NCBI RefSeq assembly: GCF_008107635.1
Contig: NZ_SDGZ01000023.1
Span: 1-64,000 of the forward strand
Direction: 5' to 3'
DNA from: Weissella muntiaci
GTDB lineage: Bacteria; Bacillota; Bacilli; Lactobacillales; Lactobacillaceae
DNA: 64,000 nt
Shown: in pieces, positions 1-64,000 of the stretch
Numbering within the stretch: position 1 is the stretch's first letter
How the letters are laid out: every line of letters begins with the position of its first letter
Notes under the pieces: generated by a model
The model's database searches: none
Told to the model about the DNA's origin: nothing
The model's input: only the letters and a program-made list of their open reading frames with translations
Position numbers and translations under genes: made by a program

Positions 1-1494
1 CAGTGACTCTGACGTTGAAGCTGATGTACTTTCTGATGCTGATTCAGATACTGATGTACTCTCTGATTCTGATGCTAGTGACTCTGACGTTGAAACTGAT
101 GTGCTTTCTGATGCTGATTCAGATACTGACGTACTCTCTGATTCTGAAGAACTTGTTGATTCAGAAGTTGATTCTACTTCTGACGTTGAAGCACTTTCTG
201 ACTCTGATGCCGAATCAGAAACGCTTAGCGACTCCGATTGCGAGTTATATAAACTATCCTTCTCAGATGTAGATGTGCTGTTTGCCTCTGACTCAGATAT
301 ACTCTGAGAAGTCGAAATTGATTCTGACTCTGATGCCGAAGTATCAACGAACAGACTAGCTGTATCAGTTTGTGCAGTATTAGAATTGCCATCTGCATCA
401 ACTACTGTATACACAAGGTAAAAACGACGTCCGTCATCCTCTTCAGTTACTTTATTTACAACATATGTCGAATCAGTACCAACCAATTGTTTCGTATCCG
501 CATCGTACCAATTATACGTTATGGTAACACCATCCGTAATATCAACACCTTGCATTTTAAACACTGCATCTTCACCGGCGTCCACATATACATCTTCTAG
601 TCCCGTACCAACATTAATATCGAATGTTGTACTTATTGAAGCCCCCAAAGGGTTATTAGCAGTCAAAGTAATTGTCGCAGTACCGTTGATACTTTGTGAG
701 GTAACGTTTCCATATTCGTCAACTTTGACCACTGATTCATTAGATGAAGACCAAGTATATGTCGCTGTACTATCACCTGGATTTACAGTCTTCTCCAACT
801 GCTGTGTTGAATTTCGCAACATATAGCTACTACCACTAATGTCGAGACTTTCTGCATCAAAATCAGATTCAACAACGTTCACGCTTACGACATTCGAAGC
901 ATAGTGATCATCACTAGCGAGCAAATGAGAAGTATAGTAATCTGCATAATAATATTGTGTTCCAACTTCACTCTCACTGTCGGTGTATGTGGACGTACTT
1001 GTTTGATAATTTGTAAGTGGCCATATCCACGTATTATTACTCTTTGTAACGGTTGACGTACCAGTAGCTGCCACCCATTTACCATTTGAAGCATCCCAAC
1101 GATACCAAACAACCTTGTCTGCAAATGATCCCGATGCTGAACCTAATGCCAACGTTTTGCTCCAAGAAGTTTGCAAATTAAAGCTTGAGCCTTTCTTTAT
1201 CGTAAGACCTTGAGGTTGTTGTGATATTCCTGCCCTCATACCGAACGTTAGAAACCCACTACTGTAGGTCGGTGCGGCATCGTAATCAGCCGTTGGAGCG
1301 GTCCCTCTTGTTTGTATCATATCAGCACTTGCCGTCTTTGCTGACATCAACTGTATAACCGGACTACTTAAAGATCCAGCTACCAAGACCGTAAGCATTG
1401 CCGTCTGGATAAATTTTCCAGCCTTATACAACTTGTAATGCTCTTTATTTTCTTTAACAATTTTAGGATTAAATTGTTTTTTTCGATTAAACAT
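1..1494 (-). CDS. Serine-rich repeat surface glycoprotein (adhesin), partial
   Basis: The reading frame starts at an ATG behind AGAAGGAATC and stays open to the left edge, so about 498 residues are visible and the C terminus is missing. Residues about 18-40 ([10 protein letters not shown] followed by a hydrophobic stretch) match the KxYKxGKxW-type signal peptide of serine-rich repeat proteins. A bacterial Ig-like (Big_2-type) region lies near residues 215-290. From about residue 383 the sequence becomes alternating serine (SESxSxS). By family knowledge these proteins are O-glycosylated in the cytosol, exported and anchored to the wall, where they mediate adhesion and biofilm formation. The GtfA/GtfB genes just upstream fit this. 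The anchor motif would lie outside the window. Family call is firm; binding target unknown. Confidence 0.88.
2..151 (-). repeat. 75-bp tandem repeat in the serine-rich region
   Basis: Two near-identical 75-bp units begin at about 2 and 77, both opening with AGTGACTCTGACGTTGAA on the + strand. They encode 25-residue serine-rich blocks of the adhesin. The repeat probably continues beyond the left edge and could vary in number between strains. Confidence 0.8.
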
Positions 1495-1512
1495 GATTCC
1501 TTCTTTCTAATT

Positions 1513-1558
1513 CTATTAAAATTAGGCTTCAAAACAATCTGAATCCTAATTTTAATAG
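1513..1558. repeat. Perfect 14-bp inverted repeat upstream of the adhesin
   Basis: CTATTAAAATTAGG (1513-1526) and its exact complement (1545-1558) flank an 18-nt loop. On the minus strand the hairpin ends shortly before the adhesin ribosome binding site and contains the stop codon of the preceding small gene. No T-run follows, so it does not look like an ordinary terminator. It could act as an mRNA stability or processing element. Confidence 0.6.
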
Positions 1559-1809
1559 GAGAACAAATTTGGTTGTACGATTTGAGCTACTAATAGAGCA
1601 GCCATTACTGCAAAGATCAAAATGCCCCACGCTGATCGTTGTTTATTTTGATACATATCCCATGCTTCAACTGCCAACATGCACGCTACAATGACTGTTG
1701 CAATGATGATCCACGTAATACTTGTATAGAAGAAAAGTGCAACGGCGCTAATAATTAATAGTCCAGCCAATACCCATTGAACAATTCTCTTAATCTCTGT
1801 GACTTCCAT
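1552..1809 (-). CDS. Small membrane protein of unknown function
   Basis: An 85-residue protein with a strong GAGGAGG ribosome binding site. It has a short charged N terminus, two closely spaced hydrophobic segments (about residues 12-48) and a third near 61-78, with a basic loop (NKQRS) between them. I do not recognise a family. It sits directly upstream of the serine-rich adhesin in the same direction. A clear promoter with a palindromic operator precedes it, so it may be the first gene of a transcript that continues into the adhesin. Function unknown. Confidence 0.75.
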   Translation of the reverse strand: MEVTEIKRIVQWVLAGLLIISAVALFFYTSITWIIIATVIVACMLAVEAWDMYQNKQRSAWGILIFAVMAALLVAQIVQPNLFSY

Positions 1810-1852
1810 AATGTTCCTCCTCTTTGGTTGTAAACATTCCTTCGATTTGAAA

Positions 1853-1867
1853 AACCGACCGGTCGTT
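1853..1867. promoter_or_regulatory. TetR-type palindromic operator candidate
   Basis: AACCGACCGGTCGTT, with perfect core CGACCGGTCG, lies just downstream of the expected transcription start of the 85-residue membrane protein gene. The shape (GACCGGTC centre) resembles operators of TetR-family repressors such as LmrA/YxaF. A related site occurs at 34922-34940. Confidence 0.5.
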
Positions 1868-1878
1868 CAATAACTGAA

Positions 1879-1908
1879 ATTATAACTTATTCATAAGATT
1901 TATTGCAA
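1879..1908 (-). promoter_or_regulatory. Promoter of the small membrane protein gene
   Basis: Reading the minus strand, TTGCAA is followed by an 18-nt spacer and a perfect TATAAT. The predicted start falls just before the palindrome at 1853-1867. Confidence 0.6.
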
Positions 1909-1956
1909 CAAAACACACTTGCTCTTCCTAAAAAGTTCTAATTTTCTTCACAATTT

Positions 1957-1994
1957 AAAAAGGTTAGGTGTCTACATAACACCTAACCTTTTTA
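1957..1994 (-). terminator. Terminator of gtfA-gtfB
   Basis: AAAAAGGTTAGGTGT pairs with ACACCTAACCTTTTT around a short loop just after the gtfB stop codon, with T-runs on both strands. Confidence 0.85.
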
Positions 1995-2005
1995 AATATA
2001 TTTAA

Positions 2006-3328
2006 TTAACTAAATAATTTATCTTCAAAATATGCTTCAAAAGTCCCATCTTTAAGGTCACGATATTGTCGATCAACTCGTAACTGGTAAACATCTGGAT
2101 TCAATTCTGAAAGTGTTTGTAACAATTTCTCTACGGATGGATAGATCTGTTTGACAGGTATCAATTGCTGATCCCCAACTGTACTGTCCAAACTATAAAT
2201 CAATTTTCCATTCGCTAGCACTTGTTCGATCACGTCCGGAATCTTGTTTCCATTATTGATGTCTAAGTAAATGCCACTATTACTAATGAATTCACTAATC
2301 TTACTATCCGTCTGACTTGGGAACAATTTCAGATTACGGTAGCGTTCACCTAACGAATGTAGCTTATTAGACATTAAGGTCTTTGCCACTACGTTAAAGG
2401 TATATTCACCCAAATTTGTTAGCAGCTCTTCAATTCCCTCTAACGAGTCTGAAGCTGTTACGATCGTAACGTCACGATTAAAGTCGCTATCAGCAATTTC
2501 TCGATAAGCCGCTCCGATGAAACCTGCACGAACCTTTTTCTCAGCCAGCTCTTTACTTACCTGATTAAAGTCTTTCAAATTTTGGAATAGAACGCGTTGC
2601 TTTGGCATATCCGCCAAGGTCAACATGTTCCCTGGGATTTGTTTATTTTGCAAAGCTTCATGCCAGATCAGGATTGAATCGCCAGTCTGATTTAATTCCT
2701 TGTTTACAAAGAGTGGCGTTGATAGAGAATCATAGATGAGCTTATCGTAACTAATTCCCATCAATTTAATCGTCGCAACTGTGAATTCAGTTAATGAATG
2801 ATAAACTCTGGTTTGTCCCGCAAAATTAACAATAATATCCTTAGTTCTTGGATTTATCGTAATCACCTCAACACCATCTTCATTGAGATAGCTGGTTAGA
2901 ATTAATTCATGAGCTGCATTATATAGATTACGTTTGTATAAGAATCCTAGACGATTATAAAAGTTTGACACTACAACTTTCGCATCCTTATCCAACCAAT
3001 CAACCGACTCAATCAATCGCTTACCTGGATATAGTTTAGAAAAATGAATATCGGCAACCTTCTGATTCATATGGAAAACCTGACCGGCCTCATTATTCGC
3101 AGCAATCTGATATAAATCAGGTACTGGTAACTCATTAAAGTACATTGCTTTTTGCAAGCCCTTCTTTACCGCATAATGCTTAGTATAGAAATTAACGATA
3201 CTTGCCATATTCTTGGGTAGAAAACCATTATCATTAATGACCACATAATCTGCATTTGGATTTGCCTTTAATAAAACATCATGTAAATGACGGTTTTGAG
3301 CATTGAAAAAATCAAATAGTATCAGCAT
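2006..3328 (-). CDS. gtfB: GtfB, co-factor subunit of the SRRP O-GlcNAc transferase
   Basis: A 440-residue protein resembling the GtfB (Gtf2) subunit of accessory Sec loci: it opens with LILFDFFNAQNRHLHDVLL and carries the recognisable VSNFYNRLGFLYKRNLYNAA block near residue 120. In the family, GtfB is a catalytically inactive glycosyltransferase-fold chaperone. It forms a complex with GtfA and presents the serine-rich substrate for the first GlcNAc additions in the cytosol. The start has GAGGAG seven bases upstream and overlaps the end of gtfA by 17 bases, so the two are translationally coupled. A terminator follows immediately, so the pair is transcribed separately from the small gene and the adhesin. 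Confidence 0.88.
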   Translation of the reverse strand: MLILFDFFNAQNRHLHDVLLKANPNADYVVINDNGFLPKNMASIVNFYTKHYAVKKGLQKAMYFNELPVPDLYQIAANNEAGQVFHMNQKVADIHFSKLYPGKRLIESVDWLDKDAKVVVSNFYNRLGFLYKRNLYNAAHELILTSYLNEDGVEVITINPRTKDIIVNFAGQTRVYHSLTEFTVATIKLMGISYDKLIYDSLSTPLFVNKELNQTGDSILIWHEALQNKQIPGNMLTLADMPKQRVLFQNLKDFNQVSKELAEKKVRAGFIGAAYREIADSDFNRDVTIVTASDSLEGIEELLTNLGEYTFNVVAKTLMSNKLHSLGERYRNLKLFPSQTDSKISEFISNSGIYLDINNGNKIPDVIEQVLANGKLIYSLDSTVGDQQLIPVKQIYPSVEKLLQTLSELNPDVYQLRVDRQYRDLKDGTFEAYFEDKLFS

Positions 3329-4829
3329 TCGTTAACTCCTCAAAAAGATCTAGCCATTTCTTCTGCAATTGTTCAACCGTAAACGCCTCAGCAAGCCTGT
3401 ATGAATTCTGATGGAAACTTGTCTTATCGTTCATTCCAAGGAATTCCTCGATCCGCCCTGCAAGTTGCTTAACAACCTGCTCATCATCATCGCTTAACGG
3501 GATCAGATAACCATTCTCTGCTTCAACCACAAAAGTTTGATTACCATAGGGGACATCTAATCCAATAATTGGCAATCCGTCACCCACTGCCTCCATCAAA
3601 GTTAATCCAAAACCTTCACTCTTTGATGCAGTTAAATACAGACCGTATTTTGAGTATAGCGATGCCATGTTCTGATGGCCGAGTAACTTTACATTCTCAC
3701 TTACGTTCAACGACCGGATCAAGTCTTCTAACATTTTCCGCTGTGAACCCTCACCATAAATATCGAAGCTCACATCATAACCATCCTTAAGTACCTGGCC
3801 AACCGCTTTAACTAGCAAATCAATATGTTTCTCGCTCGCAAGCCTTGACGCTGTAACAAAATGATTTTCTGCCCTCTCTTGGACCGGCTTAATTTGTTCC
3901 AAGGCTCCCACGGGAATTGCGTATATCTTAGGAATTTTATTATTATATTTTTCCAATTGCTCACTCAACTTCACCTTTTGGAGCTCTGTTGCTGTAATCA
4001 CAAAGTCAAATATATCAATATTTGTAAATTGATAATCATAATAATTGTTCCAAAGAATATGCTCATCATCAGTATTATTCTTGCTGTAATGTTCTGCATG
4101 AACAACAAACCCAGTTTTGGCAGCCTCCTTATTTAATAAAATTGGTTCTGCAATATCAGTCGCACGATCAAGAATTAATACGTCTGATGCAGTTGGCTGT
4201 AGCCGTCGAACAAACTCCGCAATCAATTCTGCCTTGTTAAAGTAAATTCGATCATCCAGCAGATATGTATTCAGATTTTCATCAGCAACATTGACAATTT
4301 CTGCTAATGCAATCCCACGATCTTCATTGTAAACTTCCCGAAGTGTTAACTTGGCCTTTTTATCAACTGGCTCATAGAATTCGGACATCCAACGTGTACT
4401 TGTATAAAAATCTTTCCGGATCAAATTTCCATGTGAAACCAGCTCTACACGCTCAACTAAATCAAGATCCTTTTTGAAATATACTCTTAGATACTCATTC
4501 CGATCTTTATTATTTACGACTTGGATATCTTTATTTCGTGGCTCCATCACAAATTCTGTTGCCACACCATACTCTAGCAGGACTTGAGCCAAGTTCATCT
4601 TAGCTTCCTGTAAAGCAATATCTGAAAAGAAATTATAAACCCAAATAATTTTTTCACTTGGAATGCCGATGTTTTTTGCCATACTAGCCATGTTTTCCTT
4701 AGTCATTCCTAAGAACACATAGTAATCTTCAACTGGCAAATTACGGAAAATCTTTTCACGATAAGCTTGAGCATACTCAACTCCGCTGCTAGCCCAGCCC
4801 AATCCGATATTAAAATTTATTACACGCAT
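3312..4829 (-). CDS. gtfA: GtfA, SRRP peptide O-GlcNAc transferase
   Basis: About 505 residues with the diagnostic N terminus NFNIGLGWASSGVEYAQAYR and the conserved HAEHYSKNNTDDEHILWNNY block. A GT-B C-terminal half carries SRLASEKHIDLLVKAV and the EGFGLTLMEA motif (E-x7-E type). By family knowledge it transfers GlcNAc from UDP-GlcNAc to serine and threonine of serine-rich repeat proteins, with GtfB as partner. An in-frame ATG 21 bases further upstream is possible, but the start chosen has GAGGGG correctly placed. No SecA2, SecY2 or Asp1-3 gene is visible nearby. First gene of the gtfAB operon. Confidence 0.92.
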   Translation of the reverse strand: MRVINFNIGLGWASSGVEYAQAYREKIFRNLPVEDYYVFLGMTKENMASMAKNIGIPSEKIIWVYNFFSDIALQEAKMNLAQVLLEYGVATEFVMEPRNKDIQVVNNKDRNEYLRVYFKKDLDLVERVELVSHGNLIRKDFYTSTRWMSEFYEPVDKKAKLTLREVYNEDRGIALAEIVNVADENLNTYLLDDRIYFNKAELIAEFVRRLQPTASDVLILDRATDIAEPILLNKEAAKTGFVVHAEHYSKNNTDDEHILWNNYYDYQFTNIDIFDFVITATELQKVKLSEQLEKYNNKIPKIYAIPVGALEQIKPVQERAENHFVTASRLASEKHIDLLVKAVGQVLKDGYDVSFDIYGEGSQRKMLEDLIRSLNVSENVKLLGHQNMASLYSKYGLYLTASKSEGFGLTLMEAVGDGLPIIGLDVPYGNQTFVVEAENGYLIPLSDDDEQVVKQLAGRIEEFLGMNDKTSFHQNSYRLAEAFTVEQLQKKWLDLFEELTNADTI

Positions 4830-5237
4830 CTCGCCCCTCATTTTCCCCATGTTTTTATAGTTATACTACTACAATAAAACTAAAAAGCTATACAAAATAT
4901 AAGTTAAAAACCTCAAATAGCCTGGCATCGTTCGATACCAAATCAAATAAGTTCAAAGTCTTTAAATTACAGAAAGTACAGCTCAGCATTTTATTTTATT
5001 CTAAATCAACTTAGTTTATATTTACATGAAAGTGTGAATTTTCTTTGAACATTACTGGTCCTATTTCGATTTCGATTGGTAGACGACTTTGCCAACCCAT
5101 ACTAATATGCTAACCTTTTTAAGAGTTAACAAATTTATTTTAATAACGGAGCGAAAGTATTTTGTATCTAGGTTAGTTAATATATCTTGACTACAAAACA
5201 AAAAGAGTTCTACTTTAATAAAACAAGGAGGCCTTGT
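4830..5237. other. Divergent intergenic region, no gene seen
   Basis: About 400 bp, AT-rich, between the divergent gtfA and the MFS-like gene. It should hold both promoters. Short direct repeats (TTTCGATTTCGATTGG) occur near 5070-5085, but no convincing operator, RNA or open frame with a ribosome binding site was found. Confidence 0.5.
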
Positions 5238-6527
5238 ATGACAACTAGTTTTTCATTCTTAAATTTTCTTGCAAATATATGTATTATTTTGCCCTACTTC
5301 ATAATTCTGGACGCTTATAATTACTCTCATAATCCGCTACTACTGGCAACCTTGATCGTAATTTACGCAAGTCGCTCAATGAGTATAATCGTCTTAAACA
5401 CAACCTTTACGCGTCTCAACAACATCCTCGTGGGGACGATTACTGGGTTAATTGGCGCGTTGATGTTAGTATTTCTTCAACTCAATGCACCCGTCGCCAT
5501 TATCGCAGGAGTTCTATTAGGTTATCACTCTTCAACTCTGTGGCCATTATTCCTCGCTGGTGAAACAGACTTGGAAGGGCGCTACACGGTTAATAAACGG
5601 TATATGTGGCTAATCTTTCTTATTCTTGCAGTTACATTAATGGCAGCCTTAACCATATTTGTTCCCAAATATAGTTATCAACTTAATTTTGCTATCTATA
5701 TTGTCGTCTGTCTCATAGCTCTACCCGCGGCAATCAAAATGACCCAAGCCGTTTTGATTCAGGAACAACATGCGCCCCAGGTTAAATTACCAACACGCTC
5801 ACATTGGTTATTAATTCTTATTTTCATTGTTTTTACTAGTCGACTAGTATTATTCTTTCTATCTAAGAGTAACTCAACAAACTATTTACCCGACTTTATT
5901 TTTACAATCCTGTTGATCCTATTAAGCCTTCAACTTATTATGATTAATCGTAAATATGATAATCACCGTATTTTTAATCTAACAGTTCTAAGAGGAATTT
6001 TAATGACCTATATCCTCTTCTTTGCACCGTTCTATACCTTTGCTTGGTTTGGCACTCGAGCCTCACTTTTCACATACGCCCTATATCTGCTTGGTTTCGA
6101 GCTGGGGGCGACATTGGTCAAAAAGTTCTCGATCAAGCCGACCTATTTGCTCTATGCTGGCTTGCTTCTGATCGCGATTCCGTTTAATATTACCTATCCA
6201 TTCGGGATTTTGGCATTAACACTATACTTGGGTAACTTAAACATCTTCCTAAATCAACATCATATTCAAGGTGACACTTTTAGCATGGGTGGCGGCATCA
6301 TCCGAAAGTATCATCTTTCATCATTTGGTAGCCAAATTAGCTATGCATCAATCTTTCTAGTACTGATCATCTTCGCTGCTTTCAATCAAATTAACCTATA
6401 CGCATTTTTTTCAAATAAATATAGTACCTTGACCCTACATGTCTATCTCATCAATCTAACGCTAATCACAATTATGCTTGCGATCGTCATAATTGGTACC
6501 AAAAGGATCAAAAAATTCAATAAGTAA
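5238..6527 (+). CDS. Polytopic membrane protein, probable MFS-type transporter
   Basis: 429 residues from the ATG behind AAGGAGG; an upstream in-frame ATG lacks such a site. The protein is almost wholly hydrophobic, with about 12 predicted membrane segments. An ASRSMSIIVL stretch after the second segment and a central basic loop (about residues 175-190) fit the two-bundle layout of the major facilitator superfamily. No substrate-specific motif is recognised. It is monocistronic and ends in its own terminator. It is divergent from gtfA, but a link to glycosylation is only a guess. Confidence 0.65.
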   Translation: MTTSFSFLNFLANICIILPYFIILDAYNYSHNPLLLATLIVIYASRSMSIIVLNTTFTRLNNILVGTITGLIGALMLVFLQLNAPVAIIAGVLLGYHSSTLWPLFLAGETDLEGRYTVNKRYMWLIFLILAVTLMAALTIFVPKYSYQLNFAIYIVVCLIALPAAIKMTQAVLIQEQHAPQVKLPTRSHWLLILIFIVFTSRLVLFFLSKSNSTNYLPDFIFTILLILLSLQLIMINRKYDNHRIFNLTVLRGILMTYILFFAPFYTFAWFGTRASLFTYALYLLGFELGATLVKKFSIKPTYLLYAGLLLIAIPFNITYPFGILALTLYLGNLNIFLNQHHIQGDTFSMGGGIIRKYHLSSFGSQISYASIFLVLIIFAAFNQINLYAFFSNKYSTLTLHVYLINLTLITIMLAIVIIGTKRIKKFNK

Positions 6528-6534
6528 CTTCAGC

Positions 6535-6576
6535 GATCATTCTTCTCACATGGTTTGAGCAGAGTGGTCGTTTTTG
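6535..6576 (+). terminator. Terminator of the MFS-like gene
   Basis: A 15-bp imperfect stem (CGATCATTCTTCTCA with TGAGCAGAGTGGTCG, G-U pairs allowed) is followed by TTTTT. Confidence 0.7.
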
Positions 6577-6729
6577 TACGAAAAAGGGGTAATTCTATAA
6601 TTAATAAACATTCACTAATTATAAAATCATAGCTCGTATCAAGAACCCGCTCCCCTCAAAAATAAAAAACTTACGAAAAAAATTTTTTTCTGTTATAGTA
6701 ATCAAGTTTTGAAAAAAGAGGAGGCACAC

Positions 6730-7191
6730 ATGCCAGAAAATTTTAAAGAAGAAATTTATTTTACTGCCCTTATGGCCGGCCTAATGGTACTCGGTATGAC
6801 ACTCTACAACGTTGTCTTGCACAACGGGCTTAGCACTGCTAGTCTACTTGATGGCCTTGCAGGTTATCCCCTAGCACTGTTAGTCGCCGTAGTTCTTGAT
6901 ATGTTGATTGTTGGTCCGATTGTTAAGAAGTCCGTCATTGGCTATATCGAGCGCAAACAACTTAAAGACGTTAAGATTCAAGTCATCGGCCTAACGATCT
7001 CACTGTTTATGGTTCTCGGCATGGTGTCATTCATGTCCGTGTTTGGGATGATTATGTCTCCACTACAAAGCTCTAATCTGTTTGCGGGTTATGCTCATAC
7101 GTGGATGTTTAATGTTATTGTCGCACTACCATTACAATTATTACTTGTTGGTCCGTTCTCTCGTAAGATGTTAGCCATTATTCAGAAGTAA
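6730..7191 (+). CDS. DUF2798 family membrane protein
   Basis: 154 residues from the ATG behind GAGGAGG. It contains two copies of the DUF2798-type unit. Each has a helix rich in Met and Gly (LMAGLMVLGMTLYN; LFMVLGMVSFMSVFG) and a second helix ending in a (V)GP(I/F)xxK motif (VGPIVKKSV; VGPFSRKML), giving four membrane segments. The family is common in lactobacilli and has no established role. Monocistronic. Confidence 0.8.
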   Translation: MPENFKEEIYFTALMAGLMVLGMTLYNVVLHNGLSTASLLDGLAGYPLALLVAVVLDMLIVGPIVKKSVIGYIERKQLKDVKIQVIGLTISLFMVLGMVSFMSVFGMIMSPLQSSNLFAGYAHTWMFNVIVALPLQLLLVGPFSRKMLAIIQK

Positions 7192-7262
7192 AAAAAGGCT
7201 CCGCCGATTGCGAAACTTGACTGATCAACTCAGTCATTTCTCAATCAGTGAGAGCCTTTTTT
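7191..7262. terminator. Long bidirectional terminator between convergent genes
   Basis: AAAAAAGGCTC pairs with GAGCCTTTTTT across an internally folded arm (GATTG/CAATC and GACTGA/TCAGTC nested inside). It serves the DUF2798 gene on + and the DUF378-antitoxin pair on minus. Confidence 0.8.
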
Positions 7263-7274
7263 AATCATAACCTG

Positions 7275-7448
7275 CTACTTGTTAGGATCGCTGAACAGAT
7301 TATCAAATGGCGAATGTCCTGTATTGGCAACCTGCGTCAAAAACATTTTAATCGCCCCTTGGGTTGAAAGACCTTGCCGCTTAAACACAGCATCTGCCTT
7401 ATCCCTAATCTCGTCATCAATCCGCAATTGAATTAACTTCTCAGCCAT
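7275..7448 (-). CDS. RelB/DinJ-family antitoxin, no toxin partner visible
   Basis: A 57-residue protein read directly from the sequence: MAEKLIQLRIDDEIRDKA, a central helix FKRQGLSTQGAIKMFLTQV and the tail NTGHSPFDNLF. This is the ribbon-helix-helix layout and C-terminal signature of DinJ/RelB antitoxins. The ribosome binding site is AGGGGG seven bases upstream. It lies 15 bases after the DUF378 gene in the same direction. Downstream there is only a terminator and a convergent gene, so the usual YafQ/RelE toxin is missing. Either the antitoxin is an orphan or it acts as a DNA-binding regulator. Confidence 0.82.
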   Translation of the reverse strand: MAEKLIQLRIDDEIRDKADAVFKRQGLSTQGAIKMFLTQVANTGHSPFDNLFSDPNK

Positions 7449-7463
7449 AGTTTGCCCCCTAAC

Positions 7464-7664
7464 TTATTTCATCCCCATTTTTCCAATAAACTTCAGGCAA
7501 TAGATCGCGCTCAATCCGACAACCACATAAATGACTCTCGCCATAATTGAGTCCTGTCCACCAAAGATCATTGCCACCAAATCAAACTTAATTAATCCTA
7601 CCAACAACCAATTAAGTCCACCGATAATTAAAAGAATTAATGCTGTAATATCTAATGCTTTCAT
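7464..7664 (-). CDS. DUF378 family membrane protein
   Basis: 66 residues opening with MKALDITALILLIIGGLNWL, the hallmark of DUF378. Two membrane helices flank a short loop with VAMIFGGQDSIMARVIY. The ribosome binding site is AGGGGGATAAATC. Function is unknown in the family. It is co-directional with the antitoxin gene 15 bases downstream, so the two are probably co-transcribed. Confidence 0.9.
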   Translation of the reverse strand: MKALDITALILLIIGGLNWLLVGLIKFDLVAMIFGGQDSIMARVIYVVVGLSAIYCLKFIGKMGMK

Positions 7665-7896
7665 GATTTATCCCCCTATTTTGTATGGTTCTGTGTGGTC
7701 GGTTTAAGTAAACATCATTCGCCTATCAGACTTTGATTTACTTTATAACCCTAATTATAAGACCGTCTCAAGCATTTGTATAAGGATAAGCTCACGTTTG
7801 CCTGTTTAATATATTTTAATTGTATTAAATTCAAAGAAAATTCAAAAAGAGCTTTTAATCAAACAATTTCTTCACACCCATATAAATTAAATTTAA

Positions 7897-7930
7897 AAAG
7901 AGTTGAGCATGTTTCCATGCTCAACTCTTT
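7897..7930 (-). terminator. Terminator of msrA
   Basis: AGAGTTGAGCATG and CATGCTCAACTCT form a near-perfect stem with a tiny loop. A-runs on the + strand give the minus-strand U tract. Confidence 0.85.
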
Positions 7931-7943
7931 AATTTCTCGTCAA

Positions 7944-8462
7944 TCAATTATTCCAATATTTCGCTTGATATGCCTTTCGTGGCATCATCATAAAGTGCTC
8001 TCGTAAAGGATCCTTCTTATAGAATTCCTGATGTTCTTCTTCAGCATCATAGAATGGCTTTGCATCTTCGATCTTCGTTACAATCGGCTGATCAAAGCGC
8101 CCTGATTTGTCCAAATTTTGCTTGGACTCTTCGGCAATTTTACGTTGCTCTTCATTAGCAACGAAGATAACTGGCCGATAACTGTCGCCACGGTCAGCAA
8201 ACTGTCCAGTTGCATCAGTTGGATCAGCCAATTGCCAATATAACTCAACGAGTTGTTGATAGGTTACCACTGTGTTGTCAAACCAAACCTTAACCGCTTC
8301 TGTGTGACCAGTCGTATGTGAGGCAACCTGTCGATAGGTCGGATTCTCAACGAAGCCCCCTGTGTACCCTGAGCGAACTTTCTGAATACCTGGTAATGTC
8401 TCAAAAGGCTCAACCATGCACCAGAAACATCCTCCTGCAAAAATTGCTGTTTCGATTGCCAT
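7944..8462 (-). CDS. msrA: Peptide-methionine (S)-S-oxide reductase MsrA
   Basis: 172 residues, normal for single-domain MsrA. The catalytic motif GGCFWC places the nucleophilic cysteine at residue 12, followed by GYTGG near residue 33 and the conserved HTEAV segment. The enzyme reduces methionine-S-sulfoxide in oxidised proteins, using thioredoxin as electron source. The ribosome binding site is GAGGAGGG. No MsrB gene is adjacent. Monocistronic with its own terminator. Confidence 0.95.
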
Positions 8463-8606
8463 ACGTTTCCCTCCTCAATTAGCGACTTCGATAAATTCTC
8501 AAAGCTCGCCAATTATCCTTAACATATTTCAAGTAACTCAACTGCTACTTACATAATATTATACTCTGTTCGGGAAAGTTGACTGTCCGATTTGTTCAGC
8601 GTCTTC

Positions 8607-9734
8607 TTAAATACTAGCTTTCTGTGGTTTGTACATTGAGCTAATCATCAATCCTAAGCCAATTACACCTACCCAAATCAATGCTTGCGTGTTACCGTTC
8701 CAAAGACCTCCGTTATAATAAACGATTGATCGCATTCCATCCAAGAGGAAGCGCATTGGTAGCCAAGGCATGACCCAATTCGTATAGAAAGCTGTCAACA
8801 TTTCAGGTGCTAGTGCCATGAGTGGTGCGGCAAACAACATTAATAGGGCGAAGACTGGCAATCCGATGAACCCAACCCACATCTGAACACCTAACATTAA
8901 CAGCTGGAAGACAAATGATGCTAACGAAGCAAAGAGCGCTACTTCGATGAACTGTCCATAGTCATAACCCAGAATCGTATGTGCAGCCAAGGTCGTGCCA
9001 AATCCAGCTATCAAGGCAATCACTGCGACAACTGCCAATTCAACGACCTTATTGCGCCATTTCTTATTGGCATCCGATTGGTCTAAGCTCTTTTGTGCAT
9101 ACATCATCATCAACGATCCCAACAATGCTCCCATCCAAATTGGTTGGAAGAAGCTCGAACTAGCAGTCGCTTTATTCGTAGTGTTGTGCACAATCTCAGT
9201 CTTAACTTCAACCGGATTCAATAACGTTTTTGCTGTCGTAGCTGGTACGGGCATATTCAAGGTTTGCAACTTTGTCAGAACTTGAGTTGATACCCCTTGT
9301 CCGGCTCTGTTAGCCATCATTGTTAACACATTTTGAACCGCAGCCGCTACTGTTGGGTTCTTTGCCTGATTGATGATGATATTCATTGATGGATTAATTG
9401 GCTTACCCGATGCTAAACTCATTGCATTCTCGGCAAAATTTGCATCGATAATCAGTGCGCCATAATATTTTTGCTGATCCATCGCCTTTTTGACAGCTGC
9501 TTTACTATCAACCTTGGACCATTTGATCGTCGTTGCATTCTCACCACCAGTAGAGGTAACACTTGTTAGTTGCTTTACGATTGCCGCACTAGTTGAACTA
9601 TGATCCGCATCAACGATTGCAATTGGCAGATTCTTAGGTGCCGTCTGTGTACTAGGGATTTGCGCAACGATCAGGAGCACCCCCATAACTAACGCAACTA
9701 TTAATGATATAATGTGGAACTTATTCTTAAACAT
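8607..9734 (-). CDS. YhgE/Pip-type ABC-2 family membrane protein
   Basis: 375 residues. One N-terminal membrane helix (about 8-25) is followed by a large extracytoplasmic domain with the AIVDADHSSTSAAIV and YYGALIIDANFAENA motifs typical of YhgE/Pip and ABC-2 permeases. Five helices occupy residues about 200-365. Family members act in export of drugs, bacteriocins or wall components, with or without a dedicated ATPase; none is adjacent. A TetR regulator is transcribed divergently 177 bases away, which suggests inducible efflux. Substrate unknown. Confidence 0.8.
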   Translation of the reverse strand: MFKNKFHIISLIVALVMGVLLIVAQIPSTQTAPKNLPIAIVDADHSSTSAAIVKQLTSVTSTGGENATTIKWSKVDSKAAVKKAMDQQKYYGALIIDANFAENAMSLASGKPINPSMNIIINQAKNPTVAAAVQNVLTMMANRAGQGVSTQVLTKLQTLNMPVPATTAKTLLNPVEVKTEIVHNTTNKATASSSFFQPIWMGALLGSLMMMYAQKSLDQSDANKKWRNKVVELAVVAVIALIAGFGTTLAAHTILGYDYGQFIEVALFASLASFVFQLLMLGVQMWVGFIGLPVFALLMLFAAPLMALAPEMLTAFYTNWVMPWLPMRFLLDGMRSIVYYNGGLWNGNTQALIWVGVIGLGLMISSMYKPQKASI

Positions 9735-9786
9735 AATGACTCCTCCAAATTTTTAATTTGTAAAACATACACGTTGGTTCATTTGT

Positions 9787-9797
9787 AACATCATGTT
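9787..9797. promoter_or_regulatory. Candidate TetR operator
   Basis: AACATCATGTT is an 11-bp palindrome in the divergent spacer between the YhgE-type gene and its TetR neighbour. Placement fits autoregulation, but palindromes this short occur by chance. Confidence 0.3.
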
Positions 9798-9911
9798 GCT
9801 TTTTGACATTGATTAGTATATTCTGTCTTTGATGATGAGGACAGCGTCAACTTTAACCAATCTGTTGCATTTTCAACACGATGCCTTAAATTGTTTCATA
9901 TTGGAGGAATT

Positions 9912-10514
9912 ATGTACGAACACAAGACAAACCAAACCCGTCAGCAAATCTTAGATGCCTTTATTGAGTTATTGCATGAAAAGGACATTTCAAAAATTAC
10001 TATTAATGACATCACTAAGGTCGCTCATATTAATCGGGGGACCTTCTACCGGCACTTCGATGACAAGATTGATTTAATTGAGAAAACCGAAACTGTTATT
10101 TTCGAAGAACTGGAGGCAATTTTAAACAATGACGTCCTATCAGGGAAAGTCAATAGCCCCCTCGACAGCGAATTCAATGCTTACCGGGTCAAGATTCTGC
10201 AAATCTTAAAAAAGCATTCGCTATTCATTACTGCCATGATTGGCGAAAATGGCGATTTAACCTTTGAAAACAAGTTAATGAATAAAATCTATGACTTTGC
10301 TAAAGCAGGTATGTACTATCTGGGTGCACCCATTGACCATCCGACACTTGAACAAGACTTAGCTTTGCAATTTATGACGAATGGTCTACTGGGCATATTC
10401 CGCTACTGGCTCAAACGTGATGAAATTGATATTGAGGACGTGTCTAAAATAATTGACTCAATTATGCTCAAGGGCGTTTTGGAAATTATTGGCTTCCGAG
10501 AAAATGAGAAATAA
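9912..10514 (+). CDS. TetR/AcrR family transcriptional regulator
   Basis: 200 residues from the ATG behind GGAGG. The N-terminal helix-turn-helix (about residues 27-50, ending RGTFYRHFDDK) is classical TetR. The C-terminal ligand domain is of the type often seen in streptococcal and lactobacillary regulators (TetR_C_8-like). It is divergent from the YhgE/Pip-type exporter, so it probably represses that gene. It is convergent with the HrtBA-like operon, which makes it a less likely regulator of that transporter. Confidence 0.88.
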   Translation: MYEHKTNQTRQQILDAFIELLHEKDISKITINDITKVAHINRGTFYRHFDDKIDLIEKTETVIFEELEAILNNDVLSGKVNSPLDSEFNAYRVKILQILKKHSLFITAMIGENGDLTFENKLMNKIYDFAKAGMYYLGAPIDHPTLEQDLALQFMTNGLLGIFRYWLKRDEIDIEDVSKIIDSIMLKGVLEIIGFRENEK

Positions 10515-10560
10515 AATAGGCATGTACAAGTGCGATATTATCACTTGTGCATGCCTATTT
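10514..10560. terminator. Bidirectional terminator
   Basis: AAATAGGCATGTACAAGTG pairs with CACTTGTGCATGCCTATTT between the convergent tetR and ABC-transporter genes. Confidence 0.85.
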
Positions 10561-10561
10561 A

Positions 10562-11230
10562 TTATTCAGCGGGTTGTAGATTTCCATCAACCATATAGAT
10601 AACTTGATCCACATATTCTAGCAGGCGATCATCATGCGTAACCATAATGATCACCATCCCCTCATTATGAGCTAGGTCAACGAACATTTCGATCACCTCT
10701 AGTGCCCGTTTCCGATCAAGACTCGCCGTTGGCTCATCGGCAAAGAGGACTTTCGGTTCACCATAGAGTGCACGTGCAATGGCTGTTCTTTGTCGTTCAC
10801 CGCCTGATAATTCGCTAATGTAATGGTCTCGTTGCTCCCAAATTCCGAGCCTTTTCAATAACTCCTCCTGTTCTTCAATGCGTTTCTTGCCTTGCAATCG
10901 ATCAACTAGTTCTAGTTGTTCCTTAACCGTTAGAAAAGGAATCAAGTTTGACGCTTGTAAGATAAAGCCAAATTCATCTAACCGTAGCTTTGAACGTTCT
11001 TTCTCAGCAAGCGCGCCAATATTTTGATCTTTGAAATAAACGGCTCCTTTTGTTGGTGTTTGCAAGGCACCCATTAATGTTAATAAAGTCGTTTTCCCAG
11101 ATCCTGATGGACCGGTCATTGCTAGAAAAGATCCGGCTTCTACTGCCAAATTTGTTGAATGGATAACCTCAGTCTTAGTACTACCATTTATAAATGACTT
11201 CGTTAGATCTTCCAATTTAATCAATGCCAT
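10562..11230 (-). CDS. ABC transporter ATPase, HrtA/MacB-like
   Basis: 222 residues. Walker A GPSGSGKT (about 40-47), the signature LSGGERQR and Walker B VLFADEPTASLD are intact. The ATG chosen lies one base after the permease stop codon, and the Shine-Dalgarno sequence GGAGGAAAT encodes the permease's last residues GGN. The protein belongs to the LolD/MacB/HrtA group that partners FtsX-like permeases. With the upstream permease it would form an exporter of small amphipathic or toxic compounds. Heme is possible because the permease resembles HrtB. Confidence 0.9.
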   Translation of the reverse strand: MALIKLEDLTKSFINGSTKTEVIHSTNLAVEAGSFLAMTGPSGSGKTTLLTLMGALQTPTKGAVYFKDQNIGALAEKERSKLRLDEFGFILQASNLIPFLTVKEQLELVDRLQGKKRIEEQEELLKRLGIWEQRDHYISELSGGERQRTAIARALYGEPKVLFADEPTASLDRKRALEVIEMFVDLAHNEGMVIIMVTHDDRLLEYVDQVIYMVDGNLQPAE

Positions 11231-11231
11231 T

Positions 11232-12269
11232 TTAATTTCCTCCAACTGCTTCTAACGGATCAATCTTGACGACCTTAATAATCGAGAAAATTGTTCCCAA
11301 AATTATTGCGCCAATCAATCCCAGTGAAAAGATCAAAATCAACCATGGATTAGCCCCAAATGGTACCGTAGCTGGCAAGAATAACATCGTAATCCAATTT
11401 GCCAACAACGCAATTCCCACACCAGTTAGACCGATTATCAAGGCCTGCCATAATAGACTACTAACAATTCGCCGCGTTGAAATTCCCTGTGCCCGCATCG
11501 TTCCATAAATTGATAGCTTTTCAAGCGTTAGAATGTACATGAAAATAGCAATGATAAAGCCGACAATTATAAAGAGTGATGCAATCATCAAAGTAAATGT
11601 TTGAACCTGTGCTGAATATCCAGGAATATTATTGATTAAGGTGTTTGTCGATATCCGTTCAAGTTCTGAATCTGTTTTAACCGCTCCTGCCTTCTGTGTG
11701 ATAAAACCATTGATATTGCGACTTCCAAAAATTGCATAATAGTCACTATTATCAACATAAATTACCGGTAGTGTGTTATATCGATTATCATCCGTGATCC
11801 CGACAACTTTTAGCTGCTCCTGATGTCCATTTAACTTCAATTTTTGGCCAACATGAATATTTTCAGGATCAATACTTCGATCAACAACAACCTCGCCCGA
11901 TTTATCAATAAATCTTCCCGTACTGAGTTCAGGCTTGATAAAGCTGTCCGAGTCAATTGAGAAGATGGTGCTATCAACCTTTTCCTTGTTAATCTCAGTT
12001 ACCGCATTATTAACCTTTAACGGTACACTGTCGGCCGGTGTGGTAACTTGTGCTGGACTAATTTGAGATAGCAACAGATTCTTATTGGAATATTTCGTCA
12101 AATAAACCTGCTGTGCTTGCCAATTATCGACCGCGCTACGATTATTGTTTGCTAGACCAAAGGCCAAACCACTTAGAAAATAAATCAAAAACGCAATTAA
12201 TGTGATAAACCCAATTATTAAAGAATACTTCCATTTTGAAAATAAGAGTTCCTTTACCGCTAAATACAT
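11232..12269 (-). CDS. FtsX-like ABC permease, HrtB-like
   Basis: 345 residues. One N-terminal helix (YSLIIGFITLIAFLIYFLSG) is followed by an extracytoplasmic domain (about 45-225) and three C-terminal helices, the FtsX/MacB topology. The segment LAFGLANNNRSAVDNWQ resembles lactococcal HrtB, the heme-efflux permease. The ribosome binding site is GGAGGGG. It lies 15 bases after the lipid-kinase gene and one base before the ATPase, so the three form one operon. No HrtR-type regulator is adjacent; heme specificity is therefore inferred, not shown. Confidence 0.83.
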   Translation of the reverse strand: MYLAVKELLFSKWKYSLIIGFITLIAFLIYFLSGLAFGLANNNRSAVDNWQAQQVYLTKYSNKNLLLSQISPAQVTTPADSVPLKVNNAVTEINKEKVDSTIFSIDSDSFIKPELSTGRFIDKSGEVVVDRSIDPENIHVGQKLKLNGHQEQLKVVGITDDNRYNTLPVIYVDNSDYYAIFGSRNINGFITQKAGAVKTDSELERISTNTLINNIPGYSAQVQTFTLMIASLFIIVGFIIAIFMYILTLEKLSIYGTMRAQGISTRRIVSSLLWQALIIGLTGVGIALLANWITMLFLPATVPFGANPWLILIFSLGLIGAIILGTIFSIIKVVKIDPLEAVGGN

Positions 12270-12284
12270 ATTGTCCCCTCCAAA

Positions 12285-13187
12285 CTATTGATCATCTCGA
12301 GCCGGCACTAATACAGTTGCTTGGACTTGATTTACCTGGAGTCGTAATGGCAGTGGTTCTGCTCGATCACCGTCAATTCTAACTTTTGTTGCTTGCTGGT
12401 CAATTCTTTCGATCTTTAGACCTTTGGTTTTGAAACTAAGGATGTCTTGTGCTTTACCGATTCGACCATGCATTAAATAAGAGAAATAGCTTGGAAGCCT
12501 CAATAAATTGAACTCCTTTAAAATGACCACTGATACCTTCCCGTCCGAAGGCTGAGATTCTAAATTAAACTTCGTATAGCCACCCAATGAATTAGTTAAC
12601 GTAATGATTATTAAGGCAGTTGCAATGGTTTTCTCAGGTCCATCATCCGGCGTCAACCGATAACTCGCTGGTTTTTTGAAAATCCCTTGTTTGAAAGCTT
12701 GAATCAGAAATGCCAAAGGCCCCAATTTCTTCTTTTCCGATTGCTTGACATGATTAGCAATATCTGCAAATGTGCCGATCAAAGCACTGCTCACCATTGC
12801 CCGTTCCCCATCATTGGCAATATCAACCGATCGCTTATGTTCTGCCAAAATAACTTGAATTGCCGCATCGACGTCCAACGGGATGTGCAATGCTTTGGCA
12901 TAATTATTAACGGTCCCTGCCGGAATAATTCCGACTGGCACCATAATTCCAACCCTATTTAAAGCAGAGAAAACTGTATTAATTGAACCATCACCTCCGA
13001 TCACGATAATGTAATCAATCGCATGTGCCTGCTGTTCGATTTGTTTAAGTGCATCTTCACGACTCTTAGTTGCTACCAATCTTACCTTTCGTTCGCTGCT
13101 CTCCGCAATCTTCTTAAAATGTTCTGCGATTGCTCGATTGTTACTCTTCCCAGCAGCTCCGTTAAAAACAACTAAATACTTCTTCAT
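12285..13187 (-). CDS. Diacylglycerol/lipid kinase family protein
   Basis: 300 residues from the ATG behind AGGGAGGATGTC; 31 upstream in-frame residues lack a start context. The N-terminal domain begins KKYLVVFNGAAGKS and contains the ATP-binding GGDGSINTVF loop, followed by VPVGIIPAGTVNNYAKAL. This is the DAGK_cat layout of the YegS/DgkB family, with the PAGT(V/x)NN variant. It probably phosphorylates diacylglycerol or a related lipid at the membrane. A second family member lies at 62995-63957. First gene of the operon with the HrtBA-like exporter. Confidence 0.88.
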   Translation of the reverse strand: MKKYLVVFNGAAGKSNNRAIAEHFKKIAESSERKVRLVATKSREDALKQIEQQAHAIDYIIVIGGDGSINTVFSALNRVGIMVPVGIIPAGTVNNYAKALHIPLDVDAAIQVILAEHKRSVDIANDGERAMVSSALIGTFADIANHVKQSEKKKLGPLAFLIQAFKQGIFKKPASYRLTPDDGPEKTIATALIIITLTNSLGGYTKFNLESQPSDGKVSVVILKEFNLLRLPSYFSYLMHGRIGKAQDILSFKTKGLKIERIDQQATKVRIDGDRAEPLPLRLQVNQVQATVLVPARDDQ

Positions 13188-13318
13188 GACATCCTCCCTC
13201 GACTTTTGGAAAAGAATTCCGAAAGTTATCATAACTATCCTATATATAGCAAATATATTCGTAAAGGTGGACACTGTCAAAGTAAATGCTTACATGCCTC
13301 AAATGGTCTCACAAAATT

Positions 13319-13350
13319 AAAAAAGAGCGACCATCTTCCGTCGCTCTTTT
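13319..13350 (-). terminator. Terminator of the Asp23 operon
   Basis: AAAAGAGCGAC and GTCGCTCTTTT form a stem directly after the 48-residue gene, with a minus-strand U tract. Confidence 0.8.
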
Positions 13351-13358
13351 GCCCGCTT

Positions 13359-13505
13359 CTATTTAGTTCGTTTAGTGGGCTTCTTTGTTCGCATGTGGTC
13401 ATATTGATCAATAATCTTCTGCCTTACCGTTTCACTACTTAATAGTAAACCAGCTACCACCATGGCGATTTTAATTCCCGTATGTTTCTTCCCATCTTTT
13501 TCCAT
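13359..13505 (-). CDS. Small YtxH-like protein, last gene of the Asp23 operon
   Basis: A 48-residue protein read directly: MEKDGKKHTGIKIAMVVAGL, then a short hydrophobic helix (about 11-23), an SSETVRQKIIDQYDHM segment and a basic tail TKKPTKRTK. The ribosome binding site AGGAGG is seven bases upstream. It resembles the truncated N terminus of YtxH-type envelope stress proteins, but this is a weak match. Position at the end of the amaP-asp23 operon suggests an envelope-stress role. Confidence 0.7.
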   Translation of the reverse strand: MEKDGKKHTGIKIAMVVAGLLLSSETVRQKIIDQYDHMRTKKPTKRTK

Positions 13506-13544
13506 TCGTCAACCTCCTGTAAAAGAATCCCGCATATCCTATGA

Positions 13545-13853
13545 CTAATAAACTAGTTTAACCGTTGGCCCGTTAAAAATGAATTCAAGCGTCTTTTTCT
13601 TTTTTGCACCATTTTTAGTAATCAAATCCACAACATTGATTATTAGTGGCACATCGTCATTGTTTGCAAAGATTGTTTGTAAATCCTTTAATAGAATGGA
13701 TAAATCAATCCCTTCAATCACAGTAACATTTAAGACATATTTCAAAGCATGCGCCCCATCATCGTCTATAGTAACCTGTATTGTTTGAAGCTTATCGTAA
13801 TGTTTCAGAATTTTCTTCAGCTGTTTCTTTAACACTTTGAAATCTACTAACAT
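13545..13853 (-). CDS. Uncharacterised protein of the Asp23 operon
   Basis: 102 residues starting MLVDFKVLKKQLKKILKHYD; six upstream codons including an ATG lack a ribosome binding site. It is cytoplasmic, with no hydrophobic helix, and mixes a basic N-terminal helix with beta-rich repeats (IQVTIDDDGAHALKYVLNVT). A KNGAKKKKTLEF basic stretch lies near the C terminus. I do not recognise the family. It lies about 57 bases after asp23 in the same direction. Confidence 0.7.
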   Translation of the reverse strand: MLVDFKVLKKQLKKILKHYDKLQTIQVTIDDDGAHALKYVLNVTVIEGIDLSILLKDLQTIFANNDDVPLIINVVDLITKNGAKKKKTLEFIFNGPTVKLVY

Positions 13854-13910
13854 CACCACCCTCACATCCACTATCTTAAAAAAGAGGGCTTCTCAGCTCT
13901 CTTAATAAAA

Positions 13911-14432
13911 TTACTTTACGCGGGAATCATCTGCATCTTCTGCAACAGTTTCCTTCACAGCATCATAACCTTGGCTTGTCTTTTGCTTGATTGTTTGCCC
14001 AGCATCGACTGCGTGATCCTGCAAAGTAGTTTGATTTTTGTCATACTCTTTAGCGGTTTGAATATCAACAACCTTAACATTCATCTCAACAAGGTCCAGT
14101 CCTGTCATCTTAGCAATCTGCTCTTTGACGATTTCCTTAACCTTGCTATAAACGTCGCGGGCGTCTTTTCCATACTCAGTAATGATATCAAGGTCGACTG
14201 CAACCTGTTCCTTGCCAACTTCGACGCCAACGCCCTCCGTTGGGTCAGAACTATTTACGATCTTATTCTTAACATTAGCAATGAATCCGGCGTCTACACC
14301 AAGTAATCCATCAACCTTTTCAATTGAATGACCGACAATTTTTTGAATAACCTTATCGTCAAAAGTCAATTGTCCTTTAATGTTCTTTGCGTTATCGTGT
14401 TGTTCACCGTTGTTATTCCATGTAGCGTCCAT
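13911..14432 (-). CDS. asp23: Asp23/Gls24 family envelope stress response protein
   Basis: 173 residues with the family core: GQLTFDDKVIQKIVGHSIEKV, GLLGVDAG, a VAVDLDIITEYG strand and the YSKVKEIVKEQIAKMTGLDLVEMNVKVVDI segment. A charged tail rich in Gln, Thr and Asp follows. Asp23 is an abundant alkaline-shock protein held at the membrane by AmaP. Here amaP and a DUF2273 gene lie immediately upstream, the expected order. The ribosome binding site is CAGGAG. Confidence 0.92.
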   Translation of the reverse strand: MDATWNNNGEQHDNAKNIKGQLTFDDKVIQKIVGHSIEKVDGLLGVDAGFIANVKNKIVNSSDPTEGVGVEVGKEQVAVDLDIITEYGKDARDVYSKVKEIVKEQIAKMTGLDLVEMNVKVVDIQTAKEYDKNQTTLQDHAVDAGQTIKQKTSQGYDAVKETVAEDADDSRVK

Positions 14433-14454
14433 AAATTAATCTCCTGTTCTGTAA

Positions 14455-14649
14455 TTACTTACTGAAAATTTGCTTAATTTTATCAAATGAGATGTTCCAA
14501 GCCTTAATAACCCAGCCGATCAACCAGCCGATACCTGCCAATACGATTACTAGCACAGCCTGCCAAAAACCAAAAGCAAGTAGCAGTATGGCAAGTAATA
14601 ATCCGATCAATAGCCCAATCTTCGGCGGGTCTAAATTAAAATTATTCAT
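14455..14649 (-). CDS. DUF2273 small membrane protein
   Basis: 64 residues with two hydrophobic helices. The family signature GLLIGLLLAILLLAFGFWQAVL is followed by a GIGWLIGW motif and a short basic tail. The family is consistently found between amaP and asp23 in staphylococci and lactobacilli and is a probable partner in membrane anchoring. The ribosome binding site is GTGGAGG. Confidence 0.9.
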   Translation of the reverse strand: MNNFNLDPPKIGLLIGLLLAILLLAFGFWQAVLVIVLAGIGWLIGWVIKAWNISFDKIKQIFSK

Positions 14650-14662
14650 CCACTACCTCCAC

Positions 14663-15223
14663 TTATATCACTCTTGTATTACTTTTATTCTTACTTGATT
14701 GACCGACAACAATTTTTGTTTTAATCGTAGAAATATTGGTTTCACGTAGAAGTTCTTCTAAATTCCGATCAAGCTTTGCTTTAATTCTATCAAGTTGTCC
14801 AATCACCGCCGAACGATATGGTGCGCTCGCCGTAACTGTTAGCGAAATCCGCTTAGGATGATTCGTGACCTTGACATTTATATTCTCAAGGCCCTCACCC
14901 GAAAGCGCTCGATTGACAAAGGCTGTAATCCCGCGATTATCAAGCGACAACGTTCCGCTAGTACTTTGCTCAAGCACCAAATCATTCTTCTTACGTGGCC
15001 AGAACATTAGAATAATCAATCCCCCCAGCAAGATAATTGCCAACACAACTGCATAATAATAGACAATTGTATTAACGTCCACCCCACCAAAGTTATTCTG
15101 AACCAGCCAAGCGTCTATTTGATGTCCAATCTTTTGACTCTCTGGGAACCAAATAATAACGACGATCGGTAAAACATATAATAAGATTAGCAAACCTAAT
15201 ATAAATTTTTGCCATCGTCTCAT
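14663..15223 (-). CDS. amaP: AmaP, alkaline shock response membrane anchor
   Basis: 186 residues from ATG; a GTG four codons upstream is possible. Two transmembrane helices (about 8-28 and 55-80) end in the positive motif WPRKKND. A cytoplasmic domain follows with GTLSLDNRGITAFVNRAL and RIKAKLDRNLEELLRETNI, typical of AmaP. It recruits Asp23 to the membrane in Staphylococcus. It is followed by DUF2273 and asp23. Confidence 0.9.
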   Translation of the reverse strand: MRRWQKFILGLLILLYVLPIVVIIWFPESQKIGHQIDAWLVQNNFGGVDVNTIVYYYAVVLAIILLGGLIILMFWPRKKNDLVLEQSTSGTLSLDNRGITAFVNRALSGEGLENINVKVTNHPKRISLTVTASAPYRSAVIGQLDRIKAKLDRNLEELLRETNISTIKTKIVVGQSSKNKSNTRVI

Positions 15224-15237
15224 AGTGACACCCACCT

Positions 15238-15483
15238 TTACTTCATTCGACTAAGTACAAATGAAACAATCAGTACCAGAATTATCGCACCAATCAATGA
15301 TGGGATTAACGCCATTCCTGCAAGTGATGGTCCCCATGATCCTAGGAGCATCTCTCCCAACCATGAACCAACAATACCTGCAACTATGTTGCTAATCCAA
15401 CCCATTGCACCACCACGCTTTGTGATCATCCCTGCAATAGCACCAATAATTGCACCTACAATTAACACCCAAATTAAATGCAT
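15238..15483 (-). CDS. GlsB/YeaQ/YmgE family membrane protein
   Basis: 81 residues from the ATG behind GGAGGGG. It has three helices and the glycine-rich family signature GAIIGAIAGMITKRGGAMGW ending in NIVAGIVGSWLGEMLLG. The family is stress-linked in enterococci (GlsB of the gls24 operon). It is the first gene of the Asp23 operon. Confidence 0.92.
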   Translation of the reverse strand: MHLIWVLIVGAIIGAIAGMITKRGGAMGWISNIVAGIVGSWLGEMLLGSWGPSLAGMALIPSLIGAIILVLIVSFVLSRMK

Positions 15484-15626
15484 AAGTACCCCTCCATTCA
15501 AATGATTACGCTTGCAATATTTCCACATCTCAAATGTACAATTTCATTGGGTATCATGCAAATAATTTGCTTGAAATTAACTCAGGAATCAATCTAGCAG
15601 GTTTCTTTTCATAAAACATATATACA

Positions 15627-15657
15627 TAAAAAGGCTTGTAGTGATTCCCTACAAGCC
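15627..15657 (-). terminator. Terminator of the TrpXYZ-type operon
   Basis: GGCTTGTAG pairs with CTACAAGCC around a 7-nt loop, followed on the minus strand by TTTTT. Confidence 0.85.
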
Positions 15658-15676
15658 CAAACGTTTTATAAATAAA

Positions 15677-16447
15677 CTATATTGCAAACATTTTTATTAA
15701 ATCTGCTTTTAACAGATGTGCCTTCTCTGCTCCTTGCACATCAAGTTTTATCTGACCATCCTGTACCATGATCAATCGATTACCATATGCCAATGCGTCG
15801 TCAATGTCGTGCGTAATCATCAATGCGGTAAGTCGCTCTTGTTCAATTAGTTGTGCCGTTAGTTCCATAACCGTTTGACTTGTTTTCGGATCCAAGGCCG
15901 CTGTGTGTTCATCTAATAACAGCAGCTGTGGCTTTCTTATTATCGCCATCAATAACGAAAGCGCCTGACGCTGCCCTCCTGATAAATATTTCACTGGCGT
16001 ATCAATATGTGCTTCAATCCCCATATCCAAAGCCGCCAATCGACTCGCAAACTGGGTTCTCTTTTTAGTATTATCATAGCCTTTGAAGTAATCTGATAAT
16101 TGTTTATCGTCTGCTAGCACCATATTCTCATAAACGGACAATTGATCTGCTGTTCCTAATTTTGGATCTTGAAATACCCGGGCGATCCAATTAGCTCGTT
16201 TACGAATATTGGTCTTTGTAATCGTCTGCCCCAGGATCTCAATTTCGCCTTTGTCGACCTTCAAAGCACCAGCAATTGCATTGATCAATGTCGACTTACC
16301 TGCACCATTATTACCAATAATTGAGATAAACTCGCCTGGATATACTTTAAGATCAATGTTCTTTAAAATATGGCGCTGATTTACTGTACCTGGGAAAAAA
16401 ATTTTTTGAAGTCCTTTTAGTTCTAGAACAGGATTATTTTTTATCAT
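15677..16447 (-). CDS. ABC transporter ATPase (TrpZ-like)
   Basis: 256 residues. Walker A GNNGAGKST (about 43-51), the Q-loop region RVFQDPKLGTADQLSVYENM, the signature LSGGQRQAL and Walker B LLLLDEHTAALD are intact. The VFQDP/LGT block is characteristic of ATPases paired with DUF534-type binding proteins. It is the last gene of the three-gene operon, 17 bases after the permease; its ribosome binding site is weak (GGAG 12 bases away). It powers uptake of the ligand bound by the protein encoded at 17349-18338. Confidence 0.88.
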   Translation of the reverse strand: MIKNNPVLELKGLQKIFFPGTVNQRHILKNIDLKVYPGEFISIIGNNGAGKSTLINAIAGALKVDKGEIEILGQTITKTNIRKRANWIARVFQDPKLGTADQLSVYENMVLADDKQLSDYFKGYDNTKKRTQFASRLAALDMGIEAHIDTPVKYLSGGQRQALSLLMAIIRKPQLLLLDEHTAALDPKTSQTVMELTAQLIEQERLTALMITHDIDDALAYGNRLIMVQDGQIKLDVQGAEKAHLLKADLIKMFAI

Positions 16448-16464
16448 ATGTCAACTTTTCTCCA

Positions 16465-17355
16465 TCATTTCTGTTGCTTTAAATAAGCCGCCAAACGATA
16501 CTTTTGTTTCAATTTTTCTCCAATCATTGGCGCCACAATCACGACTACTAGTATCAACGCTGAGAAGATCTTCAAATCATCTGGCGATATTCCAATATTC
16601 ATTGCGCCTGCTAGAATCGTCCGATATATGATTGCCCCAATCGCCATCGAAACTAACTGCCAGACAATCTTTCGCGAAGCAACCATGATCTCACCCAGCA
16701 AAACTGATGCTAGACCGATTACAATCGTCCCAACTCCCATGTTGATATCCGCAAAACCATTGCCTTGGGCGATTAAGCCACCAGATAAAGCAATTAAACC
16801 ATTTGAAATTGCATAACCCAAGATAGTCATTCTATCAGCCCGAATCCCATTTGTAACACTCATAATTCGATTATTTCCGACTACCCGCAAGTCCAATCCC
16901 AGCCTAGTGCTGAAAAAGATATACAACAAGCCCAGCACTCCGCATACGATCGGTAGTGTCACCACGATTGTTCGGACATCATCACTACCAATTACAGGAA
17001 TAAGATCAATCAATGTTTTCTGGTCGATCAAAGCTAAGTTTGCCCGTCCCATAATGTGCATGTTAATTGAATAGAGCCCCGTTAAGGTTAAAATTCCTGC
17101 CAAAAGCGCTGGAATATGTAACTTAGTGTTTAAAATACCTGTAATAATCCCTGCAATTGTGCCTGTCAGAAAACCAAGTAATAAAGCAACCAAGACTTGT
17201 TGCCCTGACAACTGTGCGCTAATGGTAACAGCCGCACCGAGCGGAAAGCTTCCCTCTGTGGTCAAATCAGGAATATCCAAAATTCTAAAAGTAATATACA
17301 CGCCTAAAACAAGCGGTGTCCATAAAAGCCCTTGACCGATACTGTTAATTAACAT
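16465..17355 (-). CDS. ABC transporter permease (TrpY-like)
   Basis: 296 residues with about eight membrane helices of the branched-chain-type permease family (BPD_transp_2). The DIPDLTTEGSFPLGAAV motif near the N terminus is typical of permeases partnered with DUF534 binding proteins. The ATG overlaps the binding-protein gene by 7 bases, and its ribosome binding site (AGGAGG) lies within that gene's last codons, so translation is coupled. Confidence 0.9.
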   Translation of the reverse strand: MLINSIGQGLLWTPLVLGVYITFRILDIPDLTTEGSFPLGAAVTISAQLSGQQVLVALLLGFLTGTIAGIITGILNTKLHIPALLAGILTLTGLYSINMHIMGRANLALIDQKTLIDLIPVIGSDDVRTIVVTLPIVCGVLGLLYIFFSTRLGLDLRVVGNNRIMSVTNGIRADRMTILGYAISNGLIALSGGLIAQGNGFADINMGVGTIVIGLASVLLGEIMVASRKIVWQLVSMAIGAIIYRTILAGAMNIGISPDDLKIFSALILVVVIVAPMIGEKLKQKYRLAAYLKQQK

Positions 17356-18338
17356 AGCTGGCTTCCTCCTAGATTAAGGTTCCTTGATGTCACCGGCTTT
17401 AAGACCGATTTTTTCAAATTGCTTTTATTCACATATAGATGTAGTTTGTCAGACTGCTCTACTGGCATTTGCTTTACATCCTTATGGTCAAGAATAATTT
17501 GCGCCGCCATCTTAGCAGTCTGCTTACCAAGATCCTGATAATTTAGTCCGTAGGTCGCTGTACCGCCATCTTCAGCCATCTCAATTGATCCTGTCACAAC
17601 AGGAAGCTTTGCCTTTTGTGTCACCCGACCAATTGTGTGCATTGCGCTGGCCATCAAGTTATCACTAGGAACGTATAGTCCAGCAATTTGACCATCAATA
17701 CTATTCAGCGCTGATTGAATGTCGTTAGTCGATGTCACACTTACTATCTTCAATTTAAGATGGTGCTCCTTCGCATATTTTTTTGCCATATCAACCTGTA
17801 AAGTAGAATTTTCTTCTGACGAATTATAAATCACCCCCAAGGGCTTCTCAGACTTGGTTAATGTTGATAATAGCTTCAGTTGCTTATCAACCGGTGTCAA
17901 ATCACTAGTACCAGAAACATTCGTTGCCGGTTTGTTATTATCCTTTACCAACCCCGCGCGTTTTAAATCGGTCACCGCCGTTGTCAAAATCGGAATTGAT
18001 TTCGTTGTCTTAGCAATTGTTTGCGCCGAAGGCTTCGCAATTGCCAAAATTAAATCTGGTTTGCCTTTAACAATCTGACTACTCATCGACTGTAAATTAG
18101 CCTGATCTCCTTGAGCGTTTTGATAATTATACTTAACTGTCCAGTTTGAATTGTAGGCTTTAACTTCCTTGGTTAGTTCCTTTTCAAATCCATTCCTAGC
18201 AGCATCTAACGAACCATGCTGCACAACTTGTAATACGCCGATATTAATCGTCTTCTGTGCTGACGCATTTACGGTCTCGGTCAATAAGATTGCTGAAGTT
18301 GTGAGAACTCCTGCGGTAATGAGTAATGTTTTTTTCAT
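17349..18338 (-). CDS. ABC substrate-binding protein (TrpX/DUF534-like)
   Basis: 329 residues from ATG, with a Sec signal peptide (MKKTLLITAGVLTTSAILL, cut after VNASA). No lipobox cysteine follows, so membrane attachment is not evident. The mature part begins KTINIGVLQVVQHGSLDAAR and contains KPDLILAIAKPSAQTIAK and GLYVPSDNLMASAM, the ABC_sub_bind (PF04392) pattern. Streptococcal relatives take up tryptophan. The upstream leader encodes a Phe-rich peptide, which hints at phenylalanine or another aromatic amino acid here. The substrate is inferred. Confidence 0.85.
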   Translation of the reverse strand: MKKTLLITAGVLTTSAILLTETVNASAQKTINIGVLQVVQHGSLDAARNGFEKELTKEVKAYNSNWTVKYNYQNAQGDQANLQSMSSQIVKGKPDLILAIAKPSAQTIAKTTKSIPILTTAVTDLKRAGLVKDNNKPATNVSGTSDLTPVDKQLKLLSTLTKSEKPLGVIYNSSEENSTLQVDMAKKYAKEHHLKLKIVSVTSTNDIQSALNSIDGQIAGLYVPSDNLMASAMHTIGRVTQKAKLPVVTGSIEMAEDGGTATYGLNYQDLGKQTAKMAAQIILDHKDVKQMPVEQSDKLHLYVNKSNLKKSVLKPVTSRNLNLGGSQLC

Positions 18339-18361
18339 AATTTTGCTCCATTTTTTAAAAT

Positions 18362-18397
18362 AAAAAAAACCAGCTAGAGACATAGTCATCTAACTGG
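18362..18397 (-). terminator. Leader terminator of the TrpXYZ-type operon
   Basis: CCAGTTAGA (18397-18389) pairs with TCTAGCTGG (18378-18370), followed by eight U residues, 25 bases before the first gene. An upstream copy of the complementary strand (18413-18421) can compete for the 5' arm, so this is probably an attenuator. Confidence 0.75.
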
Positions 18398-18527
18398 TTT
18401 TGGGCCCTCAAACAGTTAGATAATTACCGCATCTAACTGGCTCTTTTCGCGTTGAAAAGCATTAGCCTTTTTTAGATACGAACACTTAGTGTTAAGCGTT
18501 CGTATCCTGTTTTAGAATACAAACGCT
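18388..18527 (-). promoter_or_regulatory. Alternative-hairpin attenuator leader
   Basis: Three segments can pair in two ways: segment 1 (18527-18515) with segment 2 (18506-18493), or segment 2 with segment 3 (18488-18475, 14 bp with G-U, loop ACAC). A further hairpin occupies 18467-18439. Then CCAGTTAGAT (18440-18431) pairs with ATCTAACTG (18421-18413), which can instead pair with the terminator arm (18397-18388). Segment 1 overlaps the stop codon of the leader peptide, the expected place for ribosome control. Confidence 0.65.
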
Positions 18528-18588
18528 ATCTAAAGAAAAAGCTAAAGCCAAATTCATTATTCAGTTGTGAGTAATTGGTATGTGTCAT
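18526..18588 (-). CDS. Phe-rich leader peptide
   Basis: A 20-codon open frame with an excellent GAGGGG site seven bases upstream. It encodes a peptide ending NNEFGFSFFFR; five of its last eight residues are phenylalanine. The stop codon lies inside the first arm of the downstream hairpins. Ribosome stalling at the Phe codons when charged tRNA-Phe is scarce would alter the hairpin choice. The pattern matches amino-acid leader peptides such as PheL of enterobacteria. No T-box sequence is present. Confidence 0.7.
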   Translation of the reverse strand: MTHTNYSQLNNEFGFSFFFR

Positions 18589-18690
18589 TTCATAACCCCT
18601 CTACAAATGATTAAAATTAATTAAACCTTAAAGCGTCTAAAATGTCAACTTTCTTTTAAAACTCATTAAATTTTAATTCTACAAACAGCA

Positions 18691-18719
18691 AAAAACTTCC
18701 AGCAAAAAATACTGGAAGT
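18691..18719 (-). terminator. Terminator of the SDR gene
   Basis: CTTCCAG and CTGGAAG form a stem followed by a minus-strand T6. Confidence 0.75.
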
Positions 18720-18735
18720 CAGTTTAATCAAAGCT

Positions 18736-19470
18736 TTAGCTATCTTGACGAGTTGGTGCAATATCAATCTCACGAATGGTAACATCTTGTGGCATATCGT
18801 AAATAAACTTAACTACTTCAGCCACATGCTTCGGATCTAGCACAACACCACCCATTGCATTCTTCCACTCTTGATAACTCTCAAGCGCACCTTCGTCAGT
18901 TACATGCGTCAACAATTCAGTCTCCGCAGCCCCTGGTGCAACTACAGCAACACGCACATTTTTGCCTGACACTTCCTCACGGACAGTCTCAGTTAAGCCA
19001 TGCACACCATACTTACTTGCCACATATGCGGCGTGATTTGTGAAGGTCTTCTTTCCTGCAAGTGAGGACATATTAATGATTGTTCCACTTTGGCGCTCGA
19101 TCATCTCATTCAAAACAATTTGCATACCGTTCAAGACACCCATCACATTGGTGTCTAACATGGTCTGCCATTCCTTAGGATCTTGATTTTGTATATTACC
19201 AAGTAACATCAATCCTGCATTATTTACTAAAAGATCAACCGGACCAAACTTTGCGACTGCCTTATTAACAGCTGTTTCAAATTGTTCCTTATCGGTTACA
19301 TCAACTTCCTCAACTAATACATTTGAAAAGTCTAATGGAAGCTCCTTAATCTTTTGAGTACGACGACTTAGTAGCAACTCTGGAAATCCAGCTTCGTTAA
19401 AAATCTTTGCAATTTCAGCACCAAATCCAGAACTTGCTCCTGTGATAACAATTAATGGCTTATTTGTCAT
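18736..19470 (-). CDS. Short-chain dehydrogenase/reductase
   Basis: 244 residues of classical SDR type. The NAD(P)-binding GASSGFG is at residues 11-17, NNAG near 85-88, a catalytic serine in IINMSSLAGK and YVASK as the catalytic Tyr-Lys pair, followed by VAPGAAETEL. It is closest to YdfG-like serine/3-hydroxy acid dehydrogenases. It is divergent from a MerR regulator, and its promoter has the 19-bp spacer of MerR-activated genes, so it is probably induced by an aldehyde or oxidant. Exact substrate unknown. Confidence 0.9.
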   Translation of the reverse strand: MTNKPLIVITGASSGFGAEIAKIFNEAGFPELLLSRRTQKIKELPLDFSNVLVEEVDVTDKEQFETAVNKAVAKFGPVDLLVNNAGLMLLGNIQNQDPKEWQTMLDTNVMGVLNGMQIVLNEMIERQSGTIINMSSLAGKKTFTNHAAYVASKYGVHGLTETVREEVSGKNVRVAVVAPGAAETELLTHVTDEGALESYQEWKNAMGGVVLDPKHVAEVVKFIYDMPQDVTIREIDIAPTRQDS

Positions 19471-19502
19471 GATTATTCCCCGTTCTATTTATTATAAGTG
19501 TT

Positions 19503-19533
19503 ATACTATCACTTGAACCTAAGTTTAAGTCAA
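19503..19533 (-). promoter_or_regulatory. MerR-type promoter and operator of the SDR gene
   Basis: On the minus strand TTGACT and TAGTAT are separated by 19 bp, longer than usual and typical of MerR control. The near-palindrome ACTTGAACCTAAGTTTAAGT (19511-19530) fills the spacer. Confidence 0.65.
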
Positions 19534-19542
19534 GAGGAAACT

Positions 19543-19995
19543 ATGAAAAACTATCAAATCGGCGATATTGCCAGTATTATGCACGTCCCAACCTCCACAA
19601 TTCGATATTATGATAAACAAGGTCTTTTACCCTTTGCCAAAAGAGATCTCAATGGTCGTCGAATCTTTAATGAAAATGACTTGAATTATATCGAGGTTAT
19701 TGATTGTCTGAAGCAGTCCGGCATACCAATCAAAGATATCAGCCACTTTATGACGTGGTGTTTGGAAGGCGATTCAACATTAAATCAACGCTTCGACTTC
19801 ATTGAAGAGCACGAAGCAATCCTTGAAGATGAGATTAAAAATCTCCAAGCTCAACTGGCCTTCCTGCGCTGGAAGAAGTGGTATTACTCACGAGCAAAGG
19901 AAGCTGGAACTGAAACAATTAATTTTGAAACTGGTACAAGCCACGTACAACCAGAGCTTAGGTCTATCTACGAGGCAGAAATAGCACATAGCTAA
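19543..19995 (+). CDS. MerR family transcriptional regulator
   Basis: 150 residues from the ATG behind AAGAGGAAACT. The MerR winged-helix begins YQIGDIASIMHVPTSTIRYYDKQGLLPF. It is followed by RRIFNENDLNYIEVIDCLKQ and a C-terminal coiled dimerisation helix. No metal-binding cysteines are present, which fits the AdhR-like aldehyde-responsive branch rather than metal sensors. It is divergent from the SDR gene, whose promoter carries its probable operator. Confidence 0.9.
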   Translation: MKNYQIGDIASIMHVPTSTIRYYDKQGLLPFAKRDLNGRRIFNENDLNYIEVIDCLKQSGIPIKDISHFMTWCLEGDSTLNQRFDFIEEHEAILEDEIKNLQAQLAFLRWKKWYYSRAKEAGTETINFETGTSHVQPELRSIYEAEIAHS

Positions 19996-20029
19996 AAAGG
20001 TTCACCATACTTAATATGGTGAACCTTTT
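19994..20029. terminator. Bidirectional terminator
   Basis: AAAAAGGTTCACCATA pairs with TATGGTGAACCTTTT between convergent merR and tetR. Confidence 0.85.
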
Positions 20030-20612
20030 ATTTTTGTTGATTATGAATTGCTGGTATCACAATATTGTCTACCAAGTCAGTCACAAATTCTAATGATACT
20101 GCCGACTGATCGACTAGAACTTGGTAAAGCAATGCACGAAAAGGCATCAACTTCACCTCCCTAATCACATCATTTTTAAGTTCACCGTCGAGAATCGCCT
20201 GCTCCAACATTCGAGTCATGATTAATTCATTTTGCTTGCTCAATTCAGCAAAGAAGTTATTAACTGTCTCAGTTCCACGCCCTAATTCAATTAGAAAAGC
20301 CCGCATAAACGGTGGTGATCCATTAAAATGCATCAGGCTATCAATTAAATTTTCACGCAGGCGCTTTCCAGAAAAATCAATTTGATCGTAGCTTTGAACT
20401 TCATCGACTGAATAGTACTGCTCTGCCGCTAATACCATTGTAAATGGATCAGCAAATCGCCGGTAAAGGACTGGTCGACCAACACCGGATGCTTTCGCGA
20501 CATTGTTAAAAGTAACATTCTCATAACCCGACGTCTCCAGAAGATGAATGACCGCAGAAAATATTGCCTCGTTAAGTTCAGCAACTGATTTGCGTGGTGC
20601 TCTCGTTACCAT
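20028..20612 (-). CDS. TetR/AcrR family transcriptional regulator
   Basis: 194 residues. The N-terminal helix-turn-helix (VTFNNVAKASGVGRPVLYRRFADP, about residues 35-58) is followed by a C-terminal domain with the RAFLIELGRGTE segment. The ribosome binding site is CAGGAGGG. It is divergent from an oxidoreductase-acyltransferase pair and probably represses it through the palindrome at 20724-20740. Confidence 0.88.
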   Translation of the reverse strand: MVTRAPRKSVAELNEAIFSAVIHLLETSGYENVTFNNVAKASGVGRPVLYRRFADPFTMVLAAEQYYSVDEVQSYDQIDFSGKRLRENLIDSLMHFNGSPPFMRAFLIELGRGTETVNNFFAELSKQNELIMTRMLEQAILDGELKNDVIREVKLMPFRALLYQVLVDQSAVSLEFVTDLVDNIVIPAIHNQQK

Positions 20613-20690
20613 TCTTGAATCCCTCCTGGTCTTTCCAACTGATTAAATTATAACATCCTTTATTTTTAAGAACAAATTGTAAATAAAAAC

Positions 20691-20740
20691 TTGTATTATT
20701 CAACCAGTGCGTTATAATTCTTTTTGTATTATAGATACAA
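20691..20740 (+). promoter_or_regulatory. Promoter and operator of the oxidoreductase gene
   Basis: TTGTAT, a 16-nt spacer and TATAAT (20713-20718) are followed at the expected start by the palindrome TTGTAT-TATAG-ATACAA (20724-20740), a good site for the divergent TetR. Confidence 0.55.
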
Positions 20741-20766
20741 CATGTAAATAAAAGAGGGATTAAATT

Positions 20767-21657
20767 ATGCGACAACTTATTCAACATAGCTTTAGAGGTA
20801 TCAACGATCTTAGTTTCAGGGAGGTTGATCTCCCAACGCCTGCAGCGAATGAAGTCTTGATCAAAATGCATGCGCTTCCAGTTACCGCTTCAGATATAAA
20901 GCGCGAGTTTAATGATCACGCCACTGCTGAACAGTTAACTAACCTTCCGCGGGTAATCGGCGTTGGCGGAGTTGGTGAGGTAGTGCAGGTTGGCGAACAA
21001 CGGGACTCCGCACTAATGCATCAACGCGTCTTGGTGCTTAATCCTACTGGAGCTTACCAAGAGTATCTTACATCCAAAAATTCAAATTGGCTTTTCCCAT
21101 TATCAGACAACGTCTCAGATGAACAAGCACTTACATTAGTTGGTGCCGGTGGCACCGCCGAACTCCTCGCCTCAATCATTAAGAAAGCTTCGTCACAAAA
21201 TATCATCATCACCGGCGCAAACTCTGTGATTGGCATATTACTACTTCAATTGCTTACCTTAGATCATCATATGATCTTCCCCTTAGTAAATCCTAGCAGT
21301 GTCGAGTATTTCCAGTCTCGATTACCAAAAGCACCAGTCTACACAATTGATTGCTTACCCAAACTGACTGATGCAACAATCATCGATATCGCTGGAAATA
21401 CACACCTTTTAGAATCCTTGTCATCAATGATTCCAAATGTCCAGGCCATTTCTATCGCAATTACAGATAATCCACAAATTCAATTTGTTCACGAAGAATT
21501 CAACCGACAAGTCTATCTACAATTGATTGAAAAATTATCCACTGACGAACTCAAAGGTCCAGTTGGTAAACGCTTCGCTTTCAGCGATGCAAAAGAAGCC
21601 CAACACTATACCAATGACCACCATAGTCGTGGTCGTGTATATCTCACATTAAATTAA
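20767..21657 (+). CDS. Zinc-less MDR-family oxidoreductase
   Basis: 296 residues with GroES-like N terminus (NEVLIKMHALPVTASDIKREF) and a Rossmann domain around NIIITGANSVIGILLLQLL, where the usual GxGxxG is degenerate (GANSVIG). This places it with the quinone-oxidoreductase/enoyl-reductase branch of the medium-chain dehydrogenases. It is somewhat shorter than usual (about 320). No zinc-site cysteines are seen. It is 13 bases upstream of an acyltransferase gene and divergent from a TetR regulator. Confidence 0.8.
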   Translation: MRQLIQHSFRGINDLSFREVDLPTPAANEVLIKMHALPVTASDIKREFNDHATAEQLTNLPRVIGVGGVGEVVQVGEQRDSALMHQRVLVLNPTGAYQEYLTSKNSNWLFPLSDNVSDEQALTLVGAGGTAELLASIIKKASSQNIIITGANSVIGILLLQLLTLDHHMIFPLVNPSSVEYFQSRLPKAPVYTIDCLPKLTDATIIDIAGNTHLLESLSSMIPNVQAISIAITDNPQIQFVHEEFNRQVYLQLIEKLSTDELKGPVGKRFAFSDAKEAQHYTNDHHSRGRVYLTLN

Positions 21658-21670
21658 GCAGGTATCAAAC

Positions 21671-22201
21671 ATGAATTTCAAAAAACTATTCCAAATAAAT
21701 TCCTTTTCAAGCGATCCAGATGCACGCATGCTAGCTGCAGAGATTCTGCAGCAACAATATAATTGTGAAATCAACGCCGTTGAAATTGATGAGACCGTCC
21801 TTTTTGCTCATAATGGCAAGGGCTGCACAATTGCCGCAGCTAAAATTTCCGCCGGAACCGTGATCTTTCAGAATGTTACAATTGGGGCCAACCAGACCTA
21901 TAATCGTTCAACTAAGCGCTGGGAAAATCTCGGTAATCCTGTCATTGGTAAAAATGTAATAATTGCGGACGGTGCCAAAATCGTAGGACCAATTATTATC
22001 GGCGATAATTCAATTATTGGAACGGGAGCAATCATCACTAAAGATGTCCCTGAAAGTAGCATCGCCTTTGGCGTCAATCAAATTAAGCCCGCTAACCCCG
22101 GAATGGCACCGATTTACTATTCAGACATGCCTACCCGTGAAGACCAGATCACGGCGGCCGAAGATTTAATCACTCGTTATCATACACAAGCAACTCAGTA
22201 A
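21671..22201 (+). CDS. Left-handed beta-helix acyltransferase (serine acetyltransferase-like)
   Basis: 176 residues built on hexapeptide repeats: ISAGTVIFQNVTIGA, VIGKNVIIADGAKIVG, PIIIGDNSIIGTGAIITKDV. The terminal V(P)xxxIAFGVNQIK segment resembles CysE-type serine O-acetyltransferases. The N-terminal helical domain of true CysE is very short here, so the acceptor is uncertain. Probably co-transcribed with the preceding oxidoreductase. Confidence 0.78.
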   Translation: MNFKKLFQINSFSSDPDARMLAAEILQQQYNCEINAVEIDETVLFAHNGKGCTIAAAKISAGTVIFQNVTIGANQTYNRSTKRWENLGNPVIGKNVIIADGAKIVGPIIIGDNSIIGTGAIITKDVPESSIAFGVNQIKPANPGMAPIYYSDMPTREDQITAAEDLITRYHTQATQ

Positions 22202-22216
22202 TTAATCGAACATACA

Positions 22217-22250
22217 CAAAAAGCGACCGTTCATGCAAGGTCGCTTTTTT
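22217..22250. terminator. Bidirectional terminator
   Basis: AAAAGCGACC and GGTCGCTTTTTT form a stem between convergent genes. Confidence 0.85.
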
Positions 22251-22259
22251 ATTATCACG

Positions 22260-23216
22260 TTAAGAAATCGCTATTACTGGTCGTGGCGCATTTGGTGCTG
22301 ACCAAGCCGTACTGATTTGATCAAGAGTAAATATTGCTATCGGCACACTCCATTGGTTCTCGGCTGCTAACCTAAACACATTTTGCAATGTAGTGTACAT
22401 ATCAGCCATATCAACAGAACGGAGACCAGAACCCATGATTTCAATCTTAGAAGAACGTAATGCGGCTCCTGAGATTTTGGCATCCTGACCGGCAATCGCA
22501 CCGATTTCGATATAACGAATTCGATGTGCACCACCAATTGTTTTGGCCAAACTATTAATAATCAAGGTTGCTGTGTCGCCAAACAAATAATCTAAGACAA
22601 TTGTTACGTCTGTAGTTAGCTTTCCAAGTTCATTCATATATGCTGTTTGGCCGGCCTGATCTGCTAAATCAAATGAATCAGTCGCTAGATAAGCATCAGC
22701 ATTGACTGATCTCAATTGTTCATAACCGCGGCCGGTTACAATCACCTTCTCCGCCCCCAGTGTGTAAGCCATTGCGACCGCAAGGACTCCCGCTGTCCCA
22801 GTTGCACCATTAATCAGGACTACATCCCCAGGCTTGATTTGAGCACGATATACCAACGCTGCATAAGAGCTCATCCCTGGATTTGCGATTGCGGCCGCCA
22901 TATGGTCGCTTAGATTGTCTGGTAATGAAATTAACATTTTCTGATCAACAAGCGTTTGCTCAGCCAATGATCCTGTCATCGAATTTGCAAAATAGACCCG
23001 CTTACCATTTTCAAGGGTTCCAACTCCATCCATTCCTGCAGTGCGTGGAAAATCATTTGCGCTTGAATAATGGTTTCCCATTGAACGAGCTTTTGTAACA
23101 TTACTAAGGGCACTTGCCTTCACATTTACAAGTACTGATGGTTGGTCACTTACTGGGGCAGATATTTCGCTAAGCGTTGGAGCCTGTCCAATTCCTTTTA
23201 TAATTGCTGCTTTCAT
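22260..23216 (-). CDS. MDR-family alcohol dehydrogenase/quinone reductase
   Basis: 318 residues from the ATG behind AGAGGG; a longer in-frame start lies in the operator region and is rejected. GroES-like N terminus (MKAAIIKGIGQAPTLSE) with ASALSNVTKARSMGNHY. The Rossmann motif is GATGTAGVLAVAMAYTLGA (about 150-168). It carries no zinc ligands, so it is quinone oxidoreductase-like. It is divergent from a MarR regulator with a 16-bp inverted repeat between them, so induction by a quinone or electrophile is likely. Confidence 0.85.
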   Translation of the reverse strand: MKAAIIKGIGQAPTLSEISAPVSDQPSVLVNVKASALSNVTKARSMGNHYSSANDFPRTAGMDGVGTLENGKRVYFANSMTGSLAEQTLVDQKMLISLPDNLSDHMAAAIANPGMSSYAALVYRAQIKPGDVVLINGATGTAGVLAVAMAYTLGAEKVIVTGRGYEQLRSVNADAYLATDSFDLADQAGQTAYMNELGKLTTDVTIVLDYLFGDTATLIINSLAKTIGGAHRIRYIEIGAIAGQDAKISGAALRSSKIEIMGSGLRSVDMADMYTTLQNVFRLAAENQWSVPIAIFTLDQISTAWSAPNAPRPVIAIS

Positions 23217-23240
23217 TTTAAAATTCCCTCTTTTTATTTT

Positions 23241-23292
23241 ATTTGCGTTTTGCACATAAATAAATATAACACTATCTGTGCAAAATGCAAAT
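23241..23292. promoter_or_regulatory. MarR operator and overlapping divergent promoters
   Basis: ATTTGCGTTTTGCACA (23241-23256) and TGTGCAAAATGCAAAT (23277-23292) are inverted copies with one mismatch, 20 bp apart. Each arm carries a -35 (TTGCGT or TTGCAT) with a 16-nt spacer to a -10 (TATAAC on +, TATATT on minus). Binding would block both genes. Confidence 0.7.
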
Positions 23293-23312
23293 TATTTTGT
23301 TAAAATAATGGT

Positions 23313-23756
23313 ATGAAAAATAACTATTATACTGAAGTTTATCAACATATCTTTAAGCTAATCTGCTTTCTTGATGATCCCAAACAGGACCAAAATTTAC
23401 TTAATGAGGCTGGCGTTGACCTTGATCCAAAGCTATTCCCATTATTTGTAACGATTGCAAATACTGCCCCAACTCAAGTTAGTAGTTTAGTTAGCCTTTT
23501 TAATCGTCCGCCCTCAACGTTAAGCCGACAAATCGATCGTTTGGAAAAAAGTGGTTTAATTCAAACTTTCCAGGATGATGTGGATACACGAATTAGGAAA
23601 ATAATCTTATCCCCCTTAGGTCTTGAAATAAATTCTGCAATCAGTTCAACACGCCTAAGAATTCTCGAAGCTGCTTTTGAAGGTCTAACATCTGCTGAAA
23701 GAGCGGCCTTTCTCACTGCTTTTAGAAAAGTTGATCACTTTATATCTCAACGATAA
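23313..23756 (+). CDS. MarR family transcriptional regulator
   Basis: 147 residues. The winged helix-turn-helix is recognisable: PTQVSSLVSLFNRPPSTLSRQ (recognition helix about residues 64-76), then IDRLEKSGLIQ and a DDVDTRIRKIILS wing. No good ribosome binding site precedes the ATG; translation may be weak. It is divergent from the quinone-reductase-like gene and is presumably its repressor and its own. Confidence 0.9.
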   Translation: MKNNYYTEVYQHIFKLICFLDDPKQDQNLLNEAGVDLDPKLFPLFVTIANTAPTQVSSLVSLFNRPPSTLSRQIDRLEKSGLIQTFQDDVDTRIRKIILSPLGLEINSAISSTRLRILEAAFEGLTSAERAAFLTAFRKVDHFISQR

Positions 23757-23789
23757 GTAGCAAAACATGCTCAAAATCTTAATTCATTA

Positions 23790-23819
23790 GAGTCCTTTTT
23801 AGATAAAGGGCTCTTTTTT
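23790..23819 (+). terminator. Terminator of the marR gene
   Basis: GAGTCCTTT and AAAGGGCTC pair with one G-U, followed by TTTTTT. Confidence 0.75.
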
Positions 23820-23876
23820 AATTCAAATTATTAACCTTGAATATTTACTATTCAATTCTTGAAAAATGTGCTAAGT

Positions 23877-23904
23877 TTATTGTGTAGTTTAAAATGATTA
23901 TAAA
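23877..23904 (+). promoter_or_regulatory. VIT operon promoter with PerR-box-like site
   Basis: TTATTG, 16 nt and TATAAA form a promoter. TTAAAATGATTATAA (23889-23903) matches the PerR box TTATAATNATTATAA at 14 of 15 positions and overlaps the -10. A PerR-type gene is the third gene downstream. Confidence 0.6.
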
Positions 23905-23922
23905 TTAGACGAGGTTAATTTT

Positions 23923-24609
23923 ATGCCGAAGCAAAAGAAACTCAATCTTTCACAGCGAAACAATCTTGTACGTGCAGCGGTTATGGGCGCCAATGACGGA
24001 ATTTTATCAATTTCTGGCATTGTAATCGGTGTTGCAGCTGCTTCGTCCAATTCGTTTACGATCTTCATCGCCGGATTCGCTGGGATACTAGCCGGTACAG
24101 TGTCAATGGCCATGGGTGAATATGTTTCCGTTCACTCTCAAAATGATGCTCAAGTTCGCGCCGAATCAGAACAACGCTATGCGCTCGAGAACGACTATCA
24201 AACTGAATACCGTTTTGTGCGAGATAAATACATAAATCAAGGTGTATCGCTTGAATTGGCCACCTTGGCGGCCAACGAGATGATGGCTCAGGACGCACTG
24301 GGGACTACCGTTAGGGAACGTCACGGTTTCACCTTACACCACGAGGTTTCAGCAGTCGGTGCAGCAATTGCATCAATGATTTCATTTCCAACGGGCTCAC
24401 TTTTACCAATGCTTGCTATTACACTGTTACCAGCTAACATTAAAATCCCTGCGACTGGTTTAGCTGTTGCCATTGCGTTAGCCATAACCGGCTACTCGGC
24501 GGCTAAGCTTTCAGGTGCTAATCTCTATCGCGCCACACTCAGGAATGTTATTTCGGGGATCTTTACAATGGTTGTCACATTTTTAATTGGTAGTTTGATT
24601 GGGAGATAA
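23923..24609 (+). CDS. VIT1/CCC1 family iron/manganese transporter, copy 1
   Basis: 228 residues. It opens with the family motif NLVRAAVMGANDGILSISGIVIGVAAASSN, followed by AGTVSMAMGEYVSVHSQND, a charged cytoplasmic segment (about 78-130) and three further helices. Plant and yeast relatives export ferrous iron or manganese from the cytosol. The ribosome binding site is ACGAGG. Only three bases separate it from a paralogous gene, and a PerR-type regulator follows, so it probably protects against metal or peroxide stress. Confidence 0.92.
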   Translation: MPKQKKLNLSQRNNLVRAAVMGANDGILSISGIVIGVAAASSNSFTIFIAGFAGILAGTVSMAMGEYVSVHSQNDAQVRAESEQRYALENDYQTEYRFVRDKYINQGVSLELATLAANEMMAQDALGTTVRERHGFTLHHEVSAVGAAIASMISFPTGSLLPMLAITLLPANIKIPATGLAVAIALAITGYSAAKLSGANLYRATLRNVISGIFTMVVTFLIGSLIGR

Positions 24610-24612
24610 AAC

Positions 24613-25323
24613 ATGTTAAAACAAATTAAAATACGAACTAAGCATAATCGTTCCTCAAACGCCACAATGGAGGAGCGCCTGAATACAATCCGTGCAGGTG
24701 TTTTAGGATCAAATGATGGTATCTTGACTGTCGTTGGCGTATTATTCTCCGTTGCGGCCGCTACAAGTAATCAATTTACAATCATTGTTGCTGGAACTGC
24801 CGATTTGTTAGCATGTGCGTTAGCGATGGCCTCGGGCGAATATGCATCTGTCAGTGCACAAGCAGATGCTGAGAAAGTGGCTGTTAAAAATGAGCATATT
24901 CGTGTCAAAATTGCTCCTCAAGCAGTCCAACAAGACATCATGGACTTTTACCTCGAACGCGGTGTTAGCCCTGACACTGCCACCAAGATTGCCGCGGAAT
25001 TAATGGCCAAGCAACCATTAGAAACGATTCTCGCAACTAAATACAATATTCAAGTCAATCACTATGTTAATCCATGGTCAGCGGCAATTTCATCAGCCAT
25101 TTCTGCATCACTGGGTGGCCTTTTCCCACTCATGGCATTGATCTATAGCCCCGTCAAAGTTCAATTTGCGATGACAATTTTAGCCACAACGGTTGCCGTC
25201 GCTCTTACAGGTGCTTTGAGTGCCCGGTTTGGCCACGCCTTTATGAAAAAATCTATTATCAGAAATGTTATAATTGGGTTGATTACAATTGCAATTCACT
25301 ATGCAATTGGGACACTCTTCTAA
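24613..25323 (+). CDS. VIT1/CCC1 family iron/manganese transporter, copy 2
   Basis: 236 residues, paralogous to the gene upstream (NTIRAGVLGSNDGILTVVGVLFSVAAATSN; CALAMASGEYASVSAQAD). The N terminus is longer and basic. Its ribosome binding site (GGGAG) overlaps the previous stop. Tandem copies may form a heteromer or handle different metals. It is followed after 19 bases by the PerR-type gene. Confidence 0.92.
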   Translation: MLKQIKIRTKHNRSSNATMEERLNTIRAGVLGSNDGILTVVGVLFSVAAATSNQFTIIVAGTADLLACALAMASGEYASVSAQADAEKVAVKNEHIRVKIAPQAVQQDIMDFYLERGVSPDTATKIAAELMAKQPLETILATKYNIQVNHYVNPWSAAISSAISASLGGLFPLMALIYSPVKVQFAMTILATTVAVALTGALSARFGHAFMKKSIIRNVIIGLITIAIHYAIGTLF

Positions 25324-25342
25324 AATCTGCAAAGGGGCTTTC

Positions 25343-25768
25343 ATGACCGAACTAGACGCAGCGCTAAAAACTCTTCAAGAACATGGCATTAAAAAAACCA
25401 GCCAACGGGTTAGTATTTTGGATTATTTGATCCAGAACCGAATTCATCCAAGTGCGGATACGATTGCTCAAGGTTTAGGTATGAATTTGACAACCGTCTA
25501 TAATACACTGGAGGTGCTTGTTAGCATTGACTTAGTTTACGTTATTGATAGCAGTCAAGATGGTAAAAAACATTTCGACTATTTCGGTCATCCACATTAT
25601 CATGTCGTTTGTCGTAATTGTGGCAAAATTGTTGATGGTGAGAACATTGATATGCATGAATTCCCAACACTTGCCCGTGAAGCAAGCCATTATCTAATTG
25701 AACAAAGTAGCTTAGAATTCACTGGATTATGTGAAGATTGCCAAAAATTATTCGGTCTAACCAATTAA
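25343..25768 (+). CDS. Fur family regulator, PerR type
   Basis: 141 residues from the ATG behind AAGGGG. It contains the regulatory ligands expected in PerR: HPSAD (His37-like), HFDYF (Asp85-like), HYHVVC (His91/93-like) and KIVD (Asp104-like). The structural zinc pairs CRNC and CEDC are present. By family knowledge PerR senses peroxide by iron-catalysed histidine oxidation. It shares an operon with two VIT transporters under a PerR-box-like promoter, so autoregulation is likely. Confidence 0.9.
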   Translation: MTELDAALKTLQEHGIKKTSQRVSILDYLIQNRIHPSADTIAQGLGMNLTTVYNTLEVLVSIDLVYVIDSSQDGKKHFDYFGHPHYHVVCRNCGKIVDGENIDMHEFPTLAREASHYLIEQSSLEFTGLCEDCQKLFGLTN

Positions 25769-25774
25769 TAATAT

Positions 25775-25810
25775 AAAAAAGCACCGATACATTTGTATCG
25801 GTGCTTTTTT
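25775..25810. terminator. Bidirectional terminator
   Basis: AAAAAAGCACCGATACA pairs with TGTATCGGTGCTTTTTT. Confidence 0.9.
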
Positions 25811-25819
25811 AACATCATT

Positions 25820-26368
25820 TTAGCCTAGAACACGCTTCGTAAAATCAGCAAACTTCATCCCTGCGTCCTTCAAGAAAGCTTGTGTATCAACGTTTGTAAT
25901 CTTACCATTTTCGTCTGACAAACTTGGCGTATTACCAATGTATAATTCTGGCTGGTGCATCACAATCATATCTAGAAAGTCCAATGAGTTTCTTAGTACG
26001 TGGTTGGCAACTGCTCCGCCGATTCCAGCGATTGATTGTGAAGCAACCAATGCGGGCTTCTGTGCCCAGACATTCTCCCCCCAAGGACGTGAAGCAATAT
26101 CAATCGCATTTTTAAGTGCAGCTGGGACACTTCGATTATGCTCTGGCGTAGCGAAGATAATTGCATCTTGCTTAGCAATTGTTTCACGGAAGTCCGTATA
26201 TATCTTTGGTGAATCAGCATCATAATCCTGATTATATAAAGGCAAATCTGCAATATTAATAAAAGTTACTTCTGAGTCTTCTGGAAGGCCTGCTACAAGC
26301 GCCTCAGCTACCCCTAAAGTAAATGAATTCTTCCGTAATGATCCAACAATAATTCCGTATTTAGACAT
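25820..26368 (-). CDS. NAD(P)H-dependent FMN reductase family protein
   Basis: 182 residues of the flavodoxin-like FMN_red family. It shows the phosphate-binding GSLRKNSFTLGVAEAL near the N terminus (residues 10-25), ATPEHNRSVPAALKNAIDI and a SIAGIGGAVANHVLR segment. It probably reduces FMN, quinones or azo compounds with NADPH. The ribosome binding site is CAGGAG. Monocistronic, next to a terminator. Confidence 0.9.
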   Translation of the reverse strand: MSKYGIIVGSLRKNSFTLGVAEALVAGLPEDSEVTFINIADLPLYNQDYDADSPKIYTDFRETIAKQDAIIFATPEHNRSVPAALKNAIDIASRPWGENVWAQKPALVASQSIAGIGGAVANHVLRNSLDFLDMIVMHQPELYIGNTPSLSDENGKITNVDTQAFLKDAGMKFADFTKRVLG

Positions 26369-26491
26369 TTGCTAATCTCCTGTAATTACAAAAAGTAAGT
26401 TCTTCATCTATTATTAAACACTTTTTTGTAGTTCTGAGCAAGTCCTTTTTAGTAAAATATGCAATAATGTTCTCCAATCGTTCCATAATAT

Positions 26492-26534
26492 AAAAAAAAT
26501 GCACCATCCTTTGTATGTACAAATGGATGATGCA
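26492..26534 (-). terminator. Terminator of the MFS-MazG operon
   Basis: TGCATCATCC and GGATGGTGCA (minus strand) pair around a 15-nt loop and are followed by T-rich sequence. Confidence 0.75.
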
Positions 26535-26539
26535 ACCAA

Positions 26540-26857
26540 CTACTTTTCCTCAAAACGCTTTTGTAACTTTCGCTCACTCTGTTGCATTAATTGTTCTGGT
26601 TTTATATCAAATTTATCCGCCAGAATTAACAGTTGATCCATCACATCGGCCATTTCTTCAACCAAGTTGTCTTGCCAACCAGCTTTTTCGATGTGCTCAC
26701 CAGGATGATCTCGACCTATCTCAAGTGCGCGCACCGCACGTGATAATTCGCCCAATTCCTCAGTCATGAAATTCAACCGAATTAACGGTGAAAACCGGTA
26801 CCAATTCCGACCTTTATAAAAGTCGACTAACCAACGCTGATGTTCTTCAAGTTGCAT
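26540..26857 (-). CDS. MazG-like nucleotide pyrophosphohydrolase
   Basis: 105 residues with the MazG fold motifs: MTEELGELSRAVRALE (EExxE-like metal site) and LVEEMADVMDQLLILAD (ExxD). The family hydrolyses non-canonical or stress-related NTPs. The ribosome binding site is AGGAGGAG, and it follows the MFS gene by 28 bases, so the two are probably co-transcribed. Confidence 0.85.
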   Translation of the reverse strand: MQLEEHQRWLVDFYKGRNWYRFSPLIRLNFMTEELGELSRAVRALEIGRDHPGEHIEKAGWQDNLVEEMADVMDQLLILADKFDIKPEQLMQQSERKLQKRFEEK

Positions 26858-26885
26858 ATTTGCTCCTCCTAAAAGCTCTCTTACA

Positions 26886-28067
26886 CTATGACGACTTCAC
26901 TTGGGTAAAAATAATTAAGCCAAGCAATTGTAAAGTAAGAATAATGATTGCCAATGGTAGGTAAGTCGCATTTCCGAATAATCCCACCAATGGCGACATA
27001 ACTCCGCCCAACGTATATCGAAATAAACCTAGTAAAGCAGATGCCGATCCAGCACGTGCTTTCTGATCTTGCATTGCCAGCGTGGTTGTCATTGCAATGA
27101 TTCCACCAATTGTTGCAACTATCAAAAATAATGGTGGCAACACTAGCCAAATTGATTTCTCAAGCAATGTAGTTCCCAGCAAAGCAATGCTTCCTAACAG
27201 CCCAATATAAATAAATACTTTCAAAGCTGTCTTCTCACCATATTTAAGCGCTAACCGTCCCGACAAGCCGGCGGTGATTGCGATTCCCAAGCCATTTATT
27301 GCATAAACGCCACCAAAAGCAACCGTTGACAGCCCAAAAATACTTTCCAACATAAATGTTGAACCAGCAATATAGGCAAATAATGATGCCGTCAGGAACG
27401 CCTGCGTTAGCGTGTACACCATGAAGTTATGTTCTTTAAACAAATGCTTGAAACCGGCAATCACGGAATCTGACCCCAAATCCGCTGTTCGTCGTTCCTC
27501 CATTGGCAAAGTCTCTGGTGTCGTCAAGAATATACTGATCCCCAAAACAATTCCCAAAACTGCCAAAAGGACAAAAGTTACTCGCCAATCGGAAATAGCA
27601 ACGATCACACCACCAAATACAGGTGCCAAAACTGGGAAAATACCATTAATCGTTTGATTAATTGAAATTTGTTTGGTAAGTTCCCGACCTGAAAATAAAT
27701 CCGTCAGCATTGCTAAGGATAGTACAATCCCAGTTGCTCCACCAAGTCCCTGCAATAATCGTAACCCAATCATTACGCCAATGCTATCGGTCGTTGCAAT
27801 GGCCAAAGAACTCACTGTAAACACCAGAATCCCAACTAACAAAGGCTTTCGCCGCCCCACTCGATCGGAAAGTGGGCCAATCACAACCTGTCCCAGACCA
27901 ATTCCAATTAACGATGCCGTAATTGTTAGTTGCGCCAATGACGCACTTGTATTTAAATCCCTTTGCAATTCTGGTAGCCCCGGTAAGTACAAATCCATTG
28001 CTAGTGGTGCAAATGCACTAATTACTCCAAATAAAAATAGTTGAAAGGTATTAACTTTTTTTGCCAT
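26886..28067 (-). CDS. Bcr/CflA family multidrug MFS transporter
   Basis: 393 residues with 12 helices. Family motifs are PLAMDLYLPGLPELQRDL after helix 1, the motif A loop GPLSDRVGRRKPLLVG (about 70-85) and PVLAPVFGGVIVAISDWR. It is a proton-driven exporter of drugs or sulfonamide/bicyclomycin-type compounds. The start chosen (MAKKVNTF) has no strong ribosome binding site; an upstream in-frame ATG adds 24 residues but is not better supported. Confidence 0.9.
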   Translation of the reverse strand: MAKKVNTFQLFLFGVISAFAPLAMDLYLPGLPELQRDLNTSASLAQLTITASLIGIGLGQVVIGPLSDRVGRRKPLLVGILVFTVSSLAIATTDSIGVMIGLRLLQGLGGATGIVLSLAMLTDLFSGRELTKQISINQTINGIFPVLAPVFGGVIVAISDWRVTFVLLAVLGIVLGISIFLTTPETLPMEERRTADLGSDSVIAGFKHLFKEHNFMVYTLTQAFLTASLFAYIAGSTFMLESIFGLSTVAFGGVYAINGLGIAITAGLSGRLALKYGEKTALKVFIYIGLLGSIALLGTTLLEKSIWLVLPPLFLIVATIGGIIAMTTTLAMQDQKARAGSASALLGLFRYTLGGVMSPLVGLFGNATYLPLAIIILTLQLLGLIIFTQVKSS

Positions 28068-28156
28068 CAGTTCTACCCATGCCCCCTTAAAACAAACTAT
28101 CTTCGAGTATAACAAGCCCTGCACCAGATTGCTAACCAACTTTATCTATTTACCAC

Positions 28157-28193
28157 AAAAAAGCAATCAACTCATCTTAATGAATTGATTGCT
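28157..28193 (-). terminator. Terminator of clpL
   Basis: AGCAATCAA and TTGATTGCT pair around a 14-nt loop and are followed on the minus strand by TTTTTT. Confidence 0.8.
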
Positions 28194-28205
28194 CTCAATT
28201 TATAC

Positions 28206-30314
28206 TTAATCTACATCAATTGCGGAGATTTCAATCTTACCATCAACCAAATCTGCCTGTAGATGCTTTGCATCCATATTATCTAGGTAAAAATCGGTTA
28301 CTTGGTCACGAATTTGTTGTTCGATAACCCGTCGTAATGGACGAGCGCCCATTGCTTCGTCATAACCCTCATCAATTAACCAACCCTTAGCCTGGTCTGT
28401 CACAACAAGTGTAATATCCTTCTTGGCCAAAGTTTTATTTACATCATCCAACATTAAATCAACAATCTCTTGCAAGTTCTCCTTGGTCAAATTCGAAAAC
28501 TCAACAATTGCATTGAAACGATTTAGGAATTCTGGTCTAAAGAAGGGCGCTAATCGGTCCATCAGGGCCATCTCAGCCTTTTCGTCTCCCTTAGCATCAT
28601 TACCAAAACCAGCATTCGAAGTTGCAATTACCACCGTATTTTTGAAATTAACGGTATTTCCTTGCCCATCTGTCAGACGACCATCATCCATCACTTGCAG
28701 GAGCAAGGTCAGAACTTGTGGATTGGCCTTTTCAATTTCATCTAATAGTACAATTGAGTACGGCTGACGACGAACACGTTCGGTTAATGTGTTGCTATTG
28801 TCCTCATATCCGACATAACCGGCAGTTGCCCCAATTAACTTTGAAACTGCCGTTAAGTCAGCATATTCGGACATATCTAACCGAATCACATGCTCCTTTG
28901 AACCAAACATATCCAAAGCCAACTGCTTGGCTAACTCCGTCTTACCAGTTCCAGTTGGCCCAACGAATAGAAATGATCCAATTGGTCGATTACCTTCATC
29001 AAAGCCGGCTCGGTTACGTCGAATTGCTCGTGAAACCGCCTCAACAGCCTCATCCTGACCGATTACCTTCCCGCGTAGTCGTTCGTTAATCCCCTTCAAG
29101 TGTTCGATGTCAGAGGCGCCCATTTGCGATACAGGCACCCCTGTCAAACGCTCAACACTTTCTGCAACATCATTGACCGTCGCTGTCACCTTCTTTGCTT
29201 CACCCGCATCATCAATCTGCTTTTGCAAAGTATCGATTTTGCTTTTATGGGTCAAAGCACCCTCAAAATCCTCTTTTTCGACGGCGGCTTCCTGTAATTC
29301 ATGCTCATGTTTAATTGCTGCCTCTAGACTTACAACGTCAGTCATTGGATGGCTGGCTGCTAGATGAGCGGCCGTCATATCTAACAGGTCAATCGCCTTG
29401 TCTGGTAATGAGCGTTGCGGAATATATTGAATTGAATAATCAACGGCGGCTTTCAAAACACTATCTGGAATTTCAACATTATGATGTTGCGCATACAGAT
29501 CACGTAAGCCCATCAAAATATGGAAAGAGTCCTCAGCACTAGGGGCATTCACGGTAACTTCATTGAAACGACGCGCCAATGCAGCGTTCTTCAAAATTGT
29601 GTTTCGATATTCATCCTGGGTCGTTGCACCGATCACTGTGAATTCACCACGACTCAAAGCTGGCTTCAAAATATCAGCTAGGCCCTTTGAGCCACTCTCG
29701 CCACCCATCGCACCAGTTCCTAAGATTTGATGAATCTCATCAAAGAAGATGATAATGTTGCCGGCTTCTTTGACTTCCTTGATTAGATTTTGAACATTTT
29801 CTTCAAAGCTACCGCGGTATTGGGTTCCTGCTTCGATACTCGATAAGTCGATTGAGATAATCTCTTTATCACGAATTGAAGCAGGTACATCCCCAGCAAT
29901 AATTGCTTGCGCCAAGCCTTCCACAACAGCCGTCTTACCGACCCCTGCGTCGCCCACCAATACGGGATTGTTCTTTGTTCGCCGACTTAAAATTTCGGCG
30001 GTCTCTTGGATTTCCTTGTTTCGCCCAATGACGGGATCTAACATATCATTCCGAGCCTCTTCAGTTAGGTTGCGTCCTAGCTTGGCGAGCATGCTGTCTT
30101 GCTTTGGAACTTGATTACTAGGTGCTAGTTCCTGCATTGATTGTGTGTCGTTTTGAGGAATCCGTCCGCTTTGCCGATATTGCGCAAATTGCTCTGGCGT
30201 TACTTCTCGACCATTAATCAAGTAACGCGAATTCTCAGAATTCAGACCGTTCATACGTCCCATCATCTGGTTAAAAATATCGTCCATACTGTTAAAATCA
30301 TCATAATTTGCCAT
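28206..30314 (-). CDS. clpL: ClpL, Clp/Hsp100 ATPase
   Basis: 702 residues. The N terminus [15 protein letters not shown], then [20 protein letters not shown], identifies ClpL rather than ClpC or ClpE, since it lacks the Clp_N repeats and zinc finger. Two AAA modules follow: Walker [10 protein letters not shown] (121-129) and GPTGTGKTE (near 450), Walker [10 protein letters not shown] and LLDEIE. A short coiled middle domain (about 345-395) lies between them. ClpL acts as a disaggregase in heat and acid stress. No CtsR box or CIRCE element was found upstream. Confidence 0.93.
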
Positions 30315-30397
30315 AAGTTATTTCCTCCTCAAATTTTCATACAAAATGCTTCGTACTCCCAAAAATTCCTCTGTCACAAACAAATCTGAAATTTATC

Positions 30398-30434
30398 TGA
30401 ACACGCTTTCATTATAACACGTTCATTTTCACAA
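30398..30434 (-). promoter_or_regulatory. clpL promoter region
   Basis: A perfect TATAAT (30416-30411) with a weak -35 (TTCGGC, 18-nt spacer) lies about 95 bases before the gene. TGAACACGCTTTCA (30398-30411) at the start site is one mismatch from the CcpA cre consensus, which may be chance. Confidence 0.4.
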
Positions 30435-30490
30435 GCCGAAAAATATCATTTCTCTACCTAATTGAATAGATATCAATAAATAATTACACA

Positions 30491-30518
30491 AAAAAAGCCT
30501 AACACCGAAGTGCTAGAC
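30491..30518 (-). terminator. Terminator of the WxL cluster
   Basis: CTAGCAC and GTGTTAG close a UUCG tetraloop on the minus strand, followed by T7. Confidence 0.8.
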
Positions 30519-30529
30519 TTATCAATCTT

Positions 30530-32662
30530 CTAAGGCGTTGGAACATTCATTAATGTCCAACTAATCTTACCTGAGTAGTTTCCATTCAAAGCTGACGCGT
30601 TTGCATTCAACAGAATTCCCTGATTGCTTTTCCATGATGAAAGTACATCGGTGTTCGTATTAGTTGAAGTGGTCGTTTGTGACATAATGTTCACGGCTGC
30701 ATTTGTCATATTTTGCTGAACATTACTATTCGTCACATAAACCAAACCACCAGCTAGCTGGGTTCCAGTTGCAGTCTTTAAAGTCGTTGCTGAAGCTTGT
30801 AACTGCCACTTATTTCCAGGTCCACGTGTATCGCTTACAGATAGGCCCCAATCACCATTACGCTGAATTAAGGTTGAAAGACCTGTTAACACGGTTGACT
30901 TAAAACTACTATCCGACTTACTAGTCAATTTCAACTCGCCAACGTTTCTGATTGGTACTGTAACCGAATTTGATGAAAATCCATTCGCATCAGTCGCTGT
31001 CAACACTAGTGAATTATTACCCAGTACAAGCTTATCACTTGGTACCGTCGCAATAAATTGTCCAGATGTTGCACTTCCCTGCCAAGCAATCTTAACATCA
31101 GTTCCAATCGTGGCTGCAGTTCCATTCAAGGTTGCCTTCAAATTCATCTGGCTGTTCGTAACCACATTACCAGCAACACCATAAGTTAACGTTCCCGTCG
31201 TTGTTGCATCGTTACCTGGAGTTACATCCACACTACTTGGATTAACTGCCAGTGTTAAATTTGGATTTGGTAAAATATTGAACGTTGGTGTGGTGGCCGA
31301 CACCATATAATTACTCCCAGCAAAATCACTTGTCTCATCCGCAACTTTGATTGTTGTGCCAGTTTTATTGTTAGCCTGACCTTTGATCACGATTGTTGCC
31401 GAGTTATTGGCTGTTGATAAATCGTTCTTAAGCTTTTGCGAAAACTCTCCATTCTTAATTGAAGAAAGATCGACATTTTCCGAACCACCATTGGCATAAG
31501 TGATTGTACCACTTTTATAGTCGATTCCAGTCGTTGCCATCTGCATTTGTGCGACGATAGCCGTCCAATTCTGTTTTCCACTCGCATAATTCAAGTTATA
31601 AGTGTAAGTTAACTGATCACCATCATAGATATTCGTCCCACTATTAACGGCAATATTCCGAGTATCATTCTTGATTGTAGCCGAAGCGGTAGCATTGACC
31701 AACCCTGGAACCTGTTCGAAAACTACCAACCCGTTCTCAAATAACAGCCCCGTTGCACCCGTAAATCCCCAACGAATTTGATTTGTTGTCGTCTTGAACT
31801 GCGTTTTATCTAACACAATTGTTTGTGACTGGCCGGTTAATGCAGCACTGGTATTTGGATCCTTATCGTCAAAGGTGTAGGTCATTTCACTAGTTGTCGC
31901 ATTCCATTTCAAAGTGAAATGATGCCAATTTCCATTTGACAAGTTTAGATTATCGATAATTCCTTTATGCTCGATGTCGTACCAATAATCTTTAAAAATA
32001 AAACCTGACGAATGTTGTCGATAAGTATTACTATTACCTGGATAATTCGATGCAATATGAGCACCACTAAGACCGTTATTCAGATCAAACGAGGCCGCCC
32101 CCTTAGTTGCATCATTCGCTGTATTCAAATATGGATCAAATTCGATTGCCCAGCTATTTTGAATTGCCTTTGCAGAAACGTCACTAGCTTTACTAGTATG
32201 TGCATCGGTTCCCCAAACGCCTAATGCTTGACCACTTTGTCCAATCGAATCAGCACCTTTGTCATCATTCTTAAAGACCAATGCCATTCCATCCGCCGCG
32301 TTCTTCCCTTGATTTCCAAAGTTTAGCCACATTGAGACAGTTGCTGACTTGGTCAAGTCAAAGAGGTTGTTATCAGTTGCCCAAATTGCCCCCATCTGAT
32401 TCGCTTGTCCGCTAGTAACTCGAACAACGTCTGTATTCGTCACATTCGGATTAGTAGCAGCAACAACTTGTGCACTATTTCCTGAAAATGAAGCAGGTGT
32501 AAAAACATTCGTTAATTTAATTCCTTGAGGGGTTGTGCTTAAGGCCGTTGAATAATCATCAGCATGAACCACTGACAATAATGGTGTAATTACGATCCCG
32601 CTGAATACCGACATCACAACCGTGAATATTACACTTCGCCGAAGTATATTTTGATAACGCAT
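30530..32662 (-). CDS. WxL-domain surface protein with L-type lectin-like domain
   Basis: 710 residues. A signal peptide (about 10-34, ending VVHADD) is followed by a lectin-like beta-sandwich (about 45-310) with DGMALVFKNDDKGADSIGQ, NSWAIEFDPYLN and WHHFTLKWNATTSEMTYTFD. Ig-like modules lie near 335-560. The C-terminal WxL domain shows GDWGLSVSDTRG and a final SWTLMNVP. WxL domains bind peptidoglycan non-covalently; the lectin domain may bind host or plant glycans. Last gene of the cluster. The lectin assignment rests on motif shape, not a search. Confidence 0.83.
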   Translation of the reverse strand: MRYQNILRRSVIFTVVMSVFSGIVITPLLSVVHADDYSTALSTTPQGIKLTNVFTPASFSGNSAQVVAATNPNVTNTDVVRVTSGQANQMGAIWATDNNLFDLTKSATVSMWLNFGNQGKNAADGMALVFKNDDKGADSIGQSGQALGVWGTDAHTSKASDVSAKAIQNSWAIEFDPYLNTANDATKGAASFDLNNGLSGAHIASNYPGNSNTYRQHSSGFIFKDYWYDIEHKGIIDNLNLSNGNWHHFTLKWNATTSEMTYTFDDKDPNTSAALTGQSQTIVLDKTQFKTTTNQIRWGFTGATGLLFENGLVVFEQVPGLVNATASATIKNDTRNIAVNSGTNIYDGDQLTYTYNLNYASGKQNWTAIVAQMQMATTGIDYKSGTITYANGGSENVDLSSIKNGEFSQKLKNDLSTANNSATIVIKGQANNKTGTTIKVADETSDFAGSNYMVSATTPTFNILPNPNLTLAVNPSSVDVTPGNDATTTGTLTYGVAGNVVTNSQMNLKATLNGTAATIGTDVKIAWQGSATSGQFIATVPSDKLVLGNNSLVLTATDANGFSSNSVTVPIRNVGELKLTSKSDSSFKSTVLTGLSTLIQRNGDWGLSVSDTRGPGNKWQLQASATTLKTATGTQLAGGLVYVTNSNVQQNMTNAAVNIMSQTTTSTNTNTDVLSSWKSNQGILLNANASALNGNYSGKISWTLMNVPTP

Positions 32663-32697
32663 TGCACCGCTCCTCTCCCCGTAAGTAGTCGTCCTAA

Positions 32698-33711
32698 TTA
32701 ATCTTGTGCCTTTTTATTCTTCCTTAAACGCCAGATCATGTAAATCAAGGCTAGGATCAGCAAAATAATGAACGCAATTGCAATTACTAACCACCAGAAA
32801 TAATTTTGACCGTTGACAATTGAACGATTTAGTCGACTTGCCTCAGCTTGTGTGATCACAAAATCACGCTTAAACTTCCAGTGATATTTTCCATCCTCAC
32901 CCTTCGCATCGAGATAAAGGGTATACTTTCCAGGTGTAAGTTTATTATCTTTTGGCGTCAACTCAAAGTCAAAATTACTGTTTGGCGCCATTGTCATATC
33001 TTTTTTATTAGTGGTAATAACCGATTTGCTTGACCCGCGTTTATTGATATGTGCCTTAACAACAAAGTCATGTAGAATCACTGGTTCAGTATTCTGCAAA
33101 TTGGCCGCAATACTGTTGTATCCGTTTGTCTGCTTGGTTTTAATTTGATTAAGTTTTAAATTTGGCTCAATCAATTCGTCGGTTTCTTCACGTAACTGTA
33201 CACCAATCACGTAAGCATATTTATTGGTAAGGCTGATTCCCTTAGTCTTTTTAGCTTGCCCACCTGCAGTTAGATCACGAACTTGAATCCCACCAAGTAC
33301 TGTTCCACGAAAGGCCTTTTCGGGTACAGTCAACTTTAAGGAAACCGTTTGGTCAGTATTTCCAGCAACCGTGACCGTTTTTGGTTCAGCCATCATCGAC
33401 TCAAATGGTGCCGCTAACGTAGAGTCTTTTTTGAGATTATGATTACTGTAATCAACAATTCCATTTACATTGGTTACTGCCTGATTTGGCGAAACTTTGA
33501 ATTTATGCGCAGTTTTATAATTGTTGTGAATCGTTATTTCTAAGTTCTGTGTTTGCCCTGGCTCGACCTTCAAGTCAAAATAAGTGTTTTTACTATCAAT
33601 TTGATTTGCCGGCAAATTCGCGTTAACAGAGAAATTCAAATCTTCTGCATGCGTTACCGTTGGAAGAACGATTCCCAATAAGGCCACTACGATTGCTATC
33701 CATTTTTTCAA
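32698..33711 (-). CDS. DUF916/DUF3324 WxL-associated membrane protein
   Basis: 337 residues with signal peptide (KKWIAIVVALLGIVLPTVTHAED), the DUF916 segment NFSVNANLPANQIDSKNTYF and a DUF3324 region, then a C-terminal helix (WWLVIAIAFIILLILALIYM) and basic tail RLRKNKKAQ. Such proteins join WxL proteins at the cell surface and can bind host ligands and peptidoglycan. The start codon is TTG behind GAGGGAG (10-nt spacing); no ATG fits. Confidence 0.9.
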   Translation of the reverse strand: MKKWIAIVVALLGIVLPTVTHAEDLNFSVNANLPANQIDSKNTYFDLKVEPGQTQNLEITIHNNYKTAHKFKVSPNQAVTNVNGIVDYSNHNLKKDSTLAAPFESMMAEPKTVTVAGNTDQTVSLKLTVPEKAFRGTVLGGIQVRDLTAGGQAKKTKGISLTNKYAYVIGVQLREETDELIEPNLKLNQIKTKQTNGYNSIAANLQNTEPVILHDFVVKAHINKRGSSKSVITTNKKDMTMAPNSNFDFELTPKDNKLTPGKYTLYLDAKGEDGKYHWKFKRDFVITQAEASRLNRSIVNGQNYFWWLVIAIAFIILLILALIYMIWRLRKNKKAQD

Positions 33712-33819
33712 GATTATCCAACTCCCTCTTTGTTGATTTTTGTCCTATGTAATACAAAAGGCCAAAGACCACCATAATAAATTAAGTAGTAACTTCAGCC
33801 CCCTGTCGTTTTTATTAGA

Positions 33820-34419
33820 TTATGCAGGTGCGTTAGTCAATGTCCAAGTCAATGATGCAGTATAGCTACCAGCAACATTACCGGCTGGTGCATAAAGTGA
33901 AGCGTTGCTTACAGCAAAGACATCCTTCCATTCACCAATACCGTTACCAGCAGCTGCAGTAAATACTGGTGCTGCACTAGTATTCTTCAAATCTGCCAAC
34001 ATTGTTGTTGGTGCAGTTGATGTGTTATCAGATGAAGTTGCCGAAACTGTTCCTTGTTCCAACTTCAAATCAGCACCCTTTAATGTAGTACTTCCATCAA
34101 GAAATTCTGAGCGGGCAACTGTAACGTTCCAGCCACTTGTGTTACCAATATTGTTAACTGTCAAATCACCAGTAACGGTTGCAGCTTTATCAAACGTGTT
34201 ACCAGTTCCTGACAATTCCTGTGAACCAAAATCAAATGTAGGCGCGCTTTCCAACTTCAAATTGTCTGATCCACCAGGTGTTGTACCTGGTTGAGTAAGT
34301 GCTGCTGTCGCGTTTGTCGTTTGTGTTTGCGTATCATCAGCAAATACAGAACCACCTACTACTCCACTAACACCAATTACACCCAACACAATTGAACTTA
34401 CCAATACACTCTTCTTCAT
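33820..34419 (-). CDS. WxL-domain cell-surface protein
   Basis: 199 residues from ATG behind GGAGG; a GTG one codon upstream is equally placed. Signal peptide KKSVLVSSIVLGVIGVSGVV ends at VFADD. The mature part is wholly a WxL domain: TSGWNVTVARSEF, then a final SYTASLTWTLTNAPA matching the YxAxLTWTLxxAP signature. First gene of the WxL-DUF916-WxL/lectin cluster, preceded by a 780-bp region without genes. Confidence 0.92.
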   Translation of the reverse strand: MKKSVLVSSIVLGVIGVSGVVGGSVFADDTQTQTTNATAALTQPGTTPGGSDNLKLESAPTFDFGSQELSGTGNTFDKAATVTGDLTVNNIGNTSGWNVTVARSEFLDGSTTLKGADLKLEQGTVSATSSDNTSTAPTTMLADLKNTSAAPVFTAAAGNGIGEWKDVFAVSNASLYAPAGNVAGSYTASLTWTLTNAPA

Positions 34420-35146
34420 CACAACTTCCTCCTCTTGCTTTGATAACCCAAGTTATCTTTGACATCCTTTTTTTAAATGTGACTTCCCAATTCTCTTTAT
34501 TATATTTAAATTGAAATAATATGTAAGTCACTCTGGTCATTGAAATATTATATCAACATATTTCGATAAGAATTTTAACATATAGATTTGAGCATTCCAA
34601 TTGTTTTGGTCCAAAAAAATTCACTTTTTATGTACAATTTCGATTGAGATGTCCGAGATTTATTCAAGGAAAATCATATCATTCAATGAGCTTCGTTCAT
34701 TGTCGTCTGCAAATCCTTTCCGATAATCGACAATTTCATATATGAATGATGTGCTTATCTATTAATTGAAAAATTTATGATTAATTTCAGCTTTATCGCT
34801 GAATTTTATAAATTAGCATCGAATTTAAGATTTATTTATCAAAAGTTTGTGTGGAATTCATTTTATGTTTATCAATACCTTAGGTATGTATTGAACATCT
34901 TATGATTATACTAGACCGCAAAACGACTAGACCGGTCGTTAAGCATCACTTACAAGTAGTTAATGAAACGAGCAAATTATTTTTAATAACTGCCACAATT
35001 CCACTTGTCTAACTTACTTTTAATCAATAGCAGTTACTTTTGCTATTCTTATTCATGATTGTTAATAGTCCTTTGCTATATGCTAATCACCCGTTTGCTT
35101 TTTCTTATCATAAATCTTCAATATGAATTTAAATATCTCTCATAGT
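34420..35146. other. AT-rich region without a gene
   Basis: About 730 bp of strongly AT-rich sequence lies upstream of the WxL cluster. No open frame with a ribosome binding site was found on either strand. It holds a palindrome (ATACCTTAGGTAT near 34876), a hairpin TTCAGC/GCTGAA near 34800 and the GACCGGTC operator-like element at 34922-34940. It may contain a long leader or the remains of a lost gene. Confidence 0.5.
34911..34940. promoter_or_regulatory. TetR-type operator candidate upstream of the WxL cluster
   Basis: AACGACTAGACCGGTCGTT (34922-34940) has 6-bp inverted arms and the GACCGGTC core also found at 1853-1867. ACTAGACCG is repeated directly just before it. A minus-strand TATAAT near 34907-34912 lies beside it. 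Confidence 0.4.
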
Positions 35147-35200
35147 AAAAACATCCCCTTAAGGACCTGATTTCTCCGTTCCTTAAGGGGATGTTTTTTT
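35147..35200 (-). terminator. Terminator of the thiolase gene
   Basis: A 19-bp stem (AAAAACATCCCCTTAAGGA and its complement) with T-runs on both strands overlaps the thiolase stop codon. Confidence 0.9.
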
Positions 35201-36389
35201 ATTCTTGATGCGCTTGAATCAAAGCAGCTACGCCCATACCGCCACCCACACATAGTGCAGCTACACCAGTTTTGGCCTTTTCGCGTATCAAATTATAGAT
35301 CAAAGTCACCAAAATCCGGCTACCTGATGCGCCAACAGGGTGCCCTAGAGCCAAGGCACCACCGTTAATGTTAACTTGTTCTGAGTTAATTCCAAGTAGT
35401 TGATTACTTGCCAGTGCTTGCGCCGCAAAAGCTTCATTTAATTCAAACAAGTCGATATCATCCAATGTTAATTCAGAATCTCTCGTCATCAACTCTTCAA
35501 TTGCATAATACGGTCCGATCCCCATTAATGCGGGTTCTAGCCCAACTGTTGCCGCTCCCTGCCATTCGGCAAGTGGCGTTAGCCCAAGCTCCAACATTTT
35601 TGATTCATTCATGAGCAATACAGCGGCGGCACCATCGTTTAGCCCCGAAGCATTGCCAGCTGTTACCATCCCATCCTCTTTGAAAGCGGCCTTTAGCGTG
35701 CTCAACTTCTCAAAAGTGCTATTTGCTCGCGGTCCTTCATCAATCATGATCATTTTCGACTGTCCAGCACTATCGGTCGTCATCACTGGCACAATTTCGC
35801 TGTCAAAAAGTCCTTGTTGTTGTGCACGAACCGCTTTCTCATGGCTTTCCTTGGCGAAATGATCCATTGCTGACCGAGTAATATCATATTTTTCGGCAAC
35901 ATTTTCTGCCGTAATTCCCATACTGAATTGACCCGCAGCGTCGATTAATGCATCCGTCTGCATCGCATCTTTCTCGATTACTGTGTGATCATCTTTGTTA
36001 AAACGATTCTTTTCCAGTACAAAGGGAGCTTTAGACATACTCTCCATTCCACCTGCAACAATTACTTGGGCTTGCCCGGTCTGAATTAAACTCGCAGCCA
36101 TATTAATACTCGATAAACCTGACCCACATACATCATTAATCGTAATTGCTGGGACCGAGACCGGTAGACCAGCTTTCAAAGTCGCTTGCCGTGCTGGATT
36201 TTGTCCTTGCCCAGCCTGGATAACGTTTCCCATCAAGACCTGATCAACCTGCTTTGGATCTATATTTGCCTGCTCTACAACTGCTCTAATCGCGGTTGCA
36301 CCTAAATCAGATGCCGAGACTGATGCTAGACCCCCACCAAACTTGCCAATCGGAGTACGCTTTGCACCAACAATAAAAATTCGCTCCAT
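35199..36389 (-). CDS. Acetyl-CoA C-acetyltransferase (thiolase)
   Basis: 396 residues, the usual thiolase length. The nucleophilic cysteine is C88 in [10 protein letters not shown]. The HEA/GHP motif is GHPVGASG near 355 and the C-terminal catalytic cysteine is in CVGGGMG. It condenses two acetyl-CoA to acetoacetyl-CoA; in lactobacilli this usually feeds the mevalonate pathway to isoprenoids. No other mevalonate gene is adjacent. The ribosome binding site is GAGGGG. Confidence 0.94.
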
Positions 36390-36599
36390 TTGCCCCTCAT
36401 CCTCGTATCTTTATATTTACTATTAATCTATTTCTCTACTATATAATAGTAAAATGACCTATCCAAATTAGCAAGCATCCTCGAACACCTTTAACCTTGG
36501 TCGATCCGATCGTTTAAAAGTTAAAATTTATCATTATTATGATTGTCATTAACACGCTCCTAACCTATGGTATATTTAAGTGATGCTTAGGAGGTTATC

Positions 36600-37706
36600 A
36601 TGTTAGAACAAGAAATATCAAATTACGTCCAAAATGACATGCTCAGTGTTATAGCTCTATCACTGACCCTGATGCTGTTGCTCGCTATTTACGCACTTTA
36701 TCGCTCTTATCGATCAAATCGTGTTCGATTGTTGAATGGCTATCTTCTCAGCCTATCTGTCGGAGTATTAATTTTACTATTAACTACTTTAATCATCATG
36801 ACCGCTAACGAGATATTAATAGTTATCTGGTTGGCCTTAATTTCGGTCCTAGGTTTAGGCGTCTTATTGATCTCTATTTTCCTATGGTTGTTTCTAATCA
36901 TCAACGGTATTATTATGTGGCGTCGCGAGTCGAGAAATCTTGCTAACAGCTTGACCTTGATCTTAGGTGCTGGCCTAGTAATCTACCCAATGATTATTGG
37001 GTGGCTATCCAAAATTCTGCCAAATTGGCTAATTACCTTACTAAACACTATTGAGAATCTAAGTTGGGCCTACCTACTACTTAATTTCATTGCCTTTATT
37101 TTTTCATTTATAATCCTACGATTAATTCGGCCAAAATATGATAAGGACTATTTAATAGTTCTCGGAGCCGGCTTAATCAATGGAAAAACGGTTTCAAATT
37201 TGCTTGCTTCACGAATCAAGCGGGCCATTGCTTTTGCTGAGAAACAAATTTCAATCAAAAACAAAATCCCTTATATAATTCTTTCCGGTGGGCAAGGTTC
37301 CGATGAAAGCTTACCTGAAGGACAAGCCATGAAAGAATTCATTATTAACGAGGGCTTGTACAATCCAAGTTATTTAATTGCCGAGACTAAATCTTTAAAC
37401 ACCCTTGAAAATATGCAATTTTCCAAGCAAATTGTTCAAGATCATGGATGGGACTTACGCAAAGGCTTATTCGCAACAAGTGACTACCATGTCTATCGCG
37501 CAACGGGCTATGCCCTCTTTGCCGGTCTGAACATTAACGGTCTTGGTGCCAAAACCCGTAAATACTTTGTACCCTCAGCAATTCTGCGAGAGTATATTGC
37601 CATCTTAATGCAACACAAGCGACTTCATTTAATAATTTTCGTACTAATTTTACTCATTTCGCTTAGTTCAGGTATTTTCACAGGCTTTCAAACGAATTGG
37701 CGCTAA
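36600..37706 (+). CDS. YdcF/DUF218 family membrane protein
   Basis: 368 residues. Five or six N-terminal helices (about 1-175) precede a cytoplasmic or external DUF218 domain with DYLIVLGAGLINGKTVSNLLASR, ILSGGQGSDESLPEGQAM and ETKSLNTLENM, typical of the YdcF/SanA/ElyC family. A last helix lies at the C terminus. Relatives affect envelope integrity; the reaction is unknown. The ribosome binding site is AGGAGG five bases upstream. Confidence 0.9.
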   Translation: MLEQEISNYVQNDMLSVIALSLTLMLLLAIYALYRSYRSNRVRLLNGYLLSLSVGVLILLLTTLIIMTANEILIVIWLALISVLGLGVLLISIFLWLFLIINGIIMWRRESRNLANSLTLILGAGLVIYPMIIGWLSKILPNWLITLLNTIENLSWAYLLLNFIAFIFSFIILRLIRPKYDKDYLIVLGAGLINGKTVSNLLASRIKRAIAFAEKQISIKNKIPYIILSGGQGSDESLPEGQAMKEFIINEGLYNPSYLIAETKSLNTLENMQFSKQIVQDHGWDLRKGLFATSDYHVYRATGYALFAGLNINGLGAKTRKYFVPSAILREYIAILMQHKRLHLIIFVLILLISLSSGIFTGFQTNWR

Positions 37707-37746
37707 AAAAGACGATTGCGAGATTTTATCCGCAATCGTCTTTTTT
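37705..37746. terminator. Bidirectional terminator
   Basis: AAAAAAGACGATTGCG pairs with CGCAATCGTCTTTTTT. Confidence 0.9.
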
Positions 37747-37750
37747 GCTG

Positions 37751-38071
37751 TTAATGCCCACTGGTAATTTTAATTCCAATAATACCAATCAGTAAAAATC
37801 CTACGAAAATCCACGTTGGTCCCGATACTCGATCTTGAAAAATAAGCACTCCGACCACAATTGAGCCGACCGCCCCAATTCCGGTCCAAATCGGATACGC
37901 AATTCCCAAAGGTAAATTCTTTAGTGACAACGACAAAAAGCCAAAACTTAGTAACATTCCTAAGATGGTTAATCCAGTAAATTTTAAATTACTAAACCCC
38001 TGACTAAGCTTCATAGTTGATGCCCAAACAACCTCAAAAATCCCTGCCAAAAATAAGTATAGCCACGTCAT
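37751..38071 (-). CDS. SMR family multidrug/cation exporter
   Basis: 106 residues with four helices. The essential glutamate is in LFLAGIFEVVWASTMK (residue 13), followed by GIAYPIWTGIGAVGSIVVG and GPTWIFVGFLLIGIIGIK. The SugE/Gdx or EmrE branch cannot be separated confidently by eye. The ribosome binding site AAGGAGG lies just after a leader terminator, so expression is probably controlled by premature termination. Homodimer expected because no partner gene is adjacent. Confidence 0.9.
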   Translation of the reverse strand: MTWLYLFLAGIFEVVWASTMKLSQGFSNLKFTGLTILGMLLSFGFLSLSLKNLPLGIAYPIWTGIGAVGSIVVGVLIFQDRVSGPTWIFVGFLLIGIIGIKITSGH

Positions 38072-38091
38072 AATTTCCTCCTTAAAATAAA

Positions 38092-38142
38092 AAAGGTAGC
38101 CCCATACTTCTGCTAAGACCTACGAAGTATGGGGTTACCTTT
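38092..38142 (-). terminator. Leader terminator of the SMR gene
   Basis: AAAGGTA-ACCCCATACTTC pairs with GAAGTATGGGG-TACCTTT and is followed by U residues, ending about 20 bases before the SMR start codon. It lies downstream of the promoter at 38185-38213, so it is probably an attenuator. Confidence 0.75.
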
Positions 38143-38145
38143 AAC

Positions 38146-38165
38146 GTCTTCCCCGGTGGAAAGAC
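38146..38165 (-). promoter_or_regulatory. Structured leader element of the SMR gene
   Basis: GTCTTTCC and GGGAAGAC form a compact hairpin in the RNA leader between promoter and terminator. Its GGGG can compete for the CCCC of the terminator arm. No known guanidine riboswitch consensus matches. Confidence 0.5.
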
Positions 38166-38184
38166 AATATTAAACTATCCTAAG

Positions 38185-38213
38185 ATTTTATCACATCTAA
38201 ATTCTTGATACAA
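38185..38213 (-). promoter_or_regulatory. Promoter of the SMR gene leader
   Basis: TTGTAT, a 17-nt spacer and TAAAAT on the minus strand, overlapping the end of the lysR gene region. The predicted transcript begins about 110 bases before the SMR gene. Confidence 0.6.
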
Positions 38214-38217
38214 AGAA

Positions 38218-39039
38218 TCAAGCTAGCTCCGTCATCTTTCTGATTTGAGCCACAAGTCTTTTAATCAGTGGATCATGCTCGTCAGCATATCCTAGGCCAT
38301 AAAAATGGCGCTGATAACCTTGACCAATTGTCTGATAAGTAATCTCATCTGTCATAAAGCGCTTTGACATCAGCGAGGCACCTAACCCAGCTTTAATATG
38401 GGCCAAGATCATATCGTTGTTATTCATTCGAATTAGATTCTCTGGAATAAGTTGCTGATCCTTTAAATATTTCTGTGTATAGTGGCTAACCCCTGAACCA
38501 GTTTCGCGGATAAAAAATACACCAGTTGAAACATCGCCCGCTAATACTAGTTCATCTTTGAACAACGGGAAACTAATTAATTGGTCGCCCATAATCGGTT
38601 TTTCAATAATTCCGAAGTGGATCTCATGGTTCTTGACCAAATCGAAAACTTCCTCTGAATTGTGCAAAGACACTTCAACATCGAGCTGCTTGAGGTCGGC
38701 AACAAAGGATTCAAAAATAATTGGCATAATCGTTGTCGCCGCACTATGTGAGACGGCGATTTTAAAAGAATGTCGCGCCTCATCAGATTGTCTGATCTTG
38801 GCCTGCAACGTCTCCCAATCCTCAAGGTATTGAGTTGCCTGCCCATAAAAGATATTTGCTGCCTCTGTCGGGGTCACTTCTTGGTTTTGACCACGGATGA
38901 ACAGCTTCGCTTTTAATTCTAACTCTAATTTTTTTATTCTAACGGTAATTGTTGGTTGCGACACATACAAATGATCGGCAGCCCGAGTAAAACTCTTCGT
39001 CTCATACACCGCCAAAAAAGTTTCAAACAAAGTAAACAT
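38218..39039 (-). CDS. LysR family transcriptional regulator
   Basis: 273 residues. The helix-turn-helix is FLAVYETKSFTRAADHLYVSQPTITVRIKKLE (about residues 8-40), followed by a periplasmic-binding-protein-like effector domain. It is divergent from a YeiH-family gene, a common arrangement, and probably activates it. The ribosome binding site is TGAGG. Confidence 0.92.
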   Translation of the reverse strand: MFTLFETFLAVYETKSFTRAADHLYVSQPTITVRIKKLELELKAKLFIRGQNQEVTPTEAANIFYGQATQYLEDWETLQAKIRQSDEARHSFKIAVSHSAATTIMPIIFESFVADLKQLDVEVSLHNSEEVFDLVKNHEIHFGIIEKPIMGDQLISFPLFKDELVLAGDVSTGVFFIRETGSGVSHYTQKYLKDQQLIPENLIRMNNNDMILAHIKAGLGASLMSKRFMTDEITYQTIGQGYQRHFYGLGYADEHDPLIKRLVAQIRKMTELA

Positions 39040-39058
39040 ATTGACCTCATTAAAAAAA

Positions 39059-39070
39059 GTAATTAATTAC
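39059..39070. promoter_or_regulatory. Palindrome in the lysR-yeiH spacer
   Basis: GTAATTAATTAC is a perfect 12-bp palindrome between the divergent genes. An AT-rich LysR site is plausible here but unproven. Confidence 0.3.
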
Positions 39071-39139
39071 ATAATGATAATTTATTTTACTAATTAATCA
39101 AAGGGTTTTATATTTATTTATATAGAAAGAGGTACTATT

Positions 39140-40156
39140 ATGAAAATCACTAAGAAAATGCTTGTTGGGATCTTGTTAACCTTAGGCCTAGCAGTTTTTT
39201 CAGACTTCCTTAGCCACTACATTCCTAATATCGGTGCTGAGGCGCTTGCCCTAATCCTAGGGATGCTCCTAGGAAACACGATTTTAACAAACAAACGCTG
39301 GGAACCGGGCGTCAAATGGGCTGAGAAATATCCAATTGAGATTGGTATCGCACTACTTGGCGTAGAGGTAACTTTAACCACCATCGAATCACTTGGTTGG
39401 CAAGGAATTGTTTTTATCTTAATCCAAATGACCGCTACCATTTTCTTCGTATTATTCATTGGTGGTCGGCTTTTCAAGGTCAGCGCTCAATCAGCGATGT
39501 TAATGGGTGCCGGTAACGCCGTCTGTGGTTCCAGTGCAATTGCCGCAGTTGCACCTGAAATTGATGCGACAGATGACCAACGTCGAACCGCTGTTGCAAC
39601 CGTCTCACTTTCAGGCGTTCTTCTGCTCTTCATCCTACCAATTCTTGGCCCCTCCATCTATCATGGCAATAATCTTCTAATCGGTGCTCTGATTGGTGGT
39701 ACGGTTCAATCAGTTGGACAAGTTATTGGTACAGCCTCACTGGTCAACCCGGCGGTTATTGATTACGCCACTTTGTTCAAGATGTTACGTGTTATTCTAC
39801 TTTCAGTTGTGGTGCTAGCAATGTCAAATTCAGCTCGTAAAATGCGCCAGAATGAGCCCGGTAACCACGAAGCTCAAGCCGCTAAACACATCCAAATTCA
39901 CAAATTGGTGCCCTGGTTCATTTACGCTTTCTTAGGTCTATTAGCTTTCAGCACAATTGTTGCACTACCACACTCAGTCGTTCTTGGCGCTAAAAGCGTT
40001 ACTGGTTTCTTCGGGGTTGTGAATCTAGCTGGAATTGGTCTTAATCTAAAATGGCAAACAATCAAGGCATCCGGCGTTAAATTTATGGGTTACGGATTGG
40101 TAACAATTACCTTCCAAGTCCTTGCCGCAATTTTGCTAATTAGTCTAATCTATTAA
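39140..40156 (+). CDS. YeiH/UPF0324 family putative sulfate exporter
   Basis: 338 residues, about ten helices. Family motifs are GAEALALILGMLLGNTIL, KYPIEIGIALLGVEVTL and the central GAGNAVCGSSAIAAVAPEIDA. YeiH proteins are annotated as sulfate or sulfonate exporters, though direct evidence is thin. It is divergent from a LysR regulator. The ribosome binding site is AGAGG. Confidence 0.92.
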   Translation: MKITKKMLVGILLTLGLAVFSDFLSHYIPNIGAEALALILGMLLGNTILTNKRWEPGVKWAEKYPIEIGIALLGVEVTLTTIESLGWQGIVFILIQMTATIFFVLFIGGRLFKVSAQSAMLMGAGNAVCGSSAIAAVAPEIDATDDQRRTAVATVSLSGVLLLFILPILGPSIYHGNNLLIGALIGGTVQSVGQVIGTASLVNPAVIDYATLFKMLRVILLSVVVLAMSNSARKMRQNEPGNHEAQAAKHIQIHKLVPWFIYAFLGLLAFSTIVALPHSVVLGAKSVTGFFGVVNLAGIGLNLKWQTIKASGVKFMGYGLVTITFQVLAAILLISLIY

Positions 40157-40160
40157 ACAC

Positions 40161-40197
40161 AAAAAAGCTTGGGATAGTAAGACTACCCCAAGCTTTT
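40161..40197. terminator. Bidirectional terminator
   Basis: AAAAAAGCTTGGG pairs with CCCAAGCTTTT between convergent genes. Confidence 0.85.
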
Positions 40198-40238
40198 CTT
40201 ATGTTTATTTTCTCTTTCAAGATTGTCAAAGAACTTGA

Positions 40239-43200
40239 TTAATCATCTTGATTTTTCTTTGTTCGCTTCATTGAGAACAATCCCAAAGTCAAGATTCCTA
40301 ATAGGATTGCACCGATTTGAGCAAAGATTGATCCTTGATTGTAATCAGTCTTTGGTAGCTCACCACTGGTACCATCGGCATTTGTCATTGCCGTGTTACT
40401 AATACCACTCATGTTGCCTTGTCCCATCAAATTCTGGTTACTGGCACTTGTCCGTCCTGAACCACGACCGTTGTTATTACCGAGGCCATTGTTGTTCATG
40501 CCAGCTGTTCCGCCATTATTGCCTGTTCCTGAACCATTACCGGCACCGTTGTTGCCACCACCGTTACCGCCGTTATTGCCTCCATTACCACCACCAGGGT
40601 TTGTTCCACCGCCGGGGTTAGTTGGATCTGCTGGAGTCGTAACTGATGTTGGTCCACTTTCATTACCAGCTGCATCTGTTGCCGTTACAGTCAGATGTGC
40701 ATTTTCGCCTACGCTACCTGGCAAGGTAATTGTGTATGAACCATCTTCGCCAGCAGTACCAGTTCCGATCACGTTACCGTTATTATCATAAACAGTGACT
40801 GTCGAACCAGGTTCGGCTGTTCCCGTTACCGTGTAACCGTCAGTTGAATTTCCGGTTACAGTTGCCGTTGGGGCATCTGGCGCGGTTACATCAACGTCAG
40901 CTGGTGTTGTGAATGGGGTTGCATCACTTTCGTTACCTGCCGCATCTGTTGCGGTTGCCGTTAAGTTAGCATTTTCGCCAACACTACCTGGTAAGTTGAT
41001 GCTATATGAGCCATCTTCGCCAGCTGTGCCAGTTCCGATTACATTGCCATTGTTATCGTATATAGTAACTGTTGAGCCTGGCTCGGCCATTCCCGTTACC
41101 GTGTAACCGTCAGTTGAGTTTCCTGTCGCCATTGCTGTTGGAGCGTCTGGCGCGGTTACATCAACGTCAGCTGGCGTTGTGAATGGGGTGGCGTCACTTT
41201 CATTACCGGCCGCATCTGTTGCGGTTGCCGTTAAGTTAGCGTTCTCTCCGACACTACCTGGTAAGTTAATGCTGTATGAGCCATCTTCGCCAGCTGTGCC
41301 AGTTCCAATCACGTTACCTTCGCTGTCATAGATATTCACAGTTGAGTTCGGCTCAGCCATTCCCGTTACCGTATAACCATCAGTTGAGTTTCCTGTCGCC
41401 ATTGCTGTTGGAGCATCTGGCGCGGTTACGTCAACGTCAGCTGGTGTTGTGAATGGAGTTGCATCACTTTCGTTACCTGCTGCATCTGTTGCGGTTGCTG
41501 TTAGGTCTGCGTTCTCTCCGACACTACCTGGTAAGTTGATGCTGTATGAGCCATCACCTCCAGCTGTACCAGTTCCGATCACGTTACCTTCGCTGTCATA
41601 GATGTTCACGGTTGAGTTCGGCTCAGCCATTCCCGTTACCGTATAACCGTCAGTTGAGTTTCCTGTCGCCGTTGCCGTTGGAGCGTCCGGTGCGGTTACG
41701 TCAACGTCAGCTGGTGTTGTGAATGGAGTTGCATCACTTTCATTACCTGCCGCATCTGTTGCGGTTGCCGTTAAGTTAGCGTTTTCGCCGACACTACCTG
41801 GTAAGTTAATGCTGTATGAGCCATCGCCTCCAGCTGTACCAGTTCCGATCACATTACCTTCACTATCATAGATATTCACAGTTGAGTTCGGCTCGGCCAT
41901 TCCTGTTACCGTGTAACCGTCAGTTGAGTTTCCTGTCGCCATTGCTGTTGGAGCGTCTGGCGCGGTTACGTCAACGTCAGCTGGCGTTGTGAATGGGGTT
42001 GCATCACTTTCATTACCCGCTGCATCTGTTGCGGTTGCTGTTAGGTCTGCGTTCTCTCCAACACTACCTGGCAAGTTGATGCTGTATGAGCCATCGCCTC
42101 CAGCTGTACCAGTTCCGATCACATTACCTTCACTATCATAGATATTCACAGTTGAGTTCGGCTCAGCCATTCCCGTTACCGTATATCCATCAGTTGAGTT
42201 TCCTGTCGCCATTGCTGTTGGAGCGTCCGGCGCGGTTACGTCAACGTCAGCTGGCGTTGTGAATGGGGTTGCATCACTTTCATTACCCGCCGCATCTGTT
42301 GCGGTTGCCGTTAAGTTAGCGTTTTCGCCGACACTACCTGGTAAGTTAATGCTGTATGAGCCATCGCCTCCAGCTGTGCCAGTTCCAATCACATTACCTT
42401 CACTATCATAGATATTCACAGTTGAGTTCGGCTCGGCCATTCCCGTTACCGTATATCCATCAGTTGAATTTCCTGTCGCCATTGCTGTTGGAGCGTCCGG
42501 CGCGGTTACGTCAACGTCAGCTGGCGTTGTGAATGGGGTTGCATCACTTTCATTACCCGCTGCATCTGTTGCAGTTGCCGTTAAGTTAGCGTTTTCGCCG
42601 ACACTACCTGGTAAGTTAATGCTGTATGAGCCATCGCCTCCAGCTGTACCAGTTCCGATCACATTGCCTTCACTATCATAGATATTCACAGTTGAGTTCG
42701 GCTCAGCCATTCCCGTTACCGTGTAACCGTCAGTTGAGTTTCCTGTCGCCGTTGCTGTTGGAGCGTCCGGCGCTGTTACATCAACGTCAGGTGGTGTAAC
42801 AAATGCCGTTGGATCACTTTCTAGATCAGCTGCATTCGTTGCCGTTGCCGTAAGGTTAGCATTTTCGCCTACGCTACCTGGTAGATTAATCGTAAATGAG
42901 CCATCCCCACCAGCTGTGGTTGTTCCAATCACATTATTGCTTGAATCATAAATCTTAACTGTCGAATTTGCTTCTGCAGTTCCATTTACAACATAGCCGT
43001 CAGTTGAATTTCCAGTAACACTACTAATAACTGGTGCCGCTGGTTGCTCTGGCAAAACTGCTTTCCCGAAGTAGACAGTCGTTGCACTATCAGACGTGTT
43101 CAAAATATCCACATTCAAGAGATTTGTTTGAACCGCCGCCGCTACGAAACGTCCATCCAGATCAGTCGCTAGATTGTCGGGTGCCGTAATCGTTGTTGGG

Positions 43201-44171
43201 ATCGCAATTGAAGTATCACCCAAAACCGAGGCGTCTAACAATTCATTTGTAATATCTCCTGCACCTTCAGTCAATGGAACCAAGAGTCCTTCAATTGCCG
43301 TGCTAACTGCCGCCTTTGGTAGGCTCAAGGTCGTATTGATCAAGTTTGCTAACGCAACTTGGACTGGATTTAACGAATTCTGAGGAGTCGCCTCTAGCCC
43401 ATTAATAGCGTCTTCAAGGGAATTCAAGATCTCAATCAAGTTTTCTCTTAAGATACTGCCCATCCCGTCATCAAGTTCACTCGAAACGAAATCGCCACTT
43501 GGATCAACCGTTGTCGTAGATGCGAATGTCCCACCACCAACATCTTGCACATTCTTTAATAGGTCCAAGGTATTATAAAACTCTGTTGTATCAAAATTAA
43601 CACCGGTCAACGCACCTAGGCTACCATCAAGAATTTCAGTAATGGTTGTCGCAAGCGTATCAGTTAATGAAATTAATTCTGTTAATGAACCAACCTTGTT
43701 AAAGTCAATCGTCATATTAGTAGTCGTCATAGTATTACCATTGGCCGCCACGTACCCACGTAGTTCCTCCGGAATTGTAACAACCGCATAACGGTTACCA
43801 TTCAATACTGATACTCCGACTGGACTTGTTCCATTAATGGTAAAAGTAACATCACGTTGCGTTCCGGCCGCCATCCGGTTTTTCGATGTTGTACCACTAT
43901 TGTTGCTAGCAGTCATATTTCCAAGAATATCGATGTCCAGAACTGCCGCTGATGCTGAATTACGATCTGAAAAGACAGGCTCAAGATTTGCGACGGTTGC
44001 ACCAACCAAAACCAAACTTCCCGCCAAAGCCAAATGCTTCAACTTCAAGATTTTCGGGTTTTGAGCTGCTTTTGCGCCTACTTGTACTTTATTCGCCTGA
44101 CTTACGCGATATTTTTTTGCATCAGCCTTTGGCCACTTCGATGCATTTCCCTGGTTCTTAGTATTCTTCAT
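40239..44171 (-). CDS. LPxTG-anchored adhesin with nine Ig-like repeats
   Basis: 1310 residues from the ATG behind GGAGGG; an upstream ATG adds 11 residues without support. A long basic N terminus and hydrophobic core (about 45-65) form the signal region. A unique domain (about 80-375) resembles adhesive domains of lactobacillary surface proteins. Nine repeats of 90 residues follow, each holding GNSTDGY, NVIGTGTAG(G/E)DGSY, GSVGENA and ATDAAGNES (Big_6-type Ig fold). A Gly/Asn linker, LPKTD sorting motif, hydrophobic helix and KRTKKNQDD tail complete it. The sortase at 53172-53870 could anchor it. Confidence 0.9.
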   Translation of the reverse strand: MKNTKNQGNASKWPKADAKKYRVSQANKVQVGAKAAQNPKILKLKHLALAGSLVLVGATVANLEPVFSDRNSASAAVLDIDILGNMTASNNSGTTSKNRMAAGTQRDVTFTINGTSPVGVSVLNGNRYAVVTIPEELRGYVAANGNTMTTTNMTIDFNKVGSLTELISLTDTLATTITEILDGSLGALTGVNFDTTEFYNTLDLLKNVQDVGGGTFASTTTVDPSGDFVSSELDDGMGSILRENLIEILNSLEDAINGLEATPQNSLNPVQVALANLINTTLSLPKAAVSTAIEGLLVPLTEGAGDITNELLDASVLGDTSIAIPTTITAPDNLATDLDGRFVAAAVQTNLLNVDILNTSDSATTVYFGKAVLPEQPAAPVISSVTGNSTDGYVVNGTAEANSTVKIYDSSNNVIGTTTAGGDGSFTINLPGSVGENANLTATATNAADLESDPTAFVTPPDVDVTAPDAPTATATGNSTDGYTVTGMAEPNSTVNIYDSEGNVIGTGTAGGDGSYSINLPGSVGENANLTATATDAAGNESDATPFTTPADVDVTAPDAPTAMATGNSTDGYTVTGMAEPNSTVNIYDSEGNVIGTGTAGGDGSYSINLPGSVGENANLTATATDAAGNESDATPFTTPADVDVTAPDAPTAMATGNSTDGYTVTGMAEPNSTVNIYDSEGNVIGTGTAGGDGSYSINLPGSVGENADLTATATDAAGNESDATPFTTPADVDVTAPDAPTAMATGNSTDGYTVTGMAEPNSTVNIYDSEGNVIGTGTAGGDGSYSINLPGSVGENANLTATATDAAGNESDATPFTTPADVDVTAPDAPTATATGNSTDGYTVTGMAEPNSTVNIYDSEGNVIGTGTAGGDGSYSINLPGSVGENADLTATATDAAGNESDATPFTTPADVDVTAPDAPTAMATGNSTDGYTVTGMAEPNSTVNIYDSEGNVIGTGTAGEDGSYSINLPGSVGENANLTATATDAAGNESDATPFTTPADVDVTAPDAPTAMATGNSTDGYTVTGMAEPGSTVTIYDNNGNVIGTGTAGEDGSYSINLPGSVGENANLTATATDAAGNESDATPFTTPADVDVTAPDAPTATVTGNSTDGYTVTGTAEPGSTVTVYDNNGNVIGTGTAGEDGSYTITLPGSVGENAHLTVTATDAAGNESGPTSVTTPADPTNPGGGTNPGGGNGGNNGGNGGGNNGAGNGSGTGNNGGTAGMNNNGLGNNNGRGSGRTSASNQNLMGQGNMSGISNTAMTNADGTSGELPKTDYNQGSIFAQIGAILLGILTLGLFSMKRTKKNQDD
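40640..43050 (-). repeat. 270-bp tandem repeat array
   Basis: TCAACGTCAG recurs at 40891, 41161, 41431, 41701, 41971, 42241, 42511 and 42781, exactly 270 bp apart. Units encode the 90-residue Ig-like repeats; inner units are nearly identical, edge units diverged. The array can change copy number by recombination. Confidence 0.95.
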
Positions 44172-44665
44172 TCCGTGTCCCTCCGTATAATCTAAAACAG
44201 ACAATATTTTTAAGCTCGCGGAACCGTCATCCCAAGACTAAAATACACGTACAATTTAAAAGTCATACGTATACCTAATGACAGTATGTAAACCGCTTTC
44301 AATGTCTACAGTCTATCCGATTAATAATTTCTTGTCACACTTTAAACATTGGTTTTTAATTAGCAAACATGTTGTTTGTTTTTTTACCGACTAGTAACAA
44401 GGCAAAGATTATATTATCAATATATATCAGAGAGATTTCGGATAGCTCTTTTAAATAATCGAACAGTTTATGTCAGAACTATGCCGTTTTTGACTGTTTA
44501 TCGTTTTTTATGCGAAGTTCACTAAAAAGTGATTGTTATTGCAATGAGATTGTTTGATTCTTCTTCAAAATCCCTAAAAGTTGCAATCACCATGCCTCGA
44601 TAACAATGTGCTATTTATGAAGTCAAATTTTATTTCATATCATCCATGATCATAATGGTCTAAGC
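44172..44665. other. Intergenic region upstream of the adhesin, no gene seen
   Basis: About 490 AT-rich bases between the adhesin and the SMR pair. It should hold the adhesin promoter. A cre-like string (44287-44301) has a one-base insertion and is not convincing. No open frame with a ribosome binding site was found. Confidence 0.5.
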
Positions 44666-44702
44666 AAAAAAATAGCCTTGGAATATTTCCAAGACTATTT
44701 TT
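44666..44702 (-). terminator. Terminator of the YkkCD-like pair
   Basis: AAATAG-CTTGGAA and TTCCAAG-CTATTT form a stem with minus-strand T-run. Confidence 0.8.
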
Positions 44703-44706
44703 AAAT

Positions 44707-45030
44707 TTAAGCACCACCAGTAGTTGCCTTTAAACCAACTGCACCAACGATGATCAAAATAATAAACAAAATTCTTTTTAAATCACGGGACTCATGATAC
44801 AAAAACATCCCAGCAATCGTCCCACCAGCAGCACCAATACCAGTCCAAATTGCATAAGCCGTTCCCATCGGGATTGATCGAATCGCAAGCGTTAGCAATC
44901 CTAAGCTAAGACTTCCGCCTACTACCATGCCTAAAGCTGCCCACCATTTACGTTTCTTATGCCATTCATTAATCATGATGACTCCAGAAACTTCCATTAG
45001 TCCGGCTAATACTAAGATGATCCAAGCCAT
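44707..45030 (-). CDS. SMR transporter subunit, YkkD-like
   Basis: 107 residues, four helices, with the essential glutamate in LAGLMEVSGVIMINE (residue 13) and GTAYAIWTGIGAAGGTIAG. It resembles YkkD, the second subunit of the heterodimeric YkkCD pump (guanidinium export in several Firmicutes). Its ATG lies one base after the stop of the upstream subunit gene, so translation is coupled. Confidence 0.85.
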   Translation of the reverse strand: MAWIILVLAGLMEVSGVIMINEWHKKRKWWAALGMVVGGSLSLGLLTLAIRSIPMGTAYAIWTGIGAAGGTIAGMFLYHESRDLKRILFIILIIVGAVGLKATTGGA

Positions 45031-45031
45031 A

Positions 45032-45361
45032 CTATTGTTCCTCCGTAATAAACTTCAAACCAATCACACCTGTCAATAGCACAAGTAAGAAGAAAATTTC
45101 CGACCAACTCAAATGATCTCCAAAAAGGAGCCATCCCGTGATCACCGTTGCACCCGTTCCAAGACCAACGAAAACGGCATATACCGTTCCAACTGGCAAC
45201 TGAGCACTAGCTGTCATAAACAGCAAAAAAGAAATACCAAGTGCTAACAGCGTTAGCCCCCAAGTTAACAAACTGTTCGCATGCTTAATCCCAACAACCC
45301 AGCCATCTTCGAAGATGATTGCGATTAGGATTTTTGTCCATGGGTTTCTGATAATTGCCAT
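45032..45361 (-). CDS. SMR transporter subunit, YkkC-like
   Basis: 109 residues from the ATG behind GAGGG; a TTG four codons upstream is a weaker option. It contains FEDGWVVGIKHANSLLTWG with the essential glutamate, then LPVGTVYAVFVGLGTGATV and LLTGVIGLKFITEE, all close to YkkC. It should form a heterodimer with the YkkD-like product. The first helix is shortened or altered (NPWTKILIAIIFE). No guanidine-I riboswitch precedes it. Confidence 0.85.
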   Translation of the reverse strand: MAIIRNPWTKILIAIIFEDGWVVGIKHANSLLTWGLTLLALGISFLLFMTASAQLPVGTVYAVFVGLGTGATVITGWLLFGDHLSWSEIFFLLVLLTGVIGLKFITEEQ

Positions 45362-45509
45362 ATGGTCCCTCAACTACTTTCTATCATATTAATCAATCAA
45401 CCAAAAGTTAGCTGATTAATTCAAATTCACACTTTCTTCATAAATTATAAACAATAATACCACTAGTTACCATTTTTCTGAACAATCAACTCATAGATGA
45501 TTTTCAATT

Positions 45510-45629
45510 TTTTCTAAAGGAGCCCCGCTTTCGACTTCAAATCAATTACACTTGCTTACGGGAGGCACAGCCGCTAAGGCAAAATCATTCTTTACCATTG
45601 CGAACTTACTTCTTAGGGGGAATTAAATC
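45510..45629 (+). promoter_or_regulatory. Possible structured leader of the TraX-family gene
   Basis: The sequence before the GTG start contains a hairpin, TTGC-TTA-CGG pairing with CCG-TAA-GGCAA around GAGGCACAG, and a GAGCCCCG segment that could pair with CGGGAGGC. It matches no riboswitch consensus I know. It may be chance. Confidence 0.3.
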
Positions 45630-46412
45630 GTGCAAAAAAAATATGGCTTATCAAGTTATTCCTTGAAAATGATTGCGATTGTTTTCATGCTAATTGATCA
45701 TATCAATACCTATCTTGGGCAAAGCCTGCACTTGCCACTTTGGGTTGCCTGGCTCGGTCGCTTTGTCGCTCCGCTATTTGTATATTTATTGATTGAGGGC
45801 TTCTTTTACACTCGCAATCGTTGGCGTTATTTAAGACGACTTTTGCTTGCAACCGGAGTTATGGCAATCGGGAATATCGTTTATAATCTAATCAGTAAGT
45901 CATACATCAATCCGTATGACCAACAGATAAATTACTTCAATTTTTTAGGTCCTCAAAATATCTTTCTCACCTTAACATTGATTTTTGCTTTACTAATGCT
46001 CTTCGAAAACTTTAAAGAAGCAAAATTAATAGGTAGATTGCTCGGACTACTTGGCATTCTAGTCATGGCCTTTCTGTTACTGTTCAGCGAAGGTGGGATC
46101 TACTTGTTGCCAATTACGCTAATTATGTACACTGCAAGAAAAGCAAAGCTTCCACAAATTAATTATATTGGGATTACACTTTTCACATTAGCGTTACTGT
46201 TTCTTGCTGTTCAAAGTCATACTGGTGACCAAAGTCTGTATGCCTATCTAACCTTCGACAATGAATTTATGATGATTACAGTTTTGCCATTTATCTATCT
46301 CTATAATCATCAACGCGGTGGCACTGGACGTCCATTTGAGAAGTACTTCTTCTATTTCTTCTATCCAATTCATTTATGGATTCTATATGCTTTACACTTG
46401 ATTCTTAACTAA
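45630..46412 (+). CDS. TraX family membrane protein
   Basis: 260 residues with about eight helices. It opens SSYSLKMIAIVFMLIDHINTYLG and ends with FEKYFFYFFYPIHLWILYAL, both marks of the TraX family. TraX of F plasmid acetylates pilin, but chromosomal firmicute members have no known role and no conjugation genes are nearby. The start codon is GTG behind AGGGGG. Confidence 0.9.
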   Translation: MQKKYGLSSYSLKMIAIVFMLIDHINTYLGQSLHLPLWVAWLGRFVAPLFVYLLIEGFFYTRNRWRYLRRLLLATGVMAIGNIVYNLISKSYINPYDQQINYFNFLGPQNIFLTLTLIFALLMLFENFKEAKLIGRLLGLLGILVMAFLLLFSEGGIYLLPITLIMYTARKAKLPQINYIGITLFTLALLFLAVQSHTGDQSLYAYLTFDNEFMMITVLPFIYLYNHQRGGTGRPFEKYFFYFFYPIHLWILYALHLILN

Positions 46413-46421
46413 TCACAACAA

Positions 46422-46463
46422 AAAAAAGAGCCTATGACATGTTTCGCTTGTCATAGGCTCTTT
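46422..46463. terminator. Bidirectional terminator
   Basis: AAAGAGCCTATGACA and TGTCATAGGCTCTTT close a 9-nt loop. Confidence 0.9.
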
Positions 46464-46469
46464 AATCTA

Positions 46470-48194
46470 CTACTTAAACCAACTGTCAACTTGACTCTGA
46501 TGTGCTTTAATCCACTTTTTGGCAGCCGCTTCTGGCGTCTGACCATTTTGAACATCATACATCACAGACTCCATGTCGTCAGAGGTCCACTTAAAGTTCT
46601 TCATTACCTTATATGCCTGAGGCTTATCTGTTTTAAGTCCTTTACGAACTACAGTATTAATCGTTTCTTCTTTACCGAAGACACCCTTAGGATCCTTTAA
46701 ATACTTCAAATGGTACTTTTGGAACATCCAATGTGGCGACCAACCTGTAATAACGATATCTTGCTTGCTCTCATAAGCTTTATTCAAGGCAACCGTCATC
46801 GCGCCAGTTGAGGCAGGAGTAATCTTCCAACCTTGGCTTGTTAGACCATATTGATCAAGTGCCTTTTGAGCTGAGTTCATCACTCCGGCCCCAGGTTCAA
46901 TTCCTGTTACAGTCTGATTTGCTTGATTTGTTAATTCATCAATTGAATTAACGTTCATATAATCAGGAACCACCAGCCCCGTCTTAGCACCCTTAAGATT
47001 TGGCCCAAGCAATTCAAGGTCCTTCTTGTACTTCTTATATTGTGCAGCGTGAGTTACCGGTAACCAAGCCGAAACCATTCCATCAGCTTGATTTGTCGCT
47101 ACTGACTGCCACATGACTGAATTATCAAGCGGCGTCGTATTGACTTTAAACCCATGTTCACGCATTGCCTCAGCTAATACATTTGTCGAAGCAACTTCTG
47201 AATCCCACTGAACGTATACTAAATCAACAGTCTTAGCATTTTCCTGGTTAGAAACCAACACGCCGCCGATTCCACTTGCCAAAAGCACAATCACTGATCC
47301 CAGACCAAGCCACTTTTTCCATGGACGATTCGTCTGGTTAACTTTTTCTTCAATTGGTCGGTTAAGCTTTTGCGTAAAGCGATCAATAATGATTGCCAAG
47401 ATTACTAGCGCAAGACCATTGACGAATCCCTTACCAATATCAGCATTTTGGACAGCTGATAGAACACCACGACCTAGTCCAGGCGCACCAATCATTGACG
47501 CAATCACGACCATTGACAAGGCCAACATAATCGTCTGATTAACACCTGCAAGAATTGTTCCCTTAGCTAAAGGCAATTCCAATTTAAAGAGCTTTTGTCG
47601 TGAGGTTGAACCGAATGACTCAGCCGCTTCAACCAAATCCTTTGGTACCTGACGAATTCCCAAATTGGTAAATCGAACTGTTGGTGGCAATGCAAAGATA
47701 ATTGATGCAAAGACCCCTGGTACGACACCGATTCCAAAGAAAGCTACGGCTGGAATTAAATACACGAACCCTGGCATCGTCTGCATAAAGTCCAAGATTG
47801 GTTGAACTATTTTAGCTACAGTTTCTTTCTTCGCCATCCAAATTCCAAGTGGAATTCCGATAATGATTGAAATCAAACTTGCAGTTAGCACCAATGTAAC
47901 TGTGCTCATTAAGTCATCCCACAAACCTTGGTTTTGAATCAATAGCAATCCCAAGAATGTAAAGAGTGGAAAGCCCCATTTTTTCCCATATACTAAGGCT
48001 GCCAAGATTGTCATCACGATTACAAATATCCAGAACGGAACAGCCGTTAACCCATTCGTGATGGCATCCATAAAGCTAGTTCCGCCAGATTGCAAGGCAG
48101 CAAAAAAACCAGCTAAGTGGTTGGTCAGCCAATTGACAATTGTTTCGACCCAATCGGCCAAAGGCAATTTCATTAAACTCCCCATTAAAATCAT
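46470..48194 (-). CDS. Glycine betaine ABC permease/binding-protein fusion (OpuAB/BusAB)
   Basis: 574 residues. The N-terminal permease (about 20-290) contains the EAA-loop region EAAESFGSTSRQKLFKLELP. A helix at 298-315 links it to a C-terminal substrate-binding domain that begins KTVDLVYVQWDSEVASTNVLAEAM and contains TGWSPHWMFQKYHLKYLKDP, the betaine-binding type. Such fusions import glycine betaine in osmotic stress. A second in-frame ATG seven codons in has a better ribosome binding site. It follows the ATPase gene by one base. Confidence 0.93.
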   Translation of the reverse strand: MILMGSLMKLPLADWVETIVNWLTNHLAGFFAALQSGGTSFMDAITNGLTAVPFWIFVIVMTILAALVYGKKWGFPLFTFLGLLLIQNQGLWDDLMSTVTLVLTASLISIIIGIPLGIWMAKKETVAKIVQPILDFMQTMPGFVYLIPAVAFFGIGVVPGVFASIIFALPPTVRFTNLGIRQVPKDLVEAAESFGSTSRQKLFKLELPLAKGTILAGVNQTIMLALSMVVIASMIGAPGLGRGVLSAVQNADIGKGFVNGLALVILAIIIDRFTQKLNRPIEEKVNQTNRPWKKWLGLGSVIVLLASGIGGVLVSNQENAKTVDLVYVQWDSEVASTNVLAEAMREHGFKVNTTPLDNSVMWQSVATNQADGMVSAWLPVTHAAQYKKYKKDLELLGPNLKGAKTGLVVPDYMNVNSIDELTNQANQTVTGIEPGAGVMNSAQKALDQYGLTSQGWKITPASTGAMTVALNKAYESKQDIVITGWSPHWMFQKYHLKYLKDPKGVFGKEETINTVVRKGLKTDKPQAYKVMKNFKWTSDDMESVMYDVQNGQTPEAAAKKWIKAHQSQVDSWFK

Positions 48195-48195
48195 A

Positions 48196-49392
48196 TTATG
48201 CTTCCCCCTCGTTGATATTCATTTCTGTCTCAGCTAGGGCTTCCAACACGCGACCACGAATAATGACACCCAATAAACGACCTTCTTCTACAACTGCCAA
48301 AGGTGTGGGCGAATCATAAATTAATGGCATAACCTCAGACACTAAAGTATCCTTAGGAATCGTAATCATCTCTGTTACTGCTTCAGCGAGTGGTTTATTT
48401 TCCCGACGAGCGGCATAAAGGTCTTCACTTGCTACGAAGCCCTTAAATTGCCGGTTGCGATCGACAGCGACCAGTCCCGAAACCTCTTCATCGTGCATCT
48501 TCTTTAATGCAACATTCGGTCCATCAACATCAATATTAGTTGTCAAAGGCGGAATCATAATATTCTCAGCCGTTAAGACCTTCGAACGATCAACATCCTC
48601 AATAAAGGCACGTACATAATCATTCGCTGGATGTGTCAAAATCTGCTCACCAGTTCCAACTTGCATGATTTGACCATCTTTCATAATGGCAATCCGATCA
48701 CCAATCCGTAAAGCCTCATTTAGATCGTGCGAAATAAAGATGATTGTCTTTTGGAACTTAGCTTGTAAGTCCAAAAGCTCATCTTGCATCTCACGCCGAA
48801 TCAATGGATCCAAAGCCGAGAAGGCTTCATCCATCAATAATATTTCTGGGTCATTCGCTAGCGCACGCGCTAAACCAACTCGTTGTTGCATTCCACCAGA
48901 AAGTTGTGTTGGATATTGATCTTTAAAGCTTAATAGATTGGCATTATCAAGCGCCTTCTCTGCACGTTCACGTCGTTCAGCCTTGGCTACGCCTTGAATT
49001 TCCAAGCCGTATTCAGTATTCTCAAGAATTGTCCGCTGTGGGAACAAACCGAAACTTTGGAACACCATGCTCATTTTCTTACGACGAACTTCAAGTAGCT
49101 GATCTTTCTTTAGCTTAGAAATATCTTGCCCGTCAAGATAGATTTCACCTGCTGTGGGCTCGATTAACCGATTCAAAAGTCGAATCAGTGTCGATTTACC
49201 CGAGCCGGATAGTCCCATAATGACGAAAATCTCGCCCTCTTCTATATCCAAATTGGCATCATAGACACCAACAGTCGCTCCAGTTTGCTTTAAGATGTCT
49301 TCTTTAGCTTCCCCTGATTCCACCAACTTTAATGCCGGCTTCACCTTTTTACCAAAGATTTTCGTTAAATGCTGAATGCTTACTTTCGTCAT
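48196..49392 (-). CDS. Glycine betaine ABC ATPase (OpuAA/BusAA)
   Basis: 398 residues. Walker [10 protein letters not shown] (about 59-67), the signature [15 protein letters not shown], Walker [13 protein letters not shown] and an extended C terminus with two CBS domains (about 280-390). The CBS pair senses ionic strength or c-di-AMP in the family. Together with the fusion gene it forms the OpuA/Bus osmolyte importer. The ribosome binding site is AGGGGAAG. A palindrome upstream is a candidate operator. Confidence 0.95.
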
Positions 49393-49462
49393 GAATTACT
49401 TCCCCTACTTGTTTGCAAATTTTTTAATACTTAATTTTATAAATAAGTATACCTTGCAGTTT

Positions 49463-49481
49463 ACTTACGTTCTCCGTAAGT
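49463..49481. promoter_or_regulatory. Candidate operator of the betaine operon
   Basis: ACTTACG-TTCTC-CGTAAGT has perfect 7-bp arms and lies at the expected -35 region before a TATACT. In lactococci BusR represses this operon; whether this is its site is unverified. Confidence 0.45.
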
Positions 49482-49551
49482 TCTTCTAAATATTGTAAAC
49501 ACTTTGTATAACCTTCTGTCAAAAATAATTATCTATACCATTTTAGCTAAT

Positions 49552-49592
49552 AAAAAACATCTAAGTCAACGAATCAGCTTAGACGCTTTTTA
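49552..49592 (-). terminator. Terminator after oleate hydratase
   Basis: CGTCTAAG and CTTAGATG pair (one G-U), followed on the minus strand by T6, about 100 bases after the gene. Confidence 0.7.
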
Positions 49593-49693
49593 ATGTTCAT
49601 TTTATCAACTATACCATTTATAAATTATTTTTTACAAACAGCGCTATATCTACATTCTCTCATCTAGACATGTATCCGCTTTCATGTTATATA

Positions 49694-51475
49694 CTATAAA
49701 AGTTTAGCATCTCGGGCAATTTCACCGAGATATGTTCCTGTATATTTCTTCATTTCATGCTCAATTAAACGTTTCTCAATAAATGGTAATTCCATATCCG
49801 CAAGTTTCTTACGATCAGATAAGTAATAAATCGCCTTCGCTAATTGACGGACGTCATATGCTGAATCAAATACCTCTGGAACACCACGATCAACATCCAA
49901 AAGAGTATAAACCGCCTCCATTGCCGTCCTAACAGAATATTCCGTTGTAAAGACTGTATCTTGCTGTTCCGACTCAGCAAAATTACCGATTAAAGCCAAA
50001 TTCTTTGAGCCCTTTGGCACCACCGCTGGCCGATCTCCCGGCTGGCGAAGCATAAAGTAAGAGGTAATAAACGGCATGTACACTGGCACTGCATTTACCG
50101 CATTTTCAACAAAGTCATGAATCTCAGCCTCAGGCATCCCAAGGTGATACATCAACTCCTCTGCAATTTCTGCGCCACTGGCTTGCTCAATTGGCTTATT
50201 AATGTAATTACCGGCGGTATTTGATAATAGTCCATAAACCCACATGACCGTTTCGTCAGTCTTTTGATCCATCTTAAAATGGGGTTGCCGATGAATGGCA
50301 AAGCTCATTAACCAATTCGAGTCCTTAACCGTAACGATTCCACCCGTTACAACTTTACCAGTCCGTAAGTCGCGCTTGGTCAATCGCTTGATATATGGAT
50401 CGATCTGCGCATTTTTAAAGGTCAAGGTCGCTGAAACATACCAACTTTCAGCCGGCAGGTTTTGGTAAAAGGCCTTTGGATTACCAAGCGCTGGTGATTG
50501 TGCGGCAAGCTTCTCCCAAAGCTTCCAACTGCCACCAGGCTCCTTGGTTATCGGTGCCGGAGTATGCTGGTCGCCTTGTGTTGAGCTTTCTGTAATCGAA
50601 CCATTTGTCACAAACACAAAATCATCTGACGTCAAGGTAATCTGCTTTACCGTGCCATCCGCTTCCTTGATTTGAAGTGCTTGGGCCTGCAGCTCCTCTG
50701 TGCCTTCATGTAGGCTAACATTTTCGACTTGCGTCCCATAATGGAAGTTCACACCCTGCTTCTGTAGATAAGCCAGTACCGGTTTCACCAACGATTCATA
50801 TTGGTTATATTTAGTGAACTTTAATGCTGAAAAATCTGGTAGACCATCAATATGATGAATAAAGCGATGAATATAACGTCGCATTTCAATAGCCGAATGC
50901 CATTTTTCAAAAGCAAACATTGTGCTCCAATATAGCCAGAAATTAGAGGCAAAGAATTCGTCGGAGAACACATCTTCAATTTTCTCGCCAATCAATTGAT
51001 CTTCAGAACGCATAAACAAATCCAATAATTCCTGCTGAGCTTGTCTGCTAAGTGTAAAATCGCCATCATCAGGAACTCGTTCACCCCGATTGGCAATAAT
51101 TCGACAGTTGGATGAATTTGGATCGGCTCGATTCAGACGATAAAATTCGTCCAAAACGCTAGCATCAGGTATCTCGAGTGATGGAATACTTCGATATAAA
51201 TCCCAGAGGGTTTCAAAATGGTTTTCCATTTCACGACCACCTCGAGTTACAAGACCGACATTTGAGATGAAATGACCATCCAACGATCCACCAAATTCAT
51301 CCAACTCTTCATAAATGTGAATATTATCTGCCGGCATATATGCATCACGAATCAAAAATACTGCAGTTGCTAAACCTGCTAAACCGCCACCAACAATATG
51401 CGCCGTTTTATCTTCAATTCCAGCATTTTTTGCTGGTCGAACAAAAGCTTCATAATTTCCATTTGTATATCGCAT
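49694..51475 (-). CDS. ohyA: Oleate hydratase
   Basis: 593 residues from the ATG behind GGGGG; an earlier ATG lies at the predicted transcription start and is rejected. The N terminus MRYTNGNYEAFVRPAK is typical of lactobacillary oleate hydratases (MCRA family). The FAD site HIVGGGLAGLATAVFL (about 27-40) and EELDEFGGSLDG follow. The enzyme adds water to the 9-10 double bond of oleic or linoleic acid and detoxifies free fatty acids at the membrane. Monocistronic, with a cre-like site at its promoter. Confidence 0.95.
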   Translation of the reverse strand: MRYTNGNYEAFVRPAKNAGIEDKTAHIVGGGLAGLATAVFLIRDAYMPADNIHIYEELDEFGGSLDGHFISNVGLVTRGGREMENHFETLWDLYRSIPSLEIPDASVLDEFYRLNRADPNSSNCRIIANRGERVPDDGDFTLSRQAQQELLDLFMRSEDQLIGEKIEDVFSDEFFASNFWLYWSTMFAFEKWHSAIEMRRYIHRFIHHIDGLPDFSALKFTKYNQYESLVKPVLAYLQKQGVNFHYGTQVENVSLHEGTEELQAQALQIKEADGTVKQITLTSDDFVFVTNGSITESSTQGDQHTPAPITKEPGGSWKLWEKLAAQSPALGNPKAFYQNLPAESWYVSATLTFKNAQIDPYIKRLTKRDLRTGKVVTGGIVTVKDSNWLMSFAIHRQPHFKMDQKTDETVMWVYGLLSNTAGNYINKPIEQASGAEIAEELMYHLGMPEAEIHDFVENAVNAVPVYMPFITSYFMLRQPGDRPAVVPKGSKNLALIGNFAESEQQDTVFTTEYSVRTAMEAVYTLLDVDRGVPEVFDSAYDVRQLAKAIYYLSDRKKLADMELPFIEKRLIEHEMKKYTGTYLGEIARDAKLL

Positions 51476-51518
51476 ATTAACCCCCATCAATCTTCGATTA
51501 ACTTCCATGTTTACCTTG

Positions 51519-51547
51519 ATTATAGTATTTATTTAAGCGCTTTCAAT
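51519..51547 (-). promoter_or_regulatory. Oleate hydratase promoter with cre-like site
   Basis: ATTGAA, 17 nt and a perfect TATAAT on the minus strand. TTTAAGCGCTTTCA (51532-51545), one mismatch from the CcpA cre consensus TGNAANCGNTNNCA, overlaps the -35 and spacer. Confidence 0.5.
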
Positions 51548-51584
51548 AAACAATTCTAATAGCACTGTTAAATGTAGCCGATTT

Positions 51585-51625
51585 AAAAAAGACTAATCGA
51601 TATTAATAATCGACTAGTCTTTTTA
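51585..51625 (-). terminator. Terminator of the OFA transporter gene
   Basis: AAAAAGACTA-TCGAT and ATCGA-TAGTCTTTTT pair with a small bulge. Confidence 0.8.
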
Positions 51626-51648
51626 AAAATCAAATTTATCAAAGCTAA

Positions 51649-52959
51649 TTAAGCATGCTTTACCGGCTTGCGAATAAATACCAAGATTACCAAACTTACA
51701 ATAACCATTGCTAACAACACTACCAATGTAAGATGGAAATTCAAAGGCATCGTCTTAGGTGGATTCAAAGGATTACCACTGGCAAGTAAGAATCCTGCCA
51801 AAATTGCACCTACACCAAACCCTTGATAAATCAATGAGTAATTTCGTGTATGATGTTCCAAACCAAAGTAGTCTCCCACAAAAGTCGGGAATACAGTAAT
51901 ATTTCCACCAAAGCTAAAGGCCATTGCAATAATAACCAAATTAACCAATAGTGCGCTCATCGTTTGATTGAGCAAAAGCATTACGATTGCGATTAACTGA
52001 ATCGTAAATGTAATGAAGAAGACGCTCTTTCGCCCAATGACGTCTGACAAGGCGCCTAAGACAAATCGACCAATTGTATTGGCAATCGCCACAATCGCCA
52101 CGAATGATGCAGCAGCGGCTGTTCCAGCCCATGTAGCGGGCTCACCAAGCCACTTAGAGGCCATCGGTGTAACCGCAGCTCCCAACAAGCCCATAAACGC
52201 AACAGCAGTCGTCAAGCAAATGAAAATCAAATAAGCTTGTGGTGTATGCAACATCTCTTTAGTCGTGAAGTTATTTGAACCACTAGCAGTGCTCTTAACA
52301 ACCGGATGCTCTGGAGCATCCTTTAGGAAGAATGCACCAACTACGATAATGATCATGGCTAGAACACCCCATACCATTAAAGTCTTAGTGATGTTTGTTC
52401 CCGTGATTTTGCCAAGTGATCCTGCAACACCCAAATCGATATACTTAAAAATAAAACTACCTAATCCATAACTGGCAACTGCGATTCCAGAAATTAAACC
52501 TGTCCGCTCAGGGAACCACTTAATTGCGTTTGATAAAGTTGTAATATAAGCAATTCCATCTGTAGCACCCAATAGAACACCACCAAACAACCATAATAAT
52601 GCCAACTGTCCCGTTGAATGAATTGTTGTAAGAGCAATAACTGCTATCCCATATAAAATTCCCATTACGATATTAACATTCCGAATGCCAAATCGCTTAA
52701 TAAGATTCGGCGCAATCAACGTCGCCAAAGCCAAACTTAACATACCCAATGTGAAGGTAAATGAAATGGTAGCGGGCTTAATGCCACCAACCAAAGTTGG
52801 CACACCGTTAACAACCTTAGCAGTTGCTCCCGTCATTTGTTGAATACCAACACTAAAAACTGACCAAGCGTAAAATGAACCCACACCGATTTGCACTAAG
52901 ACCGTCCCAAGAATGACTAGCCAGCGCTTATTCGGATTGTTCTGCATCGTCTCATCCAT
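51649..52959 (-). CDS. OFA-family MFS transporter (oxalate/formate antiporter-like)
   Basis: 436 residues with 12 helices. The family signature VQIGVGSFYAWSVFSVGIQQ near residue 20 identifies OFA, followed by WLFGGVLLGATDGIAYITTLSNAIKWFPERTGLISG and GRFVLGALSDVIGRKSVF. Members exchange oxalate, formate or other organic acids; the substrate here is open. The ribosome binding site is GGAG at a long spacing. Its promoter holds the best cre-like sequence in the window. Confidence 0.92.
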   Translation of the reverse strand: MDETMQNNPNKRWLVILGTVLVQIGVGSFYAWSVFSVGIQQMTGATAKVVNGVPTLVGGIKPATISFTFTLGMLSLALATLIAPNLIKRFGIRNVNIVMGILYGIAVIALTTIHSTGQLALLWLFGGVLLGATDGIAYITTLSNAIKWFPERTGLISGIAVASYGLGSFIFKYIDLGVAGSLGKITGTNITKTLMVWGVLAMIIIVVGAFFLKDAPEHPVVKSTASGSNNFTTKEMLHTPQAYLIFICLTTAVAFMGLLGAAVTPMASKWLGEPATWAGTAAAASFVAIVAIANTIGRFVLGALSDVIGRKSVFFITFTIQLIAIVMLLLNQTMSALLVNLVIIAMAFSFGGNITVFPTFVGDYFGLEHHTRNYSLIYQGFGVGAILAGFLLASGNPLNPPKTMPLNFHLTLVVLLAMVIVSLVILVFIRKPVKHA

Positions 52960-53075
52960 GATTTTGTACTCTCCTTACTAAATCATCAACATATAGCTTC
53001 TCAAACCATTTCTCTGTTTCTTAAATTAAATATACCCATCTCCCTTATTTATTCTTTGTAGAGCTCTCTAGATTT

Positions 53076-53104
53076 ATTATAACTCTTTTGGTAAGCGCTT
53101 ACAT
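53076..53104 (-). promoter_or_regulatory. OFA transporter promoter with cre-like site
   Basis: ATGTAA, 17 nt and TATAAT on the minus strand, with the palindrome GTAAGCGCTTAC (53091-53102) across the -35 and spacer. The flanked form matches cre at 13 of 14 positions. Confidence 0.55.
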
Positions 53105-53125
53105 ATACCTTTTTTAAATTTGCAC

Positions 53126-53165
53126 AAAAAAAGGTTCAAGCAACAACATTTGTTTACCTGAACCA
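53126..53165 (-). terminator. Terminator of srtA
   Basis: GGTTCA and TGAACC close an extended loop, followed by minus-strand T7. Confidence 0.7.
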
Positions 53166-53171
53166 TTTTAA

Positions 53172-53870
53172 TTATTTAACCCATCGATTGTCATCCATCA
53201 CCAGTTTGTCCAAAACTGACTTAGGTGTGTCTTTGAAATTCATTTCTTTTTCAAGTGTCCCTTGCATCAAAACACGACCAGCCTCTGCCGTGTAATCACA
53301 GGTTACTAGCGTAATCATCTTTTTGCCTGGCACATCATCAACAACTTCGACTTGATGAGGATCGATAACTTTATAGACCGTTGCCTTGTATTCATAAACT
53401 TTCTTCAGGTCCGTTAAATAAATCTTTTGACCAACCTTACCTGAATAATATAAAGGTGAAAACAAGATGTTGCGCCCACTTGATCCTTGAATGAAATGAC
53501 TGGCTAGGGCATAGTTTCCCTGCCCCATAACTTGATTTTCCTTCAGTGTTCCAGCACCTAATGCAATATTGATATTATCAACCCCATTTGAAATTGGCAC
53601 ATTTAATCCAATTTCTGGGATTGCCACATAACCAATAAAGTTAATCTTTCCAGCCTCCATCCGTGCCTTTAAGACTTGTTGAGCAGAAAGTGATTGAACT
53701 TTTTCCCACTTATAGTTACCTTGCTTTTCCTTACCTTTTGCTACGGATTTTTGGGTTACCGTTGGCTGAAACTTTGACAATGTATAAAAGGCGATTTGAT
53801 TATGAAAAATCAAAGCTAAACCTACCAACACTAATAGCAACCAACTGAACCGCTTGAACCACTTCCGCAT
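53172..53870 (-). CDS. srtA: Class A sortase
   Basis: 232 residues from the ATG behind GGGGAAGAAGAG. An N-terminal membrane anchor (about 5-25) precedes the sortase barrel. The catalytic triad is visible: His in YALASHF, Cys in ITLVTCDY and Arg in GRVLMQGTL. It cleaves LPxTG-type motifs and links surface proteins to lipid II; the LPKTD adhesin of this window is a likely substrate. It lies 51 bases after the amino-acid permease gene. Confidence 0.95.
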   Translation of the reverse strand: MRKWFKRFSWLLLVLVGLALIFHNQIAFYTLSKFQPTVTQKSVAKGKEKQGNYKWEKVQSLSAQQVLKARMEAGKINFIGYVAIPEIGLNVPISNGVDNINIALGAGTLKENQVMGQGNYALASHFIQGSSGRNILFSPLYYSGKVGQKIYLTDLKKVYEYKATVYKVIDPHQVEVVDDVPGKKMITLVTCDYTAEAGRVLMQGTLEKEMNFKDTPKSVLDKLVMDDNRWVK

Positions 53871-53921
53871 CTCTTCTTCCCCTCGACATCCCAAATATTT
53901 TCGTTGCTTAGATTCTCCAAG

Positions 53922-55217
53922 CTATCTACTAAACTTTCGATCAACAATATAGATAACTAAGCCAATGATGAAAATTCCTACACCCCATAATAACACGGTT
54001 GGTGATTGTGCCGTCAATAGATAGCCAATCACTAACAATGCAATAATCGGTAATAACATCCCACCTGGTAGTTTAAAGGCTCCTGGTACTAATGGACTAT
54101 GGCGTGTTTTAATAACTGCCAAAATCGTCGGAACATATTGAACGAACGACGCCAAAACAATTAATTGAACCAAGAAGATATAACCACCACTTAAAATTAA
54201 CAAAGCTGCCATGATTATCGTTACTATATTGGCAACCCAAGGAGAGTCATAGCGATTCTTCCGCCCGAATATTTTCGGCAACAACTGCTTTTCATTCGCC
54301 AACGACGCCATTTCAATTGGTGCATTAAACGAACCAGCAATCGCGACTCCCAAGATTGAAATACTCATTCCAACAACGATGAATAATTTTCCAGCTGGAC
54401 CAAATAGAATTGCAAAAGCATCGGCAACCGGCAACGTTGATTTAACTAAATCTCCACCTAGTAAGCCAATTGCGACTGTTTGAACTGCCGCATAAATTAA
54501 TGTCACCGTTAGCATGATTAACACCAATGCCCTTGGAAGATTCTTCTGCGGATTCTTCATTTCACGAGCAGCAATTGGTAGAAAATTAAAGCCAGTGAAA
54601 ACATAGAAGATAATTGAGAGCGCCTTTGAGAGTTGCCCTGAGAAGCCACTGGGCGTCTGCATGTTAGCTGGTACGCTGAAGGTCAGGTTATTCCCCTTGA
54701 TAGCAAAGAAACCAATTCCAATAAAAATAATTAAAACCAAGATTTTGGCGATTGTTGCAATATTATCGACACGCTCCATTAACGCAGTGCCAAAGAAATT
54801 CACCAGACCTAGTATCAGTAAAATCACAACTGCAATGGCGTTAAAAATCACTTTATCGTGCAATGCAGGAATGACGGTACTCAGTGCCGTTAATAAAGCA
54901 ACGATCTCAGCACTCAGTGTGATAACTGCCAGCCACCAACCAAACCAGCCAACTTCAAAACCAGCGAAGCGACCAAAAACATAGTCGGCATAAATCCATG
55001 CGCCACCATCTTCTGAGTATTTTGCAGACATAACGGCATAATTCAAAGCAATGATAAACGCCATCACTCCCGCTAGCAGAATCGTTAAAATCGAAAAAAT
55101 CCCGGTCTCGTGATAAATCTGTCCAGGTAGCAAAAAAATTCCAGAACCAACAATTGCATTGATTCCCAGTAAAAAGATTCCCAAAAAGGATAGTTGCTTT
55201 GTCTTTGTATTCATCAT
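53922..55217 (-). CDS. APC family amino acid permease
   Basis: 431 residues with 12 helices. The first helix contains GINAIVGSGIFLLPG, the substrate-binding GSGIF motif of the amino acid-polyamine-organocation family. SEDGGAWIYADYVFGRFAGFEVGWFGW follows in the second to third helix. Substrate unknown. The start follows GGTGGGATGG and may be either of two adjacent ATGs. A long hairpin lies 12 bases upstream, so expression may depend on read-through from typA. Confidence 0.9.
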   Translation of the reverse strand: MMNTKTKQLSFLGIFLLGINAIVGSGIFLLPGQIYHETGIFSILTILLAGVMAFIIALNYAVMSAKYSEDGGAWIYADYVFGRFAGFEVGWFGWWLAVITLSAEIVALLTALSTVIPALHDKVIFNAIAVVILLILGLVNFFGTALMERVDNIATIAKILVLIIFIGIGFFAIKGNNLTFSVPANMQTPSGFSGQLSKALSIIFYVFTGFNFLPIAAREMKNPQKNLPRALVLIMLTVTLIYAAVQTVAIGLLGGDLVKSTLPVADAFAILFGPAGKLFIVVGMSISILGVAIAGSFNAPIEMASLANEKQLLPKIFGRKNRYDSPWVANIVTIIMAALLILSGGYIFLVQLIVLASFVQYVPTILAVIKTRHSPLVPGAFKLPGGMLLPIIALLVIGYLLTAQSPTVLLWGVGIFIIGLVIYIVDRKFSR

Positions 55218-55228
55218 TCCATCCCACC

Positions 55229-55272
55229 AAAAAAGCGTTTACTCACAGTATACTGAAAGTAAACGCTTTTTT
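55229..55272 (-). terminator. Terminator of typA
   Basis: AAAAAAGCGTTTACT and AGTAAACGCTTTTTT form a perfect 15-bp stem with a 14-nt loop, 12 bases before the permease gene. Confidence 0.85.
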
Positions 55273-55327
55273 AAACAAATCAATCAATCGTCTTAAAATA
55301 TACCATCGATTGTTTCAAATTAAATGA

Positions 55328-57172
55328 TTAACCTTGTGTTGACATCTTACGACGCTTAGTTGCCTTCTCACGCTCACTAGTATTCAAAATTTGCTTACGA
55401 ATACGAACGTTTTCTGGCGTTACTTCAGCATATTCATCATCATCCAAGAATTCCAATGACTCTTCCAAAGTAAAGTCACGTGGAGTCTTAACAGACGCAG
55501 TTTGGTCCTTATTTGATGAACGAACGTTGGTCATGTTCTTAGCCTTAGTAACGTTAACTGAGATATCGTTGTCACGACTGTTGATTCCAACAACCATTCC
55601 TTCATAAATCTCGTCACCAGGGTGCACAAGCAATGTTCCACGATCTTCGACACCCATCATGGCATATGTTGTAACCGTACCTTGGTTGATTGAAACCAAC
55701 GCTCCATTATGACGACCAGGATTCCAGTTCTTAACAACTGGACCGTATGCCTCATAAGTGTGGTTGTAGATACCATATCCACGTGTGATTGACATGAATT
55801 CAGTTGAGTAACCAATCAAACCACGTGAAGGTACAAGGAACTCCAAACGAGTTGTACCGTTACCAGTTGATTCCATGTTACGCATCTCACCCTTACGTTG
55901 AGCAATTGAATCAATTACTGATCCAGTTGACTCATCAGGAGTATCAATTTGAACTACTTCAAATGGTTCTGACAATACGCCATCAATTTCCTTGTAGATA
56001 ACTTCTGGACGTGAAACTTGTAGCTCGAATCCTTCACGACGCAAAGTTTCGATCAAGATTGACAAATGCAACTCACCACGACCTGAAACAAGCCAAGTAG
56101 CAGCTACATCTGTACTTTGAACACGCAATGAGACATCAGTTTGAAGCTCACGGTTCAAACGATCCTCAAGTTGACGACTTGTAACGAACTTACCTTCGCG
56201 ACCAGCGAAAGGTGAATCATTCGTACGGAAAGTCATTTGCAATGTTGGCTCGTCAATGTGCAAGATTGGCAAGGCATCTGGATGAGCGGCATCTGTAACA
56301 GTCTCACCAACTGACAAATCGTTCAATCCTGCCAAGGCAATCAAGTCACCAGCAACGGCTTCATTAATCTCAATTCGGTCCAAACCAATGTAACCGAATA
56401 ACTTAGTTACACGGAAGTTTTCAGCTTTACCGTCGACCTTCATCACTGAAACTGAGTCTCCGACCTTGATCTTACCGCGGAAAACACGTCCGATTCCGAT
56501 ACGACCAACGAAATCGTTATAATCCAACAATGCCACTTGGAATTGCAATGGCTCATCTGAATTGTCTTCTGGTGCTGGAATTGTTTCAAAAACCTTATCG
56601 AAGACAGGCTTCATTGTGTGTTCTTGTGTTGCAAGATCTGGATCCAATGATGATGTCCCGTTCATTGCTGAAGCAAAGATTACAGGAAAATCAAGTTGTT
56701 CCTCATCTGCACCCAACTCGATAAACAAGTCAAGCACTTCATCAACAACTTCTGAAGGACGCGCACCAGGACGGTCAACCTTGTTAACAACAACGATTGG
56801 TACAAGATTTTGCTCAAAGGCTTTCTTCAAAACAAATCGAGTTTGTGGCATAGTACCTTCAAAGGCATCCACAACCAAAAGCACACCATCAACCATGTTC
56901 ATGATTCGCTCAACTTCACCACCAAAGTCCGCGTGACCAGGGGTATCCAAAATGTTAATTTGCTTATCCCCAACCTTAACGGCAGTGTTCTTGGCCAAGA
57001 TCGTGATTCCACGTTCCTTTTCCAAGTCATTTGTATCCATGGCACGGTCATCCAACTCGGTCCGTAGATCAAGAGTATCTGACTGCTTTAACAATTCGTT
57101 AACCAACGTCGTCTTACCGTGATCGACGTGGGCAATGATCGCAATGTTTCGAATATCTTCCCGCTTTGCCAA
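55328..57172 (-). CDS. typA: Translational GTPase TypA/BipA
   Basis: 614 residues starting at TTG behind GGAG, giving [22 protein letters not shown]. Longer ATG starts upstream are not supported, and family length is about 613. G1 [10 protein letters not shown]3 DTPGHADF and G4 NKVDR are intact, followed by EF-G-like domains. It helps ribosome assembly and stress adaptation, especially in the cold. It follows the inositol-phosphatase operon and has its own terminator. Confidence 0.95.
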
Positions 57173-57235
57173 AATAATTTCTCCTTTTTTGGGGCGTCCG
57201 CCCTTTGTAAACGATTTCATTTGTCGCTTCCGCAC

Positions 57236-57264
57236 AAAAACGAGCCGAAATATCGACCCGTTTC
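57236..57264 (-). terminator. Terminator after the inositol-phosphatase gene
   Basis: On the minus strand AACGGGTCG pairs with CGGCTCGTT (two G-U) and is followed by TTTTT. Confidence 0.65.
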
Positions 57265-57275
57265 TTTTCGCTCAA

Positions 57276-58052
57276 CTAATTTCTGATCAACTGAATGTCA
57301 GCAAATGCTTGTGTAGTTGCTAATAAAACTGTCCCTGATGATAACATATTTATATTACTGCCGTCAATAAGTCGCGCTGTTAATCCTTGACCAGCGCCCA
57401 GCGCCACACCAGCAGCAAAGTCCCACGGTTTCATACGACTCGCGTAGCCTACCGCTCGACCCAACAACACTTGAATGAAGGATATACCTGCTGATCCATA
57501 GACACGATAACTTAGTGCACTACGCGCAATCGCCTGAAAATCAAACTGATTATAGAGTAACCGAGCACCCGATAAATAAATAATTCCATCAGCTAAACCA
57601 ACATTCTGAACAGCGGGTAACCTGGTTCCATTCATTGCTACCCCAACTTCGGGTCCGCCATGAATAATGTCATCTGCCATAACGTCCATAATCCAGCCTA
57701 AAATTGGTTCGCCGTCGATATACAACGCCAACATTGATGCAAACTCACTTTGTTGTTTCACAAAATTCATCGTTCCATCAATCGGATCAATAAACCAGAC
57801 ATGCCCTGCGAGATCCTGCGGATGATCACCGTAACCTTCTTCACTGATAATTGATGCGTCCGGATCCGCTTGCCGAATTAATTCAACATATAACTGTTCG
57901 ACCTCACGATCAACACTTGTCACCAAATCACTCCGCGAAGCTTTGGTTTCAACTTGGAAATTCTCAGACATTCGCTGAATAATCAATGATCGTGCTGTGT
58001 GCAACCATTTTAAACCTTGTAAGTCTAAAGCTCTAATTTCGGTCGGGGTCAT
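57276..58052 (-). CDS. Inositol monophosphatase family protein
   Basis: 258 residues. Metal-binding motifs are in order: VTSVDREVEQ, IISEEGYG (EE), WFIDPIDGTMNFV (DPIDGTxN) and WDFAAGVALGAG (WDxxAG). It hydrolyses sugar or inositol phosphates, with Mg2+; in firmicutes the physiological substrate is uncertain. Its ATG is one base after the UPF0223 stop codon, so the genes are coupled. Confidence 0.93.
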   Translation of the reverse strand: MTPTEIRALDLQGLKWLHTARSLIIQRMSENFQVETKASRSDLVTSVDREVEQLYVELIRQADPDASIISEEGYGDHPQDLAGHVWFIDPIDGTMNFVKQQSEFASMLALYIDGEPILGWIMDVMADDIIHGGPEVGVAMNGTRLPAVQNVGLADGIIYLSGARLLYNQFDFQAIARSALSYRVYGSAGISFIQVLLGRAVGYASRMKPWDFAAGVALGAGQGLTARLIDGSNINMLSSGTVLLATTQAFADIQLIRN

Positions 58053-58053
58053 A

Positions 58054-58335
58054 TCACCCCTCCAGCCTTACGATGTTCTTCGCTTGTTTCGCAGCCTGCA
58101 TTGTTCGGTAAATGCTGTAACCAGACTCTGAACCGAATTCGCGATCAAGCTGCTTCTCCTCGCCCTTACTGGGTACAACCAACTTAAAAGCCTGGTAGGC
58201 CGCAATCAAATCAGTCTTCTTGATGCCTTGTTCGTTGGCCTGTGCGACTGCCGAATACAGAGTCGAAACGGCAATAATATCAGCGGTCGTCCATCCATCC
58301 AGCATCGGATAATTAAATTGTTTATCGCCTGACAT
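58054..58335 (-). CDS. UPF0223 family protein
   Basis: 93 residues matching the UPF0223 pattern: NYPMLDGWTTADIIAVSTLYSAV, KKTDLIAAYQAFKLVVPSKGEEK and GYSIYRTMQAAK. Small, helical, cytosolic. Function unknown; it is commonly placed between def and inositol-phosphatase genes. It starts three bases after def. Confidence 0.93.
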   Translation of the reverse strand: MSGDKQFNYPMLDGWTTADIIAVSTLYSAVAQANEQGIKKTDLIAAYQAFKLVVPSKGEEKQLDREFGSESGYSIYRTMQAAKQAKNIVRLEG

Positions 58336-58338
58336 ATT

Positions 58339-58926
58339 TTATCCAATCAACTTTGTATTTGCTGGCTCAGTCCAAGGATCCTGCTTATTAATGTGGTCAT
58401 AATACAGTACCCCATGCAAATGATCAATTTCATGTTGGAAAACAATTGCTGGATAGCCCTCCAGCTTTAATTCGTGCGATTCTCCGGTCTCATCCTGATA
58501 CTTTACAGTGATACGATTTGAGCGTGGTACGAATCCTGGTACATCCTCATCAACTGATAGGCATCCTTCACCTGTTGAAAGTGCCGCCTGCTTCACAGAC
58601 TGACGCGTAATTACTGGGTTAAAAATCGTACCCTTGAAGAAGTAATCTTCACTTTCAACATCTGCCTCATCTAGCTCGTCAATATCCGCACTGGGAATTA
58701 GAATCGATGAAAATAACTTTGATACACCTACCTGCGGAGCTGCTAAACCAACACCTGGACGCAAACCATACTTTTCGTTCTGCTCTTCGTCTTGACTGAC
58801 AACCAGATAGTCCATCATATTCTTGGCTACTGCTTTTAATTCATCTGATAATGGAAATTCAACAACTGCTGCTTGTGCTCGCAAAACGGCATTTCCATCG
58901 CGCACAATATCGTTCATTAAATACAT
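58339..58926 (-). CDS. def: Peptide deformylase
   Basis: 195 residues from the ATG with GGAG eight bases upstream; a GTG three codons earlier is less well placed. Motif I GVGLAAPQVG, motif II EGCLSVDEDVPG and motif III FQHEIDHLHG give the Cys and two His metal ligands. It removes the formyl group from nascent proteins. It has an insertion near residues 65-95 rich in Asp and Glu, usual for type II firmicute enzymes. First gene of the def-UPF0223-phosphatase run. Confidence 0.95.
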   Translation of the reverse strand: MYLMNDIVRDGNAVLRAQAAVVEFPLSDELKAVAKNMMDYLVVSQDEEQNEKYGLRPGVGLAAPQVGVSKLFSSILIPSADIDELDEADVESEDYFFKGTIFNPVITRQSVKQAALSTGEGCLSVDEDVPGFVPRSNRITVKYQDETGESHELKLEGYPAIVFQHEIDHLHGVLYYDHINKQDPWTEPANTKLIG

Positions 58927-59065
58927 CTTTGTCACTCCTAAATCAATAATTACTAATTTTCAGTATAGCATTATTTCGAGGCAAGCGACCGGCTTACCCG
59001 CCTAAATTACTCACGTTTTAGCCAATTAAGTCGCCAATCGTTTACTCAATATCTAAATATAGTTT

Positions 59066-59554
59066 TTAGAACAACGGCTGATTCAACCTTTTCAAATCTC
59101 GCAAATACGCCAACGTTTGCGCATTATTAACGCAGGCAACATCAATATGCAAATAGTCATGCACGTTGTCATACCAAGTATCGGTCACAACCAATGGGTC
59201 CTTTTGCATGCCAAAAGCATGTAAGCCGTTTGCTTGGGCATAATCGCTCAAGGCAAGATCCAGCCGTTCAGTAATTTTTTTTACGTCATCGCGCCTTTCT
59301 GTCGGCAGAATAAATTCAAACGCCATAACATTATGGCCCCAAATATTGGCAACCAATTCCGATGTCAAATCTTTAGGTTCAAGCACACCAAACGCCTTCA
59401 ACACTGTCAAGGCGCTTTTTATAGCTTGATTGACTATTTGCTGTGACTCAATGATTTCACGCTCAGTCACGCGCCGGCCATGACGCCGAATAATCGTCAC
59501 AATAACAATTAATAAAATTACTAGACCAACACCAACCAATAACCATCCGCGCAT
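59066..59554 (-). CDS. Single-pass membrane protein of unknown function
   Basis: 162 residues. An N-terminal helix (WLLVGVGLVILLIVIVTII) with a positive RRHGRR flank is followed by a soluble domain of alternating helices and strands, with a coiled region (about 28-55). Not recognised. Its ATG overlaps the stop of the RNase H-like gene (TAATG), so the two are coupled and probably work together. Confidence 0.75.
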   Translation of the reverse strand: MRGWLLVGVGLVILLIVIVTIIRRHGRRVTEREIIESQQIVNQAIKSALTVLKAFGVLEPKDLTSELVANIWGHNVMAFEFILPTERRDDVKKITERLDLALSDYAQANGLHAFGMQKDPLVVTDTWYDNVHDYLHIDVACVNNAQTLAYLRDLKRLNQPLF

Positions 59555-60150
59555 TATTTTCTCCTCTTAGAATCGGCGTGAGCAAGCATAATCCGTTCTA
59601 ATTTTGCTTGCAAGAACTGTGCCTTCGGATTATCAACCTGATCATAAGCAACGAATCGAATATTCCGATATGTTAAGGCCAAGGTTGCTATCTCGGCCTT
59701 CAACTGCTTAATTGTTGAATTTGATGCTAACGCTCCATGTACATCTTCGGCCAATGAGAAATCATTATACTCGCGAACTAAGTCCTTTAGGCTAGTAACT
59801 ACAACATACGATCCGCCTTGTCTGTTCATGATTGAGATATTATCCAAGCCATCAATAATTGCGTTCAGTTCGGCTTCAATCGTTGACTCTGTTGAACCAC
59901 GAACAACTACGCCCTGACTCGCCGGCAGATTATAGGTCAATAGTAGGTAGCCAGCTAGTGTTTGTCCGGTAGCTTGATCACGTTGCCCCCCAACATACAG
60001 ATAACTAGCAAAGCGTGTTGGTAATTGCTTTTTCAGTTCATTTGCGAGTTTTACCTCGGCGGGTGTTGTCATCGTCACATAGGTTCGGCGCCATTTGTTT
60101 TTGGCACCGCTCAGACGAAACTTCAAATTATTCCAAATTGATCCACGCAT
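59554..60150 (-). CDS. RNase H-like fold protein, catalytic residues degenerate
   Basis: 198 residues. Residues about 47-130 follow the RNase HI layout: strand with YLYVGGQRDQ, glycine-rich turn, LAGYLLLTYN, then STESTIEAELNAIIDGLDNI and SYVVVTSLKDLV. The Glu of the helix (EAELNAI) is kept, but the first Asp is Gly (YVGGQ) and the third Asp position is Thr (VVTSL), so hydrolytic activity looks lost. The N terminus is basic. It may bind RNA or RNA-DNA hybrids. Inferred from pattern only. Confidence 0.55.
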   Translation of the reverse strand: MRGSIWNNLKFRLSGAKNKWRRTYVTMTTPAEVKLANELKKQLPTRFASYLYVGGQRDQATGQTLAGYLLLTYNLPASQGVVVRGSTESTIEAELNAIIDGLDNISIMNRQGGSYVVVTSLKDLVREYNDFSLAEDVHGALASNSTIKQLKAEIATLALTYRNIRFVAYDQVDNPKAQFLQAKLERIMLAHADSKRRK

Positions 60151-60355
60151 CCTCTTTTGCCTCCGTGATTTTCTATAAGCTTAGTTTACTAAATTTGATT
60201 GTCCGGATAAAGGTAAAGCCTCTCTTTTGTGCATTAGCTTATCCAGCAAAGAGCTCGTTGCTCTTATATAGCTTTAAATACATAAATCTGCTAAACTTAT
60301 TCATAGTAATGTCTGGATATTACCGGACTGATTCGATAACAAGGAGCAAAAATTT

Positions 60356-60568
60356 ATGATTTATAAGGTTTATTATCAACCAAACAAAATTCAAAACCCA
60401 AAACGGGAAAACACTATGTCCCTCTATGTCGACATGGATTCGATGCCAGCTGCGCGTTTAGCAGTTGAAAGCAACACTGAATACAATGTTGAGTTCATCG
60501 AGGAATTGTCAGAGAAAGCTTTAGCCTACGAGCAAACAACCGCAGACTTTAAGCTAACGGAGTTCTAG
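60356..60568 (+). CDS. rpoY: RNA polymerase epsilon subunit RpoY
   Basis: 70 residues matching the DUF1447/RpoY family: MIYKVYYQPNKIQNPKREN, SLYVDMDSMPAARLAVESNT and YNVEFIEELSEKALAYEQ. It is a small subunit of firmicute RNA polymerase. The ribosome binding site is AAGGAG. It starts three bases ahead of rnjA, the conserved order. Confidence 0.95.
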   Translation: MIYKVYYQPNKIQNPKRENTMSLYVDMDSMPAARLAVESNTEYNVEFIEELSEKALAYEQTTADFKLTEF

Positions 60569-60571
60569 CTT

Positions 60572-62272
60572 ATGGTAATGGATCTGGAGATTCGTCCAGA
60601 CGAGACAGCTGTATATGCCCTTGGTGGGTTAGGCGAAATCGGTAAGAACACTTATGGTATTCAATATGGTGATGAAATTATCATTATTGATGCCGGTGTT
60701 AAATTCCCCGAAGACGAACTTTTGGGAATTGATTACGTAATCCCTGATTACACCTACCTCAAGGAAAATCGTGACAAAATCAAGGCATTGGTTATCACAC
60801 ACGGTCACGAGGATCACATTGGTGCCATTCATTTCTTCTTGAATGCCGTCAATGTACCCGTCTATGCAGGCCCACTCGCTCTGGCTTTAATTAAAAACAA
60901 ACTTGATGAACATGGTCTATTAAATAGCACTGAGCTTCACGAATTAAACGAAGACTCAATTCTAACATTTGATAATATGTCGGTTGAGTTCTTCCGAACA
61001 ACCCATTCGATTCCAGACACATTTGGAGTTGCAATTCATACTCCTTCTGGAACAATTGTTGAAACCGGTGATTTTAAGTTTGACCTGACTCCAACAACAA
61101 AACAGCCACCTAATCTACAAAAGATGGCTCGAATTGGTTCTGAGGGTGTCCTACTTTTGATGTCCGATTCAACTAACGCCGAGCGCGCTGAATTTACCAA
61201 GTCTGAGAAATGGGTTGGTAAGACCATTGATAAATTGTTTGATGACATTGATGGTCGGATTATCTTTGCGACTTTCGCATCTAATATGTCACGTGTCCAA
61301 ATGGCCACTGAAGCCGCTTTGGCACACGGACGTAAAATTGCTGTATTTGGTCGTTCGATGGAGTCAGCCGTAACGAATGGTATGGCTCTTGGATACCTCG
61401 ATATTCCAAAGGAAATGCTTGTCGACGCTCATGAAATCAATCACCTACCTGCAAACGAAGTTTTGATTCTCTCAACCGGTTCGCAGGGTGAGCCAATGGC
61501 TGCTTTAGCTCGAATTGCTAATGGTACGCATAAACAGATTTCAATTCAACCTGATGACACAGTGATTTTCTCAAGTTCACCAATTCCTGGTAATACTCAA
61601 TCAGTTAATCGTGTTATCAATGAATTAGAAGAAGCTGGTGCTCGAGTTATTCACGGTAAAGTAAACAACATTCACGCCTCTGGTCACGGTGGTCAGGAAG
61701 AGCAGAAACTAATGCTTTCTCTGATTAAGCCTAAGTTCTTTATGCCCGTCCACGGTGAATACCGGATGCTCAAAGTTCATGAAGGCTTGGCCCACGAGAT
61801 TGGCGTCGAACCTGAGAACACTTTCGTGCTAGATAATGGTGATGTATTGGCTTTGACTGCTGATTCTGCACGCTTGGCTGATCATTTCCCTGCCGAAGAC
61901 ACTTATGTGGATGGTAATGGTATTGGCGATGTCGGCGCAGCTGTGTTACGTGACCGTCAAATGTTATCGCAAGATGGATTGGTTGTGGTTGTCGCAACAA
62001 TCGACTTGAACAGCCAGGAAATCACTGCCGGCCCTGATATTTTATCACGTGGCTTCATCTACATGCGTGAATCAGAAGAATTGATCAATGAAGGTCGCAA
62101 GGAAATTTTCCATGCTATTCTGACCGCAATGCGTGACAAAAACGCATCTGAACATACAATTCGTAACGCAGTCGTTTCTCATCTGCAGCGTTTCTTGTAT
62201 GAAAAGACTAAGCGACGTCCGCTAATCTTACCCGAATTCATTATGATTAATGAAAAGTCGGCTCAAAATTAA
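60572..62272 (+). CDS. rnjA: Ribonuclease J1
   Basis: 566 residues. The metallo-beta-lactamase motif THGHEDHIGA is near residue 75, with the beta-CASP core SDSTNAE, FATFASNMSRVQ, STGSQGEPMAAL and a final HASGHGG. It degrades mRNA as a 5'-3' exonuclease and endonuclease. It lies in an operon with rpoY, as in other firmicutes. The start has GGAG nine bases upstream. Confidence 0.96.
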   Translation: MVMDLEIRPDETAVYALGGLGEIGKNTYGIQYGDEIIIIDAGVKFPEDELLGIDYVIPDYTYLKENRDKIKALVITHGHEDHIGAIHFFLNAVNVPVYAGPLALALIKNKLDEHGLLNSTELHELNEDSILTFDNMSVEFFRTTHSIPDTFGVAIHTPSGTIVETGDFKFDLTPTTKQPPNLQKMARIGSEGVLLLMSDSTNAERAEFTKSEKWVGKTIDKLFDDIDGRIIFATFASNMSRVQMATEAALAHGRKIAVFGRSMESAVTNGMALGYLDIPKEMLVDAHEINHLPANEVLILSTGSQGEPMAALARIANGTHKQISIQPDDTVIFSSSPIPGNTQSVNRVINELEEAGARVIHGKVNNIHASGHGGQEEQKLMLSLIKPKFFMPVHGEYRMLKVHEGLAHEIGVEPENTFVLDNGDVLALTADSARLADHFPAEDTYVDGNGIGDVGAAVLRDRQMLSQDGLVVVVATIDLNSQEITAGPDILSRGFIYMRESEELINEGRKEIFHAILTAMRDKNASEHTIRNAVVSHLQRFLYEKTKRRPLILPEFIMINEKSAQN

Positions 62273-62282
62273 TTAACATTCT

Positions 62283-62319
62283 AAAAAGGATTAATAGCAA
62301 TTGCTATTAATCCTTTTTT
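62283..62319 (+). terminator. Terminator of rpoY-rnjA
   Basis: AAAAAGGATTAATAGCAA pairs with TTGCTATTAATCCTTTTTT in a perfect 15-bp stem. Confidence 0.9.
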
Positions 62320-62418
62320 TCTGCCTGCAACACTGCCTTCACCCATATTTTTATAGCGATTAATGATAAACTAAATTTGTTAGATACTTTCGTTTTATTA
62401 ATTAAGGAGACAGTGATA

Positions 62419-62961
62419 ATGACCGTAACCGACGTAATTGAACAACTCAACACTATTCAGATGCAAGTACCTGCAAGTACTAAAAAAGACCTTGGTGCTA
62501 AATCAATTTACTTAGCCGCTGGCTGGTTTGACGAACTCCAAACAACGCTCTTGTTGGATGCTTACCGGGCACTGCTACAAAATCCGACAATTGCTCACAT
62601 TCACGTCCCATTACTTCATCAATATGGCGGTGAGGAGTTTATTGAAGACGGCGAGTTTTCTCCTAATTTTGAATGGGCTACGATGACTTACAAGTCCGAT
62701 GTTAAGGCTATTGATAACTCTGATCTAGTTGTCGCCCTCTTCCCCGCTGAATCTCAAGATATTGGAACTGCGATGGAAGTTGGGTACGCTGTTGCCTCCC
62801 ACAAACCTGTTATCACCACGTATACCGGTGACCTTAATATCACCCCTATCAATTTAATGATCTCGTTTGGCGCCGATTCATTTGTCCTAGATCCAAAAGA
62901 ACTGACTAACTATAATTTCCTCGATATTACCCCAAGAAAATATTCTGGGGCGATTATCTAA
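62419..62961 (+). CDS. Nucleoside 2-deoxyribosyltransferase
   Basis: 180 residues from the ATG behind AAGGAG. It contains IYLAAGWFDELQTTLLLDAYRAL and the catalytic ESQDIGTAMEVGYAVASHKP, where the glutamate in AMEVGYA is the expected nucleophile. The family exchanges bases between deoxyribonucleosides in purine and pyrimidine salvage, typical of lactobacilli. Monocistronic. Confidence 0.93.
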   Translation: MTVTDVIEQLNTIQMQVPASTKKDLGAKSIYLAAGWFDELQTTLLLDAYRALLQNPTIAHIHVPLLHQYGGEEFIEDGEFSPNFEWATMTYKSDVKAIDNSDLVVALFPAESQDIGTAMEVGYAVASHKPVITTYTGDLNITPINLMISFGADSFVLDPKELTNYNFLDITPRKYSGAII

Positions 62962-62964
62962 ATG

Positions 62965-62996
62965 AAAAAGGTTCCGGAAATTTCCGGAACCTTTTT
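62965..62996. terminator. Bidirectional terminator
   Basis: AAAAAGGTTCCGGAAA and TTTCCGGAACCTTTTT form a near-perfect stem between convergent genes. Confidence 0.9.
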
Positions 62997-63957
62997 ATTT
63001 GTCTGTCGTAATTAAATAAAATGAATGCTTTTGGCTTGTTACTTCAAAGTCAAAAGCATGTACCCCTAGTTCTTCACCATCGACATGTCCATACTCCAAT
63101 CGTGGGATAACCATTTCATACTTGTCACTTGTCCAACGGTAAACCTGTTGCATGCCATAATGCTCTGAACGTAAAACCTTGAATAAAGTATGCAACAGTT
63201 GTGGCATATTCCTTTTCTCAATAATAATTAAATCCATCTTGCCATCTGTTGGATTCGCGTCAGGCATGATCTGCACTCCACCACCAAAATAGGGATGATT
63301 TGAGAAAGTTAACAAATATCCATGATTAAACTGCACCTGCCCTTGATCGCTCTTTAAAGATACATTAAAAGTATCTTGTGTCCTTAGCACACCAAAAAGT
63401 GATAGAAAATAAGCTAATTTCCCCAGATGGAGCCGATTCAGTGAATTCTTTAAGGTCGAATCATTCGTCGCCGCCACTGTTGCGGCATCAAATCCAACGC
63501 CCAGATTATTAACAAAATAACGCCTTGTATGATTAACACGATCCAGCATCCGACCAATATCAAGCTGCTGAACCTGTTCAGTCTCAATTGCCGTCACTAA
63601 CTGTGGAATAATTACCTCGGGCTGTAAGTTATTTGATAAATTATAAGCGCGTGCAAAATCATTGCCAGAGCCCGCTGGAATATAAGCAATTGGCGCCGAC
63701 CAACCAATATTCGCTGCTAATTGACCGTTAACAGCCTCATTGAGTGAGCCGTCACCGCCCAAAATTACCAAGACACTGTTATAGCTGTTATGTTTTTGCC
63801 AAATATAGCTCCAATTATAGATATCACGTGGTCGTGTGCTGATTTGAGCTTGATAGTCAATTTGTTTTCCTTTTAGGTAAGCTTCAAATTTTTGCCAAAT
63901 CTGCATGGCGTTTCCGGATTGTGCCGCCGGATTAATTAGGAAAATAAGCTTTTTCAT
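62995..63957 (-). CDS. Diacylglycerol/lipid kinase family protein
   Basis: 320 residues starting MKKLIFLINPAAQSGNAM; longer starts are not supported. DAGK catalytic motifs are LVILGGDGSLNEAVNG and YIPAGSGNDFARAYNL, and VNNLGVGFDA follows. This is the YtlR/DgkB-type family; it probably phosphorylates diacylglycerol or another lipid. It is related to the protein at 12285-13187 but keeps the standard PAGSGNDFA loop. Confidence 0.9.
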   Translation of the reverse strand: MKKLIFLINPAAQSGNAMQIWQKFEAYLKGKQIDYQAQISTRPRDIYNWSYIWQKHNSYNSVLVILGGDGSLNEAVNGQLAANIGWSAPIAYIPAGSGNDFARAYNLSNNLQPEVIIPQLVTAIETEQVQQLDIGRMLDRVNHTRRYFVNNLGVGFDAATVAATNDSTLKNSLNRLHLGKLAYFLSLFGVLRTQDTFNVSLKSDQGQVQFNHGYLLTFSNHPYFGGGVQIMPDANPTDGKMDLIIIEKRNMPQLLHTLFKVLRSEHYGMQQVYRWTSDKYEMVIPRLEYGHVDGEELGVHAFDFEVTSQKHSFYLITTDK

Positions 63958-64000
63958 GTTCATACCTTCATTTGTAATCAATAGATAATAATATAACATA

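Follow-up and report, generated by a model that had tools for sequence, protein, structure and literature searches.

A putative ribosome-mediated attenuator with aromatic leader codons ahead of an ABC importer operon of Weissella muntiaci, and its relatives in Lactobacillales

Introduction

In the trp and phe attenuators of Escherichia coli, a short ORF with regulatory codons is followed by mutually exclusive hairpins and by a terminator that precedes the operon. The aromatic regulons of low-GC Gram-positive bacteria were reportedly treated by Panina and coworkers in 2003. Leader-peptide attenuation itself is classical, and in Firmicutes it is known for Leu and His, i.e., in the Leu-rich attenuator of Staphylococcus aureus ilv (PMC5794164) and, for His, in leaders from Bacillus and others (PMC2965389; PMC9413887), which resemble the leader described here but concern other amino acids. 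The His genes of Lactobacillales are described as preceded by T-boxes and not by leaders (PMC9413887). The trpXYZ genes of Streptococcus suis form a related ABC operon that is also controlled by its leader, but this leader is a T-box reading tRNA-Trp (PMC9382623), an element not found at our locus. A Phe-codon uORF has likewise been suggested upstream of aroF, a DAHP synthase gene, in Acholeplasma (uORFC-13-1), with 24 representatives from Acholeplasma and environmental sequences only (PMC8632094).

Two RNA families stand closest to the leader analyzed here. RF02863 (Enterococcus sRNA 2410) is filed as a small RNA gene and derives from sRNA_2410 of Enterococcus faecium, a 195-base RNA with two forms that are discrete on Northern blots (Sinel et al., 2017; PMC5593968). 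Neither a leader nor attenuation is mentioned for it in the available text of that report, nor does the available part of a transcript map published later for E. faecium and E. faecalis name sRNA_2410 (PMC7724050). For RF04312 (trpB motif), the accessible sections of Narunsky et al. (2024; PMC11109978) left open whether it is a riboswitch, a protein-binding element or a classic attenuator. Our search of the open-access literature gave no account of a Phe/Tyr leader from Lactobacillales.

Results

The leader and its RNA elements

The window, i.e., the whole stretch of 64,000 nucleotides of contig NZ_SDGZ01000023.1 that was analyzed, carries on its minus strand the following features.

18620..18648, minus: promoter-like TTGACA (18648-18643), 17-base spacer and TTTAAT (18625-18620), recognized by eye
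18596..18602, minus: Shine-Dalgarno sequence AGAGGGG, with the ATG of the leader 7 bases on (sequence)
18526..18588, minus: leader ORF, MTHTNYSQLNNEFGFSFFFR and a stop codon at 18528-18526 (ORF kept in 104 of 106 aligned leaders)
18527..18546, minus: segment 0, codons FSFFFR; partner 0' when no ribosome covers it (alignment, folding)
18515..18527, minus: segment 1, overlapping the leader stop codon; partner 2 (alignment, folding)
18495..18507, minus: segment 2; partner 1 or 3 (alignment, folding)
18475..18487, minus: segment 3, overlapping 0'; partner 2 (alignment, folding)
18462..18477, minus: segment 0'; partner 0 (off) or a (on) (alignment, folding)
18431..18442, minus: segment a; partner b (off) or 0' (on) (alignment, folding)
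18413..18421, minus: segment b; partner a (off) or c (antiterminator) (alignment, folding)
18389..18398, minus: segment c, 5' arm of the terminator; partner d or b (repeat, folding, terminator search)
18362..18378, minus: segment d, the terminator's 3' arm (18378-18369), together with U8 (18369-18362) (folding, terminator search, sequence)
17349..18338, minus: substrate-binding protein, PF04392, with Ser251 and Tyr267 as residues of the Phe/Tyr type (profile match, alignment)
16465..17355, minus: permease, PF02653 (profile match)
15677..16447, minus: ABC ATPase, PF00005 (profile match)

The TTTAAT hexamer was missed by the promoter scan, which accepts a second hexamer only if its second base is A. 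Further upstream, the dehydrogenase gene ends in an intrinsic terminator of its own (18720-18694, minus), which sets it apart from the aromatic leader.

The initial annotation, made from the sequence alone, had described a 20-residue leader peptide with five Phe among its last eight residues, a good ribosome binding site, a stop codon overlapping the first of three alternatively pairing segments, and a twice-repeated sequence with a single complement, forming terminator and antiterminator hairpins before U8. All these elements are present. The ORF at 18588-18526 encodes a predicted peptide of 20 residues ending in FGFSFFFR, AGAGGGG (18602-18596) stands seven bases ahead of its ATG, and the stop codon (18528-18526) overlaps segment 1 (18527-18515) in an array that can form either 1:2 or 2:3. 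The repeat CCAGTTAGAT occurs at 18440-18431 and 18397-18388 and its complement ATCTAACTG once, at 18421-18413 (all on the minus strand), and the terminator hairpin, of -17.4 kcal/mol, leads into U8. The leader as a whole folds at -84.8 kcal/mol, against -50.0 kcal/mol (sd 4.5) for shuffled sequences, i.e., a z-score of -7.7 that none of 200 shuffles equaled. The Phe codons also pair directly with 18477-18462 (segment 0'), a helix that was absent from the initial annotation.

The leader thus combines an ORF and a Shine-Dalgarno sequence, regulatory codons near the stop that match the operon, and exclusive pairings that include a terminator. We consider it probable, at close to nine chances in ten, that it acts as a ribosome-mediated transcription attenuator sensing charged tRNA-Phe and, in relatives, also tRNA-Tyr. 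With ample charged tRNA, the ribosome would reach the stop codon and leave, and 0' would be taken by 0:0', or kept engaged by 2:3 while the ribosome is at the stop; in this off state, a would pair with b and c with d, and transcription would stop at U8. When charged tRNA is scarce, the ribosome would stall on the Phe codons and cover segment 0, so that 1 pairs with 2 and 0' is freed; in the resulting on state, 0' would pair with a, the freed b would pair with c, the terminator would be pre-empted and the importer would be made. The proposed mechanism is therefore a relay of three switches (0:0' or 0':a; a:b or b:c; c:d), two steps beyond a plain terminator/antiterminator pair. Compared with trp and phe of E. 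coli, the sequences are different, a ribosome at the stop codon would here favor 2:3, and there are two further pairings (0':a and b:c).

No Rfam family reached its gathering score across the entire 64,000-nt window, and a permissive scan of 18300-18760 gave no match to the T-box model even at E values up to 1, in keeping with the initial observation that no T-box is present; none was found either in the 19 related loci checked. A metabolite riboswitch or a T-box, with the short ORF as an incidental feature, could be considered because a riboswitch, with an attenuator as the alternative, was what Narunsky et al. suggested for the trpB motif, a related RNA (PMC11109978). Besides the missing T-boxes, two observations make such an element highly improbable: helix 0 is made of the codons of an ORF that is aromatic in one frame only, and Trp codons accompany transporters of the Trp type (see below).

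Conservation of the leader peptide

Among the first 18 homologous loci, 15 have a short ORF with an aromatic-rich end, mostly FYFSYFR followed by the stop codon. We then considered an alignment of 106 leaders (A3) in which the ORF was picked by ATG and Shine-Dalgarno sequence only, ignoring aromatic residues. An ORF was found in 104 of the 106, and in 104 of 104 it was the aromatic frame, these counts, like the others given here, being from related sequences and not from independent events. The last 10 codons contain on average 5.0 aromatic residues, versus 1.0 in the other two frames (106 leaders). The aromatic share at codons 2 to 8 before the stop is 0.80, 0.84, 0.11, 0.87, 0.95, 0.63 and 0.35, and beyond codon 10 it is at most 0.04. 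Three of the 106 leaders (L078, L265 and L100) have fewer than four aromatic residues in the last ten codons. Phe and Tyr swap at the same positions and Trp is rare. The sensing of Phe proposed initially is too narrow as to the amino acid, since in the relatives these positions are filled by Phe and Tyr codons alike.

A second conserved feature lies further upstream. The LN of a QLN-like motif is present in 72 of 99 unique leaders, 10-13 codons ahead of the stop, and QLN is common to the Phe/Tyr leaders and to the Trp-codon leaders described below, both of the WQSW (15 of 30 Trp leaders) and of the WW form. It could point to a sensor of the TnaC kind, in which the nascent peptide (QLN..FYFSYFR) arrests the ribosome on a free amino acid or another signal. 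The Leu is encoded by all six of its codons, as if the residue and not the bases were kept, and the sharing of QLN with Trp leaders agrees with such a role. The Asn, in turn, is AAT in 71 of the 72 cases, which points to the bases, and the distance from QLN to the stop varies. Moreover, Phe and Tyr interchange freely and the codon type tracks the transporter type, as a codon sensor predicts. We therefore regard arrest by the nascent chain as unlikely, though less so than the other alternatives weighed here, and favor ribosome stalling on aromatic codons.

Covariation of the alternative pairings

Helices 0:0', 1:2 and a:b are 94.0% paired across the leaders, and 32 of their 34 pairs show two-sided changes (15.4 in shuffles), in an alignment that was fitted to that structure; slid controls are only 27.8-45.7% paired. 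The exclusive helix 0':a, which lies outside the model, is 89.7% paired and shows two-sided changes in 9 of 10 pairs (4.5 in shuffles, 1 of 500 reaching this level; 20-60% paired in slid controls). For the other exclusive helix, 2:3, the paired share is 91.6% and there are 27 two-sided cells versus 9.0 in shuffles, and two of its five shuffle measures are unexceptional (103/500 and 140/500). Covariation thus appears strong for 0:0', 1:2 and a:b, good for 0':a and modest for 2:3. A terminator is found at most 190 bases past segment b in 101 of 105 leaders (11 of 105 when shuffled), and in 80 leaders b is a better partner for the 5' arm of this terminator than are 20 shuffles of b. The initial annotation had made its reading depend on the conservation of codons and pairings among relatives; this test was run, and both are kept.

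Folding with ribosome positions

When the window leader was folded as a transcript extending to c, a ribosome with its A-site on codons 13-17 (from Phe to the second Phe of FFF) let b:c form but not a:b. With the A-site on the first Phe codons and the transcript to b or c, 0':a formed. Without a ribosome, or with a ribosome at the stop, transcripts to b or c gave 0:0' or 2:3 with a:b ahead, although with the transcript to c the off state barely leads (a:b 4.7 versus b:c 3.6 without a ribosome; 4.4 versus 3.7 at the stop). In the full transcript, a long hairpin of a:d and b:c outdoes c:d in every ribosome state, and thus the choice between on and off must be kinetic, i.e., made during transcription.

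The same survey was carried out on 105 of the 106 leaders, leaving out L080, which is without segment b. With the transcript to b, the leaders leaning to the antiterminator number 4 of 105 without a ribosome, 11 with a ribosome at the stop, 27-45 with the A-site 3-8 codons before the stop (35-45 at 4-8 codons), 24 at 9 codons and 5-14 beyond. With the transcript to c, the corresponding figures are 29, 29, 38-49, 31 (9 codons) and 22-28 (beyond), so that 22-29 of 105 already lean to the antiterminator in the baseline without a stalled ribosome. The crossover peaks at 45/105 (to b) and 49/105 (to c), and over half of the leaders never cross at equilibrium. A stall on the final Phe codon, which is 2 codons ahead of the stop, shifts little (14/105), yet this codon is conserved. 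The stall positions predicted to be effective broadly match the aromatic codons, and equilibrium folding backs attenuation only in part.

Distribution and relation to RF02863

The sole convincing match in the permissive Rfam scan of 18300-18760 was RF02863 (18353-18545, model positions 1-196; 49.9 bits, E 2.8e-7). The window copy stays under the gathering score of 61 bits (49.9 bits; 36.6 bits in the order-wide scan), although by sequence it is clearly homologous to RF02863, and Rfam assigns three leaders of related loci to this family over the cut-off. We conclude that the RNA of Sinel et al. (PMC5593968) and the window leader are the same RNA. The start of the RF02863 model falls within the leader ORF (the match starts from 18545, the ORF being 18588-18526), so what is annotated as an sRNA may be a leader that was terminated and trimmed, and discrete RNAs such as those seen on the Northern blots of E. 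faecium (PMC5593968) are what a terminated leader would give.

RF02863 matches 84 of 148 genomes of the order (including, below threshold, that of the window), 37 of them over the cut-off, and 0 of 14 controls. A model of our own (R1) matches 167 of 397 genomes of the family, in 21 of 40 genera. Contrary to the initial annotation, such attenuation would therefore not be unusual in this group. Outside the order, the leader is found ahead of a gene for a sodium:neurotransmitter-type symporter in Clostridium, Eubacterium and one further genome (L129, L144, L175 and L265).

From the 115 places matched by RF02863, 80 were fetched, leaving out those already seen and same-genus repeats, and the first downstream ORF was classed by BLAST against eight reference proteins. 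It encodes a TrpX-type binding protein in 49 loci and AroE (shikimate dehydrogenase) in 24; the others have DAHP synthase (4), a family-3 amino-acid binding protein (2) or AroC (chorismate synthase; 1). Each of the 80 leaders thus adjoins, on its own strand, genes of the shikimate pathway or of aromatic or other amino-acid transport. An exact DNA pattern gave a separate set of 80 named contigs; here the first gene codes for the binding protein (72 contigs), DAHP synthase (1) or the sodium:neurotransmitter-type symporter (3, the Clostridium and Eubacterium cases), and in 4 the contig ends before it. Several genomes carry tandem leaders, one ahead of each binding protein, and among the R1 matches there is a leader ahead of an MFS-chorismate mutase fusion followed by AroC. 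In the genus and family of the window, an aminotransferase and/or a D-2-hydroxyacid dehydrogenase is encoded behind the leader at L262-L264, L266, L268 and L270 (protein families checked on L263 only). At L279, a leader ending in YYYFYFFKECL precedes a PTS_EIIC_2 protein.

These neighborhoods bear on whether the RNA is a free-standing, trans-acting small RNA, as its Rfam type ("Gene; sRNA") and the discrete transcripts of E. faecium (PMC5593968) would have it. The location of 80 out of 80 loci just before same-strand aromatic or amino-acid genes, the terminator in 101 of 105 leaders and a conserved ORF that the Rfam model cuts through leave this only a very slight chance, although the terminated RNA may have a second role.

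Transporter specificity and host metabolism

Homologues of the binding protein were found in 55 of 60 related genomes. The initial annotation had named the transporter TrpXYZ-type, and an ABC operon of that kind is indeed present, but the name misleads: the window binding protein scores 287.1 bits against a cut-off of 390 for the TrpX equivalog NF041285. The binding proteins CD0873 (Tyr), VC_1101 (Phe) and SP1069 (Trp) are described as differing at two positions, Gln-284 of SP1069 admitting Trp and a Tyr at that place blocking it (PMC6816091). The alignment places Tyr267 of the window protein at the position of Gln-284, where Trp-type proteins have Gln. Tyr267, the TrpX score below the cut-off and the mixed Phe/Tyr codons of the relatives make uptake of Phe/Tyr the better guess, and the importer of the window probably carries Phe and/or Tyr.

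The residue at the Trp-blocking position agrees with the leader. It is Tyr or Phe in 70 of 71 leader-linked binding proteins after removal of identical or contained sequences (74 of 75 before), the exception (L100) combining Gln with a leader that has a Trp codon; in a second, named set, 66 of 66 leader-linked proteins have the Phe/Tyr-type residue. Where no Phe/Tyr leader lies immediately ahead of the gene, the protein has Gln in 15 of 16 cases, and the remaining one (L014) is the second gene behind a Phe/Tyr leader. Since the codon type of the leader agrees with the residue of the binding protein, leaders can be used to annotate transporter substrates.

Chorismate synthase (PF01264) was not found in the window genome, which is 96.5% complete, and was detected in 14 of 14 controls. 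This organism, a likely aromatic auxotroph, may therefore depend on aromatic uptake, which fits a Phe/Tyr importer.

No close orthologue of the binding protein was found in 27 genomes of the same genus (best full-length match 37%), and this, together with the RF02863 score under the cut-off, might suggest that the window copy is decayed or recently acquired and without regulatory effect. However, every part of the leader is intact, its helices are near-perfect and its terminator is strong, and we consider a non-functional copy very unlikely. Attenuation of the importer operon remains our preferred reading, and the core of the initial proposal, i.e., a leader peptide read by the ribosome, competing terminator and antiterminator, no T-box and an ABC operon, stood up to all tests run, with equilibrium folding in its favor only in part.

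Trp-codon sister leaders

RF04312 matches 87 of the 148 genomes of the order (35 over the cut-off) and has no match in the window's genome; at least 11 of its places are also matches of RF02863. By script, a Trp-codon leader ORF, typically ending in WQSWRR, was found in 29 of 30 RF04312 loci (L313-L342), and the thirtieth (L339) has a W ORF according to an earlier script with narrower limits on the stop position. The binding proteins recognized behind RF04312 have the Trp-type Gln in 24 of 24 cases. The window genome itself contains a Gln-type paralogue (L282, contig C2, upstream of 151090, minus) whose leader ends in NSWWRR, and WW leaders are present at ten of the loci from its genus and family. 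The Trp-type paralogues of the window genome (L282) and of relatives (L020-L029) are preceded by leaders with WWRR or WWRS ends and not by T-boxes. A scan for the GWWR pattern gave matches in 72 of 151 genomes and was discarded, the pattern being too loose to signify leaders.

RF04312 (PMC11109978) thus shares with the window leader the layout and the presence of a leader ORF and differs by its Trp codons (..WQSWRR) and its Trp-type protein, and from these sequences it looks like the Trp-codon sister of RF02863. Among the options considered by Narunsky et al., our data favor the classic attenuator.

Discussion

We think it likely, with somewhat less assurance than for the attenuator of the window, that a single ancestral attenuator has been codon-swapped, giving RF02863 with Phe/Tyr codons ahead of Phe/Tyr importers, shikimate operons and genes for aromatic aminotransferase/2-hydroxyacid dehydrogenase, and RF04312 together with the WW form, with Trp codons, ahead of Trp importers. 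The QLN stretch that they share may add a nascent-chain or RNA element to the codon sensor.

With this proposal, an RNA family that had been catalogued only as a small RNA gains a mechanism and a regulon, and the riboswitch proposed for the trpB motif gains a concrete alternative. The distribution suggests that, for aromatic amino acids, lactic acid bacteria and streptococci commonly have leaders read by the ribosome, beside T-boxes. If true, the genes for aromatic amino acids in Lactobacillales would have in such leaders a major alternative to the T-box, two orphan Rfam families would turn out to be attenuators of a single kind, and the substrate of a transporter could be predicted from its leader codons.
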